DNA of 64,000 bases from Arsukibacterium sp. UBA5043 (GTDB lineage: Bacteria > Pseudomonadota > Gammaproteobacteria > Enterobacterales > Alteromonadaceae), in NCBI GenBank assembly GCA_002415085.1, contig DIBV01000017.1, forward strand, positions 361,818-425,817, given 5' to 3'. A program made the position numbers and the translations under genes. Below, in pieces: positions 1-64,000 of this stretch. The notes under the pieces are model-generated. The model was not told where the DNA came from, ran no database searches, and saw nothing but the letters and a program-made list of their open reading frames with translations. Each line of letters opens with the position of its first letter. Position 1 is the stretch's first letter.

Positions 1-2246
1 ACCAACCTGCCAACCGGCTTTTGTTGCTCTAACTCGCTAAGCATTGCGCTTGCATCAGCTACCGGCAATGCTGGTCCTTCGGCAGTAAGGGCTTTAGCCG
101 CAATATCAGCCCGTAGCTGACTAATCAGCTTTGCCATTTGCTGGCTTTCAGTTTCCTGAATAACTTCCCGGGTAAATACCGCACCCCGGCTAAAGGCGTT
201 AGCTGTTAAGCCGCCAGCGCGCTCTATAACGTCGGCCAGGCTTTCGTTTTGCTGAATAGTATAGACACCCGGAAAACGCACTTCACCGCGCAAACTTATG
301 CTACGGGTAAAATTCCAGTCTGGCGTTTCAAATACGGTTAATGTGTCACGACTGGTCAGCTCAGGGTTGTAATCACCAGAGAAAACCGCATTAAGATTCA
401 GCGCGATATGACTTGTTTCAACCGCACTAAGCGTTTCATTATATTCTGCGCGGGTAAGCTCTGCCCGGTTAGCAAACGCCGATTGCGCCAAGCCGCCGGC
501 AGCGATGATTAAATCACTTACCCTGCCATTTTTAGTCAGTGGATAGCTGCCTGCTACTTTAACATTGCCGGCCACATTAACAATTTGTGGCTGCAAGTTA
601 TACCGTGCCTGTTGCTCCAGTTTGGTCATAACAGGCACCAATAACTCAGTACGGGTTAAGTGCGCCGTGTAAGGCAACAAGCGGCTGTCGAACATATACT
701 GCTGTTTAACCCGGTTAAGATGATATTCAATTTGCTGGGCCTGTTCGACGGTGAAAAAACCAAAGTCGGTTTCTTGTAATACCAGCGCTGCCGGCTCATC
801 GATACTTTGCACGGTAAGTTTTTCCAGCTCAGTAAATAGGTGCTTACGCTGATAACTGCCATCGCCATGCGGAAACACTAAAAGCATATCGCGCGCCTGC
901 AAGGTTAAGTTACTGGCGCTAGCCGGCTCGGTTATTGCCTGACCTAAATTAAACTGAATAACCTCGATATCACCGGCGTTACTGCGCTCCCGGACAATAA
1001 GGGCGTAATCTAAATCGGCTACCATATGCACACCAGACCATAAGGTGGGTAATACATCTGCCACCTTTAATCCCGGCTGCCAGGCAAACTGGCCGGGGCG
1101 GATCACGGCCCCGGCGACGGTAATGCTGTTTTCAACCCGGGGGGAGGTAGCGGCGATAGTTAATACATCGCCATTTTTAGCCGGAGTAGCAGCATCAGCT
1201 GAACTGGTCAGGTTCAAGCTTAATAAATCGCGCATATTGTCTTTATTAAAACGTTGTAATACCGCATTGCGTGGATAAGCACCGGCTTTGCTGCCGCCAG
1301 CCATTTGCAACACATCGGCCAGGGTTTCATTACCTTTAAGCTCATAAATTGCCGGCCGTTGCACTTCACCTTTTACTTCAACTAATGCTTTAACCGGTTC
1401 GACAAATACCACGTCGCCATGCTGCAGATTGACATCGGTGATGGCATTGCCTTTTAGTAATAATTCATACAAATCAACGTTAGCCAGGGTTTTACCACCG
1501 CGGTTCACTTTGATGTGCCGCAAGCTGCCGATATCGGATACACCGCCGGCCACAAAGAGGGCCTGGGTAACGGTAGTCATCGCAGATACCGCATAAGCAC
1601 CGGGCTGCTTCGCTTCACCGGCGATAATAATATTAATAGTACGCAACTGGCCCATGCTAACCGTTGCGTTGACACCAATTTTTGCGTTTTGCACCCGCTC
1701 GACAATCAGCTGGCGCGCTTCATTAAAGCGTAAGCCGCTGACATTAACGGTGCCAATTTCCGGCAAGCTGATACTGCCGTCACGATTAACCGTTAATTCA
1801 TAACTGGTGTTCTCTTTACCAAACAACTGCAATTCCAGGCTGTCATCCGGGCCTAAAATGTAACTGTCTGGCACTGGTACATTGGTAACAGGGGCAAAGG
1901 TACTGACTTCACTGTTAAACAGCTTTAAACCAAAACGTTCTAATTGATTGTCAGGTTTTGTATTGCGATCGAGTGAGTTGCGTTCAGCCTGCCCTTCACG
2001 GTCTGGCTGGCGCAATTGCTGCTCCAACGGTTTAACCGGCTCAGACTCACTGGTATTTGCTTGGTTGGCTGTGCCAGCCATGCTCGGCAAATCGTATCCA
2101 TATTGTTTGGCTAAACGTTCCTGCTCTGCCCGCGGCAGTTTTTGAAACTGCTCTATCATTGCCGGCGAGATCGCCTGAGCGGAAGCCATAGCAGTGGTTA
2201 ACCCTAAGGTTAAAGCCAGAAAACTAAGTTGGACAAATCTAAGCAC
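1..2246 (-). CDS. Polysaccharide export protein with multiple SLBB domains (3' end beyond window)
   Basis: About 748 codons are present and the C-terminus lies beyond the left edge. It starts at GTG 2246, with GGAG about 8 bases upstream, and has a signal peptide (LSFLALTLGLTTAMASAQA). A Poly_export (Wza-type) domain spans about residues 120-205, with PVPDSYILGPDDSLELQLFG at its start. At least five SLBB units follow, recognisable by G-x-V-x-x-P-G-x-Y and AGG motifs, for example AGEAKQPGAYAV, GEVQRPAIYEL, GNVKVAGSYPL and GEVRFPGVYTI. Family knowledge: such proteins form the outer-membrane export channel for capsule or exopolysaccharide. It is much longer than E. coli Wza (about 380 aa) and resembles the large SLBB proteins of marine gammaproteobacteria. 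An ops element lies in its leader, so RfaH control is likely. Confidence 0.88.
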   Translation of the reverse strand, partial: MLRFVQLSFLALTLGLTTAMASAQAISPAMIEQFQKLPRAEQERLAKQYGYDLPSMAGTANQANTSESEPVKPLEQQLRQPDREGQAERNSLDRNTKPDNQLERFGLKLFNSEVSTFAPVTNVPVPDSYILGPDDSLELQLFGKENTSYELTVNRDGSISLPEIGTVNVSGLRFNEARQLIVERVQNAKIGVNATVSMGQLRTINIIIAGEAKQPGAYAVSAMTTVTQALFVAGGVSDIGSLRHIKVNRGGKTLANVDLYELLLKGNAITDVNLQHGDVVFVEPVKALVEVKGEVQRPAIYELKGNETLADVLQMAGGSKAGAYPRNAVLQRFNKDNMRDLLSLNLTSSADAATPAKNGDVLTIAATSPRVENSITVAGAVIRPGQFAWQPGLKVADVLPTLWSGVHMVADLDYALIVRERSNAGDIEVIQFNLGQAITEPASASNLTLQARDMLLVFPHGDGSYQRKHLFTELEKLTVQSIDEPAALVLQETDFGFFTVEQAQQIEYHLNRVKQQYMFDSRLLPYTAHLTRTELLVPVMTKLEQQARYNLQPQIVNVAGNVKVAGSYPLTKNGRVSDLIIAAGGLAQSAFANRAELTRAEYNETLSAVETSHIALNLNAVFSGDYNPELTSRDTLTVFETPDWNFTRSISLRGEVRFPGVYTIQQNESLADVIERAGGLTANAFSRGAVFTREVIQETESQQMAKLISQLRADIAAKALTAEGPALPVADASAMLSELEQQKPVGRL

Positions 2247-2317
2247 CCGGAAACTCCGTTTTTAATAAGTATTTCATTAACAGCAGCGGCGCTGCTTATT
2301 ACTGGTTTAGCTTCAGA

Positions 2318-2355
2318 CACGCTACCGCCATTAGGTTACAGCACCCTAAAGGCTG
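2318..2355 (-). promoter_or_regulatory. ops element within a JUMPstart-like leader (RfaH recruitment site)
   Basis: The minus strand at 2329-2318 reads GGCGGTAGCGTG, the exact ops element that loads RfaH onto paused RNA polymerase. The 26 bases before it (GGGTGCTGTAACC in the middle) also resemble the enterobacterial JUMPstart sequence. It lies 71 bases before the GTG of the SLBB export gene and directly downstream of an rfaH gene. A perfect 7-bp palindrome (2282-2296) follows on the downstream side. Known role: antitermination of long surface-polysaccharide operons. Assignment to this operon is inferred from position. Confidence 0.85.
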
Positions 2356-2380
2356 ATGACACGACGACTTGTCTGATGAC

Positions 2381-2414
2381 GCTTAAAAAGTTGCGGAATT
2401 CTACCTTTTTAAGC
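2381..2414 (-). repeat. Inverted repeat between rfaH and the ops leader
   Basis: GCTTAAAAAG at 2381-2390 pairs perfectly with CTTTTTAAGC at 2405-2414 across a 14-base loop. It follows the rfaH stop by about 40 bases and precedes ops by about 50 bases in the transcribed direction. It could be a weak terminator or attenuator that RfaH-modified polymerase ignores, but there is no run of U after the stem, so the function is uncertain. Confidence 0.4.
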
Positions 2415-2452
2415 GACATTAATCGAACACTATTAACAGTTATTGACTGCCA

Positions 2453-2986
2453 TTAACTCTTATCTGGCTGGCTTTTGCTTATCTGCTGGTTATCCATGGC
2501 GGTTTTTACCCACTGCCCCAACAGGTTAAGTAACACGATACTGCGCTTATCACCATCGGCCAGCTGATACACTGCCTGAATACCGCTGAACGGGCCATTA
2601 AGCACGGTAAGTTCATCACCGGGTTTAAACGGCTGGTTCTGATCTTCCTGTTGCTGCTGCGCCATTTGCTGCTGGCTTAATGTGGTAATAAGAGAGTTCG
2701 GCACCTGAGCCAGTTGCTGACCAAACCGGACAAAATCAGTGACACCGCGGGTACTGCGAATAGTGCTGAGATTAAGTTGTTCGCTGCTTATTTGCAGAAA
2801 CAAGTAACGCGGAAACATCGGCTCGGTAACTTTAACCTGCTTGCCGGCTTTGAGCTTATTAACCGTAAGCACCGGCACAAAGCTGCTGAACCCCTGATTA
2901 GCCAGATGCTGTTGCGCCCGTTGTTCTTGCCGCGGCTTACAGTACAGTAAATACCAGCAGTTTTGTTTCAAATTACCAGCAACCAT
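2453..2986 (-). CDS. rfaH: Transcription antiterminator RfaH
   Basis: A NusG-family protein of 177 aa from ATG 2986. The frame stays open further upstream, but that extension lies inside wzi and lacks family similarity. The N-terminal NGN domain carries NCWYLLYCKPRQEQRAQQHL, then MFPRYLFLQ and STRGVTDFVRFG, which are RfaH-type rather than NusG-type. The C-terminal domain contains FKPGDELTVLNGPFSG (KOW-like) and ends with SIVLLNLLGQ. It acts at ops sites to suppress pausing and termination and to recruit ribosomes in long surface-polysaccharide operons. The ATG follows the wzi stop after one base (TAACATG), so the two are co-transcribed. Its target ops lies just downstream. Confidence 0.93.
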   Translation of the reverse strand: MVAGNLKQNCWYLLYCKPRQEQRAQQHLANQGFSSFVPVLTVNKLKAGKQVKVTEPMFPRYLFLQISSEQLNLSTIRSTRGVTDFVRFGQQLAQVPNSLITTLSQQQMAQQQQEDQNQPFKPGDELTVLNGPFSGIQAVYQLADGDKRSIVLLNLLGQWVKTAMDNQQISKSQPDKS

Positions 2987-2987
2987 G

Positions 2988-4331
2988 TTACCAGCGCCGC
3001 TCCCAGCGTATGCCAACACCCTGAGTAAATTCAGCTTCAGCTGCACTTAGGGTATCACGGTTTAACTGAGCGTCGATGGTAAGTAAACCATCAAAAAAGG
3101 GTGTTTGATAACCGGCAGCCAACTGGCTGCGTTTAGTTAATGGTATCTCAGACACTAACGCCGTGTTTTCACTATAACTGGCCTGACTGAGATTGGCATA
3201 AAAGCTACTGCCATCCCGATAATGTAATTCCAGCCCGGTTAACCAGCGTGTAGCAGCCTGACCAAAAATATTATTGTGTTGCAGGCTTTGCCACTGCTGC
3301 ATATCATCCGCATTATATTTATATTCCGCTACCAGCATCGCCTGAACCGTTGAATTAGCAATTAAATACTCGCTGCCAGCTAACCATCCCAGCGAGCTAT
3401 TATTCTGAGTTAGCTCGCCATAGGCAGCCAGATTGGGGTTTATGCTATAGCGGCTGTCGATACTGAAACTAGTTATTCTGCTATCAGGAAACTGGTAAAC
3501 CGGGCTGAATTGCTGCTGCGCCGGCACAACATTATTTACGGTATGCAGCTGTGAGCCACTAATACCAAATTCGAGCTGACTGTATGGTTTAATATTTACT
3601 CTGGCAGCCACCACCTTGGCATGGCGCAGCAGGGCGCTGCCGGGTTGCTCGGCCAGAACCAGTTGCATATTAACCGCACCCAGAGGTTCCAGCATGGCTA
3701 ACAACGGCTCACTACTATTTAAACGGCTTAGTTGCAGTGCCTTTAGTGGCCGACCGTTATTACTGAAGTTAGCACTACTATCGTAACCCGGCCCCCACCA
3801 CAGCTGCTGCTGCGCGGCACTTAATACCCAATTACCCACAGTATAGGCGGCATAGCTGCCATCCCAGCTACTATTGGCCTGATAGCCGTTGTCATAGTGG
3901 TTGTCTGTTGCAAACTGTTTATTAATTCCCACGGCCCAGTTTTTACCAATAAACTCGGTGCTGAAATTCACTTCAGCCTGATGCTGGTAGTGGCGGCCAA
4001 AGCCGTTACTGTCGATAGCGTCGCTGCTGGTCGCAACACTGAACGACTTAACTGTGGGCTGTCTGGCAAAATCGGCTGCTGACACTACCCGCAAATACGC
4101 AAACAATTGACTGTCGTTCATGCTGGCGGTATTAATGTTGGCTAAGTCGCTCAGCAGCGGCTGCCACATTAACGGGTAGGTATTAATGGGTGCATGCAGA
4201 TAGCCACCGTCTGCCAGAATTTTTAAACTGCTGCGTAAATACCTGTCCTCGGTATCAACCCAGGGAGCCGCCTGACTGATAAAGGCCACTGCACTGAAAC
4301 ATACTGCAAAAAAATAACCTGGTATCCGCAT
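2988..4331 (-). CDS. wzi: Capsule assembly Wzi family outer-membrane protein
   Basis: 447 aa with a signal peptide ending near FISQAAPWVDTEDRYLRS. The N-terminal region (ILADGGYLHAPINTYPLMW) and the motif QQQLWWGPGYDSS near residue 185 are typical of the Wzi/caps_assemb family. Alternating hydrophobic segments, with an aromatic end at VGIRWERRW, fit an outer-membrane beta-barrel. Wzi proteins anchor or organise capsule on the cell surface. The gene lies between the dTDP-rhamnose genes and rfaH. The ribosome site is weak, so translation may depend on the upstream reading. E. coli Wzi is of similar size. Confidence 0.85.
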   Translation of the reverse strand: MRIPGYFFAVCFSAVAFISQAAPWVDTEDRYLRSSLKILADGGYLHAPINTYPLMWQPLLSDLANINTASMNDSQLFAYLRVVSAADFARQPTVKSFSVATSSDAIDSNGFGRHYQHQAEVNFSTEFIGKNWAVGINKQFATDNHYDNGYQANSSWDGSYAAYTVGNWVLSAAQQQLWWGPGYDSSANFSNNGRPLKALQLSRLNSSEPLLAMLEPLGAVNMQLVLAEQPGSALLRHAKVVAARVNIKPYSQLEFGISGSQLHTVNNVVPAQQQFSPVYQFPDSRITSFSIDSRYSINPNLAAYGELTQNNSSLGWLAGSEYLIANSTVQAMLVAEYKYNADDMQQWQSLQHNNIFGQAATRWLTGLELHYRDGSSFYANLSQASYSENTALVSEIPLTKRSQLAAGYQTPFFDGLLTIDAQLNRDTLSAAEAEFTQGVGIRWERRW

Positions 4332-4410
4332 TGATAGATGACATCCTGTGCGCTGAAAGCCTTTAGAAACGGCGTGGATGGTAGCAGACCGCTATTATTG
4401 TGACAAGCAA

Positions 4411-5439
4411 TTAGCTTTGGAGGCAGTATGCCTGTACGGTTTTTACTAAACCGCTGTGTAAACTCTCAGTCGGCTGCCAGCCAAGTTCAGCATGTAATTT
4501 ATTGCAATTAATAGCATAGCGTTGGTCATGCCCCGGCCGGTCGGCTACAAAACGCATAAATTGGCGGTAACTCTGGCCTTTGGTTAATTTACAAAAGCCT
4601 GTTGGCGCCAGCTCATCTAAGATATCGCACAGTTTATGCACCAGCGCCAGGTTGGTTGTCTCATTCAAGCCGCCTATATTGTAACTCTCACCAATTCGGC
4701 CATGATTAAGCACCAGATAAAGTGCAGCTGCGTGATCTTCTACATATAACCAGTCGCGGATTTGCTGGCCGTTGCCATAAATAGGTATTGGCTTGCCCGC
4801 TAGGGCATTGTGAATCGTTTTCGGGATCAGTTTTTCACGGTGCTGGCCCGGACCATAATTATTACTGCAATTGCTGATAACAACCGGCAAGCCATAGGTG
4901 CGATGCCAGGCCCGCACCAGATGATCTGAGCTGGCCTTACTGGCTGAATAGGGGCTGCTGGGCGCGTAGGGTGTGGTTTCGTTAAATGGCGGATCTTCAG
5001 AGCCTAAATCGCCATACACTTCGTCAGTTGAAATATGGTGAAACCTGAATGCTTGCTGCCCGGCGTCAGATAACGTTTGCCAATAGTGTCGTGCAGCTTC
5101 AAGCAGGGTGTACGTACCTACTACGTTGGTTTGAATAAACGTTGCCGGTGCGTTAATAGAGTTATCTACATGGGTTTCTGCCGCCAGATGCATAATGGCT
5201 GTGGGTGCAAAGCTGGCAAAGAGATTTTGCAGCAGGTTTGCGTCGCAAATGTCGCCCTGCACCATCGTCACTCTGGGGTCAGCGTTGAAGCGTTCGACCG
5301 CGGTTAAATTAGCCGCGTAGGTGAGCTTATCCAGCACCAGCAACTGATGTTCCGTATGCTCAAGCAAAAAGTTAACCAGCGCACAGCCAATAAATCCCGC
5401 CCCTCCGGTAATAACTACCCTAAAATCACTCTGACCCAT
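4411..5439 (-). CDS. rfbB: dTDP-glucose 4,6-dehydratase
   Basis: 342 aa short-chain dehydrogenase/reductase enzyme catalysing the second step of dTDP-L-rhamnose synthesis. The Rossmann motif TGGAGFIG is at residues 11-18. [10 protein letters not shown] and [14 protein letters not shown] supply the catalytic Thr-Asp-Glu and Tyr-x-x-x-Lys. [12 protein letters not shown] and [10 protein letters not shown] are family signatures. The first five residues (MGQSD) are encoded by one copy of the GGGTCAGAGTGA repeat, which supplies the ATG. No clear Shine-Dalgarno sequence is seen in that repeat. It forms a cluster with rfbA, rfbC and rfbD. Confidence 0.95.
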
Positions 5440-5490
5440 TTAATTATTCACTCTGACCCTTTTTTAAGAATAACTTATTCACTCTGACCC
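5426..5490 (-). repeat. Three direct GGGTCAGAGTGA copies at the rfbD/rfbB junction
   Basis: TCACTCTGACCC occurs at 5426-5437, 5448-5459 and 5479-5490, all in the same orientation, spaced 22 and 31 bases. Unlike the other loci of this repeat, there is no inverted partner. The rightmost copy encodes the end of RfbD (GQSE then stop) and the leftmost encodes the start of RfbB (MGQSD). The repeat therefore fills the 35-base gap and both protein termini. Confidence 0.9.
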
Positions 5491-6365
5491 ATTTTCTGCA
5501 GACAGATGGCGAGGCTATGTTGCCATGGCGGCATACTAAGGCCAAGTTGTTGCGTTAATTTCTCACTGGACAACCCACTGTACACCGGTCGCTTTGCCAG
5601 AGCGGGCCACTGGTTACTGCTTACTGCAGCGACAGCGATATCGCTGCCGGTTAGGCTGACAATTTCCTGCGCCAGTTGATACCAGCTCGCCTGGCCCTGA
5701 CCCGCGCAGTGCAGCAGCCTGGTTTTGGCAAAGCGTTCAGCAAAGTTTGCTGCTGTTACCAGCTCAATACACAGGGCTGCCAGATGACAAGCGTAGGTTG
5801 GGCTACCTATTTGGTCATTGACCACCTGCAACGGTTTGCCCTGAGCGATCTGATTAACAATACTGCGGACAAAATTATGGCCAAATTCGCTATACAGCCA
5901 GCTGGTTCGCAATATTAATCCGGCTGGAGCGATATCGAGCATTGCCTGTTCGCCGGCCAGTTTGCTTTTACCATACTGATTAAGCGGTGCCGGCATGTCT
6001 GTTTCGGTATAGGGTTTTGTTTGCTGGCCGTTAAAAACATAGTCGGTACTAAACTGCAGTAATGCTGCGCCGCTGGCTCTGGCGAAGTCACTGAGCTCAG
6101 CCACCAACTTCTCGTTTAACTGCCAGGCAAGTGCTATTTGCTGCTCAGCCTTATCTACCGCGGTAAACGCACAGGTATTAATGATGATTGTTGGGGCATA
6201 CTGCTTAAGGCAGCGATTCAGCGCAGCGCTATCGGTAACATCCAGCTTATGGCGCGGGATAAAATAAAACAACTGACGAACAGGTTGTGGCAACAAAGTT
6301 ACCACTGCCTGAAATGCTTGTCCTAACTGGCCTGAGGCGCCCAGAACCAGGATCCGGTCAGTCAT
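5475..6365 (-). CDS. rfbD: dTDP-4-dehydrorhamnose reductase
   Basis: 296 aa, catalysing the last NAD(P)H-dependent step to dTDP-L-rhamnose. The nucleotide-binding motif is GASGQLGQAF near the N-terminus. INTCAFTAVDKAE, STDYVFNG, LNQYGKSKLAGEQ (Tyr-x-x-x-Lys) and ILRTSWLY are RmlD signatures. The start overlaps the end of rfbC by 8 bases, so the two are translationally coupled. The last residues MGQSE come from the intergenic repeat, which appears to have replaced the original 3' end without affecting the core fold. Confidence 0.95.
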   Translation of the reverse strand: MTDRILVLGASGQLGQAFQAVVTLLPQPVRQLFYFIPRHKLDVTDSAALNRCLKQYAPTIIINTCAFTAVDKAEQQIALAWQLNEKLVAELSDFARASGAALLQFSTDYVFNGQQTKPYTETDMPAPLNQYGKSKLAGEQAMLDIAPAGLILRTSWLYSEFGHNFVRSIVNQIAQGKPLQVVNDQIGSPTYACHLAALCIELVTAANFAERFAKTRLLHCAGQGQASWYQLAQEIVSLTGSDIAVAAVSSNQWPALAKRPVYSGLSSEKLTQQLGLSMPPWQHSLAICLQKMGQSE

Positions 6366-6933
6366 ATAAATTTTCGGAATATCTAAAATGAACGGGTAAT
6401 TCGCTTAGTAGCGGAAGCTGGCGGTCTTTTGCTGATAACAGCAGCTGAGCAGTGGGTAATAACCAATCAATGGCCAGTGCTGGATCAGCATAGTAAATAC
6501 CGCAGTCATCGGCAGGGCTGTAATAATTATCAACTTTATATTGCAACAAAGCTTGCGGGCTTAGTGTCAGATAACCATGAGCAAAGCCGCGGGGGACGAA
6601 TAGCTGCTGCGGTTTGTCTGCAGACAATTTGGTAAGCAGATGCTGGCCAAAAGTAGGGCTACCATGGCGAATATCAATAATTACATCCAGCACAGCGCCT
6701 TGCACTACCCTGACCAGCTTACTTTGGGCAAATGGCGGTTTCTGATAATGCAGCCCACGTACTACGCCTATTTTTGAAACCGCTTCGTTGTCCTGGATAA
6801 AACGCACGGGTTGGCCGGCGGCTTCATCCAGTTGTTCTTGCCGGTACATTTCACAGAACGCGCCACGCTCGTCGCGATGCGGTTGATATTCCAGCAATAG
6901 TGCGCCATCCAGGCTAAGTTTGCTAATCTTCAT
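6358..6933 (-). CDS. rfbC: dTDP-4-dehydrorhamnose 3,5-epimerase
   Basis: 191 aa cupin enzyme. The expected catalytic pair is visible: His62 in RGLHYQKPP and Tyr132 in LLQYKVDNYYSP. DERGAFCEMYR, VVQGAVLDVIIDIR and PRGFAHGYLTLS are family motifs. Length is usual (about 180 aa). It lies between rfbA and rfbD in the dTDP-rhamnose cluster and overlaps rfbD. Confidence 0.95.
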   Translation of the reverse strand: MKISKLSLDGALLLEYQPHRDERGAFCEMYRQEQLDEAAGQPVRFIQDNEAVSKIGVVRGLHYQKPPFAQSKLVRVVQGAVLDVIIDIRHGSPTFGQHLLTKLSADKPQQLFVPRGFAHGYLTLSPQALLQYKVDNYYSPADDCGIYYADPALAIDWLLPTAQLLLSAKDRQLPLLSELPVHFRYSENLYD

Positions 6934-6954
6934 ACACGTTATTATAGCTTCCTG

Positions 6955-7851
6955 TTATTCAAGCAGCTGCAGCAAATACTGGCCGTACTGAGTATTATCT
7001 ATTGCTGCAGCCAACGCGGCTAATTTGTCTTTGTTGATATAACCTGACTCAAATGCTATTTCTTCTAAACATGCCACTTTTAAGCCCTGGCGCTTTTCGA
7101 TAACTTCAATATAGGCTGATGCTGCCTGCAGGTTCTCGGGAGTACCGGTATCTAGCCAGGCAAAACCACGGCCCAGCATGGTTAATGCCAGGCGCTGCTG
7201 CATAAGATACTGCTGATTTAAGTCAGTTATCTCAAGTTCACCTCTTGCAGATGGCGTCAGCAAACGTGCTTTGGCAACAACATCGGCAGGATAAAAATAC
7301 AGTCCGGTTACCGCATAGTGGCTTTTAGGTTGCGAAGGCTTTTCCGCTATCGAGACCACTTTACCTGAGCTATCTACCTCTGCTACGCCGTAGCGCTCGG
7401 GATTACTGACCCGGTAACCAAATATTGTCGCCCTATCCTGCTGAACAGCCGCTTTCGCCTGCTGCAATAACGCGCTAAAGCCGTGACCGACAAAAATATT
7501 GTCTCCCAGAACCAAACAAACGGCGCTGCCAGCGATAAAATCTTCAGCGAGCGTAAAGGCCTGAGCGATACCATCGGACGACGGTTGGATGCAGTAGCTA
7601 AAACAGACACCAAAATCACTGCCATCACCCAGCAGGCGCTTAAAGGCGGCTTGATCCTCTGCAGTGGTAATGATCAGAATGTCACGGATCCCAGCCAACA
7701 TCAGCACTGATATCGGATAGTAGATCATCGGCTTATCGTAAATCGGCAGCAATTGCTTAGATACACCGCGTGTGATCGGATGCAAACGGCTGCCGGTACC
7801 GCCTGCTAACACTATACCTTTAACGCTGTTTTGTACCCTAGCCACGACCAT
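6955..7851 (-). CDS. rfbA: Glucose-1-phosphate thymidylyltransferase
   Basis: 298 aa, making dTDP-glucose from dTTP and glucose-1-phosphate. The pyrophosphorylase signature GGTGSRLHP lies at residues 17-25 and is followed by [31 protein letters not shown] and [15 protein letters not shown] are RmlA motifs. A few residues before the usual N-terminus (MVVARVQNS) may be dispensable, so the start is slightly uncertain. It is the first gene of the rhamnose cluster after the RAYT insertion. Confidence 0.95.
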
Positions 7852-7901
7852 GCTCGCCCCACACCAGAAATGCCCCTACAAAGCCGGCATCTTACCAAAC
7901 T

Positions 7902-7944
7902 AAAAAGGGTCAGAGTGATTTTAAAAATTACTCTGACCCTTTTT
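7902..7944. repeat. REP-like palindrome, left of RAYT
   Basis: A 15-bp perfect stem: AAAAAGGGTCAGAGT at 7902-7916 pairs with ACTCTGACCCTTTTT at 7930-7944, with a 13-base AT-rich loop. A-tract, GC-rich core and T-tract make it resemble a terminator in both directions. It precedes the RAYT start by about 60 bases. Confidence 0.9.
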
Positions 7945-8003
7945 TATTACCCCGCCGAATTTACTGCTATCTTTTATGTAACTTAAATTAACTTAATTTT
8001 AAT

Positions 8004-8696
8004 ATGCCACGTAGAAAGCGGTATCTGATAGCCAATATGCCCTACCATGTGGTGCAGCGGGGTCATAATCGTTGCAACTGTTTTTATGATGAAATTGATA
8101 AAGCCTGTTATCTATCGATATTAGAGACTTACCTGACAGCGTATCAGGTGCAGTTACACGCGTTTGTGTTGATGAGCAATCATGTTCATTTATTGCTGAC
8201 TGCAGGCAAAGAGGGTGTTATTTCAAACGTAATTCAGAACCTGGGGCGTGATTATGTGCACTATTTTAATAAACGTTATCATCGGGTTGGTACCTTGTGG
8301 GATGGGCGCTTTAAGGATAGTCTGGTTGAAACTGATCAGTACTTTCTGACGTGTCAGCGTTACATTGAGTTAAATCCGGTTCGGGCGAAAATGGTGGCCC
8401 ACCCGGCTGATTACCATTGGTCAAGTTATCATGCTAACGCCAGAGGTATAAAAATAAAGGTTATCACGCCGCATCAGGTCTATTTAAATTTGGCTGAAAC
8501 GTCAGAAAAACGTTTGGAAAATTACCAAGCATTATTTGAGGGTGGCTTGCCGGATCATGACTTAGAGTCGATCCGCGATGCTATAAAGCACAGTTACCCT
8601 TTGGCAAATGAAAGTTATATTCAATACCTTACTACCAAGTACAACATGCGTTTTGGCAGGCGAAAAAAAGGTAGGCCAGAAAAAGGGTCAGAGTGA
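8004..8696 (+). CDS. REP-associated tyrosine transposase (RAYT, IS200/IS605-like Y1 family)
   Basis: 230 aa. The Y1 transposase fold is recognisable from MPRRKRYLIANMPYHVVQRG at the start, the metal-binding His-x-His in LMSNHVHLLL (His60, His62) and RYIELNPVRAKMV (candidate nucleophile Tyr120). WSSYHANARG is typical of the RAYT branch. Members bind and cut REP hairpins as single-stranded DNA and are usually single-copy and domesticated. The last residues EKGSE plus the TGA are encoded by the right flanking palindrome. It is the only plus-strand gene in the polysaccharide block. Confidence 0.9.
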   Translation: MPRRKRYLIANMPYHVVQRGHNRCNCFYDEIDKACYLSILETYLTAYQVQLHAFVLMSNHVHLLLTAGKEGVISNVIQNLGRDYVHYFNKRYHRVGTLWDGRFKDSLVETDQYFLTCQRYIELNPVRAKMVAHPADYHWSSYHANARGIKIKVITPHQVYLNLAETSEKRLENYQALFEGGLPDHDLESIRDAIKHSYPLANESYIQYLTTKYNMRFGRRKKGRPEKGSE

Positions 8697-8722
8697 ATAA
8701 TTTATTCACTCTGACCCTTTTT
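8680..8722. repeat. REP-like palindrome overlapping the RAYT 3' end
   Basis: A near-perfect 43-base palindrome with 21-bp arms (8680-8700 and 8702-8722) around one central base. The core GGGTCAGAGTGA is at 8685-8696 and provides the RAYT stop codon. T-tracts on either strand make it a likely terminator both for RAYT and, from the other side, for the wbpO-type gene, which ends at 8732. Confidence 0.92.
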
Positions 8723-8731
8723 TGAGATTGG

Positions 8732-10009
8732 TTATAGCCTTAAATCGGCGTCGGCGGCATCGAGCAGGTATTTCAGGTCGTATAAAATATGCTGAGGCTT
8801 CGCCAGGGCTTTGATGCCCGTTGCGCCCATAGCGCGGAACTGCTTATGGGCTACGGCGACGATAATGGCATCGTAGCTGCCAGCAGCTGGCGTGGCAATT
8901 GGCGTAATGCCGTACTCATGCTCGGCCTCTTTGCTATCAACCCAGGGATCGTATACATCGGCGGTGACACCGTATTCTTTTAGTTCGCTGATAATATCAA
9001 TCACTTTGGTGTTGCGGATATCGGGGCAGTTTTCTTTGAAGGTTAGCCCCATCAGCAGTACTTTAGCACCAGCGACATGAATGCGTTTTTTGACCATGGC
9101 TTTGACCAGTTCACTAACCACATAGCGGCCCATGCTGTCGTTAATGCGCCGCCCCGCCAGTATCACTTCTGGATGATAACCTATTGATTGTGCTTTATGG
9201 GTTAAGTAGTAAGGGTCTACCCCGATACAGTGGCCACCAACCAAGCCTGGCCGAAATGGCAGGAAGTTCCATTTGGTGCCCGCCGCCAGCAATACTTCTT
9301 CGGTGTCGATATCCAGTTTATTGAAAATAACGGCCAGTTCATTGATTAACGCAATGTTGAGATCCCGCTGGGTATTTTCAATGACTTTGGCAGCTTCGGC
9401 TACTCTGATACTGCTGGCCATATAGGTACCGGCAGTAATAATGCTGGCATATAAGGCATCGACGGTTGCTGCGATAGCCGGTGTTGAACCGGACGTGACT
9501 TTTTTAATGGTCGTAACCCGATGCTCTTTGTCACCCGGGTTAATTCGCTCGGGGCTGTAACCGGCATAAAAATCAACATTGTATTTCAGGCCAGATACCC
9601 GCTCGATAACCGGGATGCAATCTTCTTCGGTCGCACCTGGATAAACCGTAGACTCGTAAATTACGATATCGCCCTGGCTTATCACTTTGCCCAGGGTTTC
9701 CGACGCTTTTATTAATGGGGTGAGATCGGGCCGGCGGTGCTCGTCGATAGGTGTGGGTACCGTAACAATATAAATATTGGCAGTTTTTAACTCATCCAGC
9801 TGATGGCTAAACTGCAGTTTAGACGCACTGGCCAGCTCTTCGCTGCTGACTTCTAACGTGTGATCGGTACCGTTTTGCAACTCGGCTACCCGGGCCTGGT
9901 TAATATCAAAACCCAGAGTCTGATAATGCTTTCCAAATTCTACCGCCAGTGGCAGGCCGACATAACCTAGACCAATAATAGCCAGTTTTGCATCTTTGAA
10001 CGCTGTCAT
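8732..10009 (-). CDS. wbpO: UDP-N-acetyl-hexosamine 6-dehydrogenase (WbpO/TviB type)
   Basis: 425 aa from ATG 10009, which has AAAGGAAAG just upstream. The open frame extends 20 codons further into the preceding gene, but that part is not family-like. The NAD-binding motif [17 protein letters not shown] is N-terminal. [20 protein letters not shown] holds the catalytic Cys. [20 protein letters not shown] and the C-terminal [16 protein letters not shown] closely follow Vi-antigen TviB. Such enzymes oxidise UDP-GlcNAc (or UDP-GalNAc) to the uronic acid. The neighbouring wbpP-type epimerase completes UDP-GalNAcA. The distinction from WecC rests on remembered family sequence. Confidence 0.88.
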
Positions 10010-10025
10010 ATCTTTCCTTTTGCCG

Positions 10026-11051
10026 TTATTTTGCTGGCTGGGCAATGTACCAGGGCATCGCCACGGCAATACCTTCGTTAATAGTATGGCTGGGTAAATA
10101 ACCCAGCATCAAACGCGCTTTACTCACATCGGCCTGCGAGTGGCGTACATCACCCGGCCGAAAATCGGCATATTGCGGACAATGCGGGTAAGCAATACCG
10201 TTACTTGCTAATGCCGTTTGAATCGCCCGAAATAATTGGTTTAAGGTGGTTCTGTCACCTACCGCCACGTTAAATACTTCACTTTGTTCAATGTCGGCCA
10301 ATGCTGCGCGCAAGTTAGCCTGTACCGCATTGGCGACAAAACAGAAATCACGGCTGGTTTCGCCATCGCCATTAATCACCACCTTGTCACCGGCGATCAT
10401 TGCCGCAGTCCATTTAGGGATAACCGCGGCATAGGCGCCGGCAGGGTCCTGACGCGGCCCGAATACGTTAAAGTAGCGCAAACCAATACTATGAAAACCA
10501 TAGCTGCGACTAAACACGTCAGCGTACAGTTCGTTGACATATTTGGTAACTGCATAAGGTGACAAGGGCTTACCAATATTGGCTTCTATTTTAGGTAGTG
10601 CCGGATGATCGCCATAAGTTGAGCTGGACGCCGCATACACGAAGCGTTTTACACCGGCGTCACGGGCGGCGACCAGCATATTCAGAAAGCCGCTGATATT
10701 AACATTATTAGTGGTAACCGGATCGGCCAGAGAACGAGGTACAGAGCCAAGCGCTGCCTGATGCAGCACATAGTCAACGCCATTTACTGCCTGCTGGCAA
10801 TCCGCGACGTTGCGAATATCGCCTTCAATAAAACTAAACCGCTGCCACTGCTCAGCACTTACCAGGCCTTGCACTTCATCTAAATTACGCTGATGGCCGG
10901 TAGCAAAGTTATCCAGACCGATAACCTGTTGATCTGCCTCCAGTAATGCCTGCAATAAATTAGAGCCAATAAAGCCCGCACAACCGGTTATCAGCCAGCG
11001 CGTGGCAGCAGAGCCAGGGGCTTTTTGTTTGATTATCTGACTAAAATCCAT
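10026..11051 (-). CDS. wbpP: UDP-GlcNAc(A) C4-epimerase (WbpP/TviC type)
   Basis: 341 aa extended short-chain dehydrogenase/reductase. [16 protein letters not shown] is the NAD site and [15 protein letters not shown] gives Tyr-x-x-x-Lys. [33 protein letters not shown] and [12 protein letters not shown] are diagnostic for the WbpP/TviC branch. It interconverts UDP-GlcNAc/UDP-GalNAc or their uronic acids. It is separated by 16 bases from the dehydrogenase and reads in the same direction, as in Vi-antigen and P. aeruginosa O6 loci. Confidence 0.88.
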
Positions 11052-11155
11052 TTCGGTGTATCCTTCTCGCGGCTACTAGCCGTTTATCGCGTTATTAAGT
11101 AAAGCATAACATGGCTGGCTAACTGAGTTAAACCTCTGTTTAGACCGTTAAAATG

Positions 11156-12292
11156 TTATTTATCCGCAGCCATATGTTGCTTTATAGCACTAACAATTCG
11201 CTGACAGGCTTTACCGTCGCCATAAGGATTATGGGCAAAGCTCATGCCCTGATAGTAGTCGTTGTCAGTGAGTAACCGGCTCACCTGCTCAACAATTTTC
11301 TGCCGGCTTGTTCCAACCAGCTTAACGGTACCGGCACTAACCGCTTCCGGCCGCTCGGTGGTATCCCGCATCACCAGCACGGGCTTGCCCAGCGAAGGCG
11401 CTTCTTCCTGAATACCACCAGAATCTGTCAGCACTATCGTTGCTTTACTCATCAGGTAAACAAACGGCAGATAATCTTGCGGCGGGATCAAATGCACATT
11501 ACTAACATCGCTGAGCAAACGATACACCGGCTCGCGGACATTGGGATTTAAATGCACCGGATAGACTATGTCGCAATCAGCAAAGGTTTTTGCAAGCTCA
11601 GCCAGGGCAGCACATATTTGTTCAAAGCCATCGCCAAAACTCTCCCGCCGGTGGCCGGTAACCAGAATTAAGCGCCGGCCATGCTGGCCATAAGGAAACT
11701 GCTTAGCAAAGGCACTGTTCAGTTTTTCATCCTGACCAATTTTATCCACTACCTGCAATAACGCATCAATAACGGTGTTGCCGGTAATCACAATGGTACT
11801 GGCAGCGACATTTTCAGCCAGCAAATTCGCTGCCGAGGTGTCAGTCGGAGCAAAATGCACACTGGTAATGGCGCCGGTTAGTTTCCGGTTGGCTTCTTCC
11901 GGCCACGGACTGTAGATATTGCCGGTGCGCAGCCCTGCTTCGACATGGCCAACGGCAATTTTTTCATAATAGCAGGCAAGCGCCGCGGCGAAGGTGGTGC
12001 TGGTATCACCATGCACCAGCACAATATCAGGCTGAAAATCACGTAGTACCGGTTTAATTTTCAGCAGAATGCTAGTGGTGACGTCATATAGATCCTGGCC
12101 GGATTTCATAATGGCCAGATCGTATTCGGGCTCAATAGCAAACAGGCTTAGTACCTGATCCAGCATCTCGCGGTGCTGGCCAGTGACACATACCCGGCTT
12201 TCAATTTCGCTATCGTCTTTTAGCAAATTGACCAGCGGCGCCATTTTAATTGCTTCGGGACGGGTGCCGAAAACACTGAGTACTTTAATCAT
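11156..12292 (-). CDS. wecB: UDP-N-acetylglucosamine 2-epimerase (non-hydrolysing)
   Basis: 378 aa. [14 protein letters not shown] at the N-terminus, [53 protein letters not shown] and [22 protein letters not shown] are the full set of WecB motifs. It makes UDP-ManNAc. AAAGGA lies 7 bases before the ATG. No WecC-type ManNAc dehydrogenase is recognisable here, so ManNAc may be used unoxidised, or a partner gene may lie beyond the window. It is the first polysaccharide gene after the mlaA boundary hairpin. Confidence 0.93.
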
Positions 12293-12318
12293 AGCAATCC
12301 TTTGTAAATCCGTTTAAT

Positions 12319-12371
12319 TCACTCTGACCCCTTTTATTGCTTTTGATTTCAGCAAAAAGGGGTCAGAGTGA
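12319..12371. repeat. REP-like palindrome between mlaA and wecB
   Basis: A 17-bp perfect stem with arms 12319-12335 and 12355-12371 and a 19-base loop. The arms are in the opposite order from the other copies: TCACTCTGACCCC comes first and GGGGTCAGAGTGA second, so the A/T tracts face the loop. The core has four G/C instead of three. It lies at the boundary between the ccm-mlaA block and the polysaccharide block. Confidence 0.88.
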
Positions 12372-12377
12372 TTTTAG

Positions 12378-13241
12378 TTATTGAAATTCGTCGAGGTAAT
12401 CAAGTAGCTCGTCGTCCAGCTCTTCTTCTTTGGGCTGAGGCGGATTACCGTCGTAAATTTTAAATTCCTGGCGCTGATAATATGACTCTTTGACAAAGGC
12501 GTAAGGGTCTAATGAGTCTTCCAGCATTTGCTCCAGATTCATCAACTGCTCGCGGCTATCCAGTGCATTGATGGCAAAACGGGTTATGGTCAATGGCGTA
12601 CTTAATAATGCCAGTGGAAAATATAAGCCATCTACCACGTCACCGGTGGTATCACGCAGCGTGGTTGGCCCACGGCCTGGTAACATTAAATAAGCACCAT
12701 CACCGACACCCCATACTGCCAGGGTTTGGTTAAAGTCTTCGTCCGTTTGCGTCAGACCAATTTTTGAGGCGACATCGAATATGCCCAGCAAGCCAACGGT
12801 GGAATTGACCAAAAAGCGTCCGGCACTAATGGCTGCACGGCCTGGCTTAGCCTGTAATAAACCATTTAAAAAGCTGGCGGGTTCATCCAGGTTCTCCACC
12901 ACGTTAATCAGGCCTTTTCGCGCTGGTTTGGGTACTACCGTCATATAGCCTACCGTAGCGGGCCGCAGCAGGTACTTATCCAGCACATCGTAGTTAAAAT
13001 CCCATAGTGGCCGGTTTATCGACTCCAGCGGATCGCGCGGATCGGCATACGCCGGGGCTTCAGGCTCTGCTGCCTCGGCCGCCACTACGTATTCGTTTTC
13101 GGCAGGGTTTTGCTGCTGATTAACCGCTGAGCGGGGGTCTACCTTACTGGCACAGCCACTGAGCAATAGCATTAAACTCAGGGCTACTGCGGTTAACGAT
13201 TGCAGTACCGGTAATCGAAAATTGTTGTTAAAAACTGCCAT
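12378..13241 (-). CDS. mlaA: Phospholipid-binding lipoprotein MlaA (VacJ)
   Basis: 287 aa. The lipobox LLLSGC after an N-terminal hydrophobic stretch marks an outer-membrane lipoprotein. DPLESINRPLWDFNYDVLDKY, FLNGLLQ, AGRFLVNSTVGLLGIFD, TLAVWGVGDGAYLMLPGRGP and DGLYFPLALL are MlaA signatures. It removes misplaced phospholipid from the outer leaflet in the Mla pathway. The acidic C-terminus (EEELDDELLDYLDEFQ) is a local extension. The start follows the ccmI stop after one base, so it is transcribed with the ccm operon, an uncommon partner. Confidence 0.93.
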   Translation of the reverse strand: MAVFNNNFRLPVLQSLTAVALSLMLLLSGCASKVDPRSAVNQQQNPAENEYVVAAEAAEPEAPAYADPRDPLESINRPLWDFNYDVLDKYLLRPATVGYMTVVPKPARKGLINVVENLDEPASFLNGLLQAKPGRAAISAGRFLVNSTVGLLGIFDVASKIGLTQTDEDFNQTLAVWGVGDGAYLMLPGRGPTTLRDTTGDVVDGLYFPLALLSTPLTITRFAINALDSREQLMNLEQMLEDSLDPYAFVKESYYQRQEFKIYDGNPPQPKEEELDDELLDYLDEFQ

Positions 13242-13242
13242 G

Positions 13243-14448
13243 TCAGGGTTCCAGAGTCAGCGCTACGCTGATTTTTGCATCGTTAAAAGTAAGGATATCA
13301 GATTCTACCTGCACATCGCCTGGCATTTGCTCTACAGTTCCAGCCTGTGACATGCGGGCTACCACTATTACCTGCTCTGCCTTGGCTAAGCTCCAGTCGG
13401 CCTGCATCGCCATTTTTTCGTCCAGCAGCAATTCTACTTCGCCACTGGGTAGCGGGATCCGTTGCACTGCCAGTGGCAAATTAGAGCCACCGACCGCCCG
13501 GGCGAATAAAAACAGACTGGCCTCAGGATTAGCCGCCGCCAGTTGCGGCGCTACTGTTAAGCGCACCCTGATTTGCCGGCCAATACTGGCAGTCGTATCC
13601 GCACCGAGCTCACTAAGCTTGCTAAGCACCAGCGGATACCTTGGATCATCTTGCTCCAGTTGCTCTGCCAATAAGCTCCAGGCTTTAATTGCTTCTGCTG
13701 TGTCGCCTTTGTCATGTGCTATTAACGCCATTAATGACATGGCATCGAGATTATCAGGTTCGGTTAACAGCACCCTGGCCACTGCGCGACCTGCCCGGCC
13801 CAGATTTTCATCGCCACCTACCACGATTAACGCCTGAGAGTAGTTCAACAGCAACGGAATGCGGTTAGGGCTAAGTGCCAATGACTTTTCAAACGCGTCG
13901 ATCGCGTCTTCCATTAATCCTTGCGACATCCAGATCCGGCCAAGCAGCATCCAGGCCACAGCATCGTCGCCATCATCGGCCAGCTTGGTGCGCAGGGCTA
14001 AAGCAAATAGCCGTGTTTCATGTTCAGATAATGGCTCACCCTGGCTCAGCAGGGCGCGTTCACCGTAACTTGCCAATTCGGTTTTGGCTAACTGCCAGTC
14101 GGCCAGTTGCTGGTAATGGCCATTAAAACGATAGGTTAATGCCACTACCACTAACACCAGTACTATTAACGCCAGATGCCATAAAAACTGGTGTTTCGGC
14201 TGGCGAAAACTGACGGTTTGCTGCTGTTGCTGATTAAACTGTTGTTTTAACTCTGCCGCAGCGCTGGCAAAGTCGTTTTCAGCCAGTTCACCACTGTCGC
14301 GGGCCAGCGCCAGAAGTTGCAAGCGCTCTTCAAATAACTGCAATGGAGTCTGGTTATTGGCCGCACTGGCTTTACGGGGCCAGCTGATAATAATGGCGCT
14401 AAGTGCCAACATTAACAAGGCAACCAGAAGCAGAGGCCATAACGTCAT
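13243..14448 (-). CDS. ccmI: Cytochrome c biogenesis protein CcmI (TPR)
   Basis: 401 aa. Two hydrophobic segments lie in the first about 120 residues (LWPLLLVALLMLALSAIIIS and FLWHLALIVLVLVVVALTYR). Tetratricopeptide repeats follow (AWMLLGRIWMSQGLMEDAID and similar), then a C-terminal periplasmic domain. CcmI delivers apocytochrome c to the CcmF/H ligation complex. It overlaps ccmH by 4 bases. Last ccm gene of the operon. Confidence 0.9.
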   Translation of the reverse strand: MTLWPLLLVALLMLALSAIIISWPRKASAANNQTPLQLFEERLQLLALARDSGELAENDFASAAAELKQQFNQQQQQTVSFRQPKHQFLWHLALIVLVLVVVALTYRFNGHYQQLADWQLAKTELASYGERALLSQGEPLSEHETRLFALALRTKLADDGDDAVAWMLLGRIWMSQGLMEDAIDAFEKSLALSPNRIPLLLNYSQALIVVGGDENLGRAGRAVARVLLTEPDNLDAMSLMALIAHDKGDTAEAIKAWSLLAEQLEQDDPRYPLVLSKLSELGADTTASIGRQIRVRLTVAPQLAAANPEASLFLFARAVGGSNLPLAVQRIPLPSGEVELLLDEKMAMQADWSLAKAEQVIVVARMSQAGTVEQMPGDVQVESDILTFNDAKISVALTLEP

Positions 14449-14927
14449 TTCTTACTCCGGTATTGTTCAATTAGTTTATCCAGTTCAGCGTCCAGCGGGG
14501 CTGACACCGGCTGCTCTGCAATCTCTGCTGAGGACTCGTTAGCCTGCTGACGCCGGCGTTTTACCTGCAATGCAACCAGCGCCAGTAGCATTAACAATGG
14601 CGCCAGCCATAATAACAAGGTGTAACGATTAAGCGGTGGCTGATAATGGACAAAATTACCATAGCGGTTGATCATATAATCTAATACGTCATCGCGCTGA
14701 CGGCCCTGTTTAATCATATCGTAGGTTTTCTGGCGCATGTCGACTGAGACAATCGCATTGGAATCGGCAATATTCTGGTTCTGGCACTGCGGGCAACGCA
14801 GCTCGGCCGTAAGCTGCTGATAGAGCTGACGCTGGGCTTCGTTGTCAAAACTCAGCACTTCTTCTGTTGCCTGTGCCGACATGGCAAACAATATCAGGGT
14901 AAGGAACTGCAGCAGAATTTTCATCAC
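14445..14927 (-). CDS. ccmH: Cytochrome c maturation protein CcmH
   Basis: 160 aa. Signal peptide, then the redox motif LRCPQCQNQ at residues 43-51 (Cys45 and Cys48), then a transmembrane segment (YTLLLWLAPLLMLLALVAL) and a charged tail. It reduces apocytochrome thiols and holds them for haem ligation. It is the short form (the CcmI part is a separate gene). Overlaps ccmG and ccmI by a few bases. Confidence 0.94.
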   Translation of the reverse strand: MMKILLQFLTLILFAMSAQATEEVLSFDNEAQRQLYQQLTAELRCPQCQNQNIADSNAIVSVDMRQKTYDMIKQGRQRDDVLDYMINRYGNFVHYQPPLNRYTLLLWLAPLLMLLALVALQVKRRRQQANESSAEIAEQPVSAPLDAELDKLIEQYRSKK

Positions 14928-15508
14928 TCGGTGCTATCCTGTTGCCGCCATTTCTGATAAAGCGGTGCCAGTTTATTGCGCCATACCTGGGGATTGATAT
15001 CGCCAATATGGTGCTCACGAACGATGCCGTTACTATCGACAATAAAGGTTTCAGGCGCACCGCTTACGCCTAGATCCAGAGATAAACTGCGATCAGCATC
15101 CAGTATATTAAACTGATAAGGGTTGCCACGCTGCTGCAATTTGTTACTGACATCGGCCTGTAACAGCGCTAAATCAAAGCTTTCACCTAGGAGTGGATCT
15201 GCCGGCAACACATAGTATAAACCAATAATTTTAACGCCCTGCTGCTTTAACTCTGTCATATAACTCAGCTCGGCGTTGCAGGTAGGACACCAGGTGCCCC
15301 ACACATTCAGTAAAAACGTTTCGCCCCGCAGTTGCGCCGGCTGCCAGCGCTGTGCCGGCTGCATTAAATCGGGCAGGCTGAACGCCGGCAGCGGTTTATT
15401 AGTGGTAACCGACTCCCGCTCCATCGGATTGGAAAATAAGCCGCTTAGTAAAAATAAGGCCAGGGTCAGAAACAACACCAGGGGGAGATAAAACATCAGT
15501 TTACGCAT
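14924..15508 (-). CDS. ccmG: Thiol:disulfide interchange protein CcmG (DsbE)
   Basis: 194 aa, membrane-anchored periplasmic thioredoxin. N-terminal anchor (FYLPLVLFLTLALFLLSGLF); active site WCPTC at residues 73-77; SGAPETFIVDSNG holds the cis-proline region. It keeps cytochrome c or CcmH cysteines reduced. Overlaps both neighbours. Confidence 0.94.
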   Translation of the reverse strand: MRKLMFYLPLVLFLTLALFLLSGLFSNPMERESVTTNKPLPAFSLPDLMQPAQRWQPAQLRGETFLLNVWGTWCPTCNAELSYMTELKQQGVKIIGLYYVLPADPLLGESFDLALLQADVSNKLQQRGNPYQFNILDADRSLSLDLGVSGAPETFIVDSNGIVREHHIGDINPQVWRNKLAPLYQKWRQQDSTE

Positions 15509-17480
15509 TAGTGGCCTCCGAGTTACTCGCTGCAGTAAGTCTGCTGCTACCGCGGCGATAACGTTTATCGAGCAGCGCTACCAAAGCGCCAAGTGCCATT
15601 AACAAGCCACCGAGCCAAATCCAGCGCACAAAAGGCTTAACATATAAGCGCAGCGCCCAGGCATTGCCGGGTAACGCTTCGCCCAGCGACACATATAAAT
15701 CGCGGCTTAATCTGGCATGCACTGCCGACTCGGTCATCACGGTACGTTGAATAGTGTAGAAGCGTTTTTCAGCATGCAACTGACTGATAAATTCGCCTTT
15801 ACTATTATGCACGGCAATTTCTGCCGCTTCGCCGCCATAATTGGCGCCGTCTAACGGGTATACTTCCAGTAAGGTAAACTGATAACCGGCCAGACTGATG
15901 CTGTCGTTAATTTGCATCCGCACGTCGCGCTCAACGCTATAGGTTTTGGTCATGGCAACCCCAACCACCAACACAGCAAAACCAATATGGGCGATAGTCA
16001 TGCCGTAGTGGCTGGCGTGTAGTTTAAACGCACCTTTGGTTACCGAGCCAAACTGGCTAAGCCGCTGATATAGCTCATACAATGCTGACACCCCTACCCA
16101 GGCGCCCAGCAGCAGGCCGAGCAGCGCTAAATTAGCCTGAATACTTTGCATCGCGGCCAGGGTACCCAGCGCCAGGGTCAGACTGGCCACCGCGATTAAG
16201 CTAAAAGGCCTGAGTAATGGCTTAACCGGTTGTTGTTTCCAGCGTACCCAGGGCCCCAGCCCCAGCAATAAAGCAAACGGAATAGTCAGATAGTAAAACA
16301 TCTGGTTAAAGAACGGTTCACCAATCGAAATGGTGCCCAGCCCCAGCTCTTTATGAAACAACGGAAACAGTGTGCCTAAAAACACTACCAGAGTGGCAGT
16401 TAACAAAAAGACATTGTTGCCCCATAGCATCACTTCACGCGAAAACAGCTGATAGCGGGCCTGACTGCGTACCGAATTCATCCGGCTGGCATATAACGCC
16501 AGCGAGCCACCAATCACCAGCAGCAAAAATATCAGTAAGAAGATACCCCGATCCGGATCCGCAGCAAACGAGTGCACCGATACCAGCACGCCGGAGCGGA
16601 CTAAAAATGCCCCGACCAGGCTTAATGAAAAGGCACCTAATGCCAGCAATACTGTCCAGGATTTAAAGGTACCGCGCTTTTCAGTCACCGCCAGGCTGTG
16701 TAACAACGCAGTACCCACCAGCCAGGGCAGGAAGGAGGCGTTTTCAACCGGGTCCCAGAACCACCAGCCGCCCCAGCCCAATTCGTGGTAAGCCCACCAG
16801 CTGCCAAACATGATGCCCAGCGTTAAAAATAACCAGGCTGCCAGCGTCCATGGCCGGGCCCAGCGCGCCCAGGTACTATCAAATTTACCACCCATTAAGG
16901 CAGCAATCGCAAAGGCAAACGACACTGCGAAGCCGACATAGCCCATATATAACAATGGCGGGTGAATGATCATGCCAAAATCCTGCAGCAGCGGATTTAA
17001 ATCCATTCCCTCGACCGGGTAAAACGGCAAACTTCGGGCAAACGGATTAGACATAAACAACGAAAAAGCAATAAAACCAATATTGATAAGGCCCAGCACA
17101 CCCAGGATCCGCCCTTGCATTAACAAGGGCAGGCCTTTGGAAAATACTGCCACCAGAGCCGTCCAGCCCGACAACATCAATATCCACAACAACATTGAGC
17201 CTTCGTGGGAGCCGAAACTGGCGGTAATTTTATAGTACCAGGGCAAAATAGAACTGGAATTGGTCGCGACATTGATCACGGTAAAATCACTGGTTAAGAA
17301 CGCATGAACCAATGCCAGTTTGGCCAGCAAACAAAAAATAAACAAGCCAATGGCCAGTGGTTTGGCCTGCAACAGTGCCCGTTGGTTGGCGCTAAAACTG
17401 CCATATAATGGCACGGTTGCCAGCAGTACAGACAATGCCAGAGCAAAGGTCAGTGCCAGCTGGCCATATTCAGCTATCAT
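15501..17480 (-). CDS. ccmF: Haem lyase subunit CcmF
   Basis: 659 aa polytopic membrane protein of usual length. The tryptophan-rich WWD domain is seen at ELGWGGWWFWDPVENASF, and FGSHEGSMLLW, HPPLLYMGYVG and VRSGVLVSVHSFAADPDRG are conserved around it. It receives haem from CcmE and, with CcmH/I, attaches it to apocytochrome c. It lies 11 bases after ccmE, with AAGGGG before the ATG. Confidence 0.96.
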   Translation of the reverse strand: MIAEYGQLALTFALALSVLLATVPLYGSFSANQRALLQAKPLAIGLFIFCLLAKLALVHAFLTSDFTVINVATNSSSILPWYYKITASFGSHEGSMLLWILMLSGWTALVAVFSKGLPLLMQGRILGVLGLINIGFIAFSLFMSNPFARSLPFYPVEGMDLNPLLQDFGMIIHPPLLYMGYVGFAVSFAFAIAALMGGKFDSTWARWARPWTLAAWLFLTLGIMFGSWWAYHELGWGGWWFWDPVENASFLPWLVGTALLHSLAVTEKRGTFKSWTVLLALGAFSLSLVGAFLVRSGVLVSVHSFAADPDRGIFLLIFLLLVIGGSLALYASRMNSVRSQARYQLFSREVMLWGNNVFLLTATLVVFLGTLFPLFHKELGLGTISIGEPFFNQMFYYLTIPFALLLGLGPWVRWKQQPVKPLLRPFSLIAVASLTLALGTLAAMQSIQANLALLGLLLGAWVGVSALYELYQRLSQFGSVTKGAFKLHASHYGMTIAHIGFAVLVVGVAMTKTYSVERDVRMQINDSISLAGYQFTLLEVYPLDGANYGGEAAEIAVHNSKGEFISQLHAEKRFYTIQRTVMTESAVHARLSRDLYVSLGEALPGNAWALRLYVKPFVRWIWLGGLLMALGALVALLDKRYRRGSSRLTAASNSEATNA

Positions 17481-17491
17481 CGCCCTGCCCC

Positions 17492-18022
17492 TTAATAAGT
17501 TGGTTTATCTGCTGGTTTGCGGTAGCCATTCTCTGCTGCGCTGTCATCTGCGGCAAAATTTGCCTTTGAGGGTGGCACGTGCCTGATCCCCTTCATGGCT
17601 TCCGCGACTTCTGGCGGCATATATTCTTCGTCATGCTTGGCCAGCACTTCGGTTGCCGTAATAACATCCGGTGCCTGCAGGGTACCCTGCGCTACGATAC
17701 CCTGACCTTCGCGGAACAGATCAGGCAAGATGCCCTCATACTCAACCCAGACAGTCGGGCCGGTATCGACCAGCTGAAACCGTACTTTTAAGCTTTGCGG
17801 ATCGCGTGAAACTGTGCCGGGCACAACCATGCCGCCAATCCGCAGGCGCTGCCCGACCACTGGTTTAACTTTATCTTTACCCAGCCCTTCTACCAACTGA
17901 GTAGGGGTATAAAATAAATCAATATTTTGTTGCAAGGCAAACAACATGGCACCGACTGCACCGGTGATCAGGCTGATGATGAGTAAAATCGAAAACAGGC
18001 GTTTTTTACGTCTTGGCTGCAT
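17492..18022 (-). CDS. ccmE: Haem chaperone CcmE
   Basis: 176 aa. One N-terminal membrane anchor ([18 protein letters not shown]) and an OB-fold domain with [16 protein letters not shown]. The covalent haem-binding His130 and Tyr134 are in [11 protein letters not shown]. It carries haem from CcmABCD to CcmF. Start overlaps the ccmD stop (TAATG). Confidence 0.95.
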
Positions 18023-18222
18023 TAGATTTGTTGCTCCTGATACTGCTTAACTCGTTGTTCGCGGGCAATTGTCGCTTTTAACTGCTTTTTAACCTGGGTT
18101 TGCTGATAAACACTGATGCTGATTAAGCCCAGCAGCAACAGATACGTGATAGCAAACGACAACCAGACAAAAAAGCCATAGCCACCCATAGCCAGAAATT
18201 CACTGAAAGACTGAAAATGCAT
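18022..18222 (-). CDS. ccmD: Haem exporter protein CcmD
   Basis: 66 aa from ATG 18222, chosen because TAGGAGG sits 6 bases upstream; the longer open frame overlaps ccmC. A single transmembrane helix ([20 protein letters not shown]) is followed by a basic coiled tail. CcmD helps release haem-loaded CcmE from the CcmABC complex. Its position between ccmC and ccmE is the family norm. Confidence 0.9.
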
Positions 18223-18224
18223 GA

Positions 18225-18959
18225 TTAGCCTCCTACCAGCTTTCTGACCCAGGGCCGGTGTTGTTCGTTCACTAATATGGCAGTGCGCAGCCTTAAGCAG
18301 GTTAACGCCAACAGTAATACGGCAAATGCCAGAATACTGATTAGTAATGGCCACAACATGCTGGGGTCAATTGACGGCCTGGCAAACTTGGTAATACTGG
18401 CGCCCTGATGCAGGGTGTTCCACCATTCTACCGAAAAATGAATAATGGGTAAGTTAATAACCCCAATTAATGCCAGCAGGCTGGATACTTTGGCCCCGAC
18501 CTGTCGGTCGCTGAATGCGCCATTTAACGCAATAACACCTAAGTACAAAAATAACAGAATAAGTTCTGAGGTTAAGCGGGCATCCCACACCCACCAGGCG
18601 CCCCACATTGGTTTGCCCCAGGCCATACCGGTAACCAGTGCGATGACGGTATAGATTGCGCCGATAGGCGCGATAGCCAGCACCGCCCAGTGCGCCACTT
18701 TAATTTGCCAGACAAGCGCGACAAAGGCCGCACTGGCCATTGCGGCGTAAGCACCCATTGACATAATGGCCGAAGGCACATGAATATGAATTATCCGGTA
18801 ACTGTCGCCTTGCTGATAATCCGCTGGCGTAAACGCCAGCCCCCAGATATTACCCAACAGCAGAAGTGCCAGCGCACTCGCCATCAGATACGGCAGCAGC
18901 TTGCCGCAAAAATGATAGAGCGTTTCACTTTTAGCGTAAGGATCTAACCACTTAAACAT
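18225..18959 (-). CDS. ccmC: Haem exporter/transfer protein CcmC
   Basis: 244 aa with six predicted membrane segments. The WWD motif MWGAWWVWDARLT is at residues 118-130, and His60 in IIHIHVPSA is a haem ligand in the family. It attaches haem to CcmE. One base separates it from ccmB. Confidence 0.95.
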   Translation of the reverse strand: MFKWLDPYAKSETLYHFCGKLLPYLMASALALLLLGNIWGLAFTPADYQQGDSYRIIHIHVPSAIMSMGAYAAMASAAFVALVWQIKVAHWAVLAIAPIGAIYTVIALVTGMAWGKPMWGAWWVWDARLTSELILLFLYLGVIALNGAFSDRQVGAKVSSLLALIGVINLPIIHFSVEWWNTLHQGASITKFARPSIDPSMLWPLLISILAFAVLLLALTCLRLRTAILVNEQHRPWVRKLVGG

Positions 18960-18960
18960 A

Positions 18961-19623
18961 TCAACTCACATTAATTCGCAATGCACTGGTAACCGCCATC
19001 GGTACCAGCGCTAACGCCAATAATAACATGGCAAGTAAAATGGCCAACTGCCCCTGATACTCCAGCCCGATGCTGGCAGCCTCGATGGCACTACTGGCAA
19101 AAATTAATAGCGGAATATACAGTGGCAAAATCAGTAGCGCCAGTAAAATACCGCCTTTATCGGCAGCCATGGTAAGCGCCGAGCCCAGTACACTAAGCAA
19201 GCTAAGCAATGGGGTGCCGAGCAGCAAGGTTAATGCCATTGCGCCCAGTGCCGCCTGTTCCAGGCCAAGCAACAAGGCAACCAGTGGTGACAACAGCAGC
19301 AATGGCAGGCCGGTACTTAACCAGTTAGCAAAGGTTTTTGCCAGCACAAAGGCCAGCAGGCTATGTCGCCCTGCTACTAACTGCTCGATGACGCCATTGC
19401 GGTAATCGTCTTTAAAAAGCCGCTCTGCTGCCAGCAGCACACTGAGCAGTGCAGCAATCCAGACCACTCCAGGAGCAATAATACGTAACATATTGGGCTC
19501 TGGCCCAACACCTAACGGAAACAGACTGAGCACAATAATAAAAAACAGAATGGGATTGAGCCAGTCAGCTTTTTGCCGGGCCAGTAAGCGCAATTCGCGC
19601 TGCAAAAAAACCATGCTTACCAT
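18961..19623 (-). CDS. ccmB: Haem exporter permease CcmB
   Basis: 220 aa, six hydrophobic segments, with FLQRELRLLARQKADWLNP at the start typical of CcmB. It overlaps the ccmA stop by 7 bases. A second ATG at 19614 is also possible. Membrane part of the CcmAB ABC transporter. Confidence 0.93.
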   Translation of the reverse strand: MVSMVFLQRELRLLARQKADWLNPILFFIIVLSLFPLGVGPEPNMLRIIAPGVVWIAALLSVLLAAERLFKDDYRNGVIEQLVAGRHSLLAFVLAKTFANWLSTGLPLLLLSPLVALLLGLEQAALGAMALTLLLGTPLLSLLSVLGSALTMAADKGGILLALLILPLYIPLLIFASSAIEAASIGLEYQGQLAILLAMLLLALALVPMAVTSALRINVS

Positions 19624-20312
19624 CGGTAGACCAGCTCCAGTTTAATTAAAGACTGAAATTGCAGGGTAAGCTGCTGATGGGTCGTTAAGATAATGGCACC
19701 ACCTTTATTCAGATGTTCCAGCATATGCTGTTGCAGCAGGCCAATTGCACTTTGGTCCAGTGCCGTAAAAGGCTCATCCAGGATCCAGATTAGCGCCGGT
19801 GTTAACCATAATCTGGCCAGCGATACCCTTCGCTGCTGCCCCGCCGATAACATGCGGCATGGTACATCTTCCAGGCCAGCCAAGCCGAGTTTGGCCAGTA
19901 ACGCCCAATCATCAGCGGGTTTGAGCGCGGCGGCGGCCCGCCAGAAACTTAAATTCTCCAGTGCGGTTAATTGTTCATGTATACCGCTATGATGGCCGAT
20001 ATAACATAAGTTGGCGCAATAGGCTGGCAAGCTTTGTGCTAATGGCTTAGCCTGATAATACAGCTGACCATCATCGGGCTGTGCCAGGCCCGCTAAAATA
20101 CGTAACAATGAGCTTTTGCCGGCACCATTTTTGCCTTGTATTTGCAGCAACTGACCATAACTGAGCTGGACAGATAATTGCGCAAACAATACCCGGTCTT
20201 GCCGGATACAACTTAACTGCTGGCCTTGTAAAACCGGCCTGGCATGTTTTGTGACAACGAATGCGGCATCCGTTGCTTCAGTGCTGGAAAATAGCGGCTG
20301 ATTTATGTTCAC
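19617..20312 (-). CDS. ccmA: Haem exporter ATP-binding protein CcmA
   Basis: 231 aa ABC ATPase. Walker A GKNGAGKSSLLRILAGL, signature LSAGQQRRVSLARLW and Walker B LIWILDEPFTALD are present. The about 25 residues before QGQQLSCIRQDRVLF are longer than usual, so an internal start is possible. First gene of the ccm operon and divergent from the fliK-like gene. The 103-base gap between them shows no clear promoter to me. Confidence 0.93.
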   Translation of the reverse strand: MNINQPLFSSTEATDAAFVVTKHARPVLQGQQLSCIRQDRVLFAQLSVQLSYGQLLQIQGKNGAGKSSLLRILAGLAQPDDGQLYYQAKPLAQSLPAYCANLCYIGHHSGIHEQLTALENLSFWRAAAALKPADDWALLAKLGLAGLEDVPCRMLSAGQQRRVSLARLWLTPALIWILDEPFTALDQSAIGLLQQHMLEHLNKGGAIILTTHQQLTLQFQSLIKLELVYRW

Positions 20313-20415
20313 TGGTCCTGGTATCGACGGCTGTTAAAATTGCGCGCATAGTAGCATACCGTGGCGGGAATACGAATCAGAACAACTGCTGGCATCGTGA
20401 TTAATCAGGGGAAAT

Positions 20416-22518
20416 ATGAACCAGATCAATCTGGAAAAATTACTACACAGTACGCCATCAAGCGCCGGTTACAAAGCCGGGGCAAGCAGCGCTGAGCTAA
20501 AATTATTAGCTGGCGAGCTATATACCGCCAGGTTGCAAATGCTGTCTGGCACCAGCCAGCTGCAGCTGCAAACACCACAAGGCCAGTTAAAAATTGAGCT
20601 GCCTGCGCAAATATCTCTGCAGATAACTCAGCAGATAACTCAGCAATTCGGCCCGCAGCTGCAGGTGAAACTTAACCCGGCCGGCAACAATCAACTTAGC
20701 CTTACCCTGCAGACCATGCCGCCGCCAGCCAGCAGAATTGGTTTAAGTTCTGCCCAATTGCAACCGGTAATCAGCCAGTGGTTAAGTCAACAGTTGCCAG
20801 CACTGGCAATAAGGGCGGCAAGCGGCGTAACCATGCCCCTTAATCATCAAACCGGCGTTCACTCTGGCGCCGGCCTGTCCCAGCAGCTCAGTAGCCAGCC
20901 CACGCAACACACTCAGGCTAATCTGGCGACCAGCATAGCCGTTAACCAGTCAGCTAACGTTCAAGCTGCCAGTAGTACGTTTACGCTGCCCATGCAGCTT
21001 GATCTCAAGACCGGCCAGTTGCTATTAACAGGCGCAGGCGCTAGCAGTCCGGTATTGCTAACCTTAACCAGCAAAGAGCTCGCCGCTTTTACCAGGCTGA
21101 TGCAAGCCAGCCAGTCCAGCACAGCGCAGCCCTCTTTGCCCCCAGCAGGCCGCCACAATGTATTGCTGACGATAACGCCCGGCCAGACTGGTACGCAACA
21201 ATTATCATTACAACCTGCAGCAACCGGATTAGTTGCAGCAGGCAGTTTACCGGCCCAAAGGCTGACGCCAGCGACGGCACAGCAACTTATCCGTGCACTG
21301 GTGAGTCAGTTGCCTCCGATTGAGCAAAGCATCGCGCCTGATGCAACTAAAATTCGTGTCGGGCAGCTTAATATCAGTGTGCCGGCGCAACTGGCAAGGA
21401 CATTAACCAGTATTAGCAGCGGTTTAAACAACTCTTCGGCCAACGCGCAGCTAATGCCCGGCAATAATCCGGTGCCCCTGGTGCTGCAATTGCAGGCACC
21501 GGCTAGCAAAAACGGGCAATGGCAATTGCTGTTGCAAGCCAGCGGGCCAAGCATCACCGTTACGGTGAGCCAGAACCAGGCCGACCGGCCAATAAGTTGG
21601 CAAACCACAACGCTTAGCGCTGAGCCAGGATCAGGGCAACGGCCATTAGGCACAGCAGCGGCCGCAAACCCGGTTAGTCAGCAAATGTTGCTGCAGCTGC
21701 CGCCGGAAGTAAAAACGCAAGCCTGGCGGAATTTGTTGCCGTTGCTATCGCAACCACTGATGCAGCCCAATAGCATGCCGAATCTGCCTGTCGCGCTGCA
21801 ACAGTTGTTTAGTCAGATCCAGCAAAGCCTGCCTGAAATCAGTAAACCCCTGGCGCCCCCGGCAATCGCGGCCCAGCTTGCTGCCGTGCTCCAGTTTCAG
21901 CCGTTGCAAAGCCAGCCCAACATGCAAACCAGCGGCGGCACGCTGGCCATGGCAATTCAATTGCTGTTAGGCCATTTAAGCCAGAAGCAGCAAACACCCG
22001 CCAGCAATGCTCCGGCCAACCGGTTAAGCCAGCTGGTTTCACAGCTGGATACCGCACAGGCTGGCACCGCCCTGCGGCAATTGGCCAGTTTAAGCAGCCC
22101 GCTACAGCAAAGCCAGCTGGCCACGGTGGATGCGCAAAGCCAGCTGCAGCAATGGTTACTGCAGCTACCGTTGCAGCAGCAGGGCCAGACCATCCTACCG
22201 CAATTGCAGATAGAGCAACGTGCCGCCGATGGCAAACAAGACATCAAAAATAATAAGCAGTGGCAATTGACCATGAAATTCGATTTACAACAGTATGGTA
22301 ATTTACTGGCGGTCGCCAAATTGCAGGATAACGAGCTGCAACTGCAGTTTTACACCGACCATAATCAGGCACTGCGGCTGGCTCAGAAGTTTCTGCCACT
22401 GCTAAAAGATCGCTGCGCAGCGCAGGGGTTAACCGTTACAAAGGCTGACTGTCAGCTGGGTAAAATACCCGAAAGCTTACTGCCCCGACACAACAGTCTG
22501 CTAACGGTAAAAGTATAA
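20416..22518 (+). CDS. FliK-like hook-length control family protein (second copy)
   Basis: 700 aa, Gln/Ser/Pro/Leu-rich, with low-complexity middle and no signal peptide. GGGGAAAT lies directly before the ATG. The C-terminal about 90 residues (QWQLTMKFDLQQYGNLLAVAKLQDNELQLQFYTD...) form a compact alpha/beta-looking domain like the FliK C-terminal domain, but without the canonical LDPxDLG motif found in the main fliK at 42787. It is followed by a stand-alone FlhB C-terminal domain. Bacillus has a comparable pair (YlqG/FlhX). Role inferred: modulation of flagellar export specificity, or an unrelated length-sensing function. Confidence 0.6.
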   Translation: MNQINLEKLLHSTPSSAGYKAGASSAELKLLAGELYTARLQMLSGTSQLQLQTPQGQLKIELPAQISLQITQQITQQFGPQLQVKLNPAGNNQLSLTLQTMPPPASRIGLSSAQLQPVISQWLSQQLPALAIRAASGVTMPLNHQTGVHSGAGLSQQLSSQPTQHTQANLATSIAVNQSANVQAASSTFTLPMQLDLKTGQLLLTGAGASSPVLLTLTSKELAAFTRLMQASQSSTAQPSLPPAGRHNVLLTITPGQTGTQQLSLQPAATGLVAAGSLPAQRLTPATAQQLIRALVSQLPPIEQSIAPDATKIRVGQLNISVPAQLARTLTSISSGLNNSSANAQLMPGNNPVPLVLQLQAPASKNGQWQLLLQASGPSITVTVSQNQADRPISWQTTTLSAEPGSGQRPLGTAAAANPVSQQMLLQLPPEVKTQAWRNLLPLLSQPLMQPNSMPNLPVALQQLFSQIQQSLPEISKPLAPPAIAAQLAAVLQFQPLQSQPNMQTSGGTLAMAIQLLLGHLSQKQQTPASNAPANRLSQLVSQLDTAQAGTALRQLASLSSPLQQSQLATVDAQSQLQQWLLQLPLQQQGQTILPQLQIEQRAADGKQDIKNNKQWQLTMKFDLQQYGNLLAVAKLQDNELQLQFYTDHNQALRLAQKFLPLLKDRCAAQGLTVTKADCQLGKIPESLLPRHNSLLTVKV

Positions 22519-22530
22519 GGATCGACAAAA

Positions 22531-22854
22531 TTGGCCAATGATGATAAACAAACTAACACGCGCCAACGCAGCGCCACCGCATTAAAATATGACGGTAAAG
22601 CGGCGCCGACCATCGTTGCCAAAGGACATGGCGAGTTGGCAGAGGATATTATTGCGTTGGCAAAGGAGCACGGGGTACTGATTCATCAGGACGACGAGCT
22701 AAACCGGCTACTTAGCCAGTTACAATTGGGCGATAATATTCCCAAAGAGTTATATGTGGTGATTGCCGAGCTGATCGCGTTTTCATATGTGCTGCAGGGA
22801 AAATTTCCGGAACAATGGCAGAATATTCACCAACGAATTGATTTAAAAACTTAA
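22531..22854 (+). CDS. Stand-alone FlhB C-terminal-like domain protein (FlhX type)
   Basis: 107 aa from a TTG start with AAGGA 9 bases upstream (overlapping the stop of the preceding gene). ATALKYDGKAAPTIVAKGHG aligns with FlhB downstream of its NPTH cleavage site (compare VALKYDQGKFRAPVVVAKGVD in the flhB of this window), and ELYVVIAELIAFSYVLQGK aligns with the FlhB end. The NPTH site itself and all membrane segments are missing. It therefore mimics the cleaved FlhB-CC fragment. The stop codon touches a REP-like palindrome. Confidence 0.8.
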   Translation: MANDDKQTNTRQRSATALKYDGKAAPTIVAKGHGELAEDIIALAKEHGVLIHQDDELNRLLSQLQLGDNIPKELYVVIAELIAFSYVLQGKFPEQWQNIHQRIDLKT

Positions 22855-22927
22855 AAGGGGTCAGAGTGAATAAACTAGTAATTGCAAAGGGTCTGGGTGA
22901 ATTTTTTATTCACTCTGACCCTTTTTT
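22853..22927. repeat. REP-like palindrome between convergent genes, probable bidirectional terminator
   Basis: Perfect 17-bp arms, 22858-22874 (GGGTCAGAGTGAATAAA) and 22905-22921, with a 30-base loop. A-tract before and T-tract after give terminator-like ends in both directions. The left edge contains the stop of the FlhX-like gene (22852-22854) and the right T-tract contains the stop of the DUF2802 gene (22926-22928). It thus serves two convergent genes. Confidence 0.85.
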
Positions 22928-23372
22928 AAGATTTGGCCTGGTGCAGGTTAAATAATAGCTCGGCTTCAGCGCGGGGTAATTCACATTCGCGCATGATTTC
23001 TTCTAAATCGGCACCTAATTGCACCATTTTCATGGCCCGGGTATAAATTTTGCTCTCGGGATCGGTCAGCGACATAGCTTGTTGTTGTTCTGCCAACTCT
23101 GTGCAGGCGCCATGCAATTGGGCAAGTTGGTTTTCAAGGGTAAGGACGCGCTGGTCGAGCGTGAGTACCCGCTGACCTACCCCGATAATGCCAGCCCGAA
23201 GCTCTTCCGTTTCGTTCTGGGCTGCCATTAATTGCTGGTTGTTCTGCTCCAACTGTCGGCTAAATACTTCCCACTGCTGACGATTGAGATGGCGTTGACG
23301 CAACAGTTGCCACAGCAACAGCAGTACCAGCAATGCAATAACAATACTCTGGCCCAGCATCCATGGGTTCAT
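22926..23372 (-). CDS. DUF2802 family membrane-anchored coiled-coil protein
   Basis: 148 aa from ATG 23372, which has GGAG 8 bases upstream; a GTG at 23390 overlapping the cheW stop is the alternative. One N-terminal transmembrane helix (GQSIVIALLVLLLLWQLL), then coiled coil (LEQNNQQLMAAQNETEELRA...), then a short C-terminal helix-turn-helix-like segment (MKMVQLGADLEEIMRECELP). It is the usual last gene of the polar che operon after cheW (P. aeruginosa PA1465 and Vibrio equivalents). Function unknown. Confidence 0.75.
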   Translation of the reverse strand: MNPWMLGQSIVIALLVLLLLWQLLRQRHLNRQQWEVFSRQLEQNNQQLMAAQNETEELRAGIIGVGQRVLTLDQRVLTLENQLAQLHGACTELAEQQQAMSLTDPESKIYTRAMKMVQLGADLEEIMRECELPRAEAELLFNLHQAKS

Positions 23373-23386
23373 TGCCAGTTCTCCGC

Positions 23387-23881
23387 TCACAGACTGTTAA
23401 TTTCTTCCCACTCTTCATCGTTGAGTAGTTTGTTTAAATCAACCAGGATCAGCAACTCGCCTTCACGATTTGATACTCCCTGGATAAAACGGGCACTTTC
23501 GTCGGTACCAACATTAGGCGCGGTATCCACTTCTGACTGTTTCAGGTAGACCACTTCAGCCACGCTGTCGACCAGAATACCAATAACCTGACGCTCCGCC
23601 TCGATAATAACAATTCGACTATTATCGGTGACATCGCCCGCTTCCAGACCAAACCGGGCACGGGTGTCAATTACCGTTACCACATTGCCCCGCAGGTTAA
23701 TAATGCCCATTACATAGCCGGGCGCACCCGGAACAGGCGCAATCTCGGTATAGCGCAGTACTTCTTGCACCTGCATAACGTTGATGCCGTAGGTTTCTTC
23801 CTGCAACCGGAACGTTACCCACTGGAACACCAGATCGGTACTTTCTTTTTTGCCGGTTGTCTTTGCCTGGTTATTACTCAT
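23387..23881 (-). CDS. cheW: Chemotaxis adaptor CheW
   Basis: 164 aa. One CheW domain: VTFRLQEETYGINVMQVQEVLRYTEIAPVPGAPGYVMGIINLRGNVVTVIDTR is fully typical, with INLRG and the DSVAEV receptor/kinase surface. It couples chemoreceptors to CheA. The N-terminal about 18 residues are a charged extension. It is located after parC-parP. Confidence 0.95.
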   Translation of the reverse strand: MSNNQAKTTGKKESTDLVFQWVTFRLQEETYGINVMQVQEVLRYTEIAPVPGAPGYVMGIINLRGNVVTVIDTRARFGLEAGDVTDNSRIVIIEAERQVIGILVDSVAEVVYLKQSEVDTAPNVGTDESARFIQGVSNREGELLILVDLNKLLNDEEWEEINSL

Positions 23882-23910
23882 ATACCGCTCCTGTAAATTT
23901 TACTGCCCGC

Positions 23911-24699
23911 TCAGGCATTAATGTCCTGACCGCGATTAAGTAAGTTAATCATAGCGTCGACATCAACTAAAGCACACATATGCTTTTTAATTAAACCTGC
24001 CATCCAGGGCCTTTTGCCGTCCGTTTCGCGCCACTTCACCTCGTCCTGCTCCAGACTAAAGGTATTAATCAGCGTTTCACACGTCAGCCCCCAGTTGCTG
24101 GTGCCCAGCATAATAACATACTGATAGTTTAGCTTTTGCTCCATCGCCTGATCATATTTCTCAGGCATAACCCAGCGAGCGCTATCCACCACACTGATTT
24201 TCTGCTGCCGGTAAAGCATAATGCCCTTAAACCAGGCCGGCTTACCAAATAAACTGTTTATTTCACCCAGTTGATGAATACCACCAAGTTCGGTAAGGGG
24301 TACTGCCAGTTTTAACCCTGCCACATTAAAAAATAATGCCTGAAACCGTCCTTGCCGATAAGCCTTGTTAACGCTATCAGAGATAACCCCTGGCGGCACT
24401 TCTTTTGCTAATGCCAGCCGCTCAGCAATAGGAACGTCACGATTGTGCACAGGCACACTAACATCAGCAATGGGATTAGCCTGAATGGTCGGTTGCGATT
24501 TTTCAACAACTGGCGCAAGTACCGCCGCGACAGCAGGTTTAGATTCTACCTTCGCTACCGGGCTGGCCTGAGCTAATAACCGGTTTAGCTCGCGGGTTTT
24601 AGCATCTTCGACCAGGCTGGTTTCAGTAGCGCCGTCATCCGTTAGCAAGGCAGACAAATAATGCTGCATAACTTTCTGACTGGCGATTAAACTGCTCAT
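23911..24699 (-). CDS. parP: CheW-domain protein ParP (polar chemotaxis array)
   Basis: 262 aa. The N-terminal half is variable and charged. The C-terminal CheW-like domain begins near FQALFFNVAGLKLAVPLTELGGIHQLGEI and continues to MAGLIKKHMCALVDVDAMINLL. Together with ParC it keeps arrays at the pole in Vibrio by binding CheA. The start overlaps the parC stop (TAATG). The order parC-parP-cheW-DUF2802 is conserved in polar-flagellated gammaproteobacteria. Confidence 0.82.
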   Translation of the reverse strand: MSSLIASQKVMQHYLSALLTDDGATETSLVEDAKTRELNRLLAQASPVAKVESKPAVAAVLAPVVEKSQPTIQANPIADVSVPVHNRDVPIAERLALAKEVPPGVISDSVNKAYRQGRFQALFFNVAGLKLAVPLTELGGIHQLGEINSLFGKPAWFKGIMLYRQQKISVVDSARWVMPEKYDQAMEQKLNYQYVIMLGTSNWGLTCETLINTFSLEQDEVKWRETDGKRPWMAGLIKKHMCALVDVDAMINLLNRGQDINA

Positions 24700-25478
24700 T
24701 ACGCCTCCGGTGCCAGCTGCAACAAATAGGTTAGCAGCGTATTATAGGCAAACACGCCGCGGGACGACGGAGCAAACACGTTTGGCGGCGTTTGCGCTAC
24801 GCTGGCATCCCGGAATTTGGTGTCTACCGGTACCACTGCCGACCAGACCTTATCCTGATAAGTGGCTTTTAACTCTTTGTAGGCTTCGAGCGATGCCCGG
24901 GTTCTTTTGTCATACATGGTAGGAATTATAGTAAACGCATAGTCTCTTTGTTGCGAACTGCGCATTAGTGCCATGGTTGCTATCATCCGCTCCAACCCTT
25001 TGAGCGCCAGAAACTCTGTTTGCACCGGGATTAAAATCCTGTTGCAGGCAGCAATAGCATTAACCATTAATACCCCCATTACCGGGGGGCAGTCCAGGAG
25101 CACATAGTCATATTCTGCTTTAACTTTTTGTAATGCTTTTTTTAAAATCAGCCCCATGCCACCTTTATTACCAAGCGAGCGGTCGAGGGTTGCCAATGCC
25201 ATAGACGAAGGCAGAATATCCAGATTGTTAACACTACTTGGACACAACGATTGTAAAATTTCTTCCCGGGTAATGTCTTTACCACGAATAAAAATATCGT
25301 AGACACTATTTTCCAGCTCTTCAGCATCAATTCCGAAATAGTAGGTCAGAGAAGCATGCGGATCGGTATCGACCAGCAGCACCCGTTTGCCGCGCTCTGC
25401 CAGTAAACCACCTAACGTGACGGTAGTCGTGGTTTTACCAACCCCGCCTTTCTGATTTGCTATTGTCCAAATTACCAC
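24699..25478 (-). CDS. parC: ParA-like ATPase ParC (polar chemotaxis cluster)
   Basis: 259 aa. Deviant Walker A NQKGGVGKTTTTVTLGGLLA, DTDPHASLTYYFG, and DYVLLDCPPVMGVLMVNAI are ParA/MinD family motifs. Position before a CheW-domain protein identifies it as the chemotaxis ParC rather than plasmid or chromosome ParA. It is known in Vibrio to target signalling arrays to the pole. Separated by 2 bases from motD. Confidence 0.85.
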   Translation of the reverse strand: MVIWTIANQKGGVGKTTTTVTLGGLLAERGKRVLLVDTDPHASLTYYFGIDAEELENSVYDIFIRGKDITREEILQSLCPSSVNNLDILPSSMALATLDRSLGNKGGMGLILKKALQKVKAEYDYVLLDCPPVMGVLMVNAIAACNRILIPVQTEFLALKGLERMIATMALMRSSQQRDYAFTIIPTMYDKRTRASLEAYKELKATYQDKVWSAVVPVDTKFRDASVAQTPPNVFAPSSRGVFAYNTLLTYLLQLAPEA

Positions 25479-25480
25479 GT

Positions 25481-26446
25481 TCAGGGTTCCTGTTGTTCTG
25501 GCAGTTCATCTGGATTGTCCTGACGGGTGGTGATTCTGACCCCACCACCTGGCAATGCAATTACCCTGATACTGCCATCATCCTGGGTAACCTGTCGCAA
25601 TTGCTGTTGTAACGCTTCACTTTGCTGCTGCAGTTCCAGCTCATCTGGCAGATAACCATAGCGTGATACCGCAATGACCACTTTGCGGTTTTCTGCCCGC
25701 CCCTCGGCTGTGGCATTACTACTGTCAGCATAGTATTGGCCATATCCCTCAATCGCCATGCGGTGAGACGGTGTACCTAACGTTTCCAGCACCCGCAGTA
25801 CCGATGTTGCCCGGGCAACAGACAATTCCCAGTTTGACGAAAACAGCTCGTTATTTATCGGTTGATCGTCAGTGTAACCACGGATCCGGATAAAATTATT
25901 TATCGGGTTAATAATATCGGTAATTTCATTTAACAACGTACGGGCCGAACTGGTTGCCGTGGCACTGCCGCTGGCAAATAACAGGCCGCTGTTTAATTCA
26001 ATTATCAGCCAGTTTTCGTCTTGCTGAATATTGACCACGCCCTGCTCGATAAGATTGGCCAGCGCCTGATTAAGCTCCTGCTCGAGTGACACCAACGGGC
26101 TACCTAAAAATTGCTGCCTGACATCAGATAAGGTACTGGCATCAGCCACCAGCTCTGGCCCCTCGGCGCTCTCAAGCGAACTGCCATAACGGTCAAAGTC
26201 ACTTTGTGGCGCGGCTTGGGGTAGCATCCCGCGGCCACTACTGCCGCTGCCCGTTTTCGCCGGGCGCTCGAATACATTGGTCAGGGTGTCAGCCAATGCG
26301 CTGAACTCTTCGTCTTTAACCACTGACATGGCATACAACACCACAAATAATGCGAACATTAAGGTCATGTAATCGGCGTAAGACACTAGCCAGCGGTCAA
26401 GTTGCTCTGGTTCATCATGCTGATGTTGCTGCTTATGCCGATACAT
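25481..26446 (-). CDS. motD: Flagellar stator protein MotD (MotB family)
   Basis: 321 aa. Single transmembrane segment with the ion-binding Asp25 in SYADYMTLMFALFVVLYAM. An OmpA-like peptidoglycan-binding domain follows at about residues 160-260 (LLFASGSATATSS, RIRGYTDDQP, NWELSVARATSVLR, NRKVVIAV). Location between cheB and parC next to a MotA homologue matches motCD of Pseudomonas, a second, proton-type stator needed for swarming. The sequence after Asp25 is of the MotB/MotD type; ion choice is not proven. Confidence 0.85.
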   Translation of the reverse strand: MYRHKQQHQHDEPEQLDRWLVSYADYMTLMFALFVVLYAMSVVKDEEFSALADTLTNVFERPAKTGSGSSGRGMLPQAAPQSDFDRYGSSLESAEGPELVADASTLSDVRQQFLGSPLVSLEQELNQALANLIEQGVVNIQQDENWLIIELNSGLLFASGSATATSSARTLLNEITDIINPINNFIRIRGYTDDQPINNELFSSNWELSVARATSVLRVLETLGTPSHRMAIEGYGQYYADSSNATAEGRAENRKVVIAVSRYGYLPDELELQQQSEALQQQLRQVTQDDGSIRVIALPGGGVRITTRQDNPDELPEQQEP

Positions 26447-26451
26447 AATCG

Positions 26452-27195
26452 CTAGCTCAGCCGATACGCAGCGAGCTTGCGCTCAATATTGCGGGGATTT
26501 TCACCTTGTGCTATCGATACTAAGCCTTCCACAATCAGCTCATGATACAAGGTATGCTGATACACCAGACTCTTGAGCTTATTACCCACCGGGATAAAAA
26601 TCAGATTGGCAAAGCCCACGCCATAGATCGTTGCGACAAAAGCGGTGGCCACCCCCATGCCCAATAATTTGGGCTCAGAAATATTCGCCATTGCCTGAAT
26701 TAGCCCCAGTACCGCCCCCACAATACCAATGGTCGGACTGTACCCGCCCATCGCTTCAAAAATGCGGGCACCACGCAGCAAACGTTCGCGCTCCAGGGTT
26801 AGCTCGGCATCCAGGGTATCCTGCAGTACTTTTACTTCGACGCCATCAACCAGTAAATTCAAGCCACGGTGTAAAAAAGGATCGCTCTCTTCCAGCGCCG
26901 CCGATTCCAGCGACAAAAAGCCATTGGCCCTGGCTGAACTGCCCCAGTTTACAATGCGCTCTACCGCGTTTTGCATCGGCAGGCTTTCTGGTCTGAGTAC
27001 CCAGGGTAACATGCTCAGACCCAGTCGGAATTGGGGTAGCGGGGTTTGCAGCATTACCGCGCCAACCGTGCCGCCAACAACAATAATAAACGCAGGTAAA
27101 TGCAGCAAGGTGCTAAGAGCGCCACCTTCGAGCATAAAACCACCTGCTACCGCGACTACCGCCAGTAAAAAACCACTGATTGCCAGTTTATCCAT
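26452..27195 (-). CDS. motC: Flagellar stator protein MotC (MotA family)
   Basis: 247 aa. Four membrane segments, with the last pair at [23 protein letters not shown] and [32 protein letters not shown], the MotA/ExbB signature. Charged cytoplasmic loop between segments 2 and 3 contacts FliG. It overlaps the cheB end by 8 bases and precedes motD. No motAB or pomAB pair is in this window, so the main stator may be elsewhere. Confidence 0.88.
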
Positions 27196-28357
27196 GTTTC
27201 ACTTCCGTTGTCAGCCGGCCGGCCACCTCATTTAAGCTGACCTCAAGGTCCATAAGCCCCGCCGCCGCTATTGCCTGAGGCATACCATATACCACGCAAC
27301 TTGCCTCGTCCTGAGCCCATATCCGTGAGCCCGCCTGTTTGAGCATTCTGGCGCCTTCCCGGCCATCGGCTCCCATACCGGTTAACACCACCGCCAGCAC
27401 TTTATCCTGAAACACCCTGGCTGCAGTGGCAAACGTTACATCAACACTGGGTTTAAAAGTAATTCGCGAGGAGTCGTCTTCCTTAATCCGCAAGCGGGCC
27501 TGGCTCTCATTGCCTTCGACCAGCATTTGCTTGCCACCCGGCGCCAGGTAAGCCACACCGGGACGTAGAATATCGTTATCTGCAGCTTCTTTAATTTCTA
27601 TTTTTGCCAGGGTATTTAATCGTTGCGCAAAAGCACCGGTAAAGGCCGCTGGCATGTGCTGGATTAAAATAATGGGTAACGGGAAATCCGCGGGCAAATT
27701 GGTCAGAATACGTTGCAAGGCAACCGGCCCCCCGGTTGAAGTACCGATAGCAACCAATTTATAACTCTGACCACTGGCTTTAAAATTAGCATTGCGTACT
27801 GTAGCACCCAGCCGTTCACTAAGCTGCGGCCTGCCCAGTGTCGCACGGGTAAGCCCGCTAGCGGCCGACGCCACAGTTCGATTACTGGCAACGGTACCTG
27901 CCCCGACATTGCCTGGCAAGGTGGTGGCAGTGCTGCTGAAGGTACTGCGTCCCAATGGTCTTTTACGAGCCACCGCTTTTACTCTGTCCCGCAGCACATT
28001 ACCGGCTTCTTCTTTATCGCGGGCAATATCTTCGAACTTTTTCGGCAGAAAATCGACAGCCCCGGCGTCCAGCGCATCAAAGGTGGCTTTAGCCCCTTCG
28101 TGCGTCAGCGATGAAAACATCAGAATCGGAATACGCTGGCTTTGTAAAATCTCCCGCACCGCACTAATGCCGTCCAGCACCGGCATTTCGATATCCATGG
28201 TGATCACATCAGGTTTTAACGCCAGCGCTTTTGTGACTGCCTCGCGACCGTCGCTGGCGGTGTCAATCACCTCCAGCTGTGGATCTGAATTCAGAATTTC
28301 CGTTAACCGTCGGCGAAAAAAACTGGAATCATCTACAATCAGCACCCTGATCGTCAT
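27188..28357 (-). CDS. cheB: Chemoreceptor glutamate methylesterase CheB
   Basis: 389 aa. Receiver domain at residues 1-125 with phospho-acceptor Asp55 ([13 protein letters not shown]) and acidic pocket [11 protein letters not shown] variable linker spans about 130-195. Methylesterase domain has Ser207 in [12 protein letters not shown], His234 in LIQHMP and a later Asp in [12 protein letters not shown]. It demethylates and deamidates receptors for adaptation when phosphorylated by CheA. Confidence 0.96.
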
Positions 28358-28368
28358 GCGGCACTCTC

Positions 28369-30591
28369 TTAAGCGTTTAGCTTATTAAATCGATCAAATT
28401 TAATCTTGGACTTCTTCGCATAATGTTTCAGTAAGTTTGGTACATCCAAAATTAGCGCAATGCCGCCATCAGAGGTGATTGTGGCGCCAGCCATACCAGG
28501 TGTACCCTGCAACAGCGCATCAAGCGGTTTAATCACCACCTCTTCCTGGCCTATTAACGAATCGACCACAAAGCCGACCTGCTGCGTACCAATTTGTACT
28601 ATTACTACATGGCCCTGCTCACGCCGCAGTTGTTTATTTGAGCCTTTAACCAGCCAGTGCTCGAGGTAAAATAGTGGCAGCGCTTTATTACGGACCACGA
28701 TCGTCAGCTGACCATCAACAATATTGGTTTTTGCCAGATTAAGATGAAATATTTCATTTACGCCGGCCAGGGGTAAGGCAAAGGTTTGTTTACCCACCAT
28801 AACCATCAATGTCGGCAGAATCGCTAAGGTTAGCGGCACTTTAATTTCAAGCAGCGTACCTACACCCAACTTAGAGTTAATCTGGACAGTGCCGTTAAGC
28901 TGGTTAATTTTTGTTTTAACCACGTCCATGCCAACCCCGCGGCCAGAGATATCAGAGATTTGCTCTTTGGTTGAAAAACCCGGTGCAAAAATCAGATTAA
29001 AGGCGTCGTTGTCAGACATGCGGGCCGCTGCGTCTGCATCAAGAATGCCGCGTTTTATCGCAATGCCTTTTAACTTTTCCGGGTCCATGCCGGCACCATC
29101 GTCCTGAATGGTCAGCAAGATATGATCACCAGCCTGCGTGGCGGCCAGTTTCACCAGGCCAACCTTAGGTTTGCCTGCTTTTAAGCGAACATCGGGCATT
29201 TCAATGCCGTGATCGACCGAGTTTCGTACTAAATGCACCAAGGGATCAGCCAGAGCTTCTACCAGGTTTTTATCTAAATCGGTTTCTTCACCTTCCAGGA
29301 TCAGATTAATATCTTTTTGCAGTGACCGCGCTAAATCGCGAACTACCCGCGGGAAGCGGCCAAACACTTTTTTAATGGGCTGCATGCGGGTTTTCATTAC
29401 CGCGCCCTGAATATCTGCCGTTACCACATCGAGGTTAGAAATGGCCTTGGTCATTTCTTCGTCCTGGGTACTGGTAGACAAACTGACCAGCCGGTTACGC
29501 ACCAACACCAGCTCGCCAACCATGTTCATAATCTGATCAAGCCGTTTGGTATCAACCCGCACGGTGGTCTCAGCTGCCGGTGCGGCATTGGCGGCTGCAG
29601 CTTTATCCGCAGCAGCCGGTGCTGCAACAGCGCTTGCTGCTACCGGGGCTTTGGCTGCTGGCGCAGCAGCTGAAGTTGACGGCGGCGCTGCAGGTTTGGC
29701 CGCTGCAGTTGGCGCAGGCTTGCGCTCGGGCGCAGCAGGTGTTTCTACCGGTGCGTTACCTTTACCATGCAGCTGATCAAGCAGCGCTTCAAATTCATCA
29801 TCGCTTATTTCATCGTCACTGGCTGATGGTGTCGCAGAACTCTTGCCAGTCTGACTGGCAGCAGCTTGCTTGCTAACTGCTGGCTGGCTTGGAGTTGCAG
29901 TACCAGCAGCTTTATTAGTATCGGGTACAAATGAGCCTTTACCATGCAGTTGGTCAAGAATGGCTTCAAATTCATCATCGGTAATATCGCTGCTCTCGGA
30001 CGCGGGCTGAGTTACCGCAGGTGCTGCGTCGGCACGGCCAGGGGCGCCTTTACCATGCAGCTGGTCGAGCATTCTTTCAAATTCAGCCTCGCTGATATCA
30101 TCAATATCACCCTCAGCAGCCGTGTCATCATGTCCGGCTGCAGCCGTTGCCGGTACTTCCGGCTCTGCCTGGGCAATAACCGGAGCAGCTTCACCCGCTT
30201 TCTCAGGCTCGCTGTAGTGATGCAATGCATCAAGCACAGCAGGGTTTGCCGGGGTAAGTGGCTGGCGCGCCTGCACCTCCACAAACATGGCGTTAATTGC
30301 ATCCAGCGTTTGCAAAATAACGTCCATCAGTTCCGGAGTTACCCGCCGTTTACCGGTACGCAGAATATCAAATACGTTTTCAGCGCCGTGACAGGCGTCG
30401 ACCAGCTCTGTCAGTGACAGAAACCCGGCCCCGCCTTTCACGGTATGAAAACCACGAAATATGGCATTAAGCAAATTGGCGTCATCCGGATTATTCTCCA
30501 GTTCAACCAATTGCTCCTGCAACAACTCCAAAATCTCGCCGGCTTCGACCAGAAAGTCTTGTAAAATGTCTTCATCCATATCAAAGCTCAT
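28369..30591 (-). CDS. cheA: Chemotaxis histidine kinase CheA with a triple repeat in the linker
   Basis: 740 aa. P1 domain with phospho-acceptor His49 ([12 protein letters not shown]); dimerisation P3 from about 345 ([17 protein letters not shown]); kinase domain with [12 protein letters not shown] and [12 protein letters not shown]; CheW-like P5 at the end. Between P1 and P3, an 18-residue unit of the form D-I-S/T[15 protein letters not shown] occurs three times (165-182, 202-219, 261-278), followed by an Ala/Pro-rich tether. A classical P2 domain is not obvious. The linker in Vibrio CheA carries the region that binds ParP, and parP is present here. Confidence 0.95.
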
Positions 30592-30606
30592 GCGCAGACA
30601 CCTCTG

Positions 30607-31365
30607 TTAGAAACCCAAACTGGACAGTAAATCATCAACGTCATCCTGACCAGACACCACATCATCCCGCTCCGCGGCATCGATAATGGGCCCTTCAGCT
30701 TCATGTGCCGCTTTAGCTTTTGCCTTCGCCGGTTTGGCTTTGATTTCCGGTTGGTCGGGGTTAGATTGACCAAAGGCCGTTAACAAACCGATCAGGCTTT
30801 CCTCTACCTCTCGCACCAATTCAATAACCCGACGCAAAATCTGGCCGGTTAAATCCTGATAATCCTGCGCCATCAACACATCAGTCAGCAAGGCATTCAG
30901 GGTTGCCGAATCGACTGTTGCCTGCTGCATAAAACCATCGACACCGTGACATAACTGTTTAAATTCAGTCAGCTCAATCTGGCGTTGCATCAACCGCTGC
31001 CATTGCGGCTGCAACTGATTAAGTTGCTGGGTAATTTGATCAGCTATCGGTAAGCAAGACTCCACCGCATCCATCGTTTTATTCGCGGCTTGCTCCGTCA
31101 TATCAATAACGTGGTTCAGCCGCTTTTTCGCGTCAGGAATATCTTCTTCGAGCAAATTATTCAGCGAAGGGTCAATATGAAAGTTTTTAAGCGAGTCGTG
31201 CAGTTGCCGGGTAAGTTTACCAACTTCGGCAAACAGTTCAGAAGAACCGGGTACCGTAATAGATTGCACCAGCTTATTGGCCAGTTGCTGCTCTCCCATC
31301 TCCAGTAACTGCACCAGCTCTTTTGCTTGTTCAAGCGTAATATCAGCCGCCGTAGTGTCAGACAT
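30607..31365 (-). CDS. cheZ: CheY-P phosphatase CheZ
   Basis: 252 aa, largely helical. The catalytic segment DVLMAQDYQDLTGQILRRVI contains the essential Asp and Gln. The C-terminal DDVDDLLSSLGF is the CheY-binding tail. AAGGAG lies upstream of the ATG. Lies between cheY and cheA as in other polar che operons. Confidence 0.95.
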   Translation of the reverse strand: MSDTTAADITLEQAKELVQLLEMGEQQLANKLVQSITVPGSSELFAEVGKLTRQLHDSLKNFHIDPSLNNLLEEDIPDAKKRLNHVIDMTEQAANKTMDAVESCLPIADQITQQLNQLQPQWQRLMQRQIELTEFKQLCHGVDGFMQQATVDSATLNALLTDVLMAQDYQDLTGQILRRVIELVREVEESLIGLLTAFGQSNPDQPEIKAKPAKAKAKAAHEAEGPIIDAAERDDVVSGQDDVDDLLSSLGF

Positions 31366-31390
31366 AGTGTCACTCCTTGTCAGTTACGGC

Positions 31391-31774
31391 TTAACCTAAA
31401 CGCTCAAAGACTTTGGCCAGCTTCTCTTGTAAGGTAGCGGCTGTAAAAGGTTTAACAATATAGCCATTAACCCCAGCCTGAGCGGCGGCGATAATCTGCT
31501 CTTTTTTCGCTTCAGCGGTGACCATCAATACCGGGATGTGCTTTAATTTCGCATCGGCTCTGATCGCTCTGAGCAAATCGATACCTTGCATACCGGGCAT
31601 GTTCCAGTCAGTAACAACGAAATCAAATTCGCTATTTTGCAACATCGGAAGCGCCGTGCTGCCATCATCTGCTTCTGCGACGTTAGTAAAGCCTAAGTCA
31701 CGTAACAGGTTTTTAATAATGCGCCTCATGGTTGAGAAGTCATCAACCACAAGAATTTTCATATTTTTATCCAA
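31391..31774 (-). CDS. cheY: Chemotaxis response regulator CheY
   Basis: 127 aa single receiver domain. Phospho-acceptor Asp56 in [11 protein letters not shown], acidic pair Asp11/Asp12 in VDDFSTMRR, Thr in [10 protein letters not shown] and Lys in [15 protein letters not shown] start at 31774 is favoured because GGAGGGGAC sits at the right distance, and the resulting NMKILVVDD start resembles Vibrio CheY; an ATG four codons in is the alternative. Confidence 0.95.
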
Positions 31775-31822
31775 AGTCCCCTCCGACGAGATAATACGCC
31801 TGGTATCTCAACTGCTTTAATT

Positions 31823-32542
31823 TTATACCCAAACCTGCATTCTGGCTTTTAACCGCACCAGCGCCTGGCTATGGATCTGACTTATCCTGGACTCGCTGAC
31901 ATCCAGCACTGCCCCAATTTCTTTTAAATTTAGTTCTTCGTTGTAATACAGTGAGAGTACCAGAGCTTCGCGCTCCGGCAAACTGCTAATGGTTGAAACC
32001 AGTGCTTTATTAAATGCTTCATTTGCCTGCTGCTCATATAATAGATCGCCATCGCTATCGTCAGCAGTGACCAGCACATCTTCTGAAACGCCAAGGTCTT
32101 CAATACCGATAATCCGGCCTGTGCTGACATCGGTTAACATATGATGGTACTCATCGAGAGATATATCAAGTTTTTCAGCTACTTCAAAGTCTTTTATATC
32201 ACGGCCAAATTCGGCTTCAAGTTCAGCAATAGTGTCGGCGATTAAACGGGCGTTGCGGTGCACCGAACGGGGAGTCCAGTCACCACGGCGCATTTCATCT
32301 AACATCGCACCACGAATACGGATGCCGGCGAAGGTTTCGAAACTGGCCCCTTTAGTGCCATCAAAGTTTTTTGCAGCTTCAATCAGACCAATCATGCCCG
32401 ACTGAATTAAGTCGTCAACCAGCACGCTGGCCGGCAACCTGGCCATTAAGTGATACGCGATACGTTTTACCAGCGGAGCATGTCGTTCAACCAGCTGCTG
32501 CATCTGGTCAACTCCACCATATGCGGCCAGCTTACTGTTCAC
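31823..32542 (-). CDS. fliA: Flagellar sigma factor FliA (sigma-28)
   Basis: 239 aa from GTG 32542, which overlaps the flhG stop (GTGA) and has an AGGGGGTC ribosome site. Regions 2 (LVDDLIQSGMIGLIEAAKNFD, FETFAGIRIRGAMLDEMR) and 4 (LPEREALVLSLYYNEELNLKEIGAVLDVSESRISQIHSQAL) are typical. It directs late flagellar genes. The anti-sigma gene flgM is not in this window. Confidence 0.96.
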   Translation of the reverse strand: MNSKLAAYGGVDQMQQLVERHAPLVKRIAYHLMARLPASVLVDDLIQSGMIGLIEAAKNFDGTKGASFETFAGIRIRGAMLDEMRRGDWTPRSVHRNARLIADTIAELEAEFGRDIKDFEVAEKLDISLDEYHHMLTDVSTGRIIGIEDLGVSEDVLVTADDSDGDLLYEQQANEAFNKALVSTISSLPEREALVLSLYYNEELNLKEIGAVLDVSESRISQIHSQALVRLKARMQVWV

Positions 32543-33417
32543 ACGACCCCCTGATCAGCTTGCGGCTGCAGTAATTTTTCCAGAAAAAACTCAAGATGAC
32601 CGGAAGCGTTGGCTGGCAGCGGCCATTTAATGGCTTTAAGAGCCAGCCCTTTAACCGCCATGCTGGCCGGACTTTTTGGAAATACATCAATAAAGGCTTT
32701 TTGTTTACGGGCGGCTTTACGCACATTTTCATCATAGGGCACAGTGGCAACCAACTCGAGGCTAACATCTAAAAAGCGATCAGTAACCCGACTAAGTTTG
32801 GCAAACAGCTCCTGACCTTCTTTTAAGTTGCGTACCATATTGGCGACAATCTTAAATTTTTCGACGCCATGATCCCGACTCAGTATTTTCATCAGGGCAT
32901 AAGCATCGGTGATCGAGCTTGGCTCATCACAGACCACGACCACCACATCCTGCGAAGCTCGCGAAAAGCTTAATACCATATCAGAAATGCCGGCCGCGGT
33001 ATCGACTAACAGCACGTCGACCGGGGTTCTCAGCTCGCTGAACGCCCGGATTAGGCCAGCGTGTTCAACCGACGAAAGCTCGGTCATATTCTGCGAGCCC
33101 GAAGTAGCTGGTACAATTTTTATACCAAAAGGGCCGTCTATTATTACGTCATCCAGTTCACATTCACCGGATAATACATGTGACAGATTTTTTTCTACCC
33201 GCAAGCCCAGCATCACATCACAGTTTGCCAGGCCAAGGTCAGCGTCCAGCACCAGCACTTTTTTGCCCAGTTGGGCCATAGCCATCGCCAGGTTAAGACT
33301 GACGTTGGTTTTACCCACGCCGCCTTTGCCACCGGTTATTGAAATTACTTTTACCATCTGCTTATTCATTCTTCTCAGGCCGTTGGCTTGATCGTCAATT
33401 AATTCGTGACTATGCAT
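32539..33417 (-). CDS. flhG: MinD-like ATPase FlhG (FleN), flagellar number control
   Basis: 292 aa from ATG 33417 (MHSHELIDDQANGLRRM), which matches the DQAxGLR N-terminus of FlhG that activates FlhF GTPase. Walker A SITGGKGGVGKTN, then DADLGLANCDVMLGL and VLLVDTAAGISDMVLSF. It overlaps flhF by 8 bases. FlhG limits flagella to one per pole and represses FlrA/FleQ activity in related bacteria. Confidence 0.94.
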   Translation of the reverse strand: MHSHELIDDQANGLRRMNKQMVKVISITGGKGGVGKTNVSLNLAMAMAQLGKKVLVLDADLGLANCDVMLGLRVEKNLSHVLSGECELDDVIIDGPFGIKIVPATSGSQNMTELSSVEHAGLIRAFSELRTPVDVLLVDTAAGISDMVLSFSRASQDVVVVVCDEPSSITDAYALMKILSRDHGVEKFKIVANMVRNLKEGQELFAKLSRVTDRFLDVSLELVATVPYDENVRKAARKQKAFIDVFPKSPASMAVKGLALKAIKWPLPANASGHLEFFLEKLLQPQADQGVV

Positions 33418-34864
33418 AGGCTGTTTCCGCTCGGGACACCTCATCCTGATACCACTGATGTCCGTTACTGCTGTGGGTCAGGCGCAATATTTCAGCACGT
33501 TGTACTAAATCGGCTGCATCAGCTACCACTAAATCTTCCGGTACCCGTTGGCCATTAGTTAAATAGCTAACCGGCAATGCGTTCTGAATGGCCACATTGA
33601 TTACTTCACCTAAACTTAAGCATTCATCAAGTTTGGTAAAAATACAACCCGCCAGGGAAATCCGTTTGAACTGCAGAACCGTCTCCTGCATTACTCTGGC
33701 CTGCGCAGTCGCAGACAATACCAGATAACTTTTTATTTTGACACGTGAATTATGCACTAAACTGGCAAGTTTTTCAGCCAGTCTGACATCACGCTGGCTC
33801 ATCCCTGCCGTATCGATCAAAATAAGTTTGCGCTGGGCCATTTGATTTAGCAATACTGCCAGCTCATCACTGTCTTTTGCCTGCTTTACCGGGCAACCAA
33901 TAATCCGGCCATATGTTGCCAGTTGCTCAAAAGCGCCAATCCGGTAAGAATCAGTGGTGATTAATGCAACCTGATCGGCACCGTGCCGCTTGGCAAAACC
34001 GGCTGCCAGCTTGGCAACCGTAGTGGTTTTACCGACGCCGGTCGGCCCTACCAGCGCGATAATACCACCGCGGCGCAAAATATCGTCATTGGTAGTGCTT
34101 AGCTGACCACTGAGCAATTCCATTGCGGTATCCCAGGCTTCGCTGGCACCGATGTCCTCTGGCATAAAACACGCCAGCTGATCAGCAACCTGCTCGGACA
34201 AACCCAGTTGTTGCAAATGCTCGATAACCAAGGCACGTACTGGCTCACGCCGGGCTAAGTCCTGCCACATTAAACCTGAGACCTGATGCTGCAACAGCTG
34301 GCGCATTGACAGCATTTCGTTGCGCATGGCGTCAAACTGGGTCGCCATCGACTGCGCTTGCTGCTGCTGTTGTTTAGTCAGCTCTTGCCACTGACTGGCC
34401 GCAATTCCTTGGGTTGTGCCAGAACTTTGACGCTCAAATGCAGCTGCCGGATTTACCGCAGGTTGCACGGCTGCTGGCTGGCGCTTACTGTTTTGCGCTG
34501 CCGGCTCACGGCCCTGCTGCTTAATCATTTGCCGGGCCAGTAACTCCCGCAGTGAATCCGCTGGCGCTTCGGCCTGCTCACTTTCTATTTTCCGGTTAGC
34601 TGGCATGCTGTCGTTATCATCGACTCTGACACTAAAACGCGGCTCCTGCCGCGGTTGATGGCCTGATGTGGCAGCTGCCTGCGCTGGGGCATGCGCCGGT
34701 TTTTGGCTGGCAGCGTTCTGGCTTTCCGGGTCAATTGCCGCAACAATTTCGACCCCTTCAGCTACTTTTTTGTTCGATAAGATTATCGCGTCGGGTCCTA
34801 GGAACTCTTTGACTTCCGTTAAAGCGGTACGCATATCTTTAGCGACAAAGCGTTTTATTTTCAT
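33410..34864 (-). CDS. flhF: Signal-recognition-type GTPase FlhF
   Basis: 484 aa. N-terminal B region MKIKRFVAKDMRTALTEVKEFLGPDA; a long Gln/Ala-rich linker to about residue 190; NG domain with G1 LVGPTGVGKTTTVAKLAAGF, then TTDSYRIGAFEQL, LIDTAGMSQRD and FTKLDECLSLG. It places the flagellum at the pole. TAGGAG before the ATG overlaps the flhA stop codon. Confidence 0.95.
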   Translation of the reverse strand: MKIKRFVAKDMRTALTEVKEFLGPDAIILSNKKVAEGVEIVAAIDPESQNAASQKPAHAPAQAAATSGHQPRQEPRFSVRVDDNDSMPANRKIESEQAEAPADSLRELLARQMIKQQGREPAAQNSKRQPAAVQPAVNPAAAFERQSSGTTQGIAASQWQELTKQQQQQAQSMATQFDAMRNEMLSMRQLLQHQVSGLMWQDLARREPVRALVIEHLQQLGLSEQVADQLACFMPEDIGASEAWDTAMELLSGQLSTTNDDILRRGGIIALVGPTGVGKTTTVAKLAAGFAKRHGADQVALITTDSYRIGAFEQLATYGRIIGCPVKQAKDSDELAVLLNQMAQRKLILIDTAGMSQRDVRLAEKLASLVHNSRVKIKSYLVLSATAQARVMQETVLQFKRISLAGCIFTKLDECLSLGEVINVAIQNALPVSYLTNGQRVPEDLVVADAADLVQRAEILRLTHSSNGHQWYQDEVSRAETAYA

Positions 34865-34873
34865 GAGTTACTC

Positions 34874-36979
34874 CTAGTTTTGCTGACCAATAACGCTGAC
34901 AATTCGAATTTGTTTATCATCGGGAATCTCCTGATAGGACAATACCCGCAACCCTGGAATGGTATACTTCACGAATCGTGCCATGACTGAGCGTAAAATT
35001 CCTGACGTTAGCATTACCGCACTTTCGCCATTTAATTCCTGGCTCTGATGTGCTTCGTGTAACGATTGCTGGATCCGGTCGGCCAGGCCGGGTTCAATGC
35101 CGGCACCGTCATTACCTGCCGCCTGCATTGACTGATGCAGCATTTGTTCAAGTTCAGGGGCGAAGGTAATAACCGGGATTTCACTGTTGCTCCCAACCAC
35201 TTCCTGCACTATTAACCTGCGCAGTGAAATACGACAGGCCGCAGTAAGCACATCCACATCCTGGCTTTTACTGGCGTATTCCACCAGGGTTTGCACTATG
35301 GTGCGCATATCCCGAATAGGCACACCTTCCTGTAGCAGATTTTGCAACACTTTAACCACGGTGGTTAATTGCAACATGTCAGGCACCAGGCCTTCAACCA
35401 GTTTGGGTGAGTGTTTGGCCAGCATATCCAACAGGTTTTGTACTTCTTCATGGCCAAGCAAACTCGCAGCATTATTGGTTAAAATCTGGCTTAAGTGGGT
35501 CGCTACCACAGTAGCCGCATCCACCACGGTGTAGCCAAGGGTTTGGGCGTGCTCCCGCTGATCTTTACTGATCCATACGGCCTCCAGACCAAAGGCCGGG
35601 TCTTTGGTTGCCACCCCTTTGACCTGACCAAACACCTGACCGGGATTAATTGCCAGCTCATTATCGTGGCGTAGCTCACCTTCACCCGTGGTAACGCCCA
35701 TCAGCGCCACCCGGTAACTGTTCGGTTCTAAATCGAGGTTATCCCGGATGTGCACTGGCGGCACCAGAAAGCCCAGCTCCTGCGACAGCTTCTTGCGCAC
35801 CCCTTTGATCCGGTTCAGCAGTTCACCACCCTGAGCTTTATCTACCAGGGGTATTAAGCGATACCCTACTTCCAGGCCGATGGTATCGACCCCCTGTACA
35901 TCGTCCCAGCCAATTTCTTTTACCGGTTGCGTCTGACTATCTGCTGGTTGGGTGGTATTTTTGGTCACTAGCTGAGCCTGCACCTGTGCCGCTTTTCGCT
36001 GCATAAACCAGGCGGTACCACCAATTAATGCCGCCAGGCTTAAAAACGCAAAGTGTGGCATGCCCGGTACTACGCCCATTAAGGTCAGTACACCAGCAGC
36101 AATAAACAACACATGGGTGTTATCGCTAAGCTGGGCAGTCATTTGCTCGCCTAAGTCACCGGACTTATTCTGACGGGTGACGATGATGGCCGTGCCAATA
36201 GACAGTAATAACGACGGAATTTGCGCGACCAGGCCATCACCTATCGTCAGCAAGGTGTATATCTCCATCGCATCGCCGAAGCTTAAATCATGTTGCAGCA
36301 TACCAATAAACAAACCGCCGATTAAATTGATAACCAGGATAACGATACCCGCGATGGCGTCACCTTTAACAAACTTACTGGCACCGTCCATCGAACCATA
36401 AAAGTCCGCTTCACTGGTGACTTCCTCGCGCCGGGTTCGCGCTTCTTCCTGAGTGATCAGGCCAGAGTTTAAATCAGCGTCAATCGCCATTTGCTTACCG
36501 GGCATGGCATCAAGGGTAAATCGGGCCGATACCTCAGCAATCCGGCCGGCGCCTTTAGTGACTACCACAAAGTTGATAATAATCAGAATTAAAAACACCA
36601 CGATACCAACGGCATAATTACCGCCGATTACCACCGAGCCGAAAGCTTCAATTACCTTACCTGCAGCATCGCCGCCATTGTGGCCTTCCAGCAATACTAT
36701 CCTTGTGCTGGCCACATTTAGTGCCAGGCGCATAATGGTCGCCACCAGCAGCACGCTGGGAAAGATGCCAAAATCAAGAGGCCGCAAGGTATAGATGGTT
36801 ACCAGCAGCACAACCAATGCCAGGGCAATATTAAAAGAAAATAAGGTATCAAGCAGGATCGGCGGCAGTGGCAATACCACCATGGCCAGGGCGGCCAGAA
36901 TAAGCAGTGGCGTACCAAGCCCTTTCATAAACGACAGTTTTGATTTGTCAAAGTTATGGAAATACTGAACAAACTGCAT
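34874..36979 (-). CDS. flhA: Flagellar export gate protein FlhA
   Basis: 701 aa. Eight N-terminal membrane segments (about 20-320) with the conserved FHIPEP loop region (RIAEVSARFTLDAMPGKQMAIDADLNSG), then a soluble C-terminal domain that binds chaperones. First gene of the flhA-flhF-flhG-fliA-che operon; a sigma-54 site lies 50-65 bases upstream. Confidence 0.97.
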   Translation of the reverse strand: MQFVQYFHNFDKSKLSFMKGLGTPLLILAALAMVVLPLPPILLDTLFSFNIALALVVLLVTIYTLRPLDFGIFPSVLLVATIMRLALNVASTRIVLLEGHNGGDAAGKVIEAFGSVVIGGNYAVGIVVFLILIIINFVVVTKGAGRIAEVSARFTLDAMPGKQMAIDADLNSGLITQEEARTRREEVTSEADFYGSMDGASKFVKGDAIAGIVILVINLIGGLFIGMLQHDLSFGDAMEIYTLLTIGDGLVAQIPSLLLSIGTAIIVTRQNKSGDLGEQMTAQLSDNTHVLFIAAGVLTLMGVVPGMPHFAFLSLAALIGGTAWFMQRKAAQVQAQLVTKNTTQPADSQTQPVKEIGWDDVQGVDTIGLEVGYRLIPLVDKAQGGELLNRIKGVRKKLSQELGFLVPPVHIRDNLDLEPNSYRVALMGVTTGEGELRHDNELAINPGQVFGQVKGVATKDPAFGLEAVWISKDQREHAQTLGYTVVDAATVVATHLSQILTNNAASLLGHEEVQNLLDMLAKHSPKLVEGLVPDMLQLTTVVKVLQNLLQEGVPIRDMRTIVQTLVEYASKSQDVDVLTAACRISLRRLIVQEVVGSNSEIPVITFAPELEQMLHQSMQAAGNDGAGIEPGLADRIQQSLHEAHQSQELNGESAVMLTSGILRSVMARFVKYTIPGLRVLSYQEIPDDKQIRIVSVIGQQN

Positions 36980-37028
36980 GGCGTACCTAACAAATTATTG
37001 GCGCGTAACGCGAGGGCTAAGTGGTATC

Positions 37029-37044
37029 AGCAAAAACCATTCCA
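37029..37044 (-). promoter_or_regulatory. Sigma-54 promoter for flhA operon
   Basis: The minus strand reads TGGAATGGTTTTTGCT: GG and GC separated by exactly 10 bases, with TTGCT at -12. Only one base differs from the consensus TGGCAYGNNNNTTGCW. The start site would be about 40 bases before the flhA ATG. Known pattern: flhA is sigma-54/FlrA-dependent in polar systems. Confidence 0.75.
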
Positions 37045-37053
37045 TAACTCAAA

Positions 37054-37107
37054 CAAAAAAAGGGTCAGAGTGATTTTTTATGGAAAATCACTCTGACCCT
37101 TTTTTTG
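37054..37107. repeat. REP-like palindrome between flhB and flhA, probable terminator
   Basis: A 24-bp perfect stem (37054-37077 with 37084-37107) around a 6-base loop, core GGGTCAGAGTGA at 37062-37073. It has A- and T-tracts of seven at its ends. It lies 11 bases after the flhB stop and just before the flhA sigma-54 site, where a terminator for the fliE-flhB operon would be expected. Confidence 0.88.
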
Positions 37108-37118
37108 TTGTTAGCATG

Positions 37119-38249
37119 TTAGTGGCGATAATCTTCGGGAATGGGAAGTTCTCGGGCCAGCGTTTTTGGCCGGCTGCCTTTGCCTTTTTTGTACATTTTA
37201 AGCTGATATACATAAGCCAGTACCTGAGCAACCGCAGCAAACAGTTGCTCTGGAATTGGGTGATCCAGCTCTGTAGTGTAGAATATTGAGCGGGCCAGGG
37301 CCGGAGACTCGATCACCGGCACTTTATGCTCATTACCAATTTTCCGGATATGCATCGCAACTTCATCTACCCCTTTGGCCACCACTACCGGCGCGCGGAA
37401 TTTGCCCTGGTCATATTTTAAAGCAACAGCAAAATGGGTCGGGTTGGTGACAATAACATCAGCTGTCGGCACTTCCTGCATCATCCGTTTCATTGACATC
37501 TGCATCTGGGTGCGGCGAATACGGGCTTTAATTTCTGGACTGCCCTCTGAGTTTTTATGCTCGTCTTTAATTTCCTGCAAGCTCATTTTCAGCTGCTTCA
37601 CATGATTCCATTTCTGATAAGGCGCATCTACCATGGCAATAATGGAGACACTGCTGCACAACCCCAGAAACAGCCACGCTAAAATATACAACGCCGATTC
37701 GATATTATTGGGTTCGCTCATCAGCGACAACGCCATAATATCCATGAAAAAAAACTTAAGCAGTAAATACGCCACGGTAACCACTACCGCAACTTTCAGG
37801 ATACCTTTAACCAGCTCTACTAACGCCTGCAAACCAAACATGCGTTTAAAGCCTTTTAACGGGCTCATTTTGCTCAGCTTTGGCCCCGCTGCCTGCCAGC
37901 TGAAATTAAAACCACCAATCAGACAATTGCCAACAAAAGCCGCCAGCAGAATAAAGGCGAAAATGGCAGCCAGCGGTGGCAGCAACTCTTTTCCCACTTC
38001 GCTCCAGGCGGTAAACATGGAGTTGGTTTCAAACATGTCTTTCTGATCGAGATGCATCATCCGTTGGCCGACATTCAGCACGCCCATCGCCAACATTTTA
38101 CCAAACATCAGCATGGCGGCTGCGCTGGCTATCAGAACAAAAGCCGTGCCAAGGTCTTTTGAACGGGCTATCTGGCCCTTTTCTGCTGCGTCTTGCAGCT
38201 TCTTGGGCGTGGGCTGTTCGGTTTTTTCTGCGCCGGAATCTTCTGCCAT
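37119..38249 (-). CDS. flhB: Flagellar export switch protein FlhB
   Basis: 376 aa. Four membrane segments, then the autocleavage site NPTH within VIVTNPTHFAVALKYD. It switches export from rod/hook to filament substrates under FliK control. Full length and intact, unlike the stand-alone C-terminal homologue at 22531. Last gene of the fliE-to-flhB series. Confidence 0.97.
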   Translation of the reverse strand: MAEDSGAEKTEQPTPKKLQDAAEKGQIARSKDLGTAFVLIASAAAMLMFGKMLAMGVLNVGQRMMHLDQKDMFETNSMFTAWSEVGKELLPPLAAIFAFILLAAFVGNCLIGGFNFSWQAAGPKLSKMSPLKGFKRMFGLQALVELVKGILKVAVVVTVAYLLLKFFFMDIMALSLMSEPNNIESALYILAWLFLGLCSSVSIIAMVDAPYQKWNHVKQLKMSLQEIKDEHKNSEGSPEIKARIRRTQMQMSMKRMMQEVPTADVIVTNPTHFAVALKYDQGKFRAPVVVAKGVDEVAMHIRKIGNEHKVPVIESPALARSIFYTTELDHPIPEQLFAAVAQVLAYVYQLKMYKKGKGSRPKTLARELPIPEDYRH

Positions 38250-38261
38250 AGTCAGCCTCCG

Positions 38262-39035
38262 TTAGCAGCCAATAAGCCGGCAGCTATAGTCTATTGCGTG
38301 CTGCCATTGCTTGTCGTAGTGGAATAAAAACGTATCCAGCGTCAGCCATAAAATCAGCAAACCTGCCAACATGGTGATCGGAAAACCTATTGAGAAAATA
38401 TTGAGTTGCGGTGCAGCCCGGGTCATGATGCCGAACGACAAATTAACCACCAACATGGCAACAATTGGCGCCAGGGCAATGGCCAGGGCGGTGGCAAACA
38501 TCCAGCCACCAAATTCAACAATGGTCCAGTAGCTGCTGACTTCCCACCACTGACCATTAATCGGCAGGGTATCGAAGCTGAACACCAACATCTGGATCAT
38601 GATCAGGTGCCCATTAAAAATAAAAAATAGTAAGGTGGCCAGGATCAGATAAAACTGGCCTATGGCCGGCACACTGACCCCGCTTGACGGGTCAACCATC
38701 GATGCAAACGCCAGACCGGTCTGCGTTGCCAGTAACTGGCCCGCCAGCACAAAAGTAGTAATAAACATTTGCGAGATAAAACCCAGCGCAAAGCCAATCA
38801 TTAACTGAAAGAATACTTCAACGAACATGGCCGCAGACATTAAATCAGGTGGGGTTACCGGCGGTAGCATCGGCATCATCACTAACGTGATCATCACTAC
38901 CAGACCGGTTTTAATCCGCATCGGAATATTGCGCGCTCCCATACCGGCCATGATCATCAGCATGCCCGTTACCCGACATAGCGGCAGCATAAAGTCGGCG
39001 ATAGCCTGCATTAAGGTGCCCAGCGGGAATTCCAT
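38262..39035 (-). CDS. fliR: Flagellar export gate protein FliR
   Basis: 257 aa, about six membrane segments. ATG 39035 overlaps the fliQ stop by one base; a TTG one codon earlier is the alternative. LPLCRVTGMLMIMAGMGARNIPMRIKTGLVV is typical. Part of the FliPQR export pore. Confidence 0.95.
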   Translation of the reverse strand: MEFPLGTLMQAIADFMLPLCRVTGMLMIMAGMGARNIPMRIKTGLVVMITLVMMPMLPPVTPPDLMSAAMFVEVFFQLMIGFALGFISQMFITTFVLAGQLLATQTGLAFASMVDPSSGVSVPAIGQFYLILATLLFFIFNGHLIMIQMLVFSFDTLPINGQWWEVSSYWTIVEFGGWMFATALAIALAPIVAMLVVNLSFGIMTRAAPQLNIFSIGFPITMLAGLLILWLTLDTFLFHYDKQWQHAIDYSCRLIGC

Positions 39036-39304
39036 CAACTCACCACGGTAGGTATGCTGAGGAATAAGTCATGGGTGTAATCCATAATAATCCGGACAAA
39101 CCAGTGACCACCAAATATCAAGGCTAACAGGGTGACAATTAACCGCGGTAAAAAGCTTAAGGTTTGTTCGTTAATTGAGGTAGCGGCCTGAAACACCGCG
39201 ACAATTAAACCCACAAACAATGACGGCAGAATAATGGCACTTACCAGCAAGATGACGATAAACAAGGCATCACGCAATACATCGACAAAGACCTCAGGAC
39301 TCAT
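39035..39304 (-). CDS. fliQ: Flagellar export gate protein FliQ
   Basis: 89 aa, two membrane helices ([32 protein letters not shown] and [21 protein letters not shown]). Usual length. Overlaps fliP and fliR by a few bases. Confidence 0.96.
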
Positions 39305-40044
39305 GTGCCGACTCCATAACTGGTGGCAAGCGTGCCCATAACTAAAATCCAGCCATCAACCAACACAAACATCATCAGTTTAAACGGCAACGATATAATC
39401 ATCGGCGATAGCATCATCATCCCCATTGCCATCAGTACACTGGCTACTACCAAATCGATGATCAGAAAAGGGATAAACAGCATAAAGCCGATCTGAAATG
39501 CGGTTTTTAATTCACTGGTGATAAATGCCGGGATCACCACGGTTAGTGGATAATCCTGAGGTTGTTCTAACACTTCAATACCGGCAATCTGGGCAAAGGT
39601 GTCCAGATCCCTTACCCGGGTCTGATGCAACATAAAGGCTTTAACCGGCACAATAGCCGCATCCAGCGCCTGAACCGGGGTTATCGACTCGGCCAGATAG
39701 GGCTGAATCGCCTGCTCATTGACGGTTTTAAATACCGGCGCCATGATAAAAAAGGTTAGAAACAACGTGATGCCGATAAGCACCTGATTAGACGGGGTTT
39801 GCTGCAAACCAATGGCCTGACGCAATATCGCCAGCACCACGATAATCCGGGTAAAGCTGGTCATCATAATAACGATGGCGGGAATAAAGCTCAACATCGT
39901 CATTAACGCCAGGACCTGCAGCGTTACACTATATTGTTGAGAGCCATCATCATTAGTGGTTACGGTAACAGCCGACAACATACTGTTATCGGCCAGCACC
40001 GCAGGGCTGAGTAACAGCAACAACACACACAGCAATCGCAACAT
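39301..40044 (-). CDS. fliP: Flagellar export gate protein FliP
   Basis: 247 aa with a signal peptide ([12 protein letters not shown]). [43 protein letters not shown] and [25 protein letters not shown] are the FliP family blocks. Core of the export gate. Confidence 0.97.
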
Positions 40045-40050
40045 AAAAAC

Positions 40051-40620
40051 TTACTTTTTCAGGAATGATTGCAACTGTGTATGAAAGTCTGATGCCAACT
40101 TTGTTTCAGGAAGGGAATTTTCTAATTCGAATAGCATATTAATGCTTTGCGGTGTCACGCCAATTACCCGTTGTTTACCTTGTATTTCAATAACTAACAA
40201 GCGTTCGCGCTGCCCCAGAGGTACCGAGCAAATAACTTTAACGTGCTGGCTACCGGGCAGGCGTAATGTCAATTTTTTGAATAACCAGCCCAGGCCAACC
40301 ACCAACAGCAGCACTGCTGCCAGAGAAATGGCGATTTTACCCAGGCTGATGCCGCTGGTGTTTTTTCGCTCAGCAGACGGCTCCTGGCGTTGAAATGGTA
40401 AACTTTGCCGCGGTTCTGTCACAGTTTGCGCTGCCACTTCTGACAATGACGCCGCAACCTCTCCTGAACGAGCATCGGCAGCGTCTTTGTCAGATGCGTT
40501 TTGCGCAGCCATGTCTTGCTGTTGCGGCTCTGGCGGGTTTGTTTGTGCAGCAGCAATAGCGCTGAATGCCAAATATAATAGCAACAGTACGATCGCAGCG
40601 GTTCTTAATAATGACTGCAT
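40051..40620 (-). CDS. fliO: Flagellar export assembly protein FliO
   Basis: 189 aa. N-terminal hydrophobic segment, a low-complexity stretch, then a transmembrane helix (ISLAAVLLLVVGLGWLFKKL) and a small domain with VKVICSVPLGQRERLLVIEIQGKQRVIGVT, typical of FliO. Needed for FliP pore assembly. Start overlaps the fliN stop (TAATG). Confidence 0.92.
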   Translation of the reverse strand: MQSLLRTAAIVLLLLYLAFSAIAAAQTNPPEPQQQDMAAQNASDKDAADARSGEVAASLSEVAAQTVTEPRQSLPFQRQEPSAERKNTSGISLGKIAISLAAVLLLVVGLGWLFKKLTLRLPGSQHVKVICSVPLGQRERLLVIEIQGKQRVIGVTPQSINMLFELENSLPETKLASDFHTQLQSFLKK

Positions 40621-41009
40621 TAGCGTAGCTTTTTAATCCGTTCAATCTGGCTGATAACATCCGTTAAGCGAATACCAAACTTGTCATTCACCACGACTAC
40701 TTCACCGTGCGCAATCAGGGTACCGTTGACCAGCACATCTAATGGCTCGCCAGCAACCCGCTCCAGCTCCACAACTGATCCCTGATTTAACTGCAGCAGG
40801 TTGCGGATACTAATTTTGGCCCGGCCCACTTCCATTGAAATCGTGACTGGAATGTCCAGAATCGTGTCCAATTTACGCTGCTCATCAACGGTAATATTCG
40901 ATTTTTCGTCTTTAAGCTCCTCCAAATCAACAGCTTTAGCGCCGTCTTCGCCCTCAGCTTCTGCCATGGCTGCAGCCCATTCATCCATTGTGTCTTTATC
41001 GTCTGCCAT
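40620..41009 (-). CDS. fliN: Flagellar motor switch protein FliN
   Basis: 129 aa. Acidic N-terminus then the surface-presentation (SpoA) domain: LDTILDIPVTISMEVGRAKISIRNLLQLNQGSVVELERVAGEPLDVLVNG. C-ring component. Four bases after fliM. Confidence 0.97.
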   Translation of the reverse strand: MADDKDTMDEWAAAMAEAEGEDGAKAVDLEELKDEKSNITVDEQRKLDTILDIPVTISMEVGRAKISIRNLLQLNQGSVVELERVAGEPLDVLVNGTLIAHGEVVVVNDKFGIRLTDVISQIERIKKLR

Positions 41010-41013
41010 ACTG

Positions 41014-42102
41014 TTATCCTCTGTCCCGCTCTGTTAAGTTCAGATCGGCTTCTAGTTCCGAAATATCTGCATCGCTATCCAGACGCCTGCCACCTTTGGT
41101 AAATACGTGAAGTTCCGATTTAACAGATTCTGGCCGCCTGATCTTCTCAATAATTTTTAATGCCACACTCTCCCGTGACCGACCAAGCTTGGCGCGGTAG
41201 GTGGGTAAGTCTTCAATCAATACGGTAATATGCTCTGGTATTTCCACCGGAATAATATCGCCGGCCTTTAATTCCATTACTTCGCGCAACGTTAAATCGA
41301 CATCAAGCATTTTGGTGGATAAATCCACTTTGACGTCCATAATTTCGTCACGCAGCGCTTTACTCCAGCGTAAATCTGTATCTTCTTTATCACTTTGCAC
41401 CCCAGCGTCCAGCAGCTCGCGGATGGGCTCCAGCATAGAGTAAGGTAATGCCACATGAAAATCACCGCCACCGCCATCCAGTTCAATATGAAATGAGCTG
41501 ATCACCACCACTTCTGTCGGGCTGACAATATTAGCCATGGCCGGATTCACTTCTGAGTCGAGATATTCAAACGACACGTCCATCACCGGAGCCCAGGCTT
41601 CTTTGTAATCCTCAAAAATAAGTTTCAGCAGCATCTGAATGATTCGCCGCTCGGTCGGGGTAAATTCACGCCCTTCAATTTTGGCATGATAACGTCCGTC
41701 GCCGCCAAAAAAGTTATCGACCAGAATAAATACCAGACGTGCTTCCATGGTAATTAAGCCAGTACCCTTAAGTGGCCGGAAACGCACCATATTCAGGCTG
41801 GTTGGCACAAATAACGTATGCACGTATTCGCCAAACTTAATCATTTGCACACCATTGATGGAGACTTCGGCGGTGCGACGCATCATATTGAACAAACTGA
41901 TCCGCATATGGCGGGCAAACCGCTCATTAACCATTTCCAGAGTAGGCATACGACCGCGGACAATACGATCCTGAGACGAGAAATCGTATTCCATGGTAGA
42001 ACGGCTGCGGCCATCACCGCTGTCGTCAATTTCTTCTTCTTCAACGTCATCAACGCCATGTAACAAGGCATCAATTTCATCTTGCGACAATAAATCGGTC
42101 AC
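41014..42102 (-). CDS. fliM: Flagellar motor switch protein FliM
   Basis: 362 aa from GTG 42102. The N-terminal CheY-P binding segment LLSQDEIDALLHG is present; the middle CheC-like domain contains FARHMRISLFNMMRRTAEVS; a C-terminal SpoA domain pairs with FliN. It binds CheY-P to switch rotation. Confidence 0.97.
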   Translation of the reverse strand: MTDLLSQDEIDALLHGVDDVEEEEIDDSGDGRSRSTMEYDFSSQDRIVRGRMPTLEMVNERFARHMRISLFNMMRRTAEVSINGVQMIKFGEYVHTLFVPTSLNMVRFRPLKGTGLITMEARLVFILVDNFFGGDGRYHAKIEGREFTPTERRIIQMLLKLIFEDYKEAWAPVMDVSFEYLDSEVNPAMANIVSPTEVVVISSFHIELDGGGGDFHVALPYSMLEPIRELLDAGVQSDKEDTDLRWSKALRDEIMDVKVDLSTKMLDVDLTLREVMELKAGDIIPVEIPEHITVLIEDLPTYRAKLGRSRESVALKIIEKIRRPESVKSELHVFTKGGRRLDSDADISELEADLNLTERDRG

Positions 42103-42114
42103 GATTGCTCACTC

Positions 42115-42645
42115 TTATTGCATAACAAAACTGGTGAAAAGCACTTCTTCCACCACCACTGATCCTGCAACTTCCAGCAACGCTTGCTGTAAATCACTAA
42201 GGGCTTTGTTTTTTAAGGCATCTTTGCCTGTGGTTGTTACCAGCTCGTCAGCATTAGCACTGGCGAAAGAAGCCGTTAAACTGGCCTCTATCAGCGGAAT
42301 ATGCCGAAGTGCTACGGTTTCATTATTACTGCCCCGCACCAGCAGTTGCACTTTTATCTGTACCAGACGATCACGTGCCGAGCCCGGCACATTAAACACA
42401 AATGGCCTGGGCATCGCCACGTATAAGGCGTTCCCCTCCGGCCCGCTGGGCTTGCCAGTATCAGCGGCACTCTGCGACACCGCTGTTTCATCGCTGGCAG
42501 CAGAGGGCGCGCTTTCGCTTCCCAGAAAGTAAAAGTAAACACCTGCCGCCAGAATGAGTACCACGACCACAGCCATGACCAACAATATTATTTTTTTCAA
42601 GCCACTTTTACTTTCGCCTAATTTTAAATCGCCATCGGCTGCCAT
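42115..42645 (-). CDS. fliL: Flagellar basal body-associated protein FliL
   Basis: 176 aa from ATG 42645, with GGAG 5-6 bases upstream; a GTG two codons earlier overlaps that ribosome site. Transmembrane helix (LKKIILLVMAVVVVLILAAGVYFYFLG) then a periplasmic domain ending VVVEEVLFTSFVMQ. Supports stator function. First gene after a 140-base gap, so probably has its own promoter. Confidence 0.93.
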   Translation of the reverse strand: MAADGDLKLGESKSGLKKIILLVMAVVVVLILAAGVYFYFLGSESAPSAASDETAVSQSAADTGKPSGPEGNALYVAMPRPFVFNVPGSARDRLVQIKVQLLVRGSNNETVALRHIPLIEASLTASFASANADELVTTTGKDALKNKALSDLQQALLEVAGSVVVEEVLFTSFVMQ

Positions 42646-42676
42646 TTGCACTCCGTTGTTTTAATTTATTCAGGCC

Positions 42677-42706
42677 ATTATGCGCAACCGCCTGCCTTAA
42701 TGTAAA
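42677..42706 (-). promoter_or_regulatory. Candidate sigma-70-like promoter before fliL
   Basis: On the minus strand TTTACA (42706-42701) and CATAAT (42682-42677) are 18 bases apart, about 30 bases before the fliL start. Two near-repeats (GTTACCGC and GTTACAGC followed by A-runs) lie just upstream. Plausible but short motifs; no sigma-54 or sigma-28 site was found in this gap. Confidence 0.35.
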
Positions 42707-42786
42707 TTTTTTCGCTGTAACTTTTTTTGCGGTAACTTTATTATTCAGGCCCCGCTGGCACTATCGCCGGTAAATGTCACACCGGT

Positions 42787-44799
42787 TTACGCATAGTAAT
42801 CAACAATACGTTCACTTAGCTTAACGTCTAACTGCAATGCTGTCGCCTGCTCGTCTAAATGTGGCTCGCTGATTTGCTGACCTGTCCCGGCACTGCCGTT
42901 GCGCTGACTACCTGTCTGGCTGTCCCCCTGGCGCTGCTGCTGAACCTGACCTTCACCCAGCTGAATGCCCTGTTGTTGCAGCATTTCACGTAATCTGGGC
43001 ATCTGCTGCTCTAATAGTTCTTTGGCATGCTGTTGTTGCACAATAAACTGGACTGAAGCCTGCTCCTGCTGCAAATTCACCCGAATTTGCATTTGTCCTA
43101 AATCTGCGGGATCGAGTCGGATCTCTGCCACCTGAATATTCTGGCGTACCATCAGGTTAAGCCGCTCTTTTAGCTGACCAGCGGCATCTTGCGACAATAA
43201 ATTGACCTGCTTTAAGTGCTCGGTAACCGATTTATTGACGCTTTGTGCTTTTGCCCGCTCAGCGCTTTGCTGCGCACCAGCAATGGCAACCGTTGCCGCA
43301 TCAAGTCTGGCAAGTGCTGCTTCACTCTGAGTCTGGCCTGCCGGGCTGACGATACTGCCAAAGCCACTGACTGCAGTCTCTGCTCTGATACTTCCGGCCG
43401 TTATATTAACATCTGTTTTAACCTGTTGAGCTGCTAAATCAGCGTCTTCTGTCAGCATTTGCTTTATCGGTTGGTTACTTTCTGCCAGGCCAGCGCGTTG
43501 CTGTGCCCGGGACTGCGCTGAATCTGCTACGGCTGCGGCGCTGGCCAGGGTGCTGGCAGGCTGACCGGCGTCAAGAAGTACCGATTTCTCTGCATTTTCA
43601 AAGATGGTTGTTGCTGCTGGGGGCTGAATGTTACCGGCCATGGTTTTTAATTCCGGCGCCGCGGTTGACGATGTCGGTATCCCGGAGGGTATTTCTGCCA
43701 CTACAGCGTTGTTTGTGCGCAGCGCGGTATCAACGCTCGCTTTCAGTTCAGCAGGCAATTCAACGGCACTATCCGGCTCAGCGCTTTCTACTTGCTGCTT
43801 ACCTTCTTGTGCAGTATTGCGTTGCCCTGCTGAGGCGATACTTACCTTGGCCGCAGCGGCTGATTTATCGCTGTCAGATTGAGTGCTATTAATACTCTGG
43901 GTCGCTTGCTTGCCTGCAATGCCAGTAGCCGCTATTGCATTATTGCTGACATTTGCATCAGCTATAGCGGCTTTATTGCTACTGCTAACCATGTCAGCTG
44001 ACGACTGAGTTTGAGATTGAGAAGGCTCAGTATCATGGCCAGAGTTCTGATTGGCCAGCGCCTGTTCAGCAAGCTTGATTGCCTTGTCGCTTGCAAACTG
44101 GCTATTTTTAAGTTCTTGCTGTGCAGTATCGTCGGCCGCTAACGGGGATTGAGCCGCATCTCTTGCCTGGCCGTTACTTACCGCGGCTAACATTTTCGCT
44201 GCGGCGTTGGCAGAATCGACCGGAGTGTCACTCTCGGCAGCATCTTTGCCTGCATTTGCTGTTGCCGGATACACCGGCAATATAAACCACTCGCCTGTTA
44301 AAACCTTTTTACCGTCAACGCCGGCTAACGCGCCCGCAGTGATCCCATCAACATCATCAGCTTGTGCCGCATCATCACCATGGGTGACATTCACACCGAC
44401 GGTATTCGCAGCAGACTGACCTTTTTCAGTAGCGTGCAGCTGAAGCTGTAACCGGGTCTGGCTGGCGAGATCCAGCAATCCGAGTAAGGTGCCAGGCTGG
44501 CTTTCATCGGCCAGGCTAAGCTCCGCTTCCGCTGGAATTACTGACGGCTGGGTTTGTGCCGGCCCGCCTGCGGCATGGCCTGCCATGCTGGCAGCCCCTT
44601 TGCCTTTTCCGGTGATATGCAAAGCGGCAAAACTTTGCCTGTCGGTTAATTGTTGTTCACCAGACTGATTGAGCAGGCGCCCGAAATCATTTGCAGCACC
44701 TGCCTCATCCAGTGCAGCCCCGGCCTGATAGGAAGCGGGCTCTGTGCCAGCAGCCACCTGGCCTGAACTTAAAAAAGAAAGTGACAACAACGGATTCAT
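42787..44799 (-). CDS. fliK: Flagellar hook-length control protein FliK
   Basis: 670 aa from ATG 44799, chosen for AGGAG 7 bases upstream; the open frame extends 16 codons further. A long Ala/Gln/Ser-rich low-complexity ruler region, then the C-terminal Flg_hook domain with VAEIRLDPADLGQMQIRV and a Gln-rich tail. It measures the hook and signals FlhB. Flanked by fliJ and fliL in canonical order. Compare the divergent second FliK-like protein at 20416. Confidence 0.92.
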   Translation of the reverse strand: MNPLLSLSFLSSGQVAAGTEPASYQAGAALDEAGAANDFGRLLNQSGEQQLTDRQSFAALHITGKGKGAASMAGHAAGGPAQTQPSVIPAEAELSLADESQPGTLLGLLDLASQTRLQLQLHATEKGQSAANTVGVNVTHGDDAAQADDVDGITAGALAGVDGKKVLTGEWFILPVYPATANAGKDAAESDTPVDSANAAAKMLAAVSNGQARDAAQSPLAADDTAQQELKNSQFASDKAIKLAEQALANQNSGHDTEPSQSQTQSSADMVSSSNKAAIADANVSNNAIAATGIAGKQATQSINSTQSDSDKSAAAAKVSIASAGQRNTAQEGKQQVESAEPDSAVELPAELKASVDTALRTNNAVVAEIPSGIPTSSTAAPELKTMAGNIQPPAATTIFENAEKSVLLDAGQPASTLASAAAVADSAQSRAQQRAGLAESNQPIKQMLTEDADLAAQQVKTDVNITAGSIRAETAVSGFGSIVSPAGQTQSEAALARLDAATVAIAGAQQSAERAKAQSVNKSVTEHLKQVNLLSQDAAGQLKERLNLMVRQNIQVAEIRLDPADLGQMQIRVNLQQEQASVQFIVQQQHAKELLEQQMPRLREMLQQQGIQLGEGQVQQQRQGDSQTGSQRNGSAGTGQQISEPHLDEQATALQLDVKLSERIVDYYA

Positions 44800-44900
44800 T
44801 ATGATCTCCTGATAAGGCAACGGGTTTACCACTATTGCGTTGCTCACTGTGTTACGAAAACGCTTTTGGCTGAACCAGCACTACGCAATAAAACCTATGA

Positions 44901-44916
44901 TACAAAAATCGCGCCA
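44901..44916 (-). promoter_or_regulatory. Weak sigma-54-like site before fliK
   Basis: The minus strand reads TGGCGCGATTTTTGTA. The -24 element is good, but the -12 element has GT instead of GC. It lies about 100 bases before fliK, just after the fliJ stop. Low-confidence candidate. Confidence 0.3.
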
Positions 44917-44932
44917 AGTTTAAGAACTACGG

Positions 44933-45388
44933 TTATGACGACTCCTGTGCCAGCTGGCGGCGGTAAAATTGTTGACCTGCGTATTCATCACTCAGGCTTT
45001 GTTGCTGACGTTCAAGCACCTGCAACGCGGCACTGTCTGCCCGTTCAACTAACAGCTCCAGCGCCTTGCGCTTTGTTTGCATTTTTAACCAACTTTGTTT
45101 GCGTTGTTCTGCCGCGGCCCTCGCCTGATGTACTACCCGGGCTTGCTGTACCAGCGCCTGATCCAGTTTACCAATAAAATTGACATATTGGCTGTACTGG
45201 CGGCTTTGCAAGCCCTGACTGCCCTGGCGCTGGCTTTGTTGGATATATTCGGTACGGTAATTAGCCAGGCCCTGATATTTTTGTTCAGCCTGCTGAAAAT
45301 ACTGCTGTGCCTTAATAAACTGCGCCTGCAGATTATCTTCACGCTCGCGTTGCACTTTAATGATTAAACTAAAACGATGGGCTGCCAT
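44933..45388 (-). CDS. fliJ: Flagellar export chaperone FliJ
   Basis: 151 aa, almost wholly coiled coil with many Gln residues (LQAQFIKAQQYFQQAEQKYQGL). Starts [18 protein letters not shown], typical FliJ. Follows fliI with overlapping stop/start (TGATG). Couples FliI to FlhA. Confidence 0.9.
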   Translation of the reverse strand: MAAHRFSLIIKVQREREDNLQAQFIKAQQYFQQAEQKYQGLANYRTEYIQQSQRQGSQGLQSRQYSQYVNFIGKLDQALVQQARVVHQARAAAEQRKQSWLKMQTKRKALELLVERADSAALQVLERQQQSLSDEYAGQQFYRRQLAQESS

Positions 45389-46731
45389 CAGCCGGCCATT
45401 CGCTGGGCAGGTAATACCTGACTTAGCGCCGTTAAACTTTCATCATAGGGGATAATCGTTTTCATGCCCTGTTGTAAAAAAGCATTAATCTTTGGCATCA
45501 GGCCAATTGCCTGATCCAACATCGGATCACTGCCCCGCACATAAGCACCAATTGCGATTAAATCTTTGCTTTGCTGGTAGCTGGCATATAGCTGCTTAAC
45601 GGCACGGGCAAGTTGCTGATGCTCATTGCTGGTGACAGCAGGCATCACCCGGCTGATCGATTTTTCAATGTCTATCGCCGGAAAATGGCCGCTATCGGCC
45701 AGGGTACGGGACAACACAATATGGCCGTCGAGTATGGCTCTGGAGGCGTCCGCAATTGGATCCTGTAAATCGTCGCCTTCTGATAACACAGTATAAAAGG
45801 CCGTTATTGAGCCCTGATGGCCGGTGCCATTACCCGCCCGCTCGACCAGTGCCGGTAATTTGGCAAATACCGACGGTGGATAGCCCTTCGTCGCTGGGGG
45901 CTCGCCTACTGCCAGGGCAATTTCGCGCTGCGCCTGAGCATAACGGGTGATGGAATCAATCAGTAGCAACACATCCATGCCCTGATCACGAAAATACTCC
46001 GCTACCTGCACCGCAGTTTCGCAGCCTTTTAGCCGCATTAACGGCGATACGTCAGCCGGGGCGGCGATCACCACAGATCGTGCTTTACCTTCATCACCCA
46101 GAATTTCATCAATAAACTCTTTTACCTCACGGCCACGTTCCCCCACCAGGCCAACTACAATGACATCTGCAGCCGTACCGCGGGTCATCATGCCCAGCAA
46201 CACGCTTTTACCCACGCCGCTGCCAGCGAATAAGCCCATGCGCTGGCCTTTACCTACGGTAATAATACTGTTAATCGCCCGCACCCCGACATCCAGTGGT
46301 TGTTTTACTGGCCGGCGTAGCAACGGATTAATCGGTTTACCTTTGCCTTTGCTAAATTCAGTAGCCTTGATCGGCCCTTTGCCATCCAGCGGTTTACCAA
46401 CACCATCAATTACCCGGCCCAGCAAATTCAAGGTTAACGGTACGCCTTTATATTGAATTACCGGCGTAACCCTGGCACCGGGTACCACCCCGGCAATATC
46501 ATCTTGTGGCATCAGAAATAACCGGTCATTAGCAAAGCCGACGACCTCCGCTAAAATAGCGCCGCGGGCACTTTCGACCAGACAGGGCTGACCAATTGCC
46601 GCTCTGCAGCCAGTAGCCTCCAGGGTTAAACCCACCACCCGCACCAGATGGCCTGACACCGCCGGCAATGACGGATGAATATACTGCTGCTGTTGCTGCA
46701 GCCGTTGTAGCAGGCTGATATTGTCAGTCAT
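45388..46731 (-). CDS. fliI: Flagellum-specific ATPase FliI
   Basis: 447 aa from ATG 46731 ([16 protein letters not shown]). The frame is open 40 codons further upstream, but that part lies in fliH and is not family-like. Walker [33 protein letters not shown], Walker [34 protein letters not shown] are intact. Drives export with FliH/FliJ. Confidence 0.96.
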
Positions 46732-47674
46732 GCGGCTTGGGGTCCTGTGATGGCGTTGACGCTTGTCCGGACTGAGCAGGGTTGCCGTCTTCGGTAGCGT
46801 TAGGCTTTTCCGCATCAGCTTCTGTCGTTTCGCTCTGAGCATCATCTGCACGAGCGTCGGCAGTATGCTCAGCTGCCTCTGCCAGCTGCAAAAAATGCTC
46901 CAGGCTACTGTGGATCCGCTGGTTTATACTGCGGTCAACGCTGGAGCTGTTGCTTTCAACCAGACACCCCCCCTGAGCCACCAGCGGCTCTGAGCGTAAC
47001 TGCCAGCCGCGCTCTGCTATTTCAGTCTCACCATAATGTTGCTTTACTCTGGCGACATCGGCCGGATTAAGTTTAATAACCATCATGTTAGTTTGCAGTG
47101 GTAACGCACTGATGGCTTCTTGTAAGGCTTGTAAAATAACGTTGGAATTAGTGGTAACTTCAACATTGATAACCGACTTTGCCATCGCCAGGGCCAGTTG
47201 CACCAGCTCTTGCTCTACCCGGTTATCGATTTTTGCCAGCGGTTGCTGCAACTGATCCAGCAACACGCTTAATTCGGCCCGTAAGGTATCGATTTCAGTC
47301 GTACCGTCGGCCAGCCCTTGTTTTTTACCCTCGGCCAGCCCCTGCTTAAGCCCGTCTGAATGGCCTTGCTCACGACCTTCGCTGTAACCTCTGGCAAACC
47401 CTTCTTCTTTGCCCTGGAGTATTCCCTCATCGTGGGCAGCCTGGCGCATTTGCTCTATATCATCTGCGGTCAGCGGCTTGATCTCTAGTGCTTCTTCTGC
47501 CTCATCATCTGCGGTAATTCTGGTTTCAGGCCGCTGCATATTAAGAGCATTAGTCCGGGTATCCTGACTACGTGCGTCGGCAGTTAAATCTGGCGTATGC
47601 CAGTGTTTGATCTGCTCTGATTGGTCAGGATCCGGTGAATAAGGCCGGTTAAGGCTATGCGCGTTTTTAATCAT
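46724..47674 (-). CDS. fliH: Flagellar assembly protein FliH
   Basis: 316 aa. Charged N-terminus, then a glycine-spaced helix ([28 protein letters not shown]), the GxxxG repeat pattern of FliH, then a C-terminal FliI-binding domain ([19 protein letters not shown] region). Acidic, Ala/Asp-rich tail longer than usual. Overlaps fliI by 8 bases. A 77-base gap to fliG shows nothing clear. Confidence 0.92.
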
Positions 47675-47751
47675 CGCTATTTTCGCTACCTGTTACCGAA
47701 CACGGCTTATCGTTGCTTAGCACCTTGAGACTGTTACTGCTGTAACGGTTA

Positions 47752-48783
47752 TTACAGGAAGTCATCACCGCCACCACCGCCGAGCATAATTTCACCAGCA
47801 TCGGATAACCGACGCGCTGTTGACAGTATTTCTTTCTGAGCGGTTTCCACTTCACTCACCCGCACCGGTCCCATCGCTTCTAAATCGTCCTGCAATAATT
47901 CAGCCGCACGTTTTGACATGTTTTTCAGAATTTTCTCTTTCAGATTCTCGTCGGTGCCTTTTAATGCTTTCATCAACACGTCTTGCTGGATCTCCCGCAG
48001 CAGCACCTGAATACCACGATCATCAACATCCACCAGATTTTCAAACACAAACATCAGATCCTGAATTTGCTGCGCCATCTCTTCGTCGTGTTCGCGGATA
48101 GAATCCATCAGCTGGCCTTCCATATTGGTATCCAGGTAGTTGAGGATATCTGCTGCGGCTTTTAAGCCGCCCATTTTCGCTGACTGAGTGCCTGCCTGAC
48201 CGGCAAATTGTTTTTCCATAATTTCGTTTAATTCCTGTAATGCTGCAGGTTGCACCTCTTCCAGATTAGCGATGCGCATGGTTAAATCCAGCCGCACTTT
48301 TTCTGAGAACTGCGATAAAATTTCTGCCGATTGTTCAGGCTCCAGATAAGAAAGCACGATAGTCTGGATTTGCGGGTGCTCGTTGCGAATAATATTAGCA
48401 ACCTGCTTGGAGTCCATCCATTTCAGGGAATCCAGACCCTTGGCACCGCCACCTAATACAATTTGATCAATCAGGTTAGCAGCCTTCTCTTCGCCCAGCG
48501 CCGCCGTCAGAGCTCGTTTAATAAACTCTTCACTCTGGAAGCCGATAGTGCTGAAATTCTGGATCTGGTCAATAAACAGCCGATGCACGGCCGAGATCTT
48601 AGCCTGATTTAAATCGGTCATCTGGGCCATCGCCAGACCCACCTTTTGCACTTGCTTTGGCTCCAGGTGTTTTAAAATCTGAGCCGCATCTTCTTCTGAC
48701 AAGCTAAGTAGCAGAATGGCTGCTTTTTCAACGCCATCAAGCTTACCAACATCAAAGCTCGGTTTTTCTTCAATATTATTCAT
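47752..48783 (-). CDS. fliG: Flagellar motor switch protein FliG
   Basis: 343 aa. KAAILLLSLSEEDAAQILKHLEPKQVQ at the N-terminus (FliF binding), the EHPQ motif in NIIRNEHPQIQTIVLSYL, and the charged torque helix region (DDRGIQVLLREIQQDVLMKALKG) at the C-terminus. Overlaps fliF by 8 bases. Confidence 0.97.
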   Translation of the reverse strand: MNNIEEKPSFDVGKLDGVEKAAILLLSLSEEDAAQILKHLEPKQVQKVGLAMAQMTDLNQAKISAVHRLFIDQIQNFSTIGFQSEEFIKRALTAALGEEKAANLIDQIVLGGGAKGLDSLKWMDSKQVANIIRNEHPQIQTIVLSYLEPEQSAEILSQFSEKVRLDLTMRIANLEEVQPAALQELNEIMEKQFAGQAGTQSAKMGGLKAAADILNYLDTNMEGQLMDSIREHDEEMAQQIQDLMFVFENLVDVDDRGIQVLLREIQQDVLMKALKGTDENLKEKILKNMSKRAAELLQDDLEAMGPVRVSEVETAQKEILSTARRLSDAGEIMLGGGGGDDFL

Positions 48784-50488
48784 CTTCAGCCAACCAGTTT
48801 TTCACTACCAGAGAGGATAACTCAGGTTCATTGGCAACCAGCGCCCGAACCGCCCGCAGTAAATCTTCATCGCCATGTAAATCTGGCAGCATTAAGGTAC
48901 CATCCGGCGCAAAGCCCACGGCATTTTCATCGAACGTTGAATTTAGCATATCGATGGTATCATCACCCAGATCTAAACCACTGCTCATCGCTTTATCATC
49001 ATAAGCATCTTCGGTTTGCTCAGGGTAAATCAGTTTCTTCAGCATGGGCCGGACGATACCTAACATCAAGGCAATAATGATAATACCGCCAATCATCAGA
49101 CGCAGGATCCGTAAAAACCATTCTTCCTGATAAATAGCCAGTTTCGGCTCTTCTAACAATGCTTCGCGCACAAAGGGAACAGAAATAACTTCTATTGTAT
49201 CGCCCCGCTGCACATCAAAACCGACACCGCCTTGCAATAAACGGCGAATATTAGCCAGCGACTCCTGAGAGCGCGGCTGCGGTTGGCTCACGCCCTCCGC
49301 ATTGGGTTCGCCCGGTTCATAATCTACTGCCACCGATACGGACAGGCGACGAATAACCCCGCTTTGCTGTGAGGTATGACTGATCGTTGTGTCTAACTCA
49401 TAATTTCGGGTAGCTTCTTTATGGTTGCGTCCCGGGATAACCGCTCTGGCATTGTCACCTGTTGCCTCCTCCGGAATAGAGGAATTTAAGGGAGGCTGAT
49501 TTGATAAGGCTCCCGGAATTCCGCCGTTACCGCCGCCAACACTGCTTTCTTCAATGGTCATTTCGCTGCGAATAGCGGGTAAATCAGGATTAAAACGTTT
49601 CTGAGTTTGTTCTACGGCGGTAAAATCCAGCATCAGATCCACCTGGGCGGTGTAGTTACCATAGCCCAGTACGGGCAACAAAATTGAGTCGACCTTCTGC
49701 CGATACTCATCTTCCCGGGCGCGTTGTAATTCATGCTCACGGCGCGAACGCGCGGCGCTCCCATCCTGAGAGCCACTATTGAGTAAGCGGCCGCTTTGAT
49801 CACTTACCGTCACTTTACTTGGTTCCATGCCCTGCACCGCAGAGGCAACCAAATCAACAATGGCGTCAACTTCACTGTCACGAATAACGGTACCACCACG
49901 GGCGGTTACCAGCACGGTGGCAGAAGGCGATGCAGCCTGACGGGCAAACACGTTTTCTTTAGGGATGGCCAACAATACCCGGGCTCTTGCCACGCTTTGC
50001 AGCTCTTCAATGGTGCGCGCCAGTTGCTGTTCGCGGCTATGTTTCAGCCGCTCCATCTCCAGGCGCTGACTGACCCCGAAACCACTGTCCTGTAATAAAA
50101 ATTCGGTACCGGCAGAAGGCTCCTGAGTTAAACCGGCCCGCGATAAACCAAGCTTTACGGCCTGATAACGATCTTCCGGTACATAAATAATGTTGCCTTC
50201 CAGCTCGTATTCAACTTGCTGGGCATCTAAATGATCAAGGGTTTGGATTAATTCCTGGGTAGCATAGGTACCCAGCGGACGCATTTCGGCCTGACGGGCC
50301 CAAAAAAATATTAACACCGCAATGACCAGACAGATCACCAGGGCAATCATCAGGGTAACCTGGCGCATAATATCGACACCGCCAATGGCCCCCAGAAAGC
50401 CGGACTTCTGCTCTTGTGATTCAGAGTTATTGGAGCTGTTGTAGTCGTTAGGGCTGATTGCCAGCTCTGTTGATTGATTATCTGCCAC
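48776..50488 (-). CDS. fliF: Flagellar MS-ring protein FliF
   Basis: 570 aa. Transmembrane segments near 35-65 and 455-480 enclose the YscJ/FliF ring-building domain (RAGLTQEPSAGTEFLLQDSGFGVSQRLEMERLKHSREQQLARTIE). The C-terminus has the acidic FliG-binding tail. Second gene of the fliE operon. Confidence 0.97.
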   Translation of the reverse strand: MADNQSTELAISPNDYNSSNNSESQEQKSGFLGAIGGVDIMRQVTLMIALVICLVIAVLIFFWARQAEMRPLGTYATQELIQTLDHLDAQQVEYELEGNIIYVPEDRYQAVKLGLSRAGLTQEPSAGTEFLLQDSGFGVSQRLEMERLKHSREQQLARTIEELQSVARARVLLAIPKENVFARQAASPSATVLVTARGGTVIRDSEVDAIVDLVASAVQGMEPSKVTVSDQSGRLLNSGSQDGSAARSRREHELQRAREDEYRQKVDSILLPVLGYGNYTAQVDLMLDFTAVEQTQKRFNPDLPAIRSEMTIEESSVGGGNGGIPGALSNQPPLNSSIPEEATGDNARAVIPGRNHKEATRNYELDTTISHTSQQSGVIRRLSVSVAVDYEPGEPNAEGVSQPQPRSQESLANIRRLLQGGVGFDVQRGDTIEVISVPFVREALLEEPKLAIYQEEWFLRILRLMIGGIIIIALMLGIVRPMLKKLIYPEQTEDAYDDKAMSSGLDLGDDTIDMLNSTFDENAVGFAPDGTLMLPDLHGDEDLLRAVRALVANEPELSSLVVKNWLAEDE

Positions 50489-50498
50489 GTGCTACCCC

Positions 50499-50837
50499 TT
50501 AAACCGGCATTGACATAATGTCTTTGTACGCTTCAACCATTTTGTTGCGTACCTGAACCGTTGCTTCAAACGCCAGTGACGATTTTTGTGCGGCGATCAT
50601 TGCCTGCACCAGCGATACATTCGGATCGCCCATTTCAACCCGGGTTCTTAACTCACCTGCCTCTACCTGAGTGGTATTAACGGTTTTTAAAGCATCTTTA
50701 AACAGGGTACTGAATTCAGACTGGCTGGGGTTCACTTCGGCCAGTTGATTAACAGGCTTCATCTCGGCCGACAGACTGCGGGCCTGACTGGCCATTGATT
50801 GCATTTGGGCGTATAACGCCTGACCTTTAATATCCAT
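50499..50837 (-). CDS. fliE: Flagellar hook-basal body protein FliE
   Basis: 112 aa. The C-terminal part DPNVSLVQAMIAAQKSSLAFEATVQVRNKMVEAYKDIMSMPV is the FliE family block. Links the MS ring to the rod. First gene of the long fliE-flhB operon, about 95 bases downstream of the predicted sigma-54 start. Confidence 0.96.
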   Translation of the reverse strand: MDIKGQALYAQMQSMASQARSLSAEMKPVNQLAEVNPSQSEFSTLFKDALKTVNTTQVEAGELRTRVEMGDPNVSLVQAMIAAQKSSLAFEATVQVRNKMVEAYKDIMSMPV

Positions 50838-50944
50838 AACTGTACCCTGTTAAATAAAGCTTTATTTTCGAAAGCTGGCTATCTGAAGCCTGGCTGCGAG
50901 CACCGTGTCAATAAATTGCCAGCGGCTGGCTGCAAGCTTAACTA

Positions 50945-50960
50945 AGCAGGAGTTATGCCA
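50945..50960 (-). promoter_or_regulatory. Sigma-54 promoter for fliE operon
   Basis: The minus strand reads TGGCATAACTCCTGCT: GG and GC 10 bases apart, full TGGCAT at -24 and TGCT at -12. It lies between the flrC terminator hairpin and fliE. In polar systems this promoter is activated by FlrC/FleR or FlrA/FleQ. Confidence 0.7.
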
Positions 50961-50984
50961 TATTTAAATCAATGATTTTAATAA

Positions 50985-51008
50985 GAAAAAAGCCGACAAG
51001 GCGGCTTT
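50985..51008 (-). terminator. Intrinsic terminator after flrC
   Basis: In the minus direction AAAGCCG (51008-51002) pairs with CGGCTTT (50995-50989) over a 6-base loop, and a T-run follows. It starts 21 bases after the flrC stop and isolates flrBC from the fliE operon. Confidence 0.8.
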
Positions 51009-51028
51009 AAGTAATCTGAGATTGTTTT

Positions 51029-52426
51029 TTAGGCCGGCAATTCAATACCCGACTCCCGCATTCGGGCCAGTTTATAACGCAAGGTCCGATCGCTGATCCC
51101 AAGTTTCTCGGCTACCGCTTTGCGCTTATAAGCACAGGCTTTGAGGGTTGCCAGAATGATTCTGTGCTCCTGCTCGTGCAATTCCGTTTTAAAATCATCG
51201 GGTACTGTTGTTTCATCAGCGCCAGCTGCTACTTCTGTTTCCACGGTGGGCTCAGGCGTGCTTGTCGCCATGGCAGGGAGCGCGGTTGTAGCGTTACTGT
51301 CGCCGGACAATAAAATATCTGCGGCCGTTATTTGTTCACCCTGACACAAAATAAGTGCCCGTTGAATAACATTGTCCAGCTCACGCACATTGCCGGGCCA
51401 GTTGTGCTGGATAAGTAACTCCGTGGCAGCGGCACTTAGTCCCAATACGGCACGTCCCTGTTGCTGGCAGTATTTGCTGATCAGGTGCTTAGCCAGCGGC
51501 GCAATATCCTCACGCCGCGCTGCCAGAGCCGGCCAGGTTAACGGAAACACATTTAACCTGAAAAAAAGATCCTGACGGAAGCTGCCATCTGCCACGGCTT
51601 GCTGTAAGTCGCGGTTACTGGTGGCCAGCACCCGTACATCAAGTTTAATCGTTTTACGGCTGCCAAGCCGCTCTACTTCCCGCTCTTGTAATACCCTTAG
51701 TAACTTGGCTTGCAGGTTTAAATCCATTTCCGTTATTTCATCCAGCAATAAGGTACCATGCTGGGCTTGTTCAAACTTGCCGGGGCAACCGGCAATAGCG
51801 CCGGTAAAGGCGCCTTTTTCATAACCAAATAAGGTCGATTCCAGCATGTTTTCCGGAATAGCAGCACAGTTAATTGCAACAAAGGGCCCTTTGGCACGCG
51901 GCGATTGCTGATGAATATACCTGGCCAGTACTTCCTTGCCTGAACCACTGGGTCCGGCAATCATCACACTGGCTTCAGACCGTGCCACCCTGGCGGTTAG
52001 CTCCAGTAAAGCAATACTGGCAGGTGCGGCCACCACCGGTGCGGCATAGTCAGCCTGCTCTGCCAACACGTAACGACTTACCGTGCTTAAAAGTACCTGC
52101 GGCGCAAAGGGTTTAGCCAGATAATCAACCGCCCCCAGCCGGATGGCTTCTACTGCATCCTGCACGTTGGCATAGGCTGTCATCATCAGTACCGGCAGCT
52201 GCGGATAATGCTGGCGTAAGGTTTTTAACAAGGTTAATCCTGACACCTGGCCCATTTGTACGTCACTGATCACCAATTGCACCTGCTGTTTTTTCAGCAG
52301 CAATAAGGCACTTTCCGCACTATCTGCACTAAATACCTGATAACTGGCCAGGCTCAGCGTGTCGCACAGGGCCTCACGCAAGCCCGCATCATCCTCGACA
52401 ATCAGTATTGGCGTCGCTGTAGTCAT
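51029..52426 (-). CDS. flrC: Sigma-54 response regulator FlrC (FleR)
   Basis: 465 aa. Receiver domain with Asp55 (LVISDVQMG); AAA+ domain with Walker A GPSGSGKEVLARY and the sigma-54 contact loop [11 protein letters not shown]; Fis-type helix-turn-helix at the end (RKAVAEKLGISDRTLRYKLARM). Activates middle flagellar genes after phosphorylation by FlrB. Overlaps flrB by 4 bases. Confidence 0.94.
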   Translation of the reverse strand: MTTATPILIVEDDAGLREALCDTLSLASYQVFSADSAESALLLLKKQQVQLVISDVQMGQVSGLTLLKTLRQHYPQLPVLMMTAYANVQDAVEAIRLGAVDYLAKPFAPQVLLSTVSRYVLAEQADYAAPVVAAPASIALLELTARVARSEASVMIAGPSGSGKEVLARYIHQQSPRAKGPFVAINCAAIPENMLESTLFGYEKGAFTGAIAGCPGKFEQAQHGTLLLDEITEMDLNLQAKLLRVLQEREVERLGSRKTIKLDVRVLATSNRDLQQAVADGSFRQDLFFRLNVFPLTWPALAARREDIAPLAKHLISKYCQQQGRAVLGLSAAATELLIQHNWPGNVRELDNVIQRALILCQGEQITAADILLSGDSNATTALPAMATSTPEPTVETEVAAGADETTVPDDFKTELHEQEHRIILATLKACAYKRKAVAEKLGISDRTLRYKLARMRESGIELPA

Positions 52427-53577
52427 TGATTACCTCTGCTATGGGGTGGAACCTGTTGTGATGTTGTGTCAGAAAAATGAATGGGCAATTCAATGATAAA
52501 ACACGCACCGCAATCGGGTCGTTGCTCGTAGCGTACATCGCCCTGATGACTGTTCACTACTGCCTGCACAACTGCCAGGCCTAAACCACTGCCATGTTGG
52601 CGCCGGCTGAAAAAGGGCTCGAAAATATGGGGTTGTAGATCAGCGGCAATGCCTGGGCCATTGTCATTAATGATAAATTGCAAGCCGTTGCCTTGTGTTT
52701 TCGCCGAGATGTGAATATGCGCCCCCTCGTTGATGGCCTGCACGCTATTCTGGATAAGATTGTTAAATGCCCCCGTCAGACTGCTCAGGTTGCCAAGCAG
52801 ATAGGTATCCTGCGCACGGGTGCTAATGGTTAGCTGCGCATTATGCTGCTGCAGCATGACTTCAGAGGCCGTATTAACTTCACTTAATAAGCGCTGCAGG
52901 GTAAAGGGTTGCACAGCCTGAGCCGTGCCGGAGCGGGCAAATAGCAGCATATCATTGACCTGCTGCTCTAAATCATGCAGCCGGGCTAACAGCTTTTGCT
53001 GAAATTGCTGCGCTGCTGCCGGGTTAAGCTTACTGCTCCCCAGATTTTCGGCATACAGCATGGCAGAAGATAATGGAGTGCGAATTTGATGCGCCAGGGT
53101 TGCCATCATTTTCCCCAGGGTAGACAGCCGTTGTAAATGAGCCAAACGGCTTTGTAGCTGGCGGGTCTGGGTCAGATCAGTCAACACAATAAGCTGGCCA
53201 GGTTCAGGGCTCAATGGGCTGATTTCCAGCTTAATCCGCCGGCCATCCTTTAATGACACTTCCAGGCCATCATCGCGGCGGGGCGCGAAACAACGATTTA
53301 TTACCTCCAGCCACTTCTGACCAAGTAAAGGTTGCCCGAGCATGGTGGTTGCGACCGGATTAGCTTCAGACACTATGCCTCTGGCGCTAAGCAATATTAC
53401 CCCGGATGGCAACACATTCAGAATATGCTGCAGCCGGTTATCCGCGGCACCAGAATCTGCCAATGCCTGGCTGACAAGATGGCTTATCTCTTGCGGACCA
53501 CGCAAAGGTGAGCGCAGCAGATGACGGCTATCAGGTTGCAAAGAGCAGGTTGAAGTAACGAGGCTGGCATCTGGCAT
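52423..53577 (-). CDS. flrB: Flagellar sensor histidine kinase FlrB (FleS)
   Basis: 384 aa from ATG 53577 with AAGG upstream. A TTG at 53598 is also open but would lie almost at the predicted transcription start. No membrane segments. PAS-like region (ILNVLPSGVILLSARGIVSEANPVA), H-box ATLAHQIRTPLSSAMLYAENL, N-box NNLIQNSVQAI and G-boxes DNGPGIA and GSGLGLAVV. Phosphorylates FlrC. Confidence 0.93.
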   Translation of the reverse strand: MPDASLVTSTCSLQPDSRHLLRSPLRGPQEISHLVSQALADSGAADNRLQHILNVLPSGVILLSARGIVSEANPVATTMLGQPLLGQKWLEVINRCFAPRRDDGLEVSLKDGRRIKLEISPLSPEPGQLIVLTDLTQTRQLQSRLAHLQRLSTLGKMMATLAHQIRTPLSSAMLYAENLGSSKLNPAAAQQFQQKLLARLHDLEQQVNDMLLFARSGTAQAVQPFTLQRLLSEVNTASEVMLQQHNAQLTISTRAQDTYLLGNLSSLTGAFNNLIQNSVQAINEGAHIHISAKTQGNGLQFIINDNGPGIAADLQPHIFEPFFSRRQHGSGLGLAVVQAVVNSHQGDVRYEQRPDCGACFIIELPIHFSDTTSQQVPPHSRGNQ

Positions 53578-53611
53578 AATACAACTGACCTTATTCAAAT
53601 AATAAAGTCGA

Positions 53612-53627
53612 TGCAGAGATTATGCCA
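53612..53627 (-). promoter_or_regulatory. Sigma-54 promoter for flrBC
   Basis: The minus strand reads TGGCATAATCTCTGCA, with GG and GC 10 bases apart. It sits about 35 bases before the flrB ATG, in the gap between flrA and flrB. FlrA-dependent transcription of flrBC is the known scheme in Vibrio. Confidence 0.75.
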
Positions 53628-53693
53628 AACTTAAGCCTATGATTTAACTATTAAATACTAAAAGATCGCCGTCAAATGCTTGACAAAAAGCGA

Positions 53694-55196
53694 CTATTCG
53701 TCACGGCCAAGGTTATATTTCCGCATTTTTTCAACCAGAGTGGTGCGACGCAATCCCAGTACTTCAGCAGCCCGCGCCACCACATAATCATGGTGCTGCA
53801 AGGCATTGGAGATCAGCTGCACTTCCAGCTCGGCCAGATATTCTTTTAAATCGAAACCGTCTGCCGCCATATCACTAAGCTGCGGCAAGCTCAGGGCACT
53901 GCCGCCATTGCTGTTGTTATTGATATTGTTACTTTGCGGTGTGCTGGCAGCGTCATCACTGCTGATCTCATCGCTCTCGTCAGCAGTGGCGGCAAACAAA
54001 TCATTAAGCATATCCCGTTCCAGCAAAGCTTCCGGATACTCGGGTTGGTAACTTTCCACATCCAGATAACAGTATTTCTGGGGTAATTCAGCAATATCGA
54101 CAACCTGATCCGGATACATGATTAACATGCGTTCCAGTAAATTAGCCAGCTCGCGCACATTTCCAGGCCAGCTGTGCAATTTTAAGCTCTGCAGCGCCCG
54201 CTCAGTAAAGCGGATCCGCCCCTTATGCCCGGCAGCCTGCCGGTTTAGCAGTTCCTGGATCAGTATGGGTAAATCCTCACTGCGCTCACTAAGCGCCGGC
54301 GTTTCAATTGGAAATACATTAAGGCGGTAAAATAAATCTTCTCTGAAATGGCCTTCGGTGATCATATTTTCTAAATCACGGTGGGTAGCAGCAATAATCC
54401 GGACATCCGCTTTAATAGTCTGGCTGCCCCCTACCCGCTCAAAAATACGCTCCTGTAGTACCCGAAGCAGCTTTACCTGCATCGGTTGTGGCATATCGCC
54501 AATTTCATCCAGAAATAAGGTACCGCCCTGAGCAAGTTCAAACCGGCCTTTGCGGGTAGAAATGGCACCGGTAAAGGCGCCTTTTTCATGGCCAAATAAC
54601 TCGCTTTCTAACAACTCTGCCGGAATGGCCCCGCAGTTAATGGGTACAAAAGGCCCGGCAGCGCGGTTTGATAGTAAGTGAATATTGCGGGCAACCACTT
54701 CCTTGCCGGTACCTGACTGGCCCAGCACCAGCACGTTGGCATCGGTTTTAGCCACTTGTTGAATTAAAAAGCGGACTTTTTGCATCGGCTCGGTCTGGCC
54801 CACCATGCCATCAAATTTAAGCGTGGTTTCGGTTTGACGCTGACCGGGTAACAAACGATGATATTGCTGGCAATCGCGCAGTAACTGGGTAAGGGTATTG
54901 TATGAAAACGGCTCAGTAAGCAGGCCGACGGCGTTGGGATACTGCAGCAACGCTGTTAAGGGCTCGCCTATCAGTAAAAACGCACAACTGGGAAACCGTA
55001 ACAGCAAATCCGCATGCTCAGCGTCACCCAGAGCACCAAGTAATACCACAGCGGGAGACGCGGCATTAAATTGTTGCAGCAGCTCCTGATGATTAAATAC
55101 CTGATAAGATTCATTAATAAAACTTAGCACTGTCGCCAGGCGTTCGGCGCGACGCAGTTGTGAATCAACAATATAAAGAGGTGGATTAGCTGCCAT
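53694..55196 (-). CDS. flrA: Flagellar master regulator FlrA (FleQ)
   Basis: 500 aa. FleQ-type N-terminal domain without a clear phospho-acceptor Asp, AAA+ domain with Walker [15 protein letters not shown] and [12 protein letters not shown], and a Fis-type C-terminus ([27 protein letters not shown]). A Ser/Asn-rich linker (about 415-445) separates the last two. Sigma-54 activator at the top of the hierarchy. In related bacteria it binds c-di-GMP and is inhibited by FlhG. Confidence 0.94.
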
Positions 55197-55258
55197 TATG
55201 CCGCATTATTGTTATTGCTTTAACTTCATTGTACTGCGCTGACCTGAGCTTGCAACCA

Positions 55259-55300
55259 CAAACGCTATTTTATTGACGGTTGTCAAAAAAATAGCGTTTG
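55259..55300. repeat. Two-part palindrome between the flagellin-like gene and flrA
   Basis: CAAACGCTATTTT (55259-55271) pairs with AAAATAGCGTTTG (55288-55300): a perfect 13-bp stem. Inside it TTGAC and GTCAA form a further 5-bp stem with a 4-base loop, after one A/A mismatch. It is about 60 bases from the flrA start and 55 bases past the flagellin-like stop. On the minus strand no U-run follows, so it is either an unusual terminator or an operator for flrA. Confidence 0.6.
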
Positions 55301-55353
55301 GCTTTTATTAAAAGAAATGTCAAAAGGAAAGACCAAGCTCAACGATGCCGTTA

Positions 55354-56145
55354 TCAGCCAAGCAACGTTAGCGCCTGCTGCTGTTGCATGCGGGCCTGCA
55401 TCGTCACGCTGGTCGAGCTTTGGCTAAGCATATCCGCTGCGGTTTTTTCGCTGATGGCTTTCGCATAATCCAGATCTTCAATCCGGCTTCTGGCCTGTGC
55501 CTGGTTAATCTGCTGGTTATTCAGGTTGCGGGCCTGAGCAGCGAAACTATTAATACTGGCACCCGCCTCTGCCTGCAAGCTATTAACAAACGCTGTGGCC
55601 TCAGTCAGGCTGGTATTAGCTGCAGCAGCCCCAGCCTGAGTGCTTAAATCAATAGTAAACACATCTTGCGCCGCCAGCGCCGCACCAAGGTCCTCAACCT
55701 TTAAATTAAGATTGCTCTGACCGCTATTAAAGGCAATATTATTATCATTGAACAACGCCACGCCACCAAAACTGGCAGTTTGCAGGGTGTTTTGCACATT
55801 ATCGAGGAGACCTTGCGCCTGCTGCTGCAATGCCTGGCGATCAGCGTCGGTGTAAATACCGTTTCCTGCTGCTACTGCCAATGTGCCTACTTCAGATAAA
55901 TCATTATTAATGTTTTGCAGGCTTTGCTCATAAACTTGTGCCAGACCAATACCGTTATATAAATTACGTTGTCCCTGGGACGCTTCGTTCACCGTGCTGG
56001 TTAACCGATTAGCAATTTGCAAACCGGCTGCGTCATCTGCCGCAGTGTTAATTCGCCGTGCCGTTGCCGACTTCTTAAGCAAACTTTCTTGTTGCTGCTG
56101 CACTTGATTTAGACTGTTTAAACCTGTTGCATTATTCAGTTTCAT
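55354..56145 (-). CDS. Atypical short flagellin
   Basis: 263 aa. The D0/D1 N-terminal helix pattern is recognisable (SATARRINTAADDAAGLQIANRLTSTVNEASQGQRNLYNGIGLAQVYEQSLQNI) and the C-terminal helix (SRIEDLDYAKAISEKTAADMLSQSSTSVTMQARMQQQQALTLLG) is flagellin-like. The usual conserved start (MAxxVNTNxxSLxAQ) and the SSG motif are replaced (MKLNNATGLNSLNQ, KSATARRINT). The central domain is very short. It may be a minor or specialised filament protein. No sigma-28 or sigma-54 site was recognised upstream. Confidence 0.8.
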   Translation of the reverse strand: MKLNNATGLNSLNQVQQQQESLLKKSATARRINTAADDAAGLQIANRLTSTVNEASQGQRNLYNGIGLAQVYEQSLQNINNDLSEVGTLAVAAGNGIYTDADRQALQQQAQGLLDNVQNTLQTASFGGVALFNDNNIAFNSGQSNLNLKVEDLGAALAAQDVFTIDLSTQAGAAAANTSLTEATAFVNSLQAEAGASINSFAAQARNLNNQQINQAQARSRIEDLDYAKAISEKTAADMLSQSSTSVTMQARMQQQQALTLLG

Positions 56146-56422
56146 AGCAGTACCACTTTTGCCAAGGACTTGGCTATAGTTTAGTCTATTAGACGGTTAA
56201 CTACGAACTGCATTGTCAAATAACATGCGATGTCAGACTAATATAAAATCACCATTAAATATTTTCAGGCATACTTTATGCTGTAAGTTGTGCTAATAAT
56301 GAATAACATGAAACCAATCACTAATGCGCTGCAATTAATAATGAAAAAAACCGGAAGTTACCTGTTCAGGTCTCAATAATATTTAGGGATTGTTGCATCT
56401 AGCGTTATCAGGAAGTACATGA
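56146..56422. other. Divergent intergenic region between the flagellin-like gene and pseC
   Basis: 277 bases, AT-rich, between divergent genes. On the plus strand AGGCATACTTTATGCT at 56267-56282 keeps GG-10-GC spacing and could be a weak sigma-54 site for pseC, but it is also the small palindrome GCATA-CTT-TATGC. TTGACA occurs at about 56218 on the minus strand without a well-placed -10. A good ribosome site (CAGGAAG) precedes pseC. Nothing else is clear. Confidence 0.35.
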
Positions 56423-57601
56423 ATGAAACCTTTCAAAATACCTTATGGCCGGCAAGAGATAGATGAGCAGGATTTAGCTGCTGTTGCTAACGTTCTGAAA
56501 TCCGACTGGTTAACTCAAGGGCCGGTTGTTCCTGAATTTGAGGAAGCCATTGCGAAAAGATGTAATGTTAATTACTCAGTCGCTATGAGCAATGCAACAG
56601 CGGCTCTTCACCTTTCCTGTCTTGCCTTAGAAGTTGGTCCCGGTGATCTGGTTTGGACTTCACCAATATCGTTTGTGGCATCAGCAAACTGTGCATTATA
56701 TTGCGGAGCAGAAATCGATTTTGTCGACGTTGAACTCGTCACTGGAAATCTTTGTACTAAAGCACTTCAGGAAAAGCTTTTAGAAGCTAAAAAGAAAAAT
56801 AAGCTGCCTAAAGTCATTATACCCGTCCATTTTGCTGGTCAATCCTGTGATATGGCAAGAATAGCCGAACTGGCTGCAGAATTTAATTTTAAAATTATCG
56901 AAGATGCTTCTCATGCTATTGGTGGCAGCTACGAAGGAAGGGCTATTGGTTCATGCCTTTACTCTGACATTACCATTTTCAGTTTCCATCCAGTTAAAAT
57001 TATTACTTCCGGAGAAGGTGGAGTTGCCACTACAAACCGACCAGAAGTCGCCAAACGATTGAAGATGTTACGTAGTCATGGCATTACGTCAGATCCTGAT
57101 GATCTAACAGAGCCATCTCATGGTCCTTGGTATTATCAACAGCAAATATTAGGTTTCAATTACCGCCTTACAGATATTCATGCTGCTTTAGGATTAAGTC
57201 AATTAAGTAAACTTGATAGGTTTGTTGAAAATAGAAACGCTCTTGCAAAAAGATACGACAAGATTTTTTTAACTGCAAAAAACATCAAACCGTTAACAAT
57301 TAATGATATGTGTAGAAGTAGTTATCATCTTTATGTTGTTCGCCTACTCAACGTTGAAATTGGTATTCGTAAAAAATGTATTGAGTTTCTGAGAAGTAAC
57401 GGAATTGCAGCGCATTTGCACTACATCCCAATTTACTTGCAACCATTTTACAAAAAATTCGGCTTTAAAGCAGGATATTGTCCCATAGCTGAGTTGTATT
57501 ATAGTCAGGCATTAACTCTGCCAATGTACCCAAGTTTAACTTATAGTCAGCAAGATGAGGTTTCGAAAAAACTCGAGCTTTTTTTAATTGCAAACACTTA
57601 G
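56423..57601 (+). CDS. pseC: UDP-4-amino-4,6-dideoxy-N-acetyl-beta-L-altrosamine transaminase PseC
   Basis: 392 aa PLP-dependent DegT-family aminotransferase. KIPYGRQEIDEQDLAAVANVLKSDWLTQGP at the N-terminus, SNATAALHLSCLALEVGPGD, and the PLP lysine Lys192 in FSFHPVKIITSGEGG. The second enzyme of pseudaminic acid synthesis. The partner pseB, which usually precedes it, is missing; the neighbour is the flagellin-like gene. Base composition is visibly more AT-rich than the flagellar genes. A remnant of another pseC follows. Confidence 0.93.
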   Translation: MKPFKIPYGRQEIDEQDLAAVANVLKSDWLTQGPVVPEFEEAIAKRCNVNYSVAMSNATAALHLSCLALEVGPGDLVWTSPISFVASANCALYCGAEIDFVDVELVTGNLCTKALQEKLLEAKKKNKLPKVIIPVHFAGQSCDMARIAELAAEFNFKIIEDASHAIGGSYEGRAIGSCLYSDITIFSFHPVKIITSGEGGVATTNRPEVAKRLKMLRSHGITSDPDDLTEPSHGPWYYQQQILGFNYRLTDIHAALGLSQLSKLDRFVENRNALAKRYDKIFLTAKNIKPLTINDMCRSSYHLYVVRLLNVEIGIRKKCIEFLRSNGIAAHLHYIPIYLQPFYKKFGFKAGYCPIAELYYSQALTLPMYPSLTYSQQDEVSKKLELFLIANT

Positions 57602-57609
57602 ATTAAAAA

Positions 57610-57795
57610 TTGCCGATAATTGAAAACCATCATTTGGGCTTCCCTGGTTACCAACAACTGGGATTTAACTGGGGAGATTTCCCTAATGCAGAAGATTTCT
57701 ATGAACGGATAATTAGCTTACCAATGTTCCCAGAACTTACTGGAGAGCAGCAGCAATATGTTGCTGATACTCTGCAAGATATCTTGTTGCGTTAA
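57610..57795 (+). pseudogene. Remnant of a second pseC (C-terminal about 50 codons)
   Basis: The open stretch encodes GYQQLGFNWGDFPNAEDFYE, then SLPMFPELTGEQQQYVADTL. This matches the end of PseC (upstream copy: FYKKFGFKAGYCPIAELYYS then TLPMYPSLTYSQQDEVSKKL) and has the more usual GDFPNAE form. It begins 8 bases after the pseC stop, has only a TTG at its start, and an in-frame stop just before. Its TAA overlaps the pseI stop on the other strand. It looks like the stump of an ancestral pseC left after gene replacement. Confidence 0.82.
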
Positions 57796-58847
57796 TTTTC
57801 AAATTGCTCCCAGCACGTTGGTGTATTTGCCAAAACATCTTTAACCAATTTGCGGCCCAATAACGCTTCATAGTGTTTAGGTGGCAAACCAAAGCCAGGC
57901 CTGACACTTCTTAAATCATTGGCTGTAACGATTTGCCCCGCTTGTTTTTCATTGACAAAATACAATGATCGGCGATATTTCACCGTTGCTTTTTCGCTAT
58001 TTTGTCGGGAGTAGTCAATTTTGCCAAGCGCTTCCCAAGCAATTTTTGCTTGATCACACAAGCTTTGCAATTCGGCCTCTTCTAATGAAAAACTGTCATC
58101 TGGACCGCCGGAACTTCGATCCAATGTAACGTGTTTTTCAATAATTGCAGCACCAATAGCCACCGACGATACAGCCGTAACATTATCAATAGTGTGATCA
58201 GACAAGCCACAAACTACACCAAATTTTTGCGCTATATCTGCTATGGTTCTCAAATTATACTCAGAGGAGGGCGCAGGATAGCTACTAACACAGTGTAGCA
58301 ACGCAAGTTCTTTGCATCCGCCACTTCTTGCAGCATCAACGGCTTCCGAGATTTCTTCAAAGTTTGCCATACCGGTAGAGATAATAATCGGCTTTTTCGT
58401 TGCAGCTATGTATTTAATCAAAGGCAAATCTATAGCTTCAAAAGAGGCAACCTTATAAGCAGGTGCATTCAAATCTTCCAATAAATCTACAGCGGTAGTG
58501 TCAAAGGGTGAACTAAAGATGGGTATCTCAAGTTGTCTGGCGTAGTCAAATAACGGCTTATTCCACTCCCACGGCATTTGTGCCCACTGGTAAAGTTCGT
58601 ACAAGCTTTTCCCATCCCATAACCCGCCGCGGATCATAAACTCTTCATTTTTTGAGTCTAATGTAATTGTATCTGCTGAGTAAGTTTGCAATTTTACCGC
58701 AGATGCGCCGCACCGTTTAGCCATGGCAATGATGTCTTTGGCGCGGGCCAGGTTGCCATTGTGATTGGCAGAAAGTTCTGCAACTACGTAAGGGGCATAA
58801 TCAATGCCTATAGGGCGACCAGATATGGTGATAGCGGGGTTTTTCAT
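57792..58847 (-). CDS. pseI: Pseudaminic acid synthase PseI
   Basis: 351 aa. NeuB-type TIM barrel (VVAELSANHNGNLARAKDII, SAVKLQTYSADTITLDS, FSSPFDTTAVDLLEDL, STGMANFEEI, LSDHTIDNVTAVSSVAIGAAIIEKHVTLDR) followed by a C-terminal SAF/antifreeze-like domain (RRSLYFVNEKQAGQIVTANDLRSVRPGFGLPPKHY). It condenses PEP with 6-deoxy-AltdiNAc. The order of motifs fits PseI better than sialic acid NeuB, and the pse neighbours support this. Confidence 0.92.
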   Translation of the reverse strand: MKNPAITISGRPIGIDYAPYVVAELSANHNGNLARAKDIIAMAKRCGASAVKLQTYSADTITLDSKNEEFMIRGGLWDGKSLYELYQWAQMPWEWNKPLFDYARQLEIPIFSSPFDTTAVDLLEDLNAPAYKVASFEAIDLPLIKYIAATKKPIIISTGMANFEEISEAVDAARSGGCKELALLHCVSSYPAPSSEYNLRTIADIAQKFGVVCGLSDHTIDNVTAVSSVAIGAAIIEKHVTLDRSSGGPDDSFSLEEAELQSLCDQAKIAWEALGKIDYSRQNSEKATVKYRRSLYFVNEKQAGQIVTANDLRSVRPGFGLPPKHYEALLGRKLVKDVLANTPTCWEQFEN

Positions 58848-58891
58848 AATCTACCTTTAACAATTTTAATCACTTGGCTTTATCTACAGCG

Positions 58892-59701
58892 CTATGGTAA
58901 CTGATAAGGTGCGGGTTGCTCTGGTTCCCACGAAATACGCCTTAATCGGGTAAATTCGTCTTTGGGTGGTGTTAAGGTGAACCCCAATAGTCGCTTTTGC
59001 TCATCAGTTAACTGGTCAAAAATTGCTTGTGGTGTATTTTGCATAAAATCAAATGACGGTTTTATAAACCACCTTGCATAACCAAGTAATAGTGCCCAAC
59101 GACTACTATTAGTTATGTTAGCACCGCCACCATGCCATAAATTTGCATTAAAAACTAATGCACTCCCCTCAGAACCGGTCACTATGATTTCATCAGGATG
59201 ACGTTCACCATTGGGCGGGAAAGAGGTCCAGGTATGACTTCCCGGCACAATACGTGTTGCGCCATTTTGTTCAGTAAAATCGTCTAGAAGCCAAACCACA
59301 TTGGCTTTCAGGCAATAATTTACTCCCGGTAGCCCACTATCAATATGCAATTGCTGTCCAGGGTTTCCCAGTAAGGGGCAACGGGCAGAAATGTTATTTA
59401 AATAATAAGGTTCGGCTTGCTGATATGAGCCTTGTTGCAACGCCGCTGACACAATAGACAGAATTTGCGGGTGTTCAAATAGCGCAAACCAATCCAGTGA
59501 TTTATTGTGTAAGTTAAAAACAACTTTTTCGTTAGATTTATCAGATAGTGAGCCTTTATCTGAAGATGCCGTCGCGTAATGCTGGGCATAATCTGCGTAG
59601 TTACCCTCTAGTAGCTGCCTAAAGTATGCACACTTTTCAGCACTTAATACGTTAGGCACTACCACATAACCGTGTTTAAAAAAGTGTTCGATATCATTCA
59701 T
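58892..59701 (-). CDS. Phytanoyl-CoA dioxygenase (PhyH) family Fe(II)/2-oxoglutarate oxygenase
   Basis: 269 aa from ATG 59701 (AAGG 9 bases upstream); an earlier ATG at 59719 overlaps the methyltransferase and lacks a ribosome site. The iron ligands are visible: His-x-Asp in QLHIDSGLPG (about 119-121) and the distal His in NANLWHGGGANI (about 190), with an Arg shortly after for 2-oxoglutarate. PGSHTWTSFPPNGERHPDE is typical of the family. Located inside the pse cluster; probably hydroxylates the nonulosonic acid or an attached acyl group. Substrate unknown. Confidence 0.78.
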   Translation of the reverse strand: MNDIEHFFKHGYVVVPNVLSAEKCAYFRQLLEGNYADYAQHYATASSDKGSLSDKSNEKVVFNLHNKSLDWFALFEHPQILSIVSAALQQGSYQQAEPYYLNNISARCPLLGNPGQQLHIDSGLPGVNYCLKANVVWLLDDFTEQNGATRIVPGSHTWTSFPPNGERHPDEIIVTGSEGSALVFNANLWHGGGANITNSSRWALLLGYARWFIKPSFDFMQNTPQAIFDQLTDEQKRLLGFTLTPPKDEFTRLRRISWEPEQPAPYQLP

Positions 59702-59702
59702 A

Positions 59703-60596
59703 TCAAATGGCCTTGGCATAACAGGTTATTTGTCTACCTAAATTTGCATCAGCAAGAGCTCTATAAAATTGCAATATCGTGTCATCTTCACCAAGTTGGC
59801 GTAAATTTAATTCAAACTGAACTCTTTTTGCATGACATGCTTTTCCAATATCTCTGTCATTGACATAGTTATCTCCCATTAATAAGAATAACTCGAGAGG
59901 AAATGACGCCACGGCTAATTCAGAGTGAAAACCACAGCCAGATAACATTGCTTGCAAAGATGATTTACTAAAGTAGTTTAGGTGTGCGGGCGGCGTAACC
60001 CACCAAGGTTCTAGATCGTATAATCGCTGTGCGGCAACTTGAAATTTATTAAATTCATTAGGTACTGTAACAATTAACAGCCCTCCGTCTTTTAACACAG
60101 ACTGACGAATTTCTGTCATTACCGAAACCGGTTCAGCCAAATGTTCCAACACATTATTAAGCATTACAACGTCGAATTTTTTACCGCCAAACACGTCCAT
60201 TGATTCAACGCCACAGTGTTTAATATTTAAATCTTGGCTAATACCATACTCAACCGCTTCGATGGCCGGATCAAAACCGTAACAGCTGGCGCCGAGACGT
60301 TTAAAATGCAATAAAGCCTGAGCCCAACCGCAGCCAACATCCAATATTTCAAGATCAGCGAAAGGTCGAGCCAATTGCTCCTGAATAACCTTAGCCTGGT
60401 CATTCCAGGTTCCTTCCCAAAACTTTTGATCGGCAAGCTGAACATCTAACGAAGAATTATTAAAATTTTTATAATCACCAGAGTAGAACTCATTGGCATA
60501 AAATCGGTTTATCTCTTCAACAGATGGCGTTGGCTTTACCTGTAAAAAACCATACTTTTCGTGTGGCTGCAGTGAATAGTCACAGTTATTTTTCAT
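59703..60596 (-). CDS. Class I SAM-dependent methyltransferase
   Basis: 297 aa. N-terminal segment FLQVKPTPSVEEINRFYANEFYSGDY typical of Methyltransf_23 sugar/glycan enzymes; SAM motif I ILDVGCGWAQALLHF at about 84-98; FDVVMLNNVLEHLAEP as motif IV. C-terminal about 90 residues are less familiar. In the pse cluster, it may methylate pseudaminic acid or its N-acyl group. Downstream gene overlaps or starts 2 bases after it. Confidence 0.8.
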   Translation of the reverse strand: MKNNCDYSLQPHEKYGFLQVKPTPSVEEINRFYANEFYSGDYKNFNNSSLDVQLADQKFWEGTWNDQAKVIQEQLARPFADLEILDVGCGWAQALLHFKRLGASCYGFDPAIEAVEYGISQDLNIKHCGVESMDVFGGKKFDVVMLNNVLEHLAEPVSVMTEIRQSVLKDGGLLIVTVPNEFNKFQVAAQRLYDLEPWWVTPPAHLNYFSKSSLQAMLSGCGFHSELAVASFPLELFLLMGDNYVNDRDIGKACHAKRVQFELNLRQLGEDDTILQFYRALADANLGRQITCYAKAI

Positions 60597-60617
60597 GTTA
60601 AAACCACCCTGAAAGAC

Positions 60618-61301
60618 TCATCTAATATAGCTTTTCGCATCATCCCACCCTAAATTCATAACTACATCTAAAATGGAAAGTTTTTCAATAAAGTGTACAC
60701 TTTTGGTCTGCGGATAACTTATTGGCTCAAAATCTTGATATAACAACGAAATATCACTCTGTTGAGTAAAACCATCCTCTGTTAAATACTCTTTTGAGCC
60801 TTGCGGGGATAAATACTGTGTCGCATTCACCGCTTTTAAAATATCTAGCAGCCGCTGAGTTCGAACACCGTCGATATTAAGTTCGCTGGATCTTAAGATA
60901 CGGCAAGAAATATTCAGTTTGTTACTAATTAAACGTATCAAAGCCATATTTAATTCCGCCAGCGATGTATAAATTGGATCGAGAATCACTTGATTAAATA
61001 AGACTAATTCGCGGCTAAACGGATGCTTAGCATAAACCTGGCTTAACTGCCGCACCATCTTCTGACGCCAGAGAGCCTGAGGGCTGACTAACGTGCTCAT
61101 AATACTTTGCGATAAACTTTGGTGCATCACGGGAACCGTTAACCAATGAGGCTCTCCATTAATTGCGATGCGATTTCTGTTATGCCAAGAGCTTTTTTGA
61201 AACTGAGCATCATCAAGAAAAACAAACACATCTGCGCTAGCCATTAAATTAAAATAGCCACTCCAAGGCAGAAATGTAGGCTGCATGATGGCGCATTTCA
61301 T
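60618..61301 (-). CDS. WbqC family protein
   Basis: 227 aa. The WbqC signature MKCAIMQPTFLPWSGYFNLMASADVFVFLDDAQFQKSSWHNRNRI is complete, and the end LGWDDAKSYI is also typical. The family is frequent in O-antigen and nonulosonic-acid loci; its biochemical function is not firmly known to me. Overlaps the pseG-pseH gene by 4 bases, so it belongs to the same operon. Confidence 0.85.
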   Translation of the reverse strand: MKCAIMQPTFLPWSGYFNLMASADVFVFLDDAQFQKSSWHNRNRIAINGEPHWLTVPVMHQSLSQSIMSTLVSPQALWRQKMVRQLSQVYAKHPFSRELVLFNQVILDPIYTSLAELNMALIRLISNKLNISCRILRSSELNIDGVRTQRLLDILKAVNATQYLSPQGSKEYLTEDGFTQQSDISLLYQDFEPISYPQTKSVHFIEKLSILDVVMNLGWDDAKSYIR

Positions 61302-62857
61302 AATTTTTTTCTCATTTGCAGTACATTTTTGTCAACGAAACTGTCAGGTAAAATATCGTCACTCAGCAAATAATCATGTTTTTGATAAAAAGCCTGCGCA
61401 ATGTGGTTGTCCTGGGCAACATGCAACACAATATTTTCGAGTAACAAGGTATACTTAATAAACCCCTCGAGCAACATTAGCGCCTTAGACCCAACGCCCT
61501 TGCTTTGCTGTTCAGTGTCGCCAAGGTAAATCCATATCTCGGCTTCCTTTTTTAAAACATCCAGATTTTTTACACCTACACTTCCAACATGATGTTCATT
61601 GCACAAAATACTAAACACGTATTGATGTGTTGCATCCAATAAGCTCCGCCAGTAATTAAAATGCGAACGCCTCACCGGTTTTGAAACCATCACAAACTGT
61701 TGCCTTAACTTATCGCTTTGTAACCAATGAAAATTTCTTCTGACATCCCAAGGCTTTACATCGGCTAATGTAACACTATCCGCAAGGATTAATGCACTAA
61801 CAAAAGGTGCACCAAACAAAACGGGGGCAGCAACCTTTGGTAGGTTTTGTGTGCGATATCTCTCTAACTTTTGCATAAGCTCTTCGAACGTAAAAAACAG
61901 TTCAAACAAACCTTTTTGGTTCATTATTTGTAATGGCTTAATCTGGTTATCGGCTATGGGAATTAAAAGTGAAGGTAATTTTAAAAAAAGTCGCTCATAA
62001 GTACTACCACCGCCCGACCCTATCGCCAGATCAGCAGCCGTTATAAGCTCAGCCATATTACGAGCATCTGTATGCACAACTGTACGCATCGGCATCTGCT
62101 TAGCATATGTTTTAAGAGAGTTTAAATCTGGCGCTTTTGAACTGACAACAACATCAATATGCTCCAGATCAGGTAGGTTAAGTTGATGTAATACTTGGAG
62201 TACTCGTTCAGAATTATTATCTCTATCAACACCACCAAAGGTAATTAATATAGTCGATAACCGATTATTGTCGCGTTTGCCGATGCTTTTAGCTTGCCAC
62301 TTAGCAAACTCTTGCCGTAACAATACATATTTCCCCCCAAGCAAGTGCTGACAAGAGCGAGCAACCCGGGCTGCGTAATCACGTTTATGCACACTTAAGT
62401 TGTAATCGAGCAAAAAATCGCAGTCATGTTGTCTGTCGGCCAGATCATCTATTACACATAACCGCTGACAAAACGCTCTGGCTAATGATTCCCAACGTGC
62501 ATCTAAGCCATAGTGATCAACAATAATTAATGTGGGCTGTATTTCACTAAAATAGGGTTGACACTGTTTTGCATCTTGCTGCCATGTTGTCCCAAGCCAT
62601 GCATGATGAACTACATTTTCATTGCGCTTTTTTAGTTTAGCATTTTTTTCAACGGGTAAAGTAAGCAGATTATAACCACTTTCTTTTACTAAAACACTGT
62701 TATTGCCAGGTAAGTCTCTGCATATAAAAAAGCAATTCGCACCACGGCGTCTAAGTTCAGCCGCAAGCGTCAAGCAGCGCATTAAATGACCGTAGCCAAT
62801 AACAGCGCTGGAATCTAAGCGAAATACAACGTTTGGAGTTACAGATGAACTTTTCAT
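61298..62857 (-). CDS. pseG: PseG-PseH fusion: UDP-sugar hydrolase plus N-acetyltransferase
   Basis: 519 aa. Residues 8-365 form PseG, with the Gly-x-Gly-His motif in IGYGHLMRCLTLAAEL (His24), ICRDLPGN and AIGSGGGSTYERL. Residues about 370-519 form a GNAT acetyltransferase like PseH, with the acetyl-CoA loop QQSKGVGSKAL (450-460) and DNHIAQAFYQKHDY. The two are usually separate genes catalysing consecutive steps (N-acetylation, then UDP removal). No stop or frameshift lies between them. The connecting segment (about 355-370) is short. Confidence 0.88.
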   Translation of the reverse strand: MKSSSVTPNVVFRLDSSAVIGYGHLMRCLTLAAELRRRGANCFFICRDLPGNNSVLVKESGYNLLTLPVEKNAKLKKRNENVVHHAWLGTTWQQDAKQCQPYFSEIQPTLIIVDHYGLDARWESLARAFCQRLCVIDDLADRQHDCDFLLDYNLSVHKRDYAARVARSCQHLLGGKYVLLRQEFAKWQAKSIGKRDNNRLSTILITFGGVDRDNNSERVLQVLHQLNLPDLEHIDVVVSSKAPDLNSLKTYAKQMPMRTVVHTDARNMAELITAADLAIGSGGGSTYERLFLKLPSLLIPIADNQIKPLQIMNQKGLFELFFTFEELMQKLERYRTQNLPKVAAPVLFGAPFVSALILADSVTLADVKPWDVRRNFHWLQSDKLRQQFVMVSKPVRRSHFNYWRSLLDATHQYVFSILCNEHHVGSVGVKNLDVLKKEAEIWIYLGDTEQQSKGVGSKALMLLEGFIKYTLLLENIVLHVAQDNHIAQAFYQKHDYLLSDDILPDSFVDKNVLQMRKKL

Positions 62858-62875
62858 CGCTCCCAGTACCGCATC

Positions 62876-63607
62876 TTATTCATCGACAGTTGATTTCGGA
62901 GATCTAATCGCACCAAACATTAACTCGGCACGTCGCCAGTCATCTTCGGTATCAATATCCTGTACACGATACCGCGGAATAATAACGGCAGCTGTCTGTT
63001 TGGTAAAAATGGGTTTACTCTGCAACCAGGCATCCGATGTACCCCAACAAAATTGCCCAGCGTCATGAAATGTTTTCTCTAGATCTTGCGAACGGGTAGA
63101 AAAAGACCCGGGATTAAGCATTTCTAAATGGGATTGAGTGTCCAACTTTACAGCACGCTGTATCGGAAATTCGAATTCAGTTACAGCTAACGCGAAGTCA
63201 CATTGATCTTCATTTAGCTTTTTGAATCCAAAACTTATATCATCTGAAAAAACGAAAGGTGCTGTTGCATATATACAACAGGCAGCAATTACCTTTCTAG
63301 GCTGCTGACATTGGCCTTCAATAGAAATCGTGTTCAGACTTTTTATAGCATGGCATATGACATCAGCAGTACCAGAAAAGTCGTCCGCTAATATTTGTGG
63401 TCGGATAAATGGAGTTTCAGCACCATATTGGCGGGCAATTGATGCAATCTCTTCATCGTCGGTAGAAACAATCACGCGATCAAAGCAGCCCGAAGCAACT
63501 GCTGCCTCAATAGACCACGCAATAATTGGTTTACCTTCAAAAAGCCGAATGTTCTTTCGCGGAATGCGTTTACTGCCCCCTCTGGCGGGGATAACTGCAA
63601 TGATCAT
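62876..63607 (-). CDS. pseF: Pseudaminic acid cytidylyltransferase PseF
   Basis: 243 aa. MIIAVIPARGGSKRIPRKNIRLFEGKPIIAWSI is the CMP-sugar synthetase signature; VIVSTDDEEIASIARQYGAE, FALAVTEFEFPIQRAV and YRVQDIDTEDDWRRAE are PseF motifs. Activates Pse with CTP. Overlaps the end of the upstream partial gene by 4 bases. Confidence 0.93.
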   Translation of the reverse strand: MIIAVIPARGGSKRIPRKNIRLFEGKPIIAWSIEAAVASGCFDRVIVSTDDEEIASIARQYGAETPFIRPQILADDFSGTADVICHAIKSLNTISIEGQCQQPRKVIAACCIYATAPFVFSDDISFGFKKLNEDQCDFALAVTEFEFPIQRAVKLDTQSHLEMLNPGSFSTRSQDLEKTFHDAGQFCWGTSDAWLQSKPIFTKQTAAVIIPRYRVQDIDTEDDWRRAELMFGAIRSPKSTVDE

Positions 63608-64000
63608 AGCTTAGCCGGTGTCTCTAATTCACTAATAGCTTGTGCCAGACTATAACCACATTTAGTTAAATAGTTTACCCGATAATCTTTTTTAACTGCT
63701 AAGACATAATCGTTCCACAGCGCCATAAACATGCCGAAATATTTTAAGGTCAACTCATCGTCCTGGTAGGAATATAGCATTGTTAACATAGGGCAATGCA
63801 CGTACAGCAAGGAACCTCTGAGCAAATAGTAAAGATGGGAATATTTAGTTTTTTTGTAAGAGAACAAGTAGCGAGCTTGTTTTTTAAGCAAGTTGGCTGC
63901 ACTTTCCCGGCTGGTAAAAGGCCTGCTTCCTATTTCAATTAAGTCATCACAGATAACATCAAATTGATCAAACTCTAGGCTATCGACATCAAACTGTACA
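63604..64000 (-). CDS. Unidentified protein, C-terminal part (5' end beyond window)
   Basis: The frame stays open from the stop at 63604 to the right edge (about 131 codons), so the TTG at 63891 is not a real start. The visible part is hydrophilic, rich in Tyr, Lys and Leu (FDVICDDLIEIGSRPFTS, KKQARYLFSYKKTKYSHLYY, MFMALWNDYVLAVKKDY). No membrane segment or known motif. Position before pseF suggests a motility accessory (Maf) flagellin glycosyltransferase C-terminus, but I do not recognise it from sequence. Confidence 0.5.
   Translation of the reverse strand, partial: VQFDVDSLEFDQFDVICDDLIEIGSRPFTSRESAANLLKKQARYLFSYKKTKYSHLYYLLRGSLLYVHCPMLTMLYSYQDDELTLKYFGMFMALWNDYVLAVKKDYRVNYLTKCGYSLAQAISELETPAKL

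Follow-up and report, generated by a model that had tools for sequence, protein, structure and literature searches.

A RAYT gene of Arsukibacterium and local palindromes whose core is kept mainly where the gene is present

A RAYT gene in an Arsukibacterium genome is accompanied by palindromes built on one ten-letter core. The repeats are associated with the gene across genomes and crowd near it, the protein keeps its catalytic motifs, and the core is kept at fixed sites in species with the RAYT, whereas in two sister species that lack the gene it has largely decayed. We lean, with some reserve, toward a resident RAYT of the TIRYT type that copies and refreshes its own REP-like palindromes, mainly nearby. 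The window analyzed here is a stretch of 64,000 nt on contig 1 of a 3.88-Mb genome (G000), the nearest named relatives of which are Arsukibacterium.

The RAYT gene and its repeats in G000

The gene (8004 to 8696, forward strand) encodes a Y1 HuH transposase-like protein of 230 amino acids with NHVH and YIELNP motifs. The initial annotation had called a RAYT here from the letters alone, and the open reading frame indeed matches Pfam Y1_Tnp with 57.5 bits (cut-off, 23); the NCBIfam model REP_Tyr_transpos gives 71.2 bits, under its curated cut-off of 80. Residues H60, H62, Y120, N124, and P125 are unchanged in 40 of 40 aligned relatives. Compared with five named relatives, the protein is 76% to 89% identical, whereas fourfold-degenerate sites are 42% to 75% identical, as expected under purifying selection. 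A Pfam search with the last 98 residues found no domain at E values up to 10, and a sequence search of solved structures gave no more than weak similarity to three entries: 2fyx (E = 0.016), a galactokinase (E = 0.016), and TnpArep 4er8 (E = 0.022). The protein ends in EKGSE, and its last codons and stop (8680 to 8696) lie inside the downstream palindrome. On one side of the gene is what we take to be an rmlA-like gene and on the other a presumed ugd-like gene; the latter adjoins the RAYT in all eight genomes with an ortholog. The RAYT has probably been inherited in place. G000 also carries a second RAYT (C18:13963-14643), which is 49% identical and has type-B repeats adjoining it; of the only three exact copies of the type-B sequence GGGTCGGAGCTA in G000, two lie at this second gene.

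Scanning the window for the core GGGTCAGAGT recovered exactly the 13 copies at six loci that had been reported for it, placed around the intact RAYT. With up to one mismatch there are 21 matches, compared with a mean of 1.83 in shuffled sequence, and none of 100 shuffles gave as many. The further claim that all six loci are palindromic stands for five, which fold strongly (-23.4 to -39.6 kcal/mol), and fails for site A (5428 to 5490, reverse strand), which consists of three same-strand direct half-sites and has folding energies of -1.3 and -12.2 kcal/mol for its two strands. Site A lies between two nucleotide-sugar genes, presumably rmlD-like and rmlB-like, and its half-sites encode the end of one open reading frame (MGQSE) and the start of the next (MGQS), with the stop in or adjoining the core.

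No strand is assigned to the five palindromes. Site B (7902 to 7944) lies upstream of the RAYT and has the inner stem GATTTT; site C (8680 to 8722) lies over the 3′ end of the gene, has the inner stem GAATAA, and contains a 33-base center that is the same sequence beside the RAYT in six species. Site D (12319 to 12371) is an intergenic, inside-out palindrome between genes that we take to be wecB-like and mlaA-like. Site E (22853 to 22927) combines a palindrome with a third, altered half-site and has convergent genes on either side. Site F (37054 to 37107) is a palindrome in the spacer between two genes that, from their protein sequences, we take to be flhB and flhA; in two relatives this spacer holds repeats of other RAYT types. 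Across the window, Rfam returned nothing at the gathering threshold. Sites C, E, and F follow one another at intervals of about 14.2 kb (8685, 22858, and 37062), as they do in G004, G008, and G010; this spacing is probably a coincidence, inherited once with the same sites.

The whole G000 genome holds 23 exact copies of GGGTCAGAGT, compared with one copy of a reversed-pattern control. Sixteen of the 23 fall in 98 kb of contig 1, including all 13 in the window. The seven on other contigs are about as many as expected at random (7.4 for the whole genome); five of them bear the 12-mer GGGTCAGAGTGA, for which 0.46 copies are expected genome-wide, so these cores look like real single half-sites. 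The off-contig GGGTCAGAGTGA copies are indeed single half-sites with the GATTT inner side. The five groups that do not flank the RAYT are all within 30 kb of it, one of them beyond the window (contig position 344602). The check for an excess outside the window, proposed in the initial annotation, therefore has a mixed outcome: the single half-sites are dispersed, but no palindrome lies farther than about 30 kb from the RAYT, which rules out an ordinary genome-wide family for the palindromes of G000. A lone core at G000:C1:442791, outside the window, lies at the end of an open reading frame (presumably flgC-like) ending in RMGQS and may be there by chance.

Crowding near the gene recurs in other genomes. 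In G019, a 50-kb radius around the orthologous RAYT takes in 7 of 11 type-A palindromes, whereas the same radius around a second RAYT, the flanks of which retain the core with a different inner stem, takes in none. Seven palindromes are of this second type, four near their own gene and one near the type-A gene. When the flanking pairs are set aside, the counts are five of nine for type A (P = 2e-6) and two of five for the second type (P = 0.008), in post hoc tests; of the 20 palindromes listed, two of other types (976217 and 989868) belong to neither group. G021 is less local: its four listed palindromes are the flanking pair and two elsewhere. In G002, 11 of 12 copies of GGGTCGGAGCTA fall in 14 kb around two RAYT-B genes, and in G015 all four exact copies of a third type fall in 6.4 kb around their own RAYT.

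Two further observations concern elements associated with these repeats. On contig C9 of G002 (L249, 1816 to 15502), five near-identical 115-base elements have inverted ends of the RAYT-B type; all lie within 14 kb of the two RAYT-B genes and look like a local miniature element. Elsewhere, assemblies break inside palindromes beside TGTGGGGAT...CTCA ends, and an insertion sequence, which we take to be IS4-like, appears to insert in the core. Such breaks mark contig ends in G023 (C24 at both ends, C7, and C18), G027 (C9), and G004 (C14), at loci L090, L092, L096, L098, L100, and L101, and the two kinds of junction point to a duplicated stretch of about 10 bases that is identical to the core.

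Association with the RAYT and core decay in species without it

The palindromes go with the GGGTCAGAGT-flanked RAYT. Among 31 genomes of the genus, the eight with a RAYT ortholog of at least 75% identity contain 8 to 27 copies of GGGTCAGAGTGA each, compared with 0 to 3 in the other 23 (Mann-Whitney P = 3e-6), and all eight have palindromes on both flanks of the gene. Equal abundance in genomes without the RAYT did not occur across these 31, and the proposed link between gene and repeats is upheld. We then surveyed Gammaproteobacteria with the palindrome pattern GGGTCAGAGTN{3,33}ACTCTGACCC and a reversed control. In 369 genomes, the palindrome was present in 26 and the control in none. A RAYT at E ≤ 1e-30 was found in 21 of these 26 compared with 94 of the 343 others (Fisher P = 9e-8, kinship ignored). 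The palindrome-bearing genomes without such a match are G154, G229, G307, G359, and G427; three of these have a weaker RAYT match and two have none.

Wherever alignment is possible, sites B to F occupy orthologous positions across the RAYT-bearing species of Arsukibacterium; site A does so in three of these species. At aligned orthologous sites in six RAYT-bearing species, 65 of 69 cores are exact (A, 8/8; B, 10/10; C, 12/12; D, 11/12; E, 12/15; F, 12/12), compared with 3 of 12 in the RAYT-less G001 and G006 (C, 0/4; D, 0/2; E, 1/2; F, 2/4), counts that are not independent and in which the decay claim rests on two losses. Comparison of G000 with its five RAYT-bearing counterparts over three genes gives a fourfold-degenerate identity of 0.40 to 0.65. 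For each site, we counted the best non-overlapping 10-mers with at most three mismatches. On visual inspection, we discarded seven three-mismatch matches that fell beyond the arms or in the gap separating them (two at A and one at B in G010, one each at C and D in G006, and one at E in each of G027 and G023). Site A in G004, G027, G001, and G006 and site B in G004, G001, and G006 were unaligned and uncounted. Site A in G010 aligns without a palindrome and adds 0 to the 69; site D in G001 (deleted) and site E in G006 (no match) add 0 to the 12. Site E is interrupted by a contig end in G027 and G023, and the uncounted site A region of G027 contains two changed cores (GGGTCTGAGT).

In a tree of 13 genes (4,545 columns), RAYT-less G001 is nested among RAYT-bearing species, with support of 100 for its group with G004, G010, and G027 and of 83 for that with G010 and G027. 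RAYT-less G006 groups weakly with G023 (support, 52). Since G019 and G021 are RAYT-bearing outgroups, two losses are the simplest reading of the absence of the gene from G001 and G006; transfer of the RAYT gene is a possible alternative.

At the former RAYT locus, G001 and G006 have one hairpin each, with letters altered in both arms and pairing largely intact. Site D is a decayed relic in G006 and a deletion in G001, site E is a decayed remnant in G006 and has one exact and one changed core in G001, and site F is intact in G001. Hairpins that still pair despite changed letters indicate that some pairing can outlive the RAYT, whereas the letters mostly do not. A neighboring gene, presumably rmlA-like, is absent from this locus too in both RAYT-less species (G001:C1 near 384400; G006:C43 near 311200).

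Maintenance of the palindromes and the flhB-flhA spacer

The spacer at site F was readable in 28 of the 31 genomes of the genus (G012 and G015 had no flhA within reach, and G013 was not fetched). Seven of the 28 have the GGGTCAGAGT palindrome, one has the RAYT-B type (G006), one has a third-type half-site (G022), and 19 have no such core. G006 holds RAYT-B, and the type-B 12-mer occurs three times in its genome, once at the RAYT-B gene and twice as the spacer arms. The third type occurs twice in G022, once in the spacer. In the eight spacer palindromes, 98.8% of cells are paired; 6 of 21 pairs have changed on both sides and none on one side only. A presumed sigma54-like promoter motif lies between site F and flhA.

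Inner stems at site F switch among species (GATTT, GAATAA, and type B). In G010 and G027, the center is the exact 33-mer that adjoins the RAYT in all six species; in G000, G008, G001, G023, and G004, it differs from the RAYT-side sequence. The exact RAYT-side 33-mer is also found at further places in G027 and G023 (within the stretches fetched). Stem switching, together with a center equal to the RAYT-side copy, has the look of one copy having replaced another. The spacer may be a hot spot for targeting, may be rewritten in place, or may just keep any useful hairpin. One tentative possibility, which we doubt more than we credit, is that the RAYT is a palindrome-rewriting enzyme that homes in on palindromes already in place and writes its own type over them. 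If so, the palindrome type at a chromosomal hairpin site such as this spacer would be that of a RAYT present in the genome now or in the past.

Under the reading that we prefer, a resident RAYT copying and refreshing its own palindromes, the protein would bind to the core of hairpins in single-stranded DNA, probably at replication forks, and would cut and rejoin through its HuH/Tyr site, as in TnpAREP. Gene-side palindromes would be copied to nearby single-stranded DNA. Old palindromes would be good targets, so existing sites would be refreshed or re-typed. Many copies may double as terminator-like hairpins, which would account for the persistence of some pairing after RAYT loss. The passages of a study of group 3 TnpAREP that bear on recognition describe certain loop letters as necessary for it (PMC8266576), a precedent only. 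In the compared genomes, we saw no insertion junction, target site, or movement of repeats, and upkeep is imperfect even with the RAYT: 4 of 69 cores are altered and site A is missing in G010.

It is also conceivable, though unlikely, that selection simply keeps anciently placed palindromes, bound by the RAYT or a co-inherited factor and serving transcription ends, replication, or regulation of the RAYT's own gene, so that their upkeep would require no copying. Such selection would fit sites that are orthologous and old, arms that pair strongly, and the placement of 50 scanned palindromes, none of which lies inside an open reading frame of at least 80 amino acids and 19 of which lie between convergent genes (many of the 50 are one site seen in several species). 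Harder to reconcile with it are the switching inner stems at site F, where the center in G010 and G027 equals the RAYT-side copy, and the exact 33-mers at additional places in G027 and G023.

Another explanation, to which we give little weight, is that these are ordinary bidirectional terminator-like hairpins, the pairing of which is kept by template-switch correction of near-palindromes, and that the link to the RAYT is historical. The order of A-tract, GC-rich stem, and T-tract is what a terminator would have, and it is from this anatomy that a terminator function may be argued. The largely paired hairpins with both arms changed where G001 and G006 once had the RAYT also fit, as do the pairs at site F, of which 6 of 21 show change in both arms and none in one arm only. 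However, ten letters kept mainly with the RAYT and repeat counts that track the gene are left unexplained, and a terminator scan of 4400 to 13500 gave 14 hits compared with 10.7 expected, none at these hairpins. That the repeats are inert relics of an old local burst, with cores as neutral leftovers, is scarcely credible: most window sites are common to several species, but exact cores alongside fourfold-degenerate identity of 0.40 to 0.65 are unexpected for neutral leftovers.

This small, countable family, with its fixed sites, two natural gene losses, and three RAYT types at one flagellar spacer, separates hairpin pairing, partly seen without the RAYT, from letter retention, seen mainly with it. 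It bears on what RAYTs do for bacteria and on how their repeats can persist for so long.

Relation to known RAYT systems

Matched flanking repeats around GGGTC[AG] were found at 77 of 144 RAYT loci, a set made up of the loci from the genus and class RAYT searches and 60 of the further class-search matches. Among loci with full flanks, 72 of 127 have a matched pair and 55 have none by the flank-pair test; a mismatched control, which joined the upstream side of one locus to the downstream side of another, matched in 7.5%. The inner stems vary by clade. GGGTC[AG] is a new core shared by the flanking repeats of this gammaproteobacterial RAYT branch, in which each clade has stems of its own. Pairing of the outer flank with the inner flank around the core is a trait of some clades only, and its statistics are mixed. 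In 45 half-sites, the observed stem length was reached by 3 of 1,000 permutations. Per 5,000 permutations, it was reached by 0 upstream and 336 downstream in 21 clusters, by 0 and 202 in 30 clusters, and by 143 and 1,614 in the 16 clusters of newly fetched loci alone; 14 of the 30 clusters have at least four upstream pairs.

The core falls outside the GTAG class, as the initial annotation had noted. A GTAG-type REP was considered and rejected: the GTAG at 8671 has no counterpart at the same position in any of the five named orthologs. The suggested distinct class with its own transposase branch is not new, GTAG-less terminal repeats with such a branch having been described as TIRYT/TIRtron and probably as subclass 2.1; the RAYT is probably of the TIRYT type and subclass 2.1-like. 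The sections of Di Nocera et al. (2013, PMC3733652) on TIRYT/TIRtron elements describe a RAYT-like gene between terminal repeats unrelated to GTAG, with moderate repeat families in some genomes, as with the Arsukibacterium RAYT. Their motif GGGGWSAS fits the GGGGTCAG of many relatives and, at 7 of 8 places, the AGGGTCAG of this RAYT. Repeats at this RAYT read AAGGGTCAG, with three G compared with four in GGGGWSAS; GGGGTCAG is found in many relatives and at site D. The present system differs from TIRYT as described there in three respects: many clades have a longer core, GGGTCAGAGT; full palindromes lie mostly near the gene; and orthologous sites allow upkeep to be traced through two RAYT losses.

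The likeness to TnpAY1 subclass 2.1, as far as it is set out in portions of Quentin et al. (2018, PMC6006769), lies in NHVH and YIELNP, a length of 230 amino acids compared with a median of 238, and low copy number. A C-terminal HTH-like extension is a feature of that subclass, and Pfam recovers none in this RAYT. Those portions report no REP-like sequences near subclass 2.1 genes, whereas matched GGGTC[AG] repeats flank the 72 of 127 loci above. This little-studied subclass thus gains a defined candidate recognition core that is testable in vitro.

In the part of the open-licence PMC literature that was searchable, we found no account of the GGGTCAGAGT core, of its maintenance at orthologous sites once the RAYT is gone, or of a single spacer with several RAYT types, and none of the listed matches to the 10-mer is on REPs by its title. 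Crowding is familiar: excerpts of Nunvar et al. (2010, PMC2817692) place palindromes near rayt in stretches of up to 200 kb in three marine gammaproteobacteria and Thauera and attribute the proximity to new copies arising near the gene. We liken our repeats to these on locality, not on repeat sequence. Vertical inheritance of RAYTs with retention of repeats is likewise known, from what excerpts of PMC8049555 relate. The classical REP/REPIN RAYTs of E. coli and Pseudomonas, as portrayed in parts of PMC8049555 and PMC8266576, also pair a domesticated, vertically inherited HuH/Tyr gene with cognate hairpins; unlike them, the system described here has no conserved GTAG foot, 23 cores rather than hundreds, and mostly local repeats. 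The general kind is known, and the pattern of core upkeep and loss looks new.
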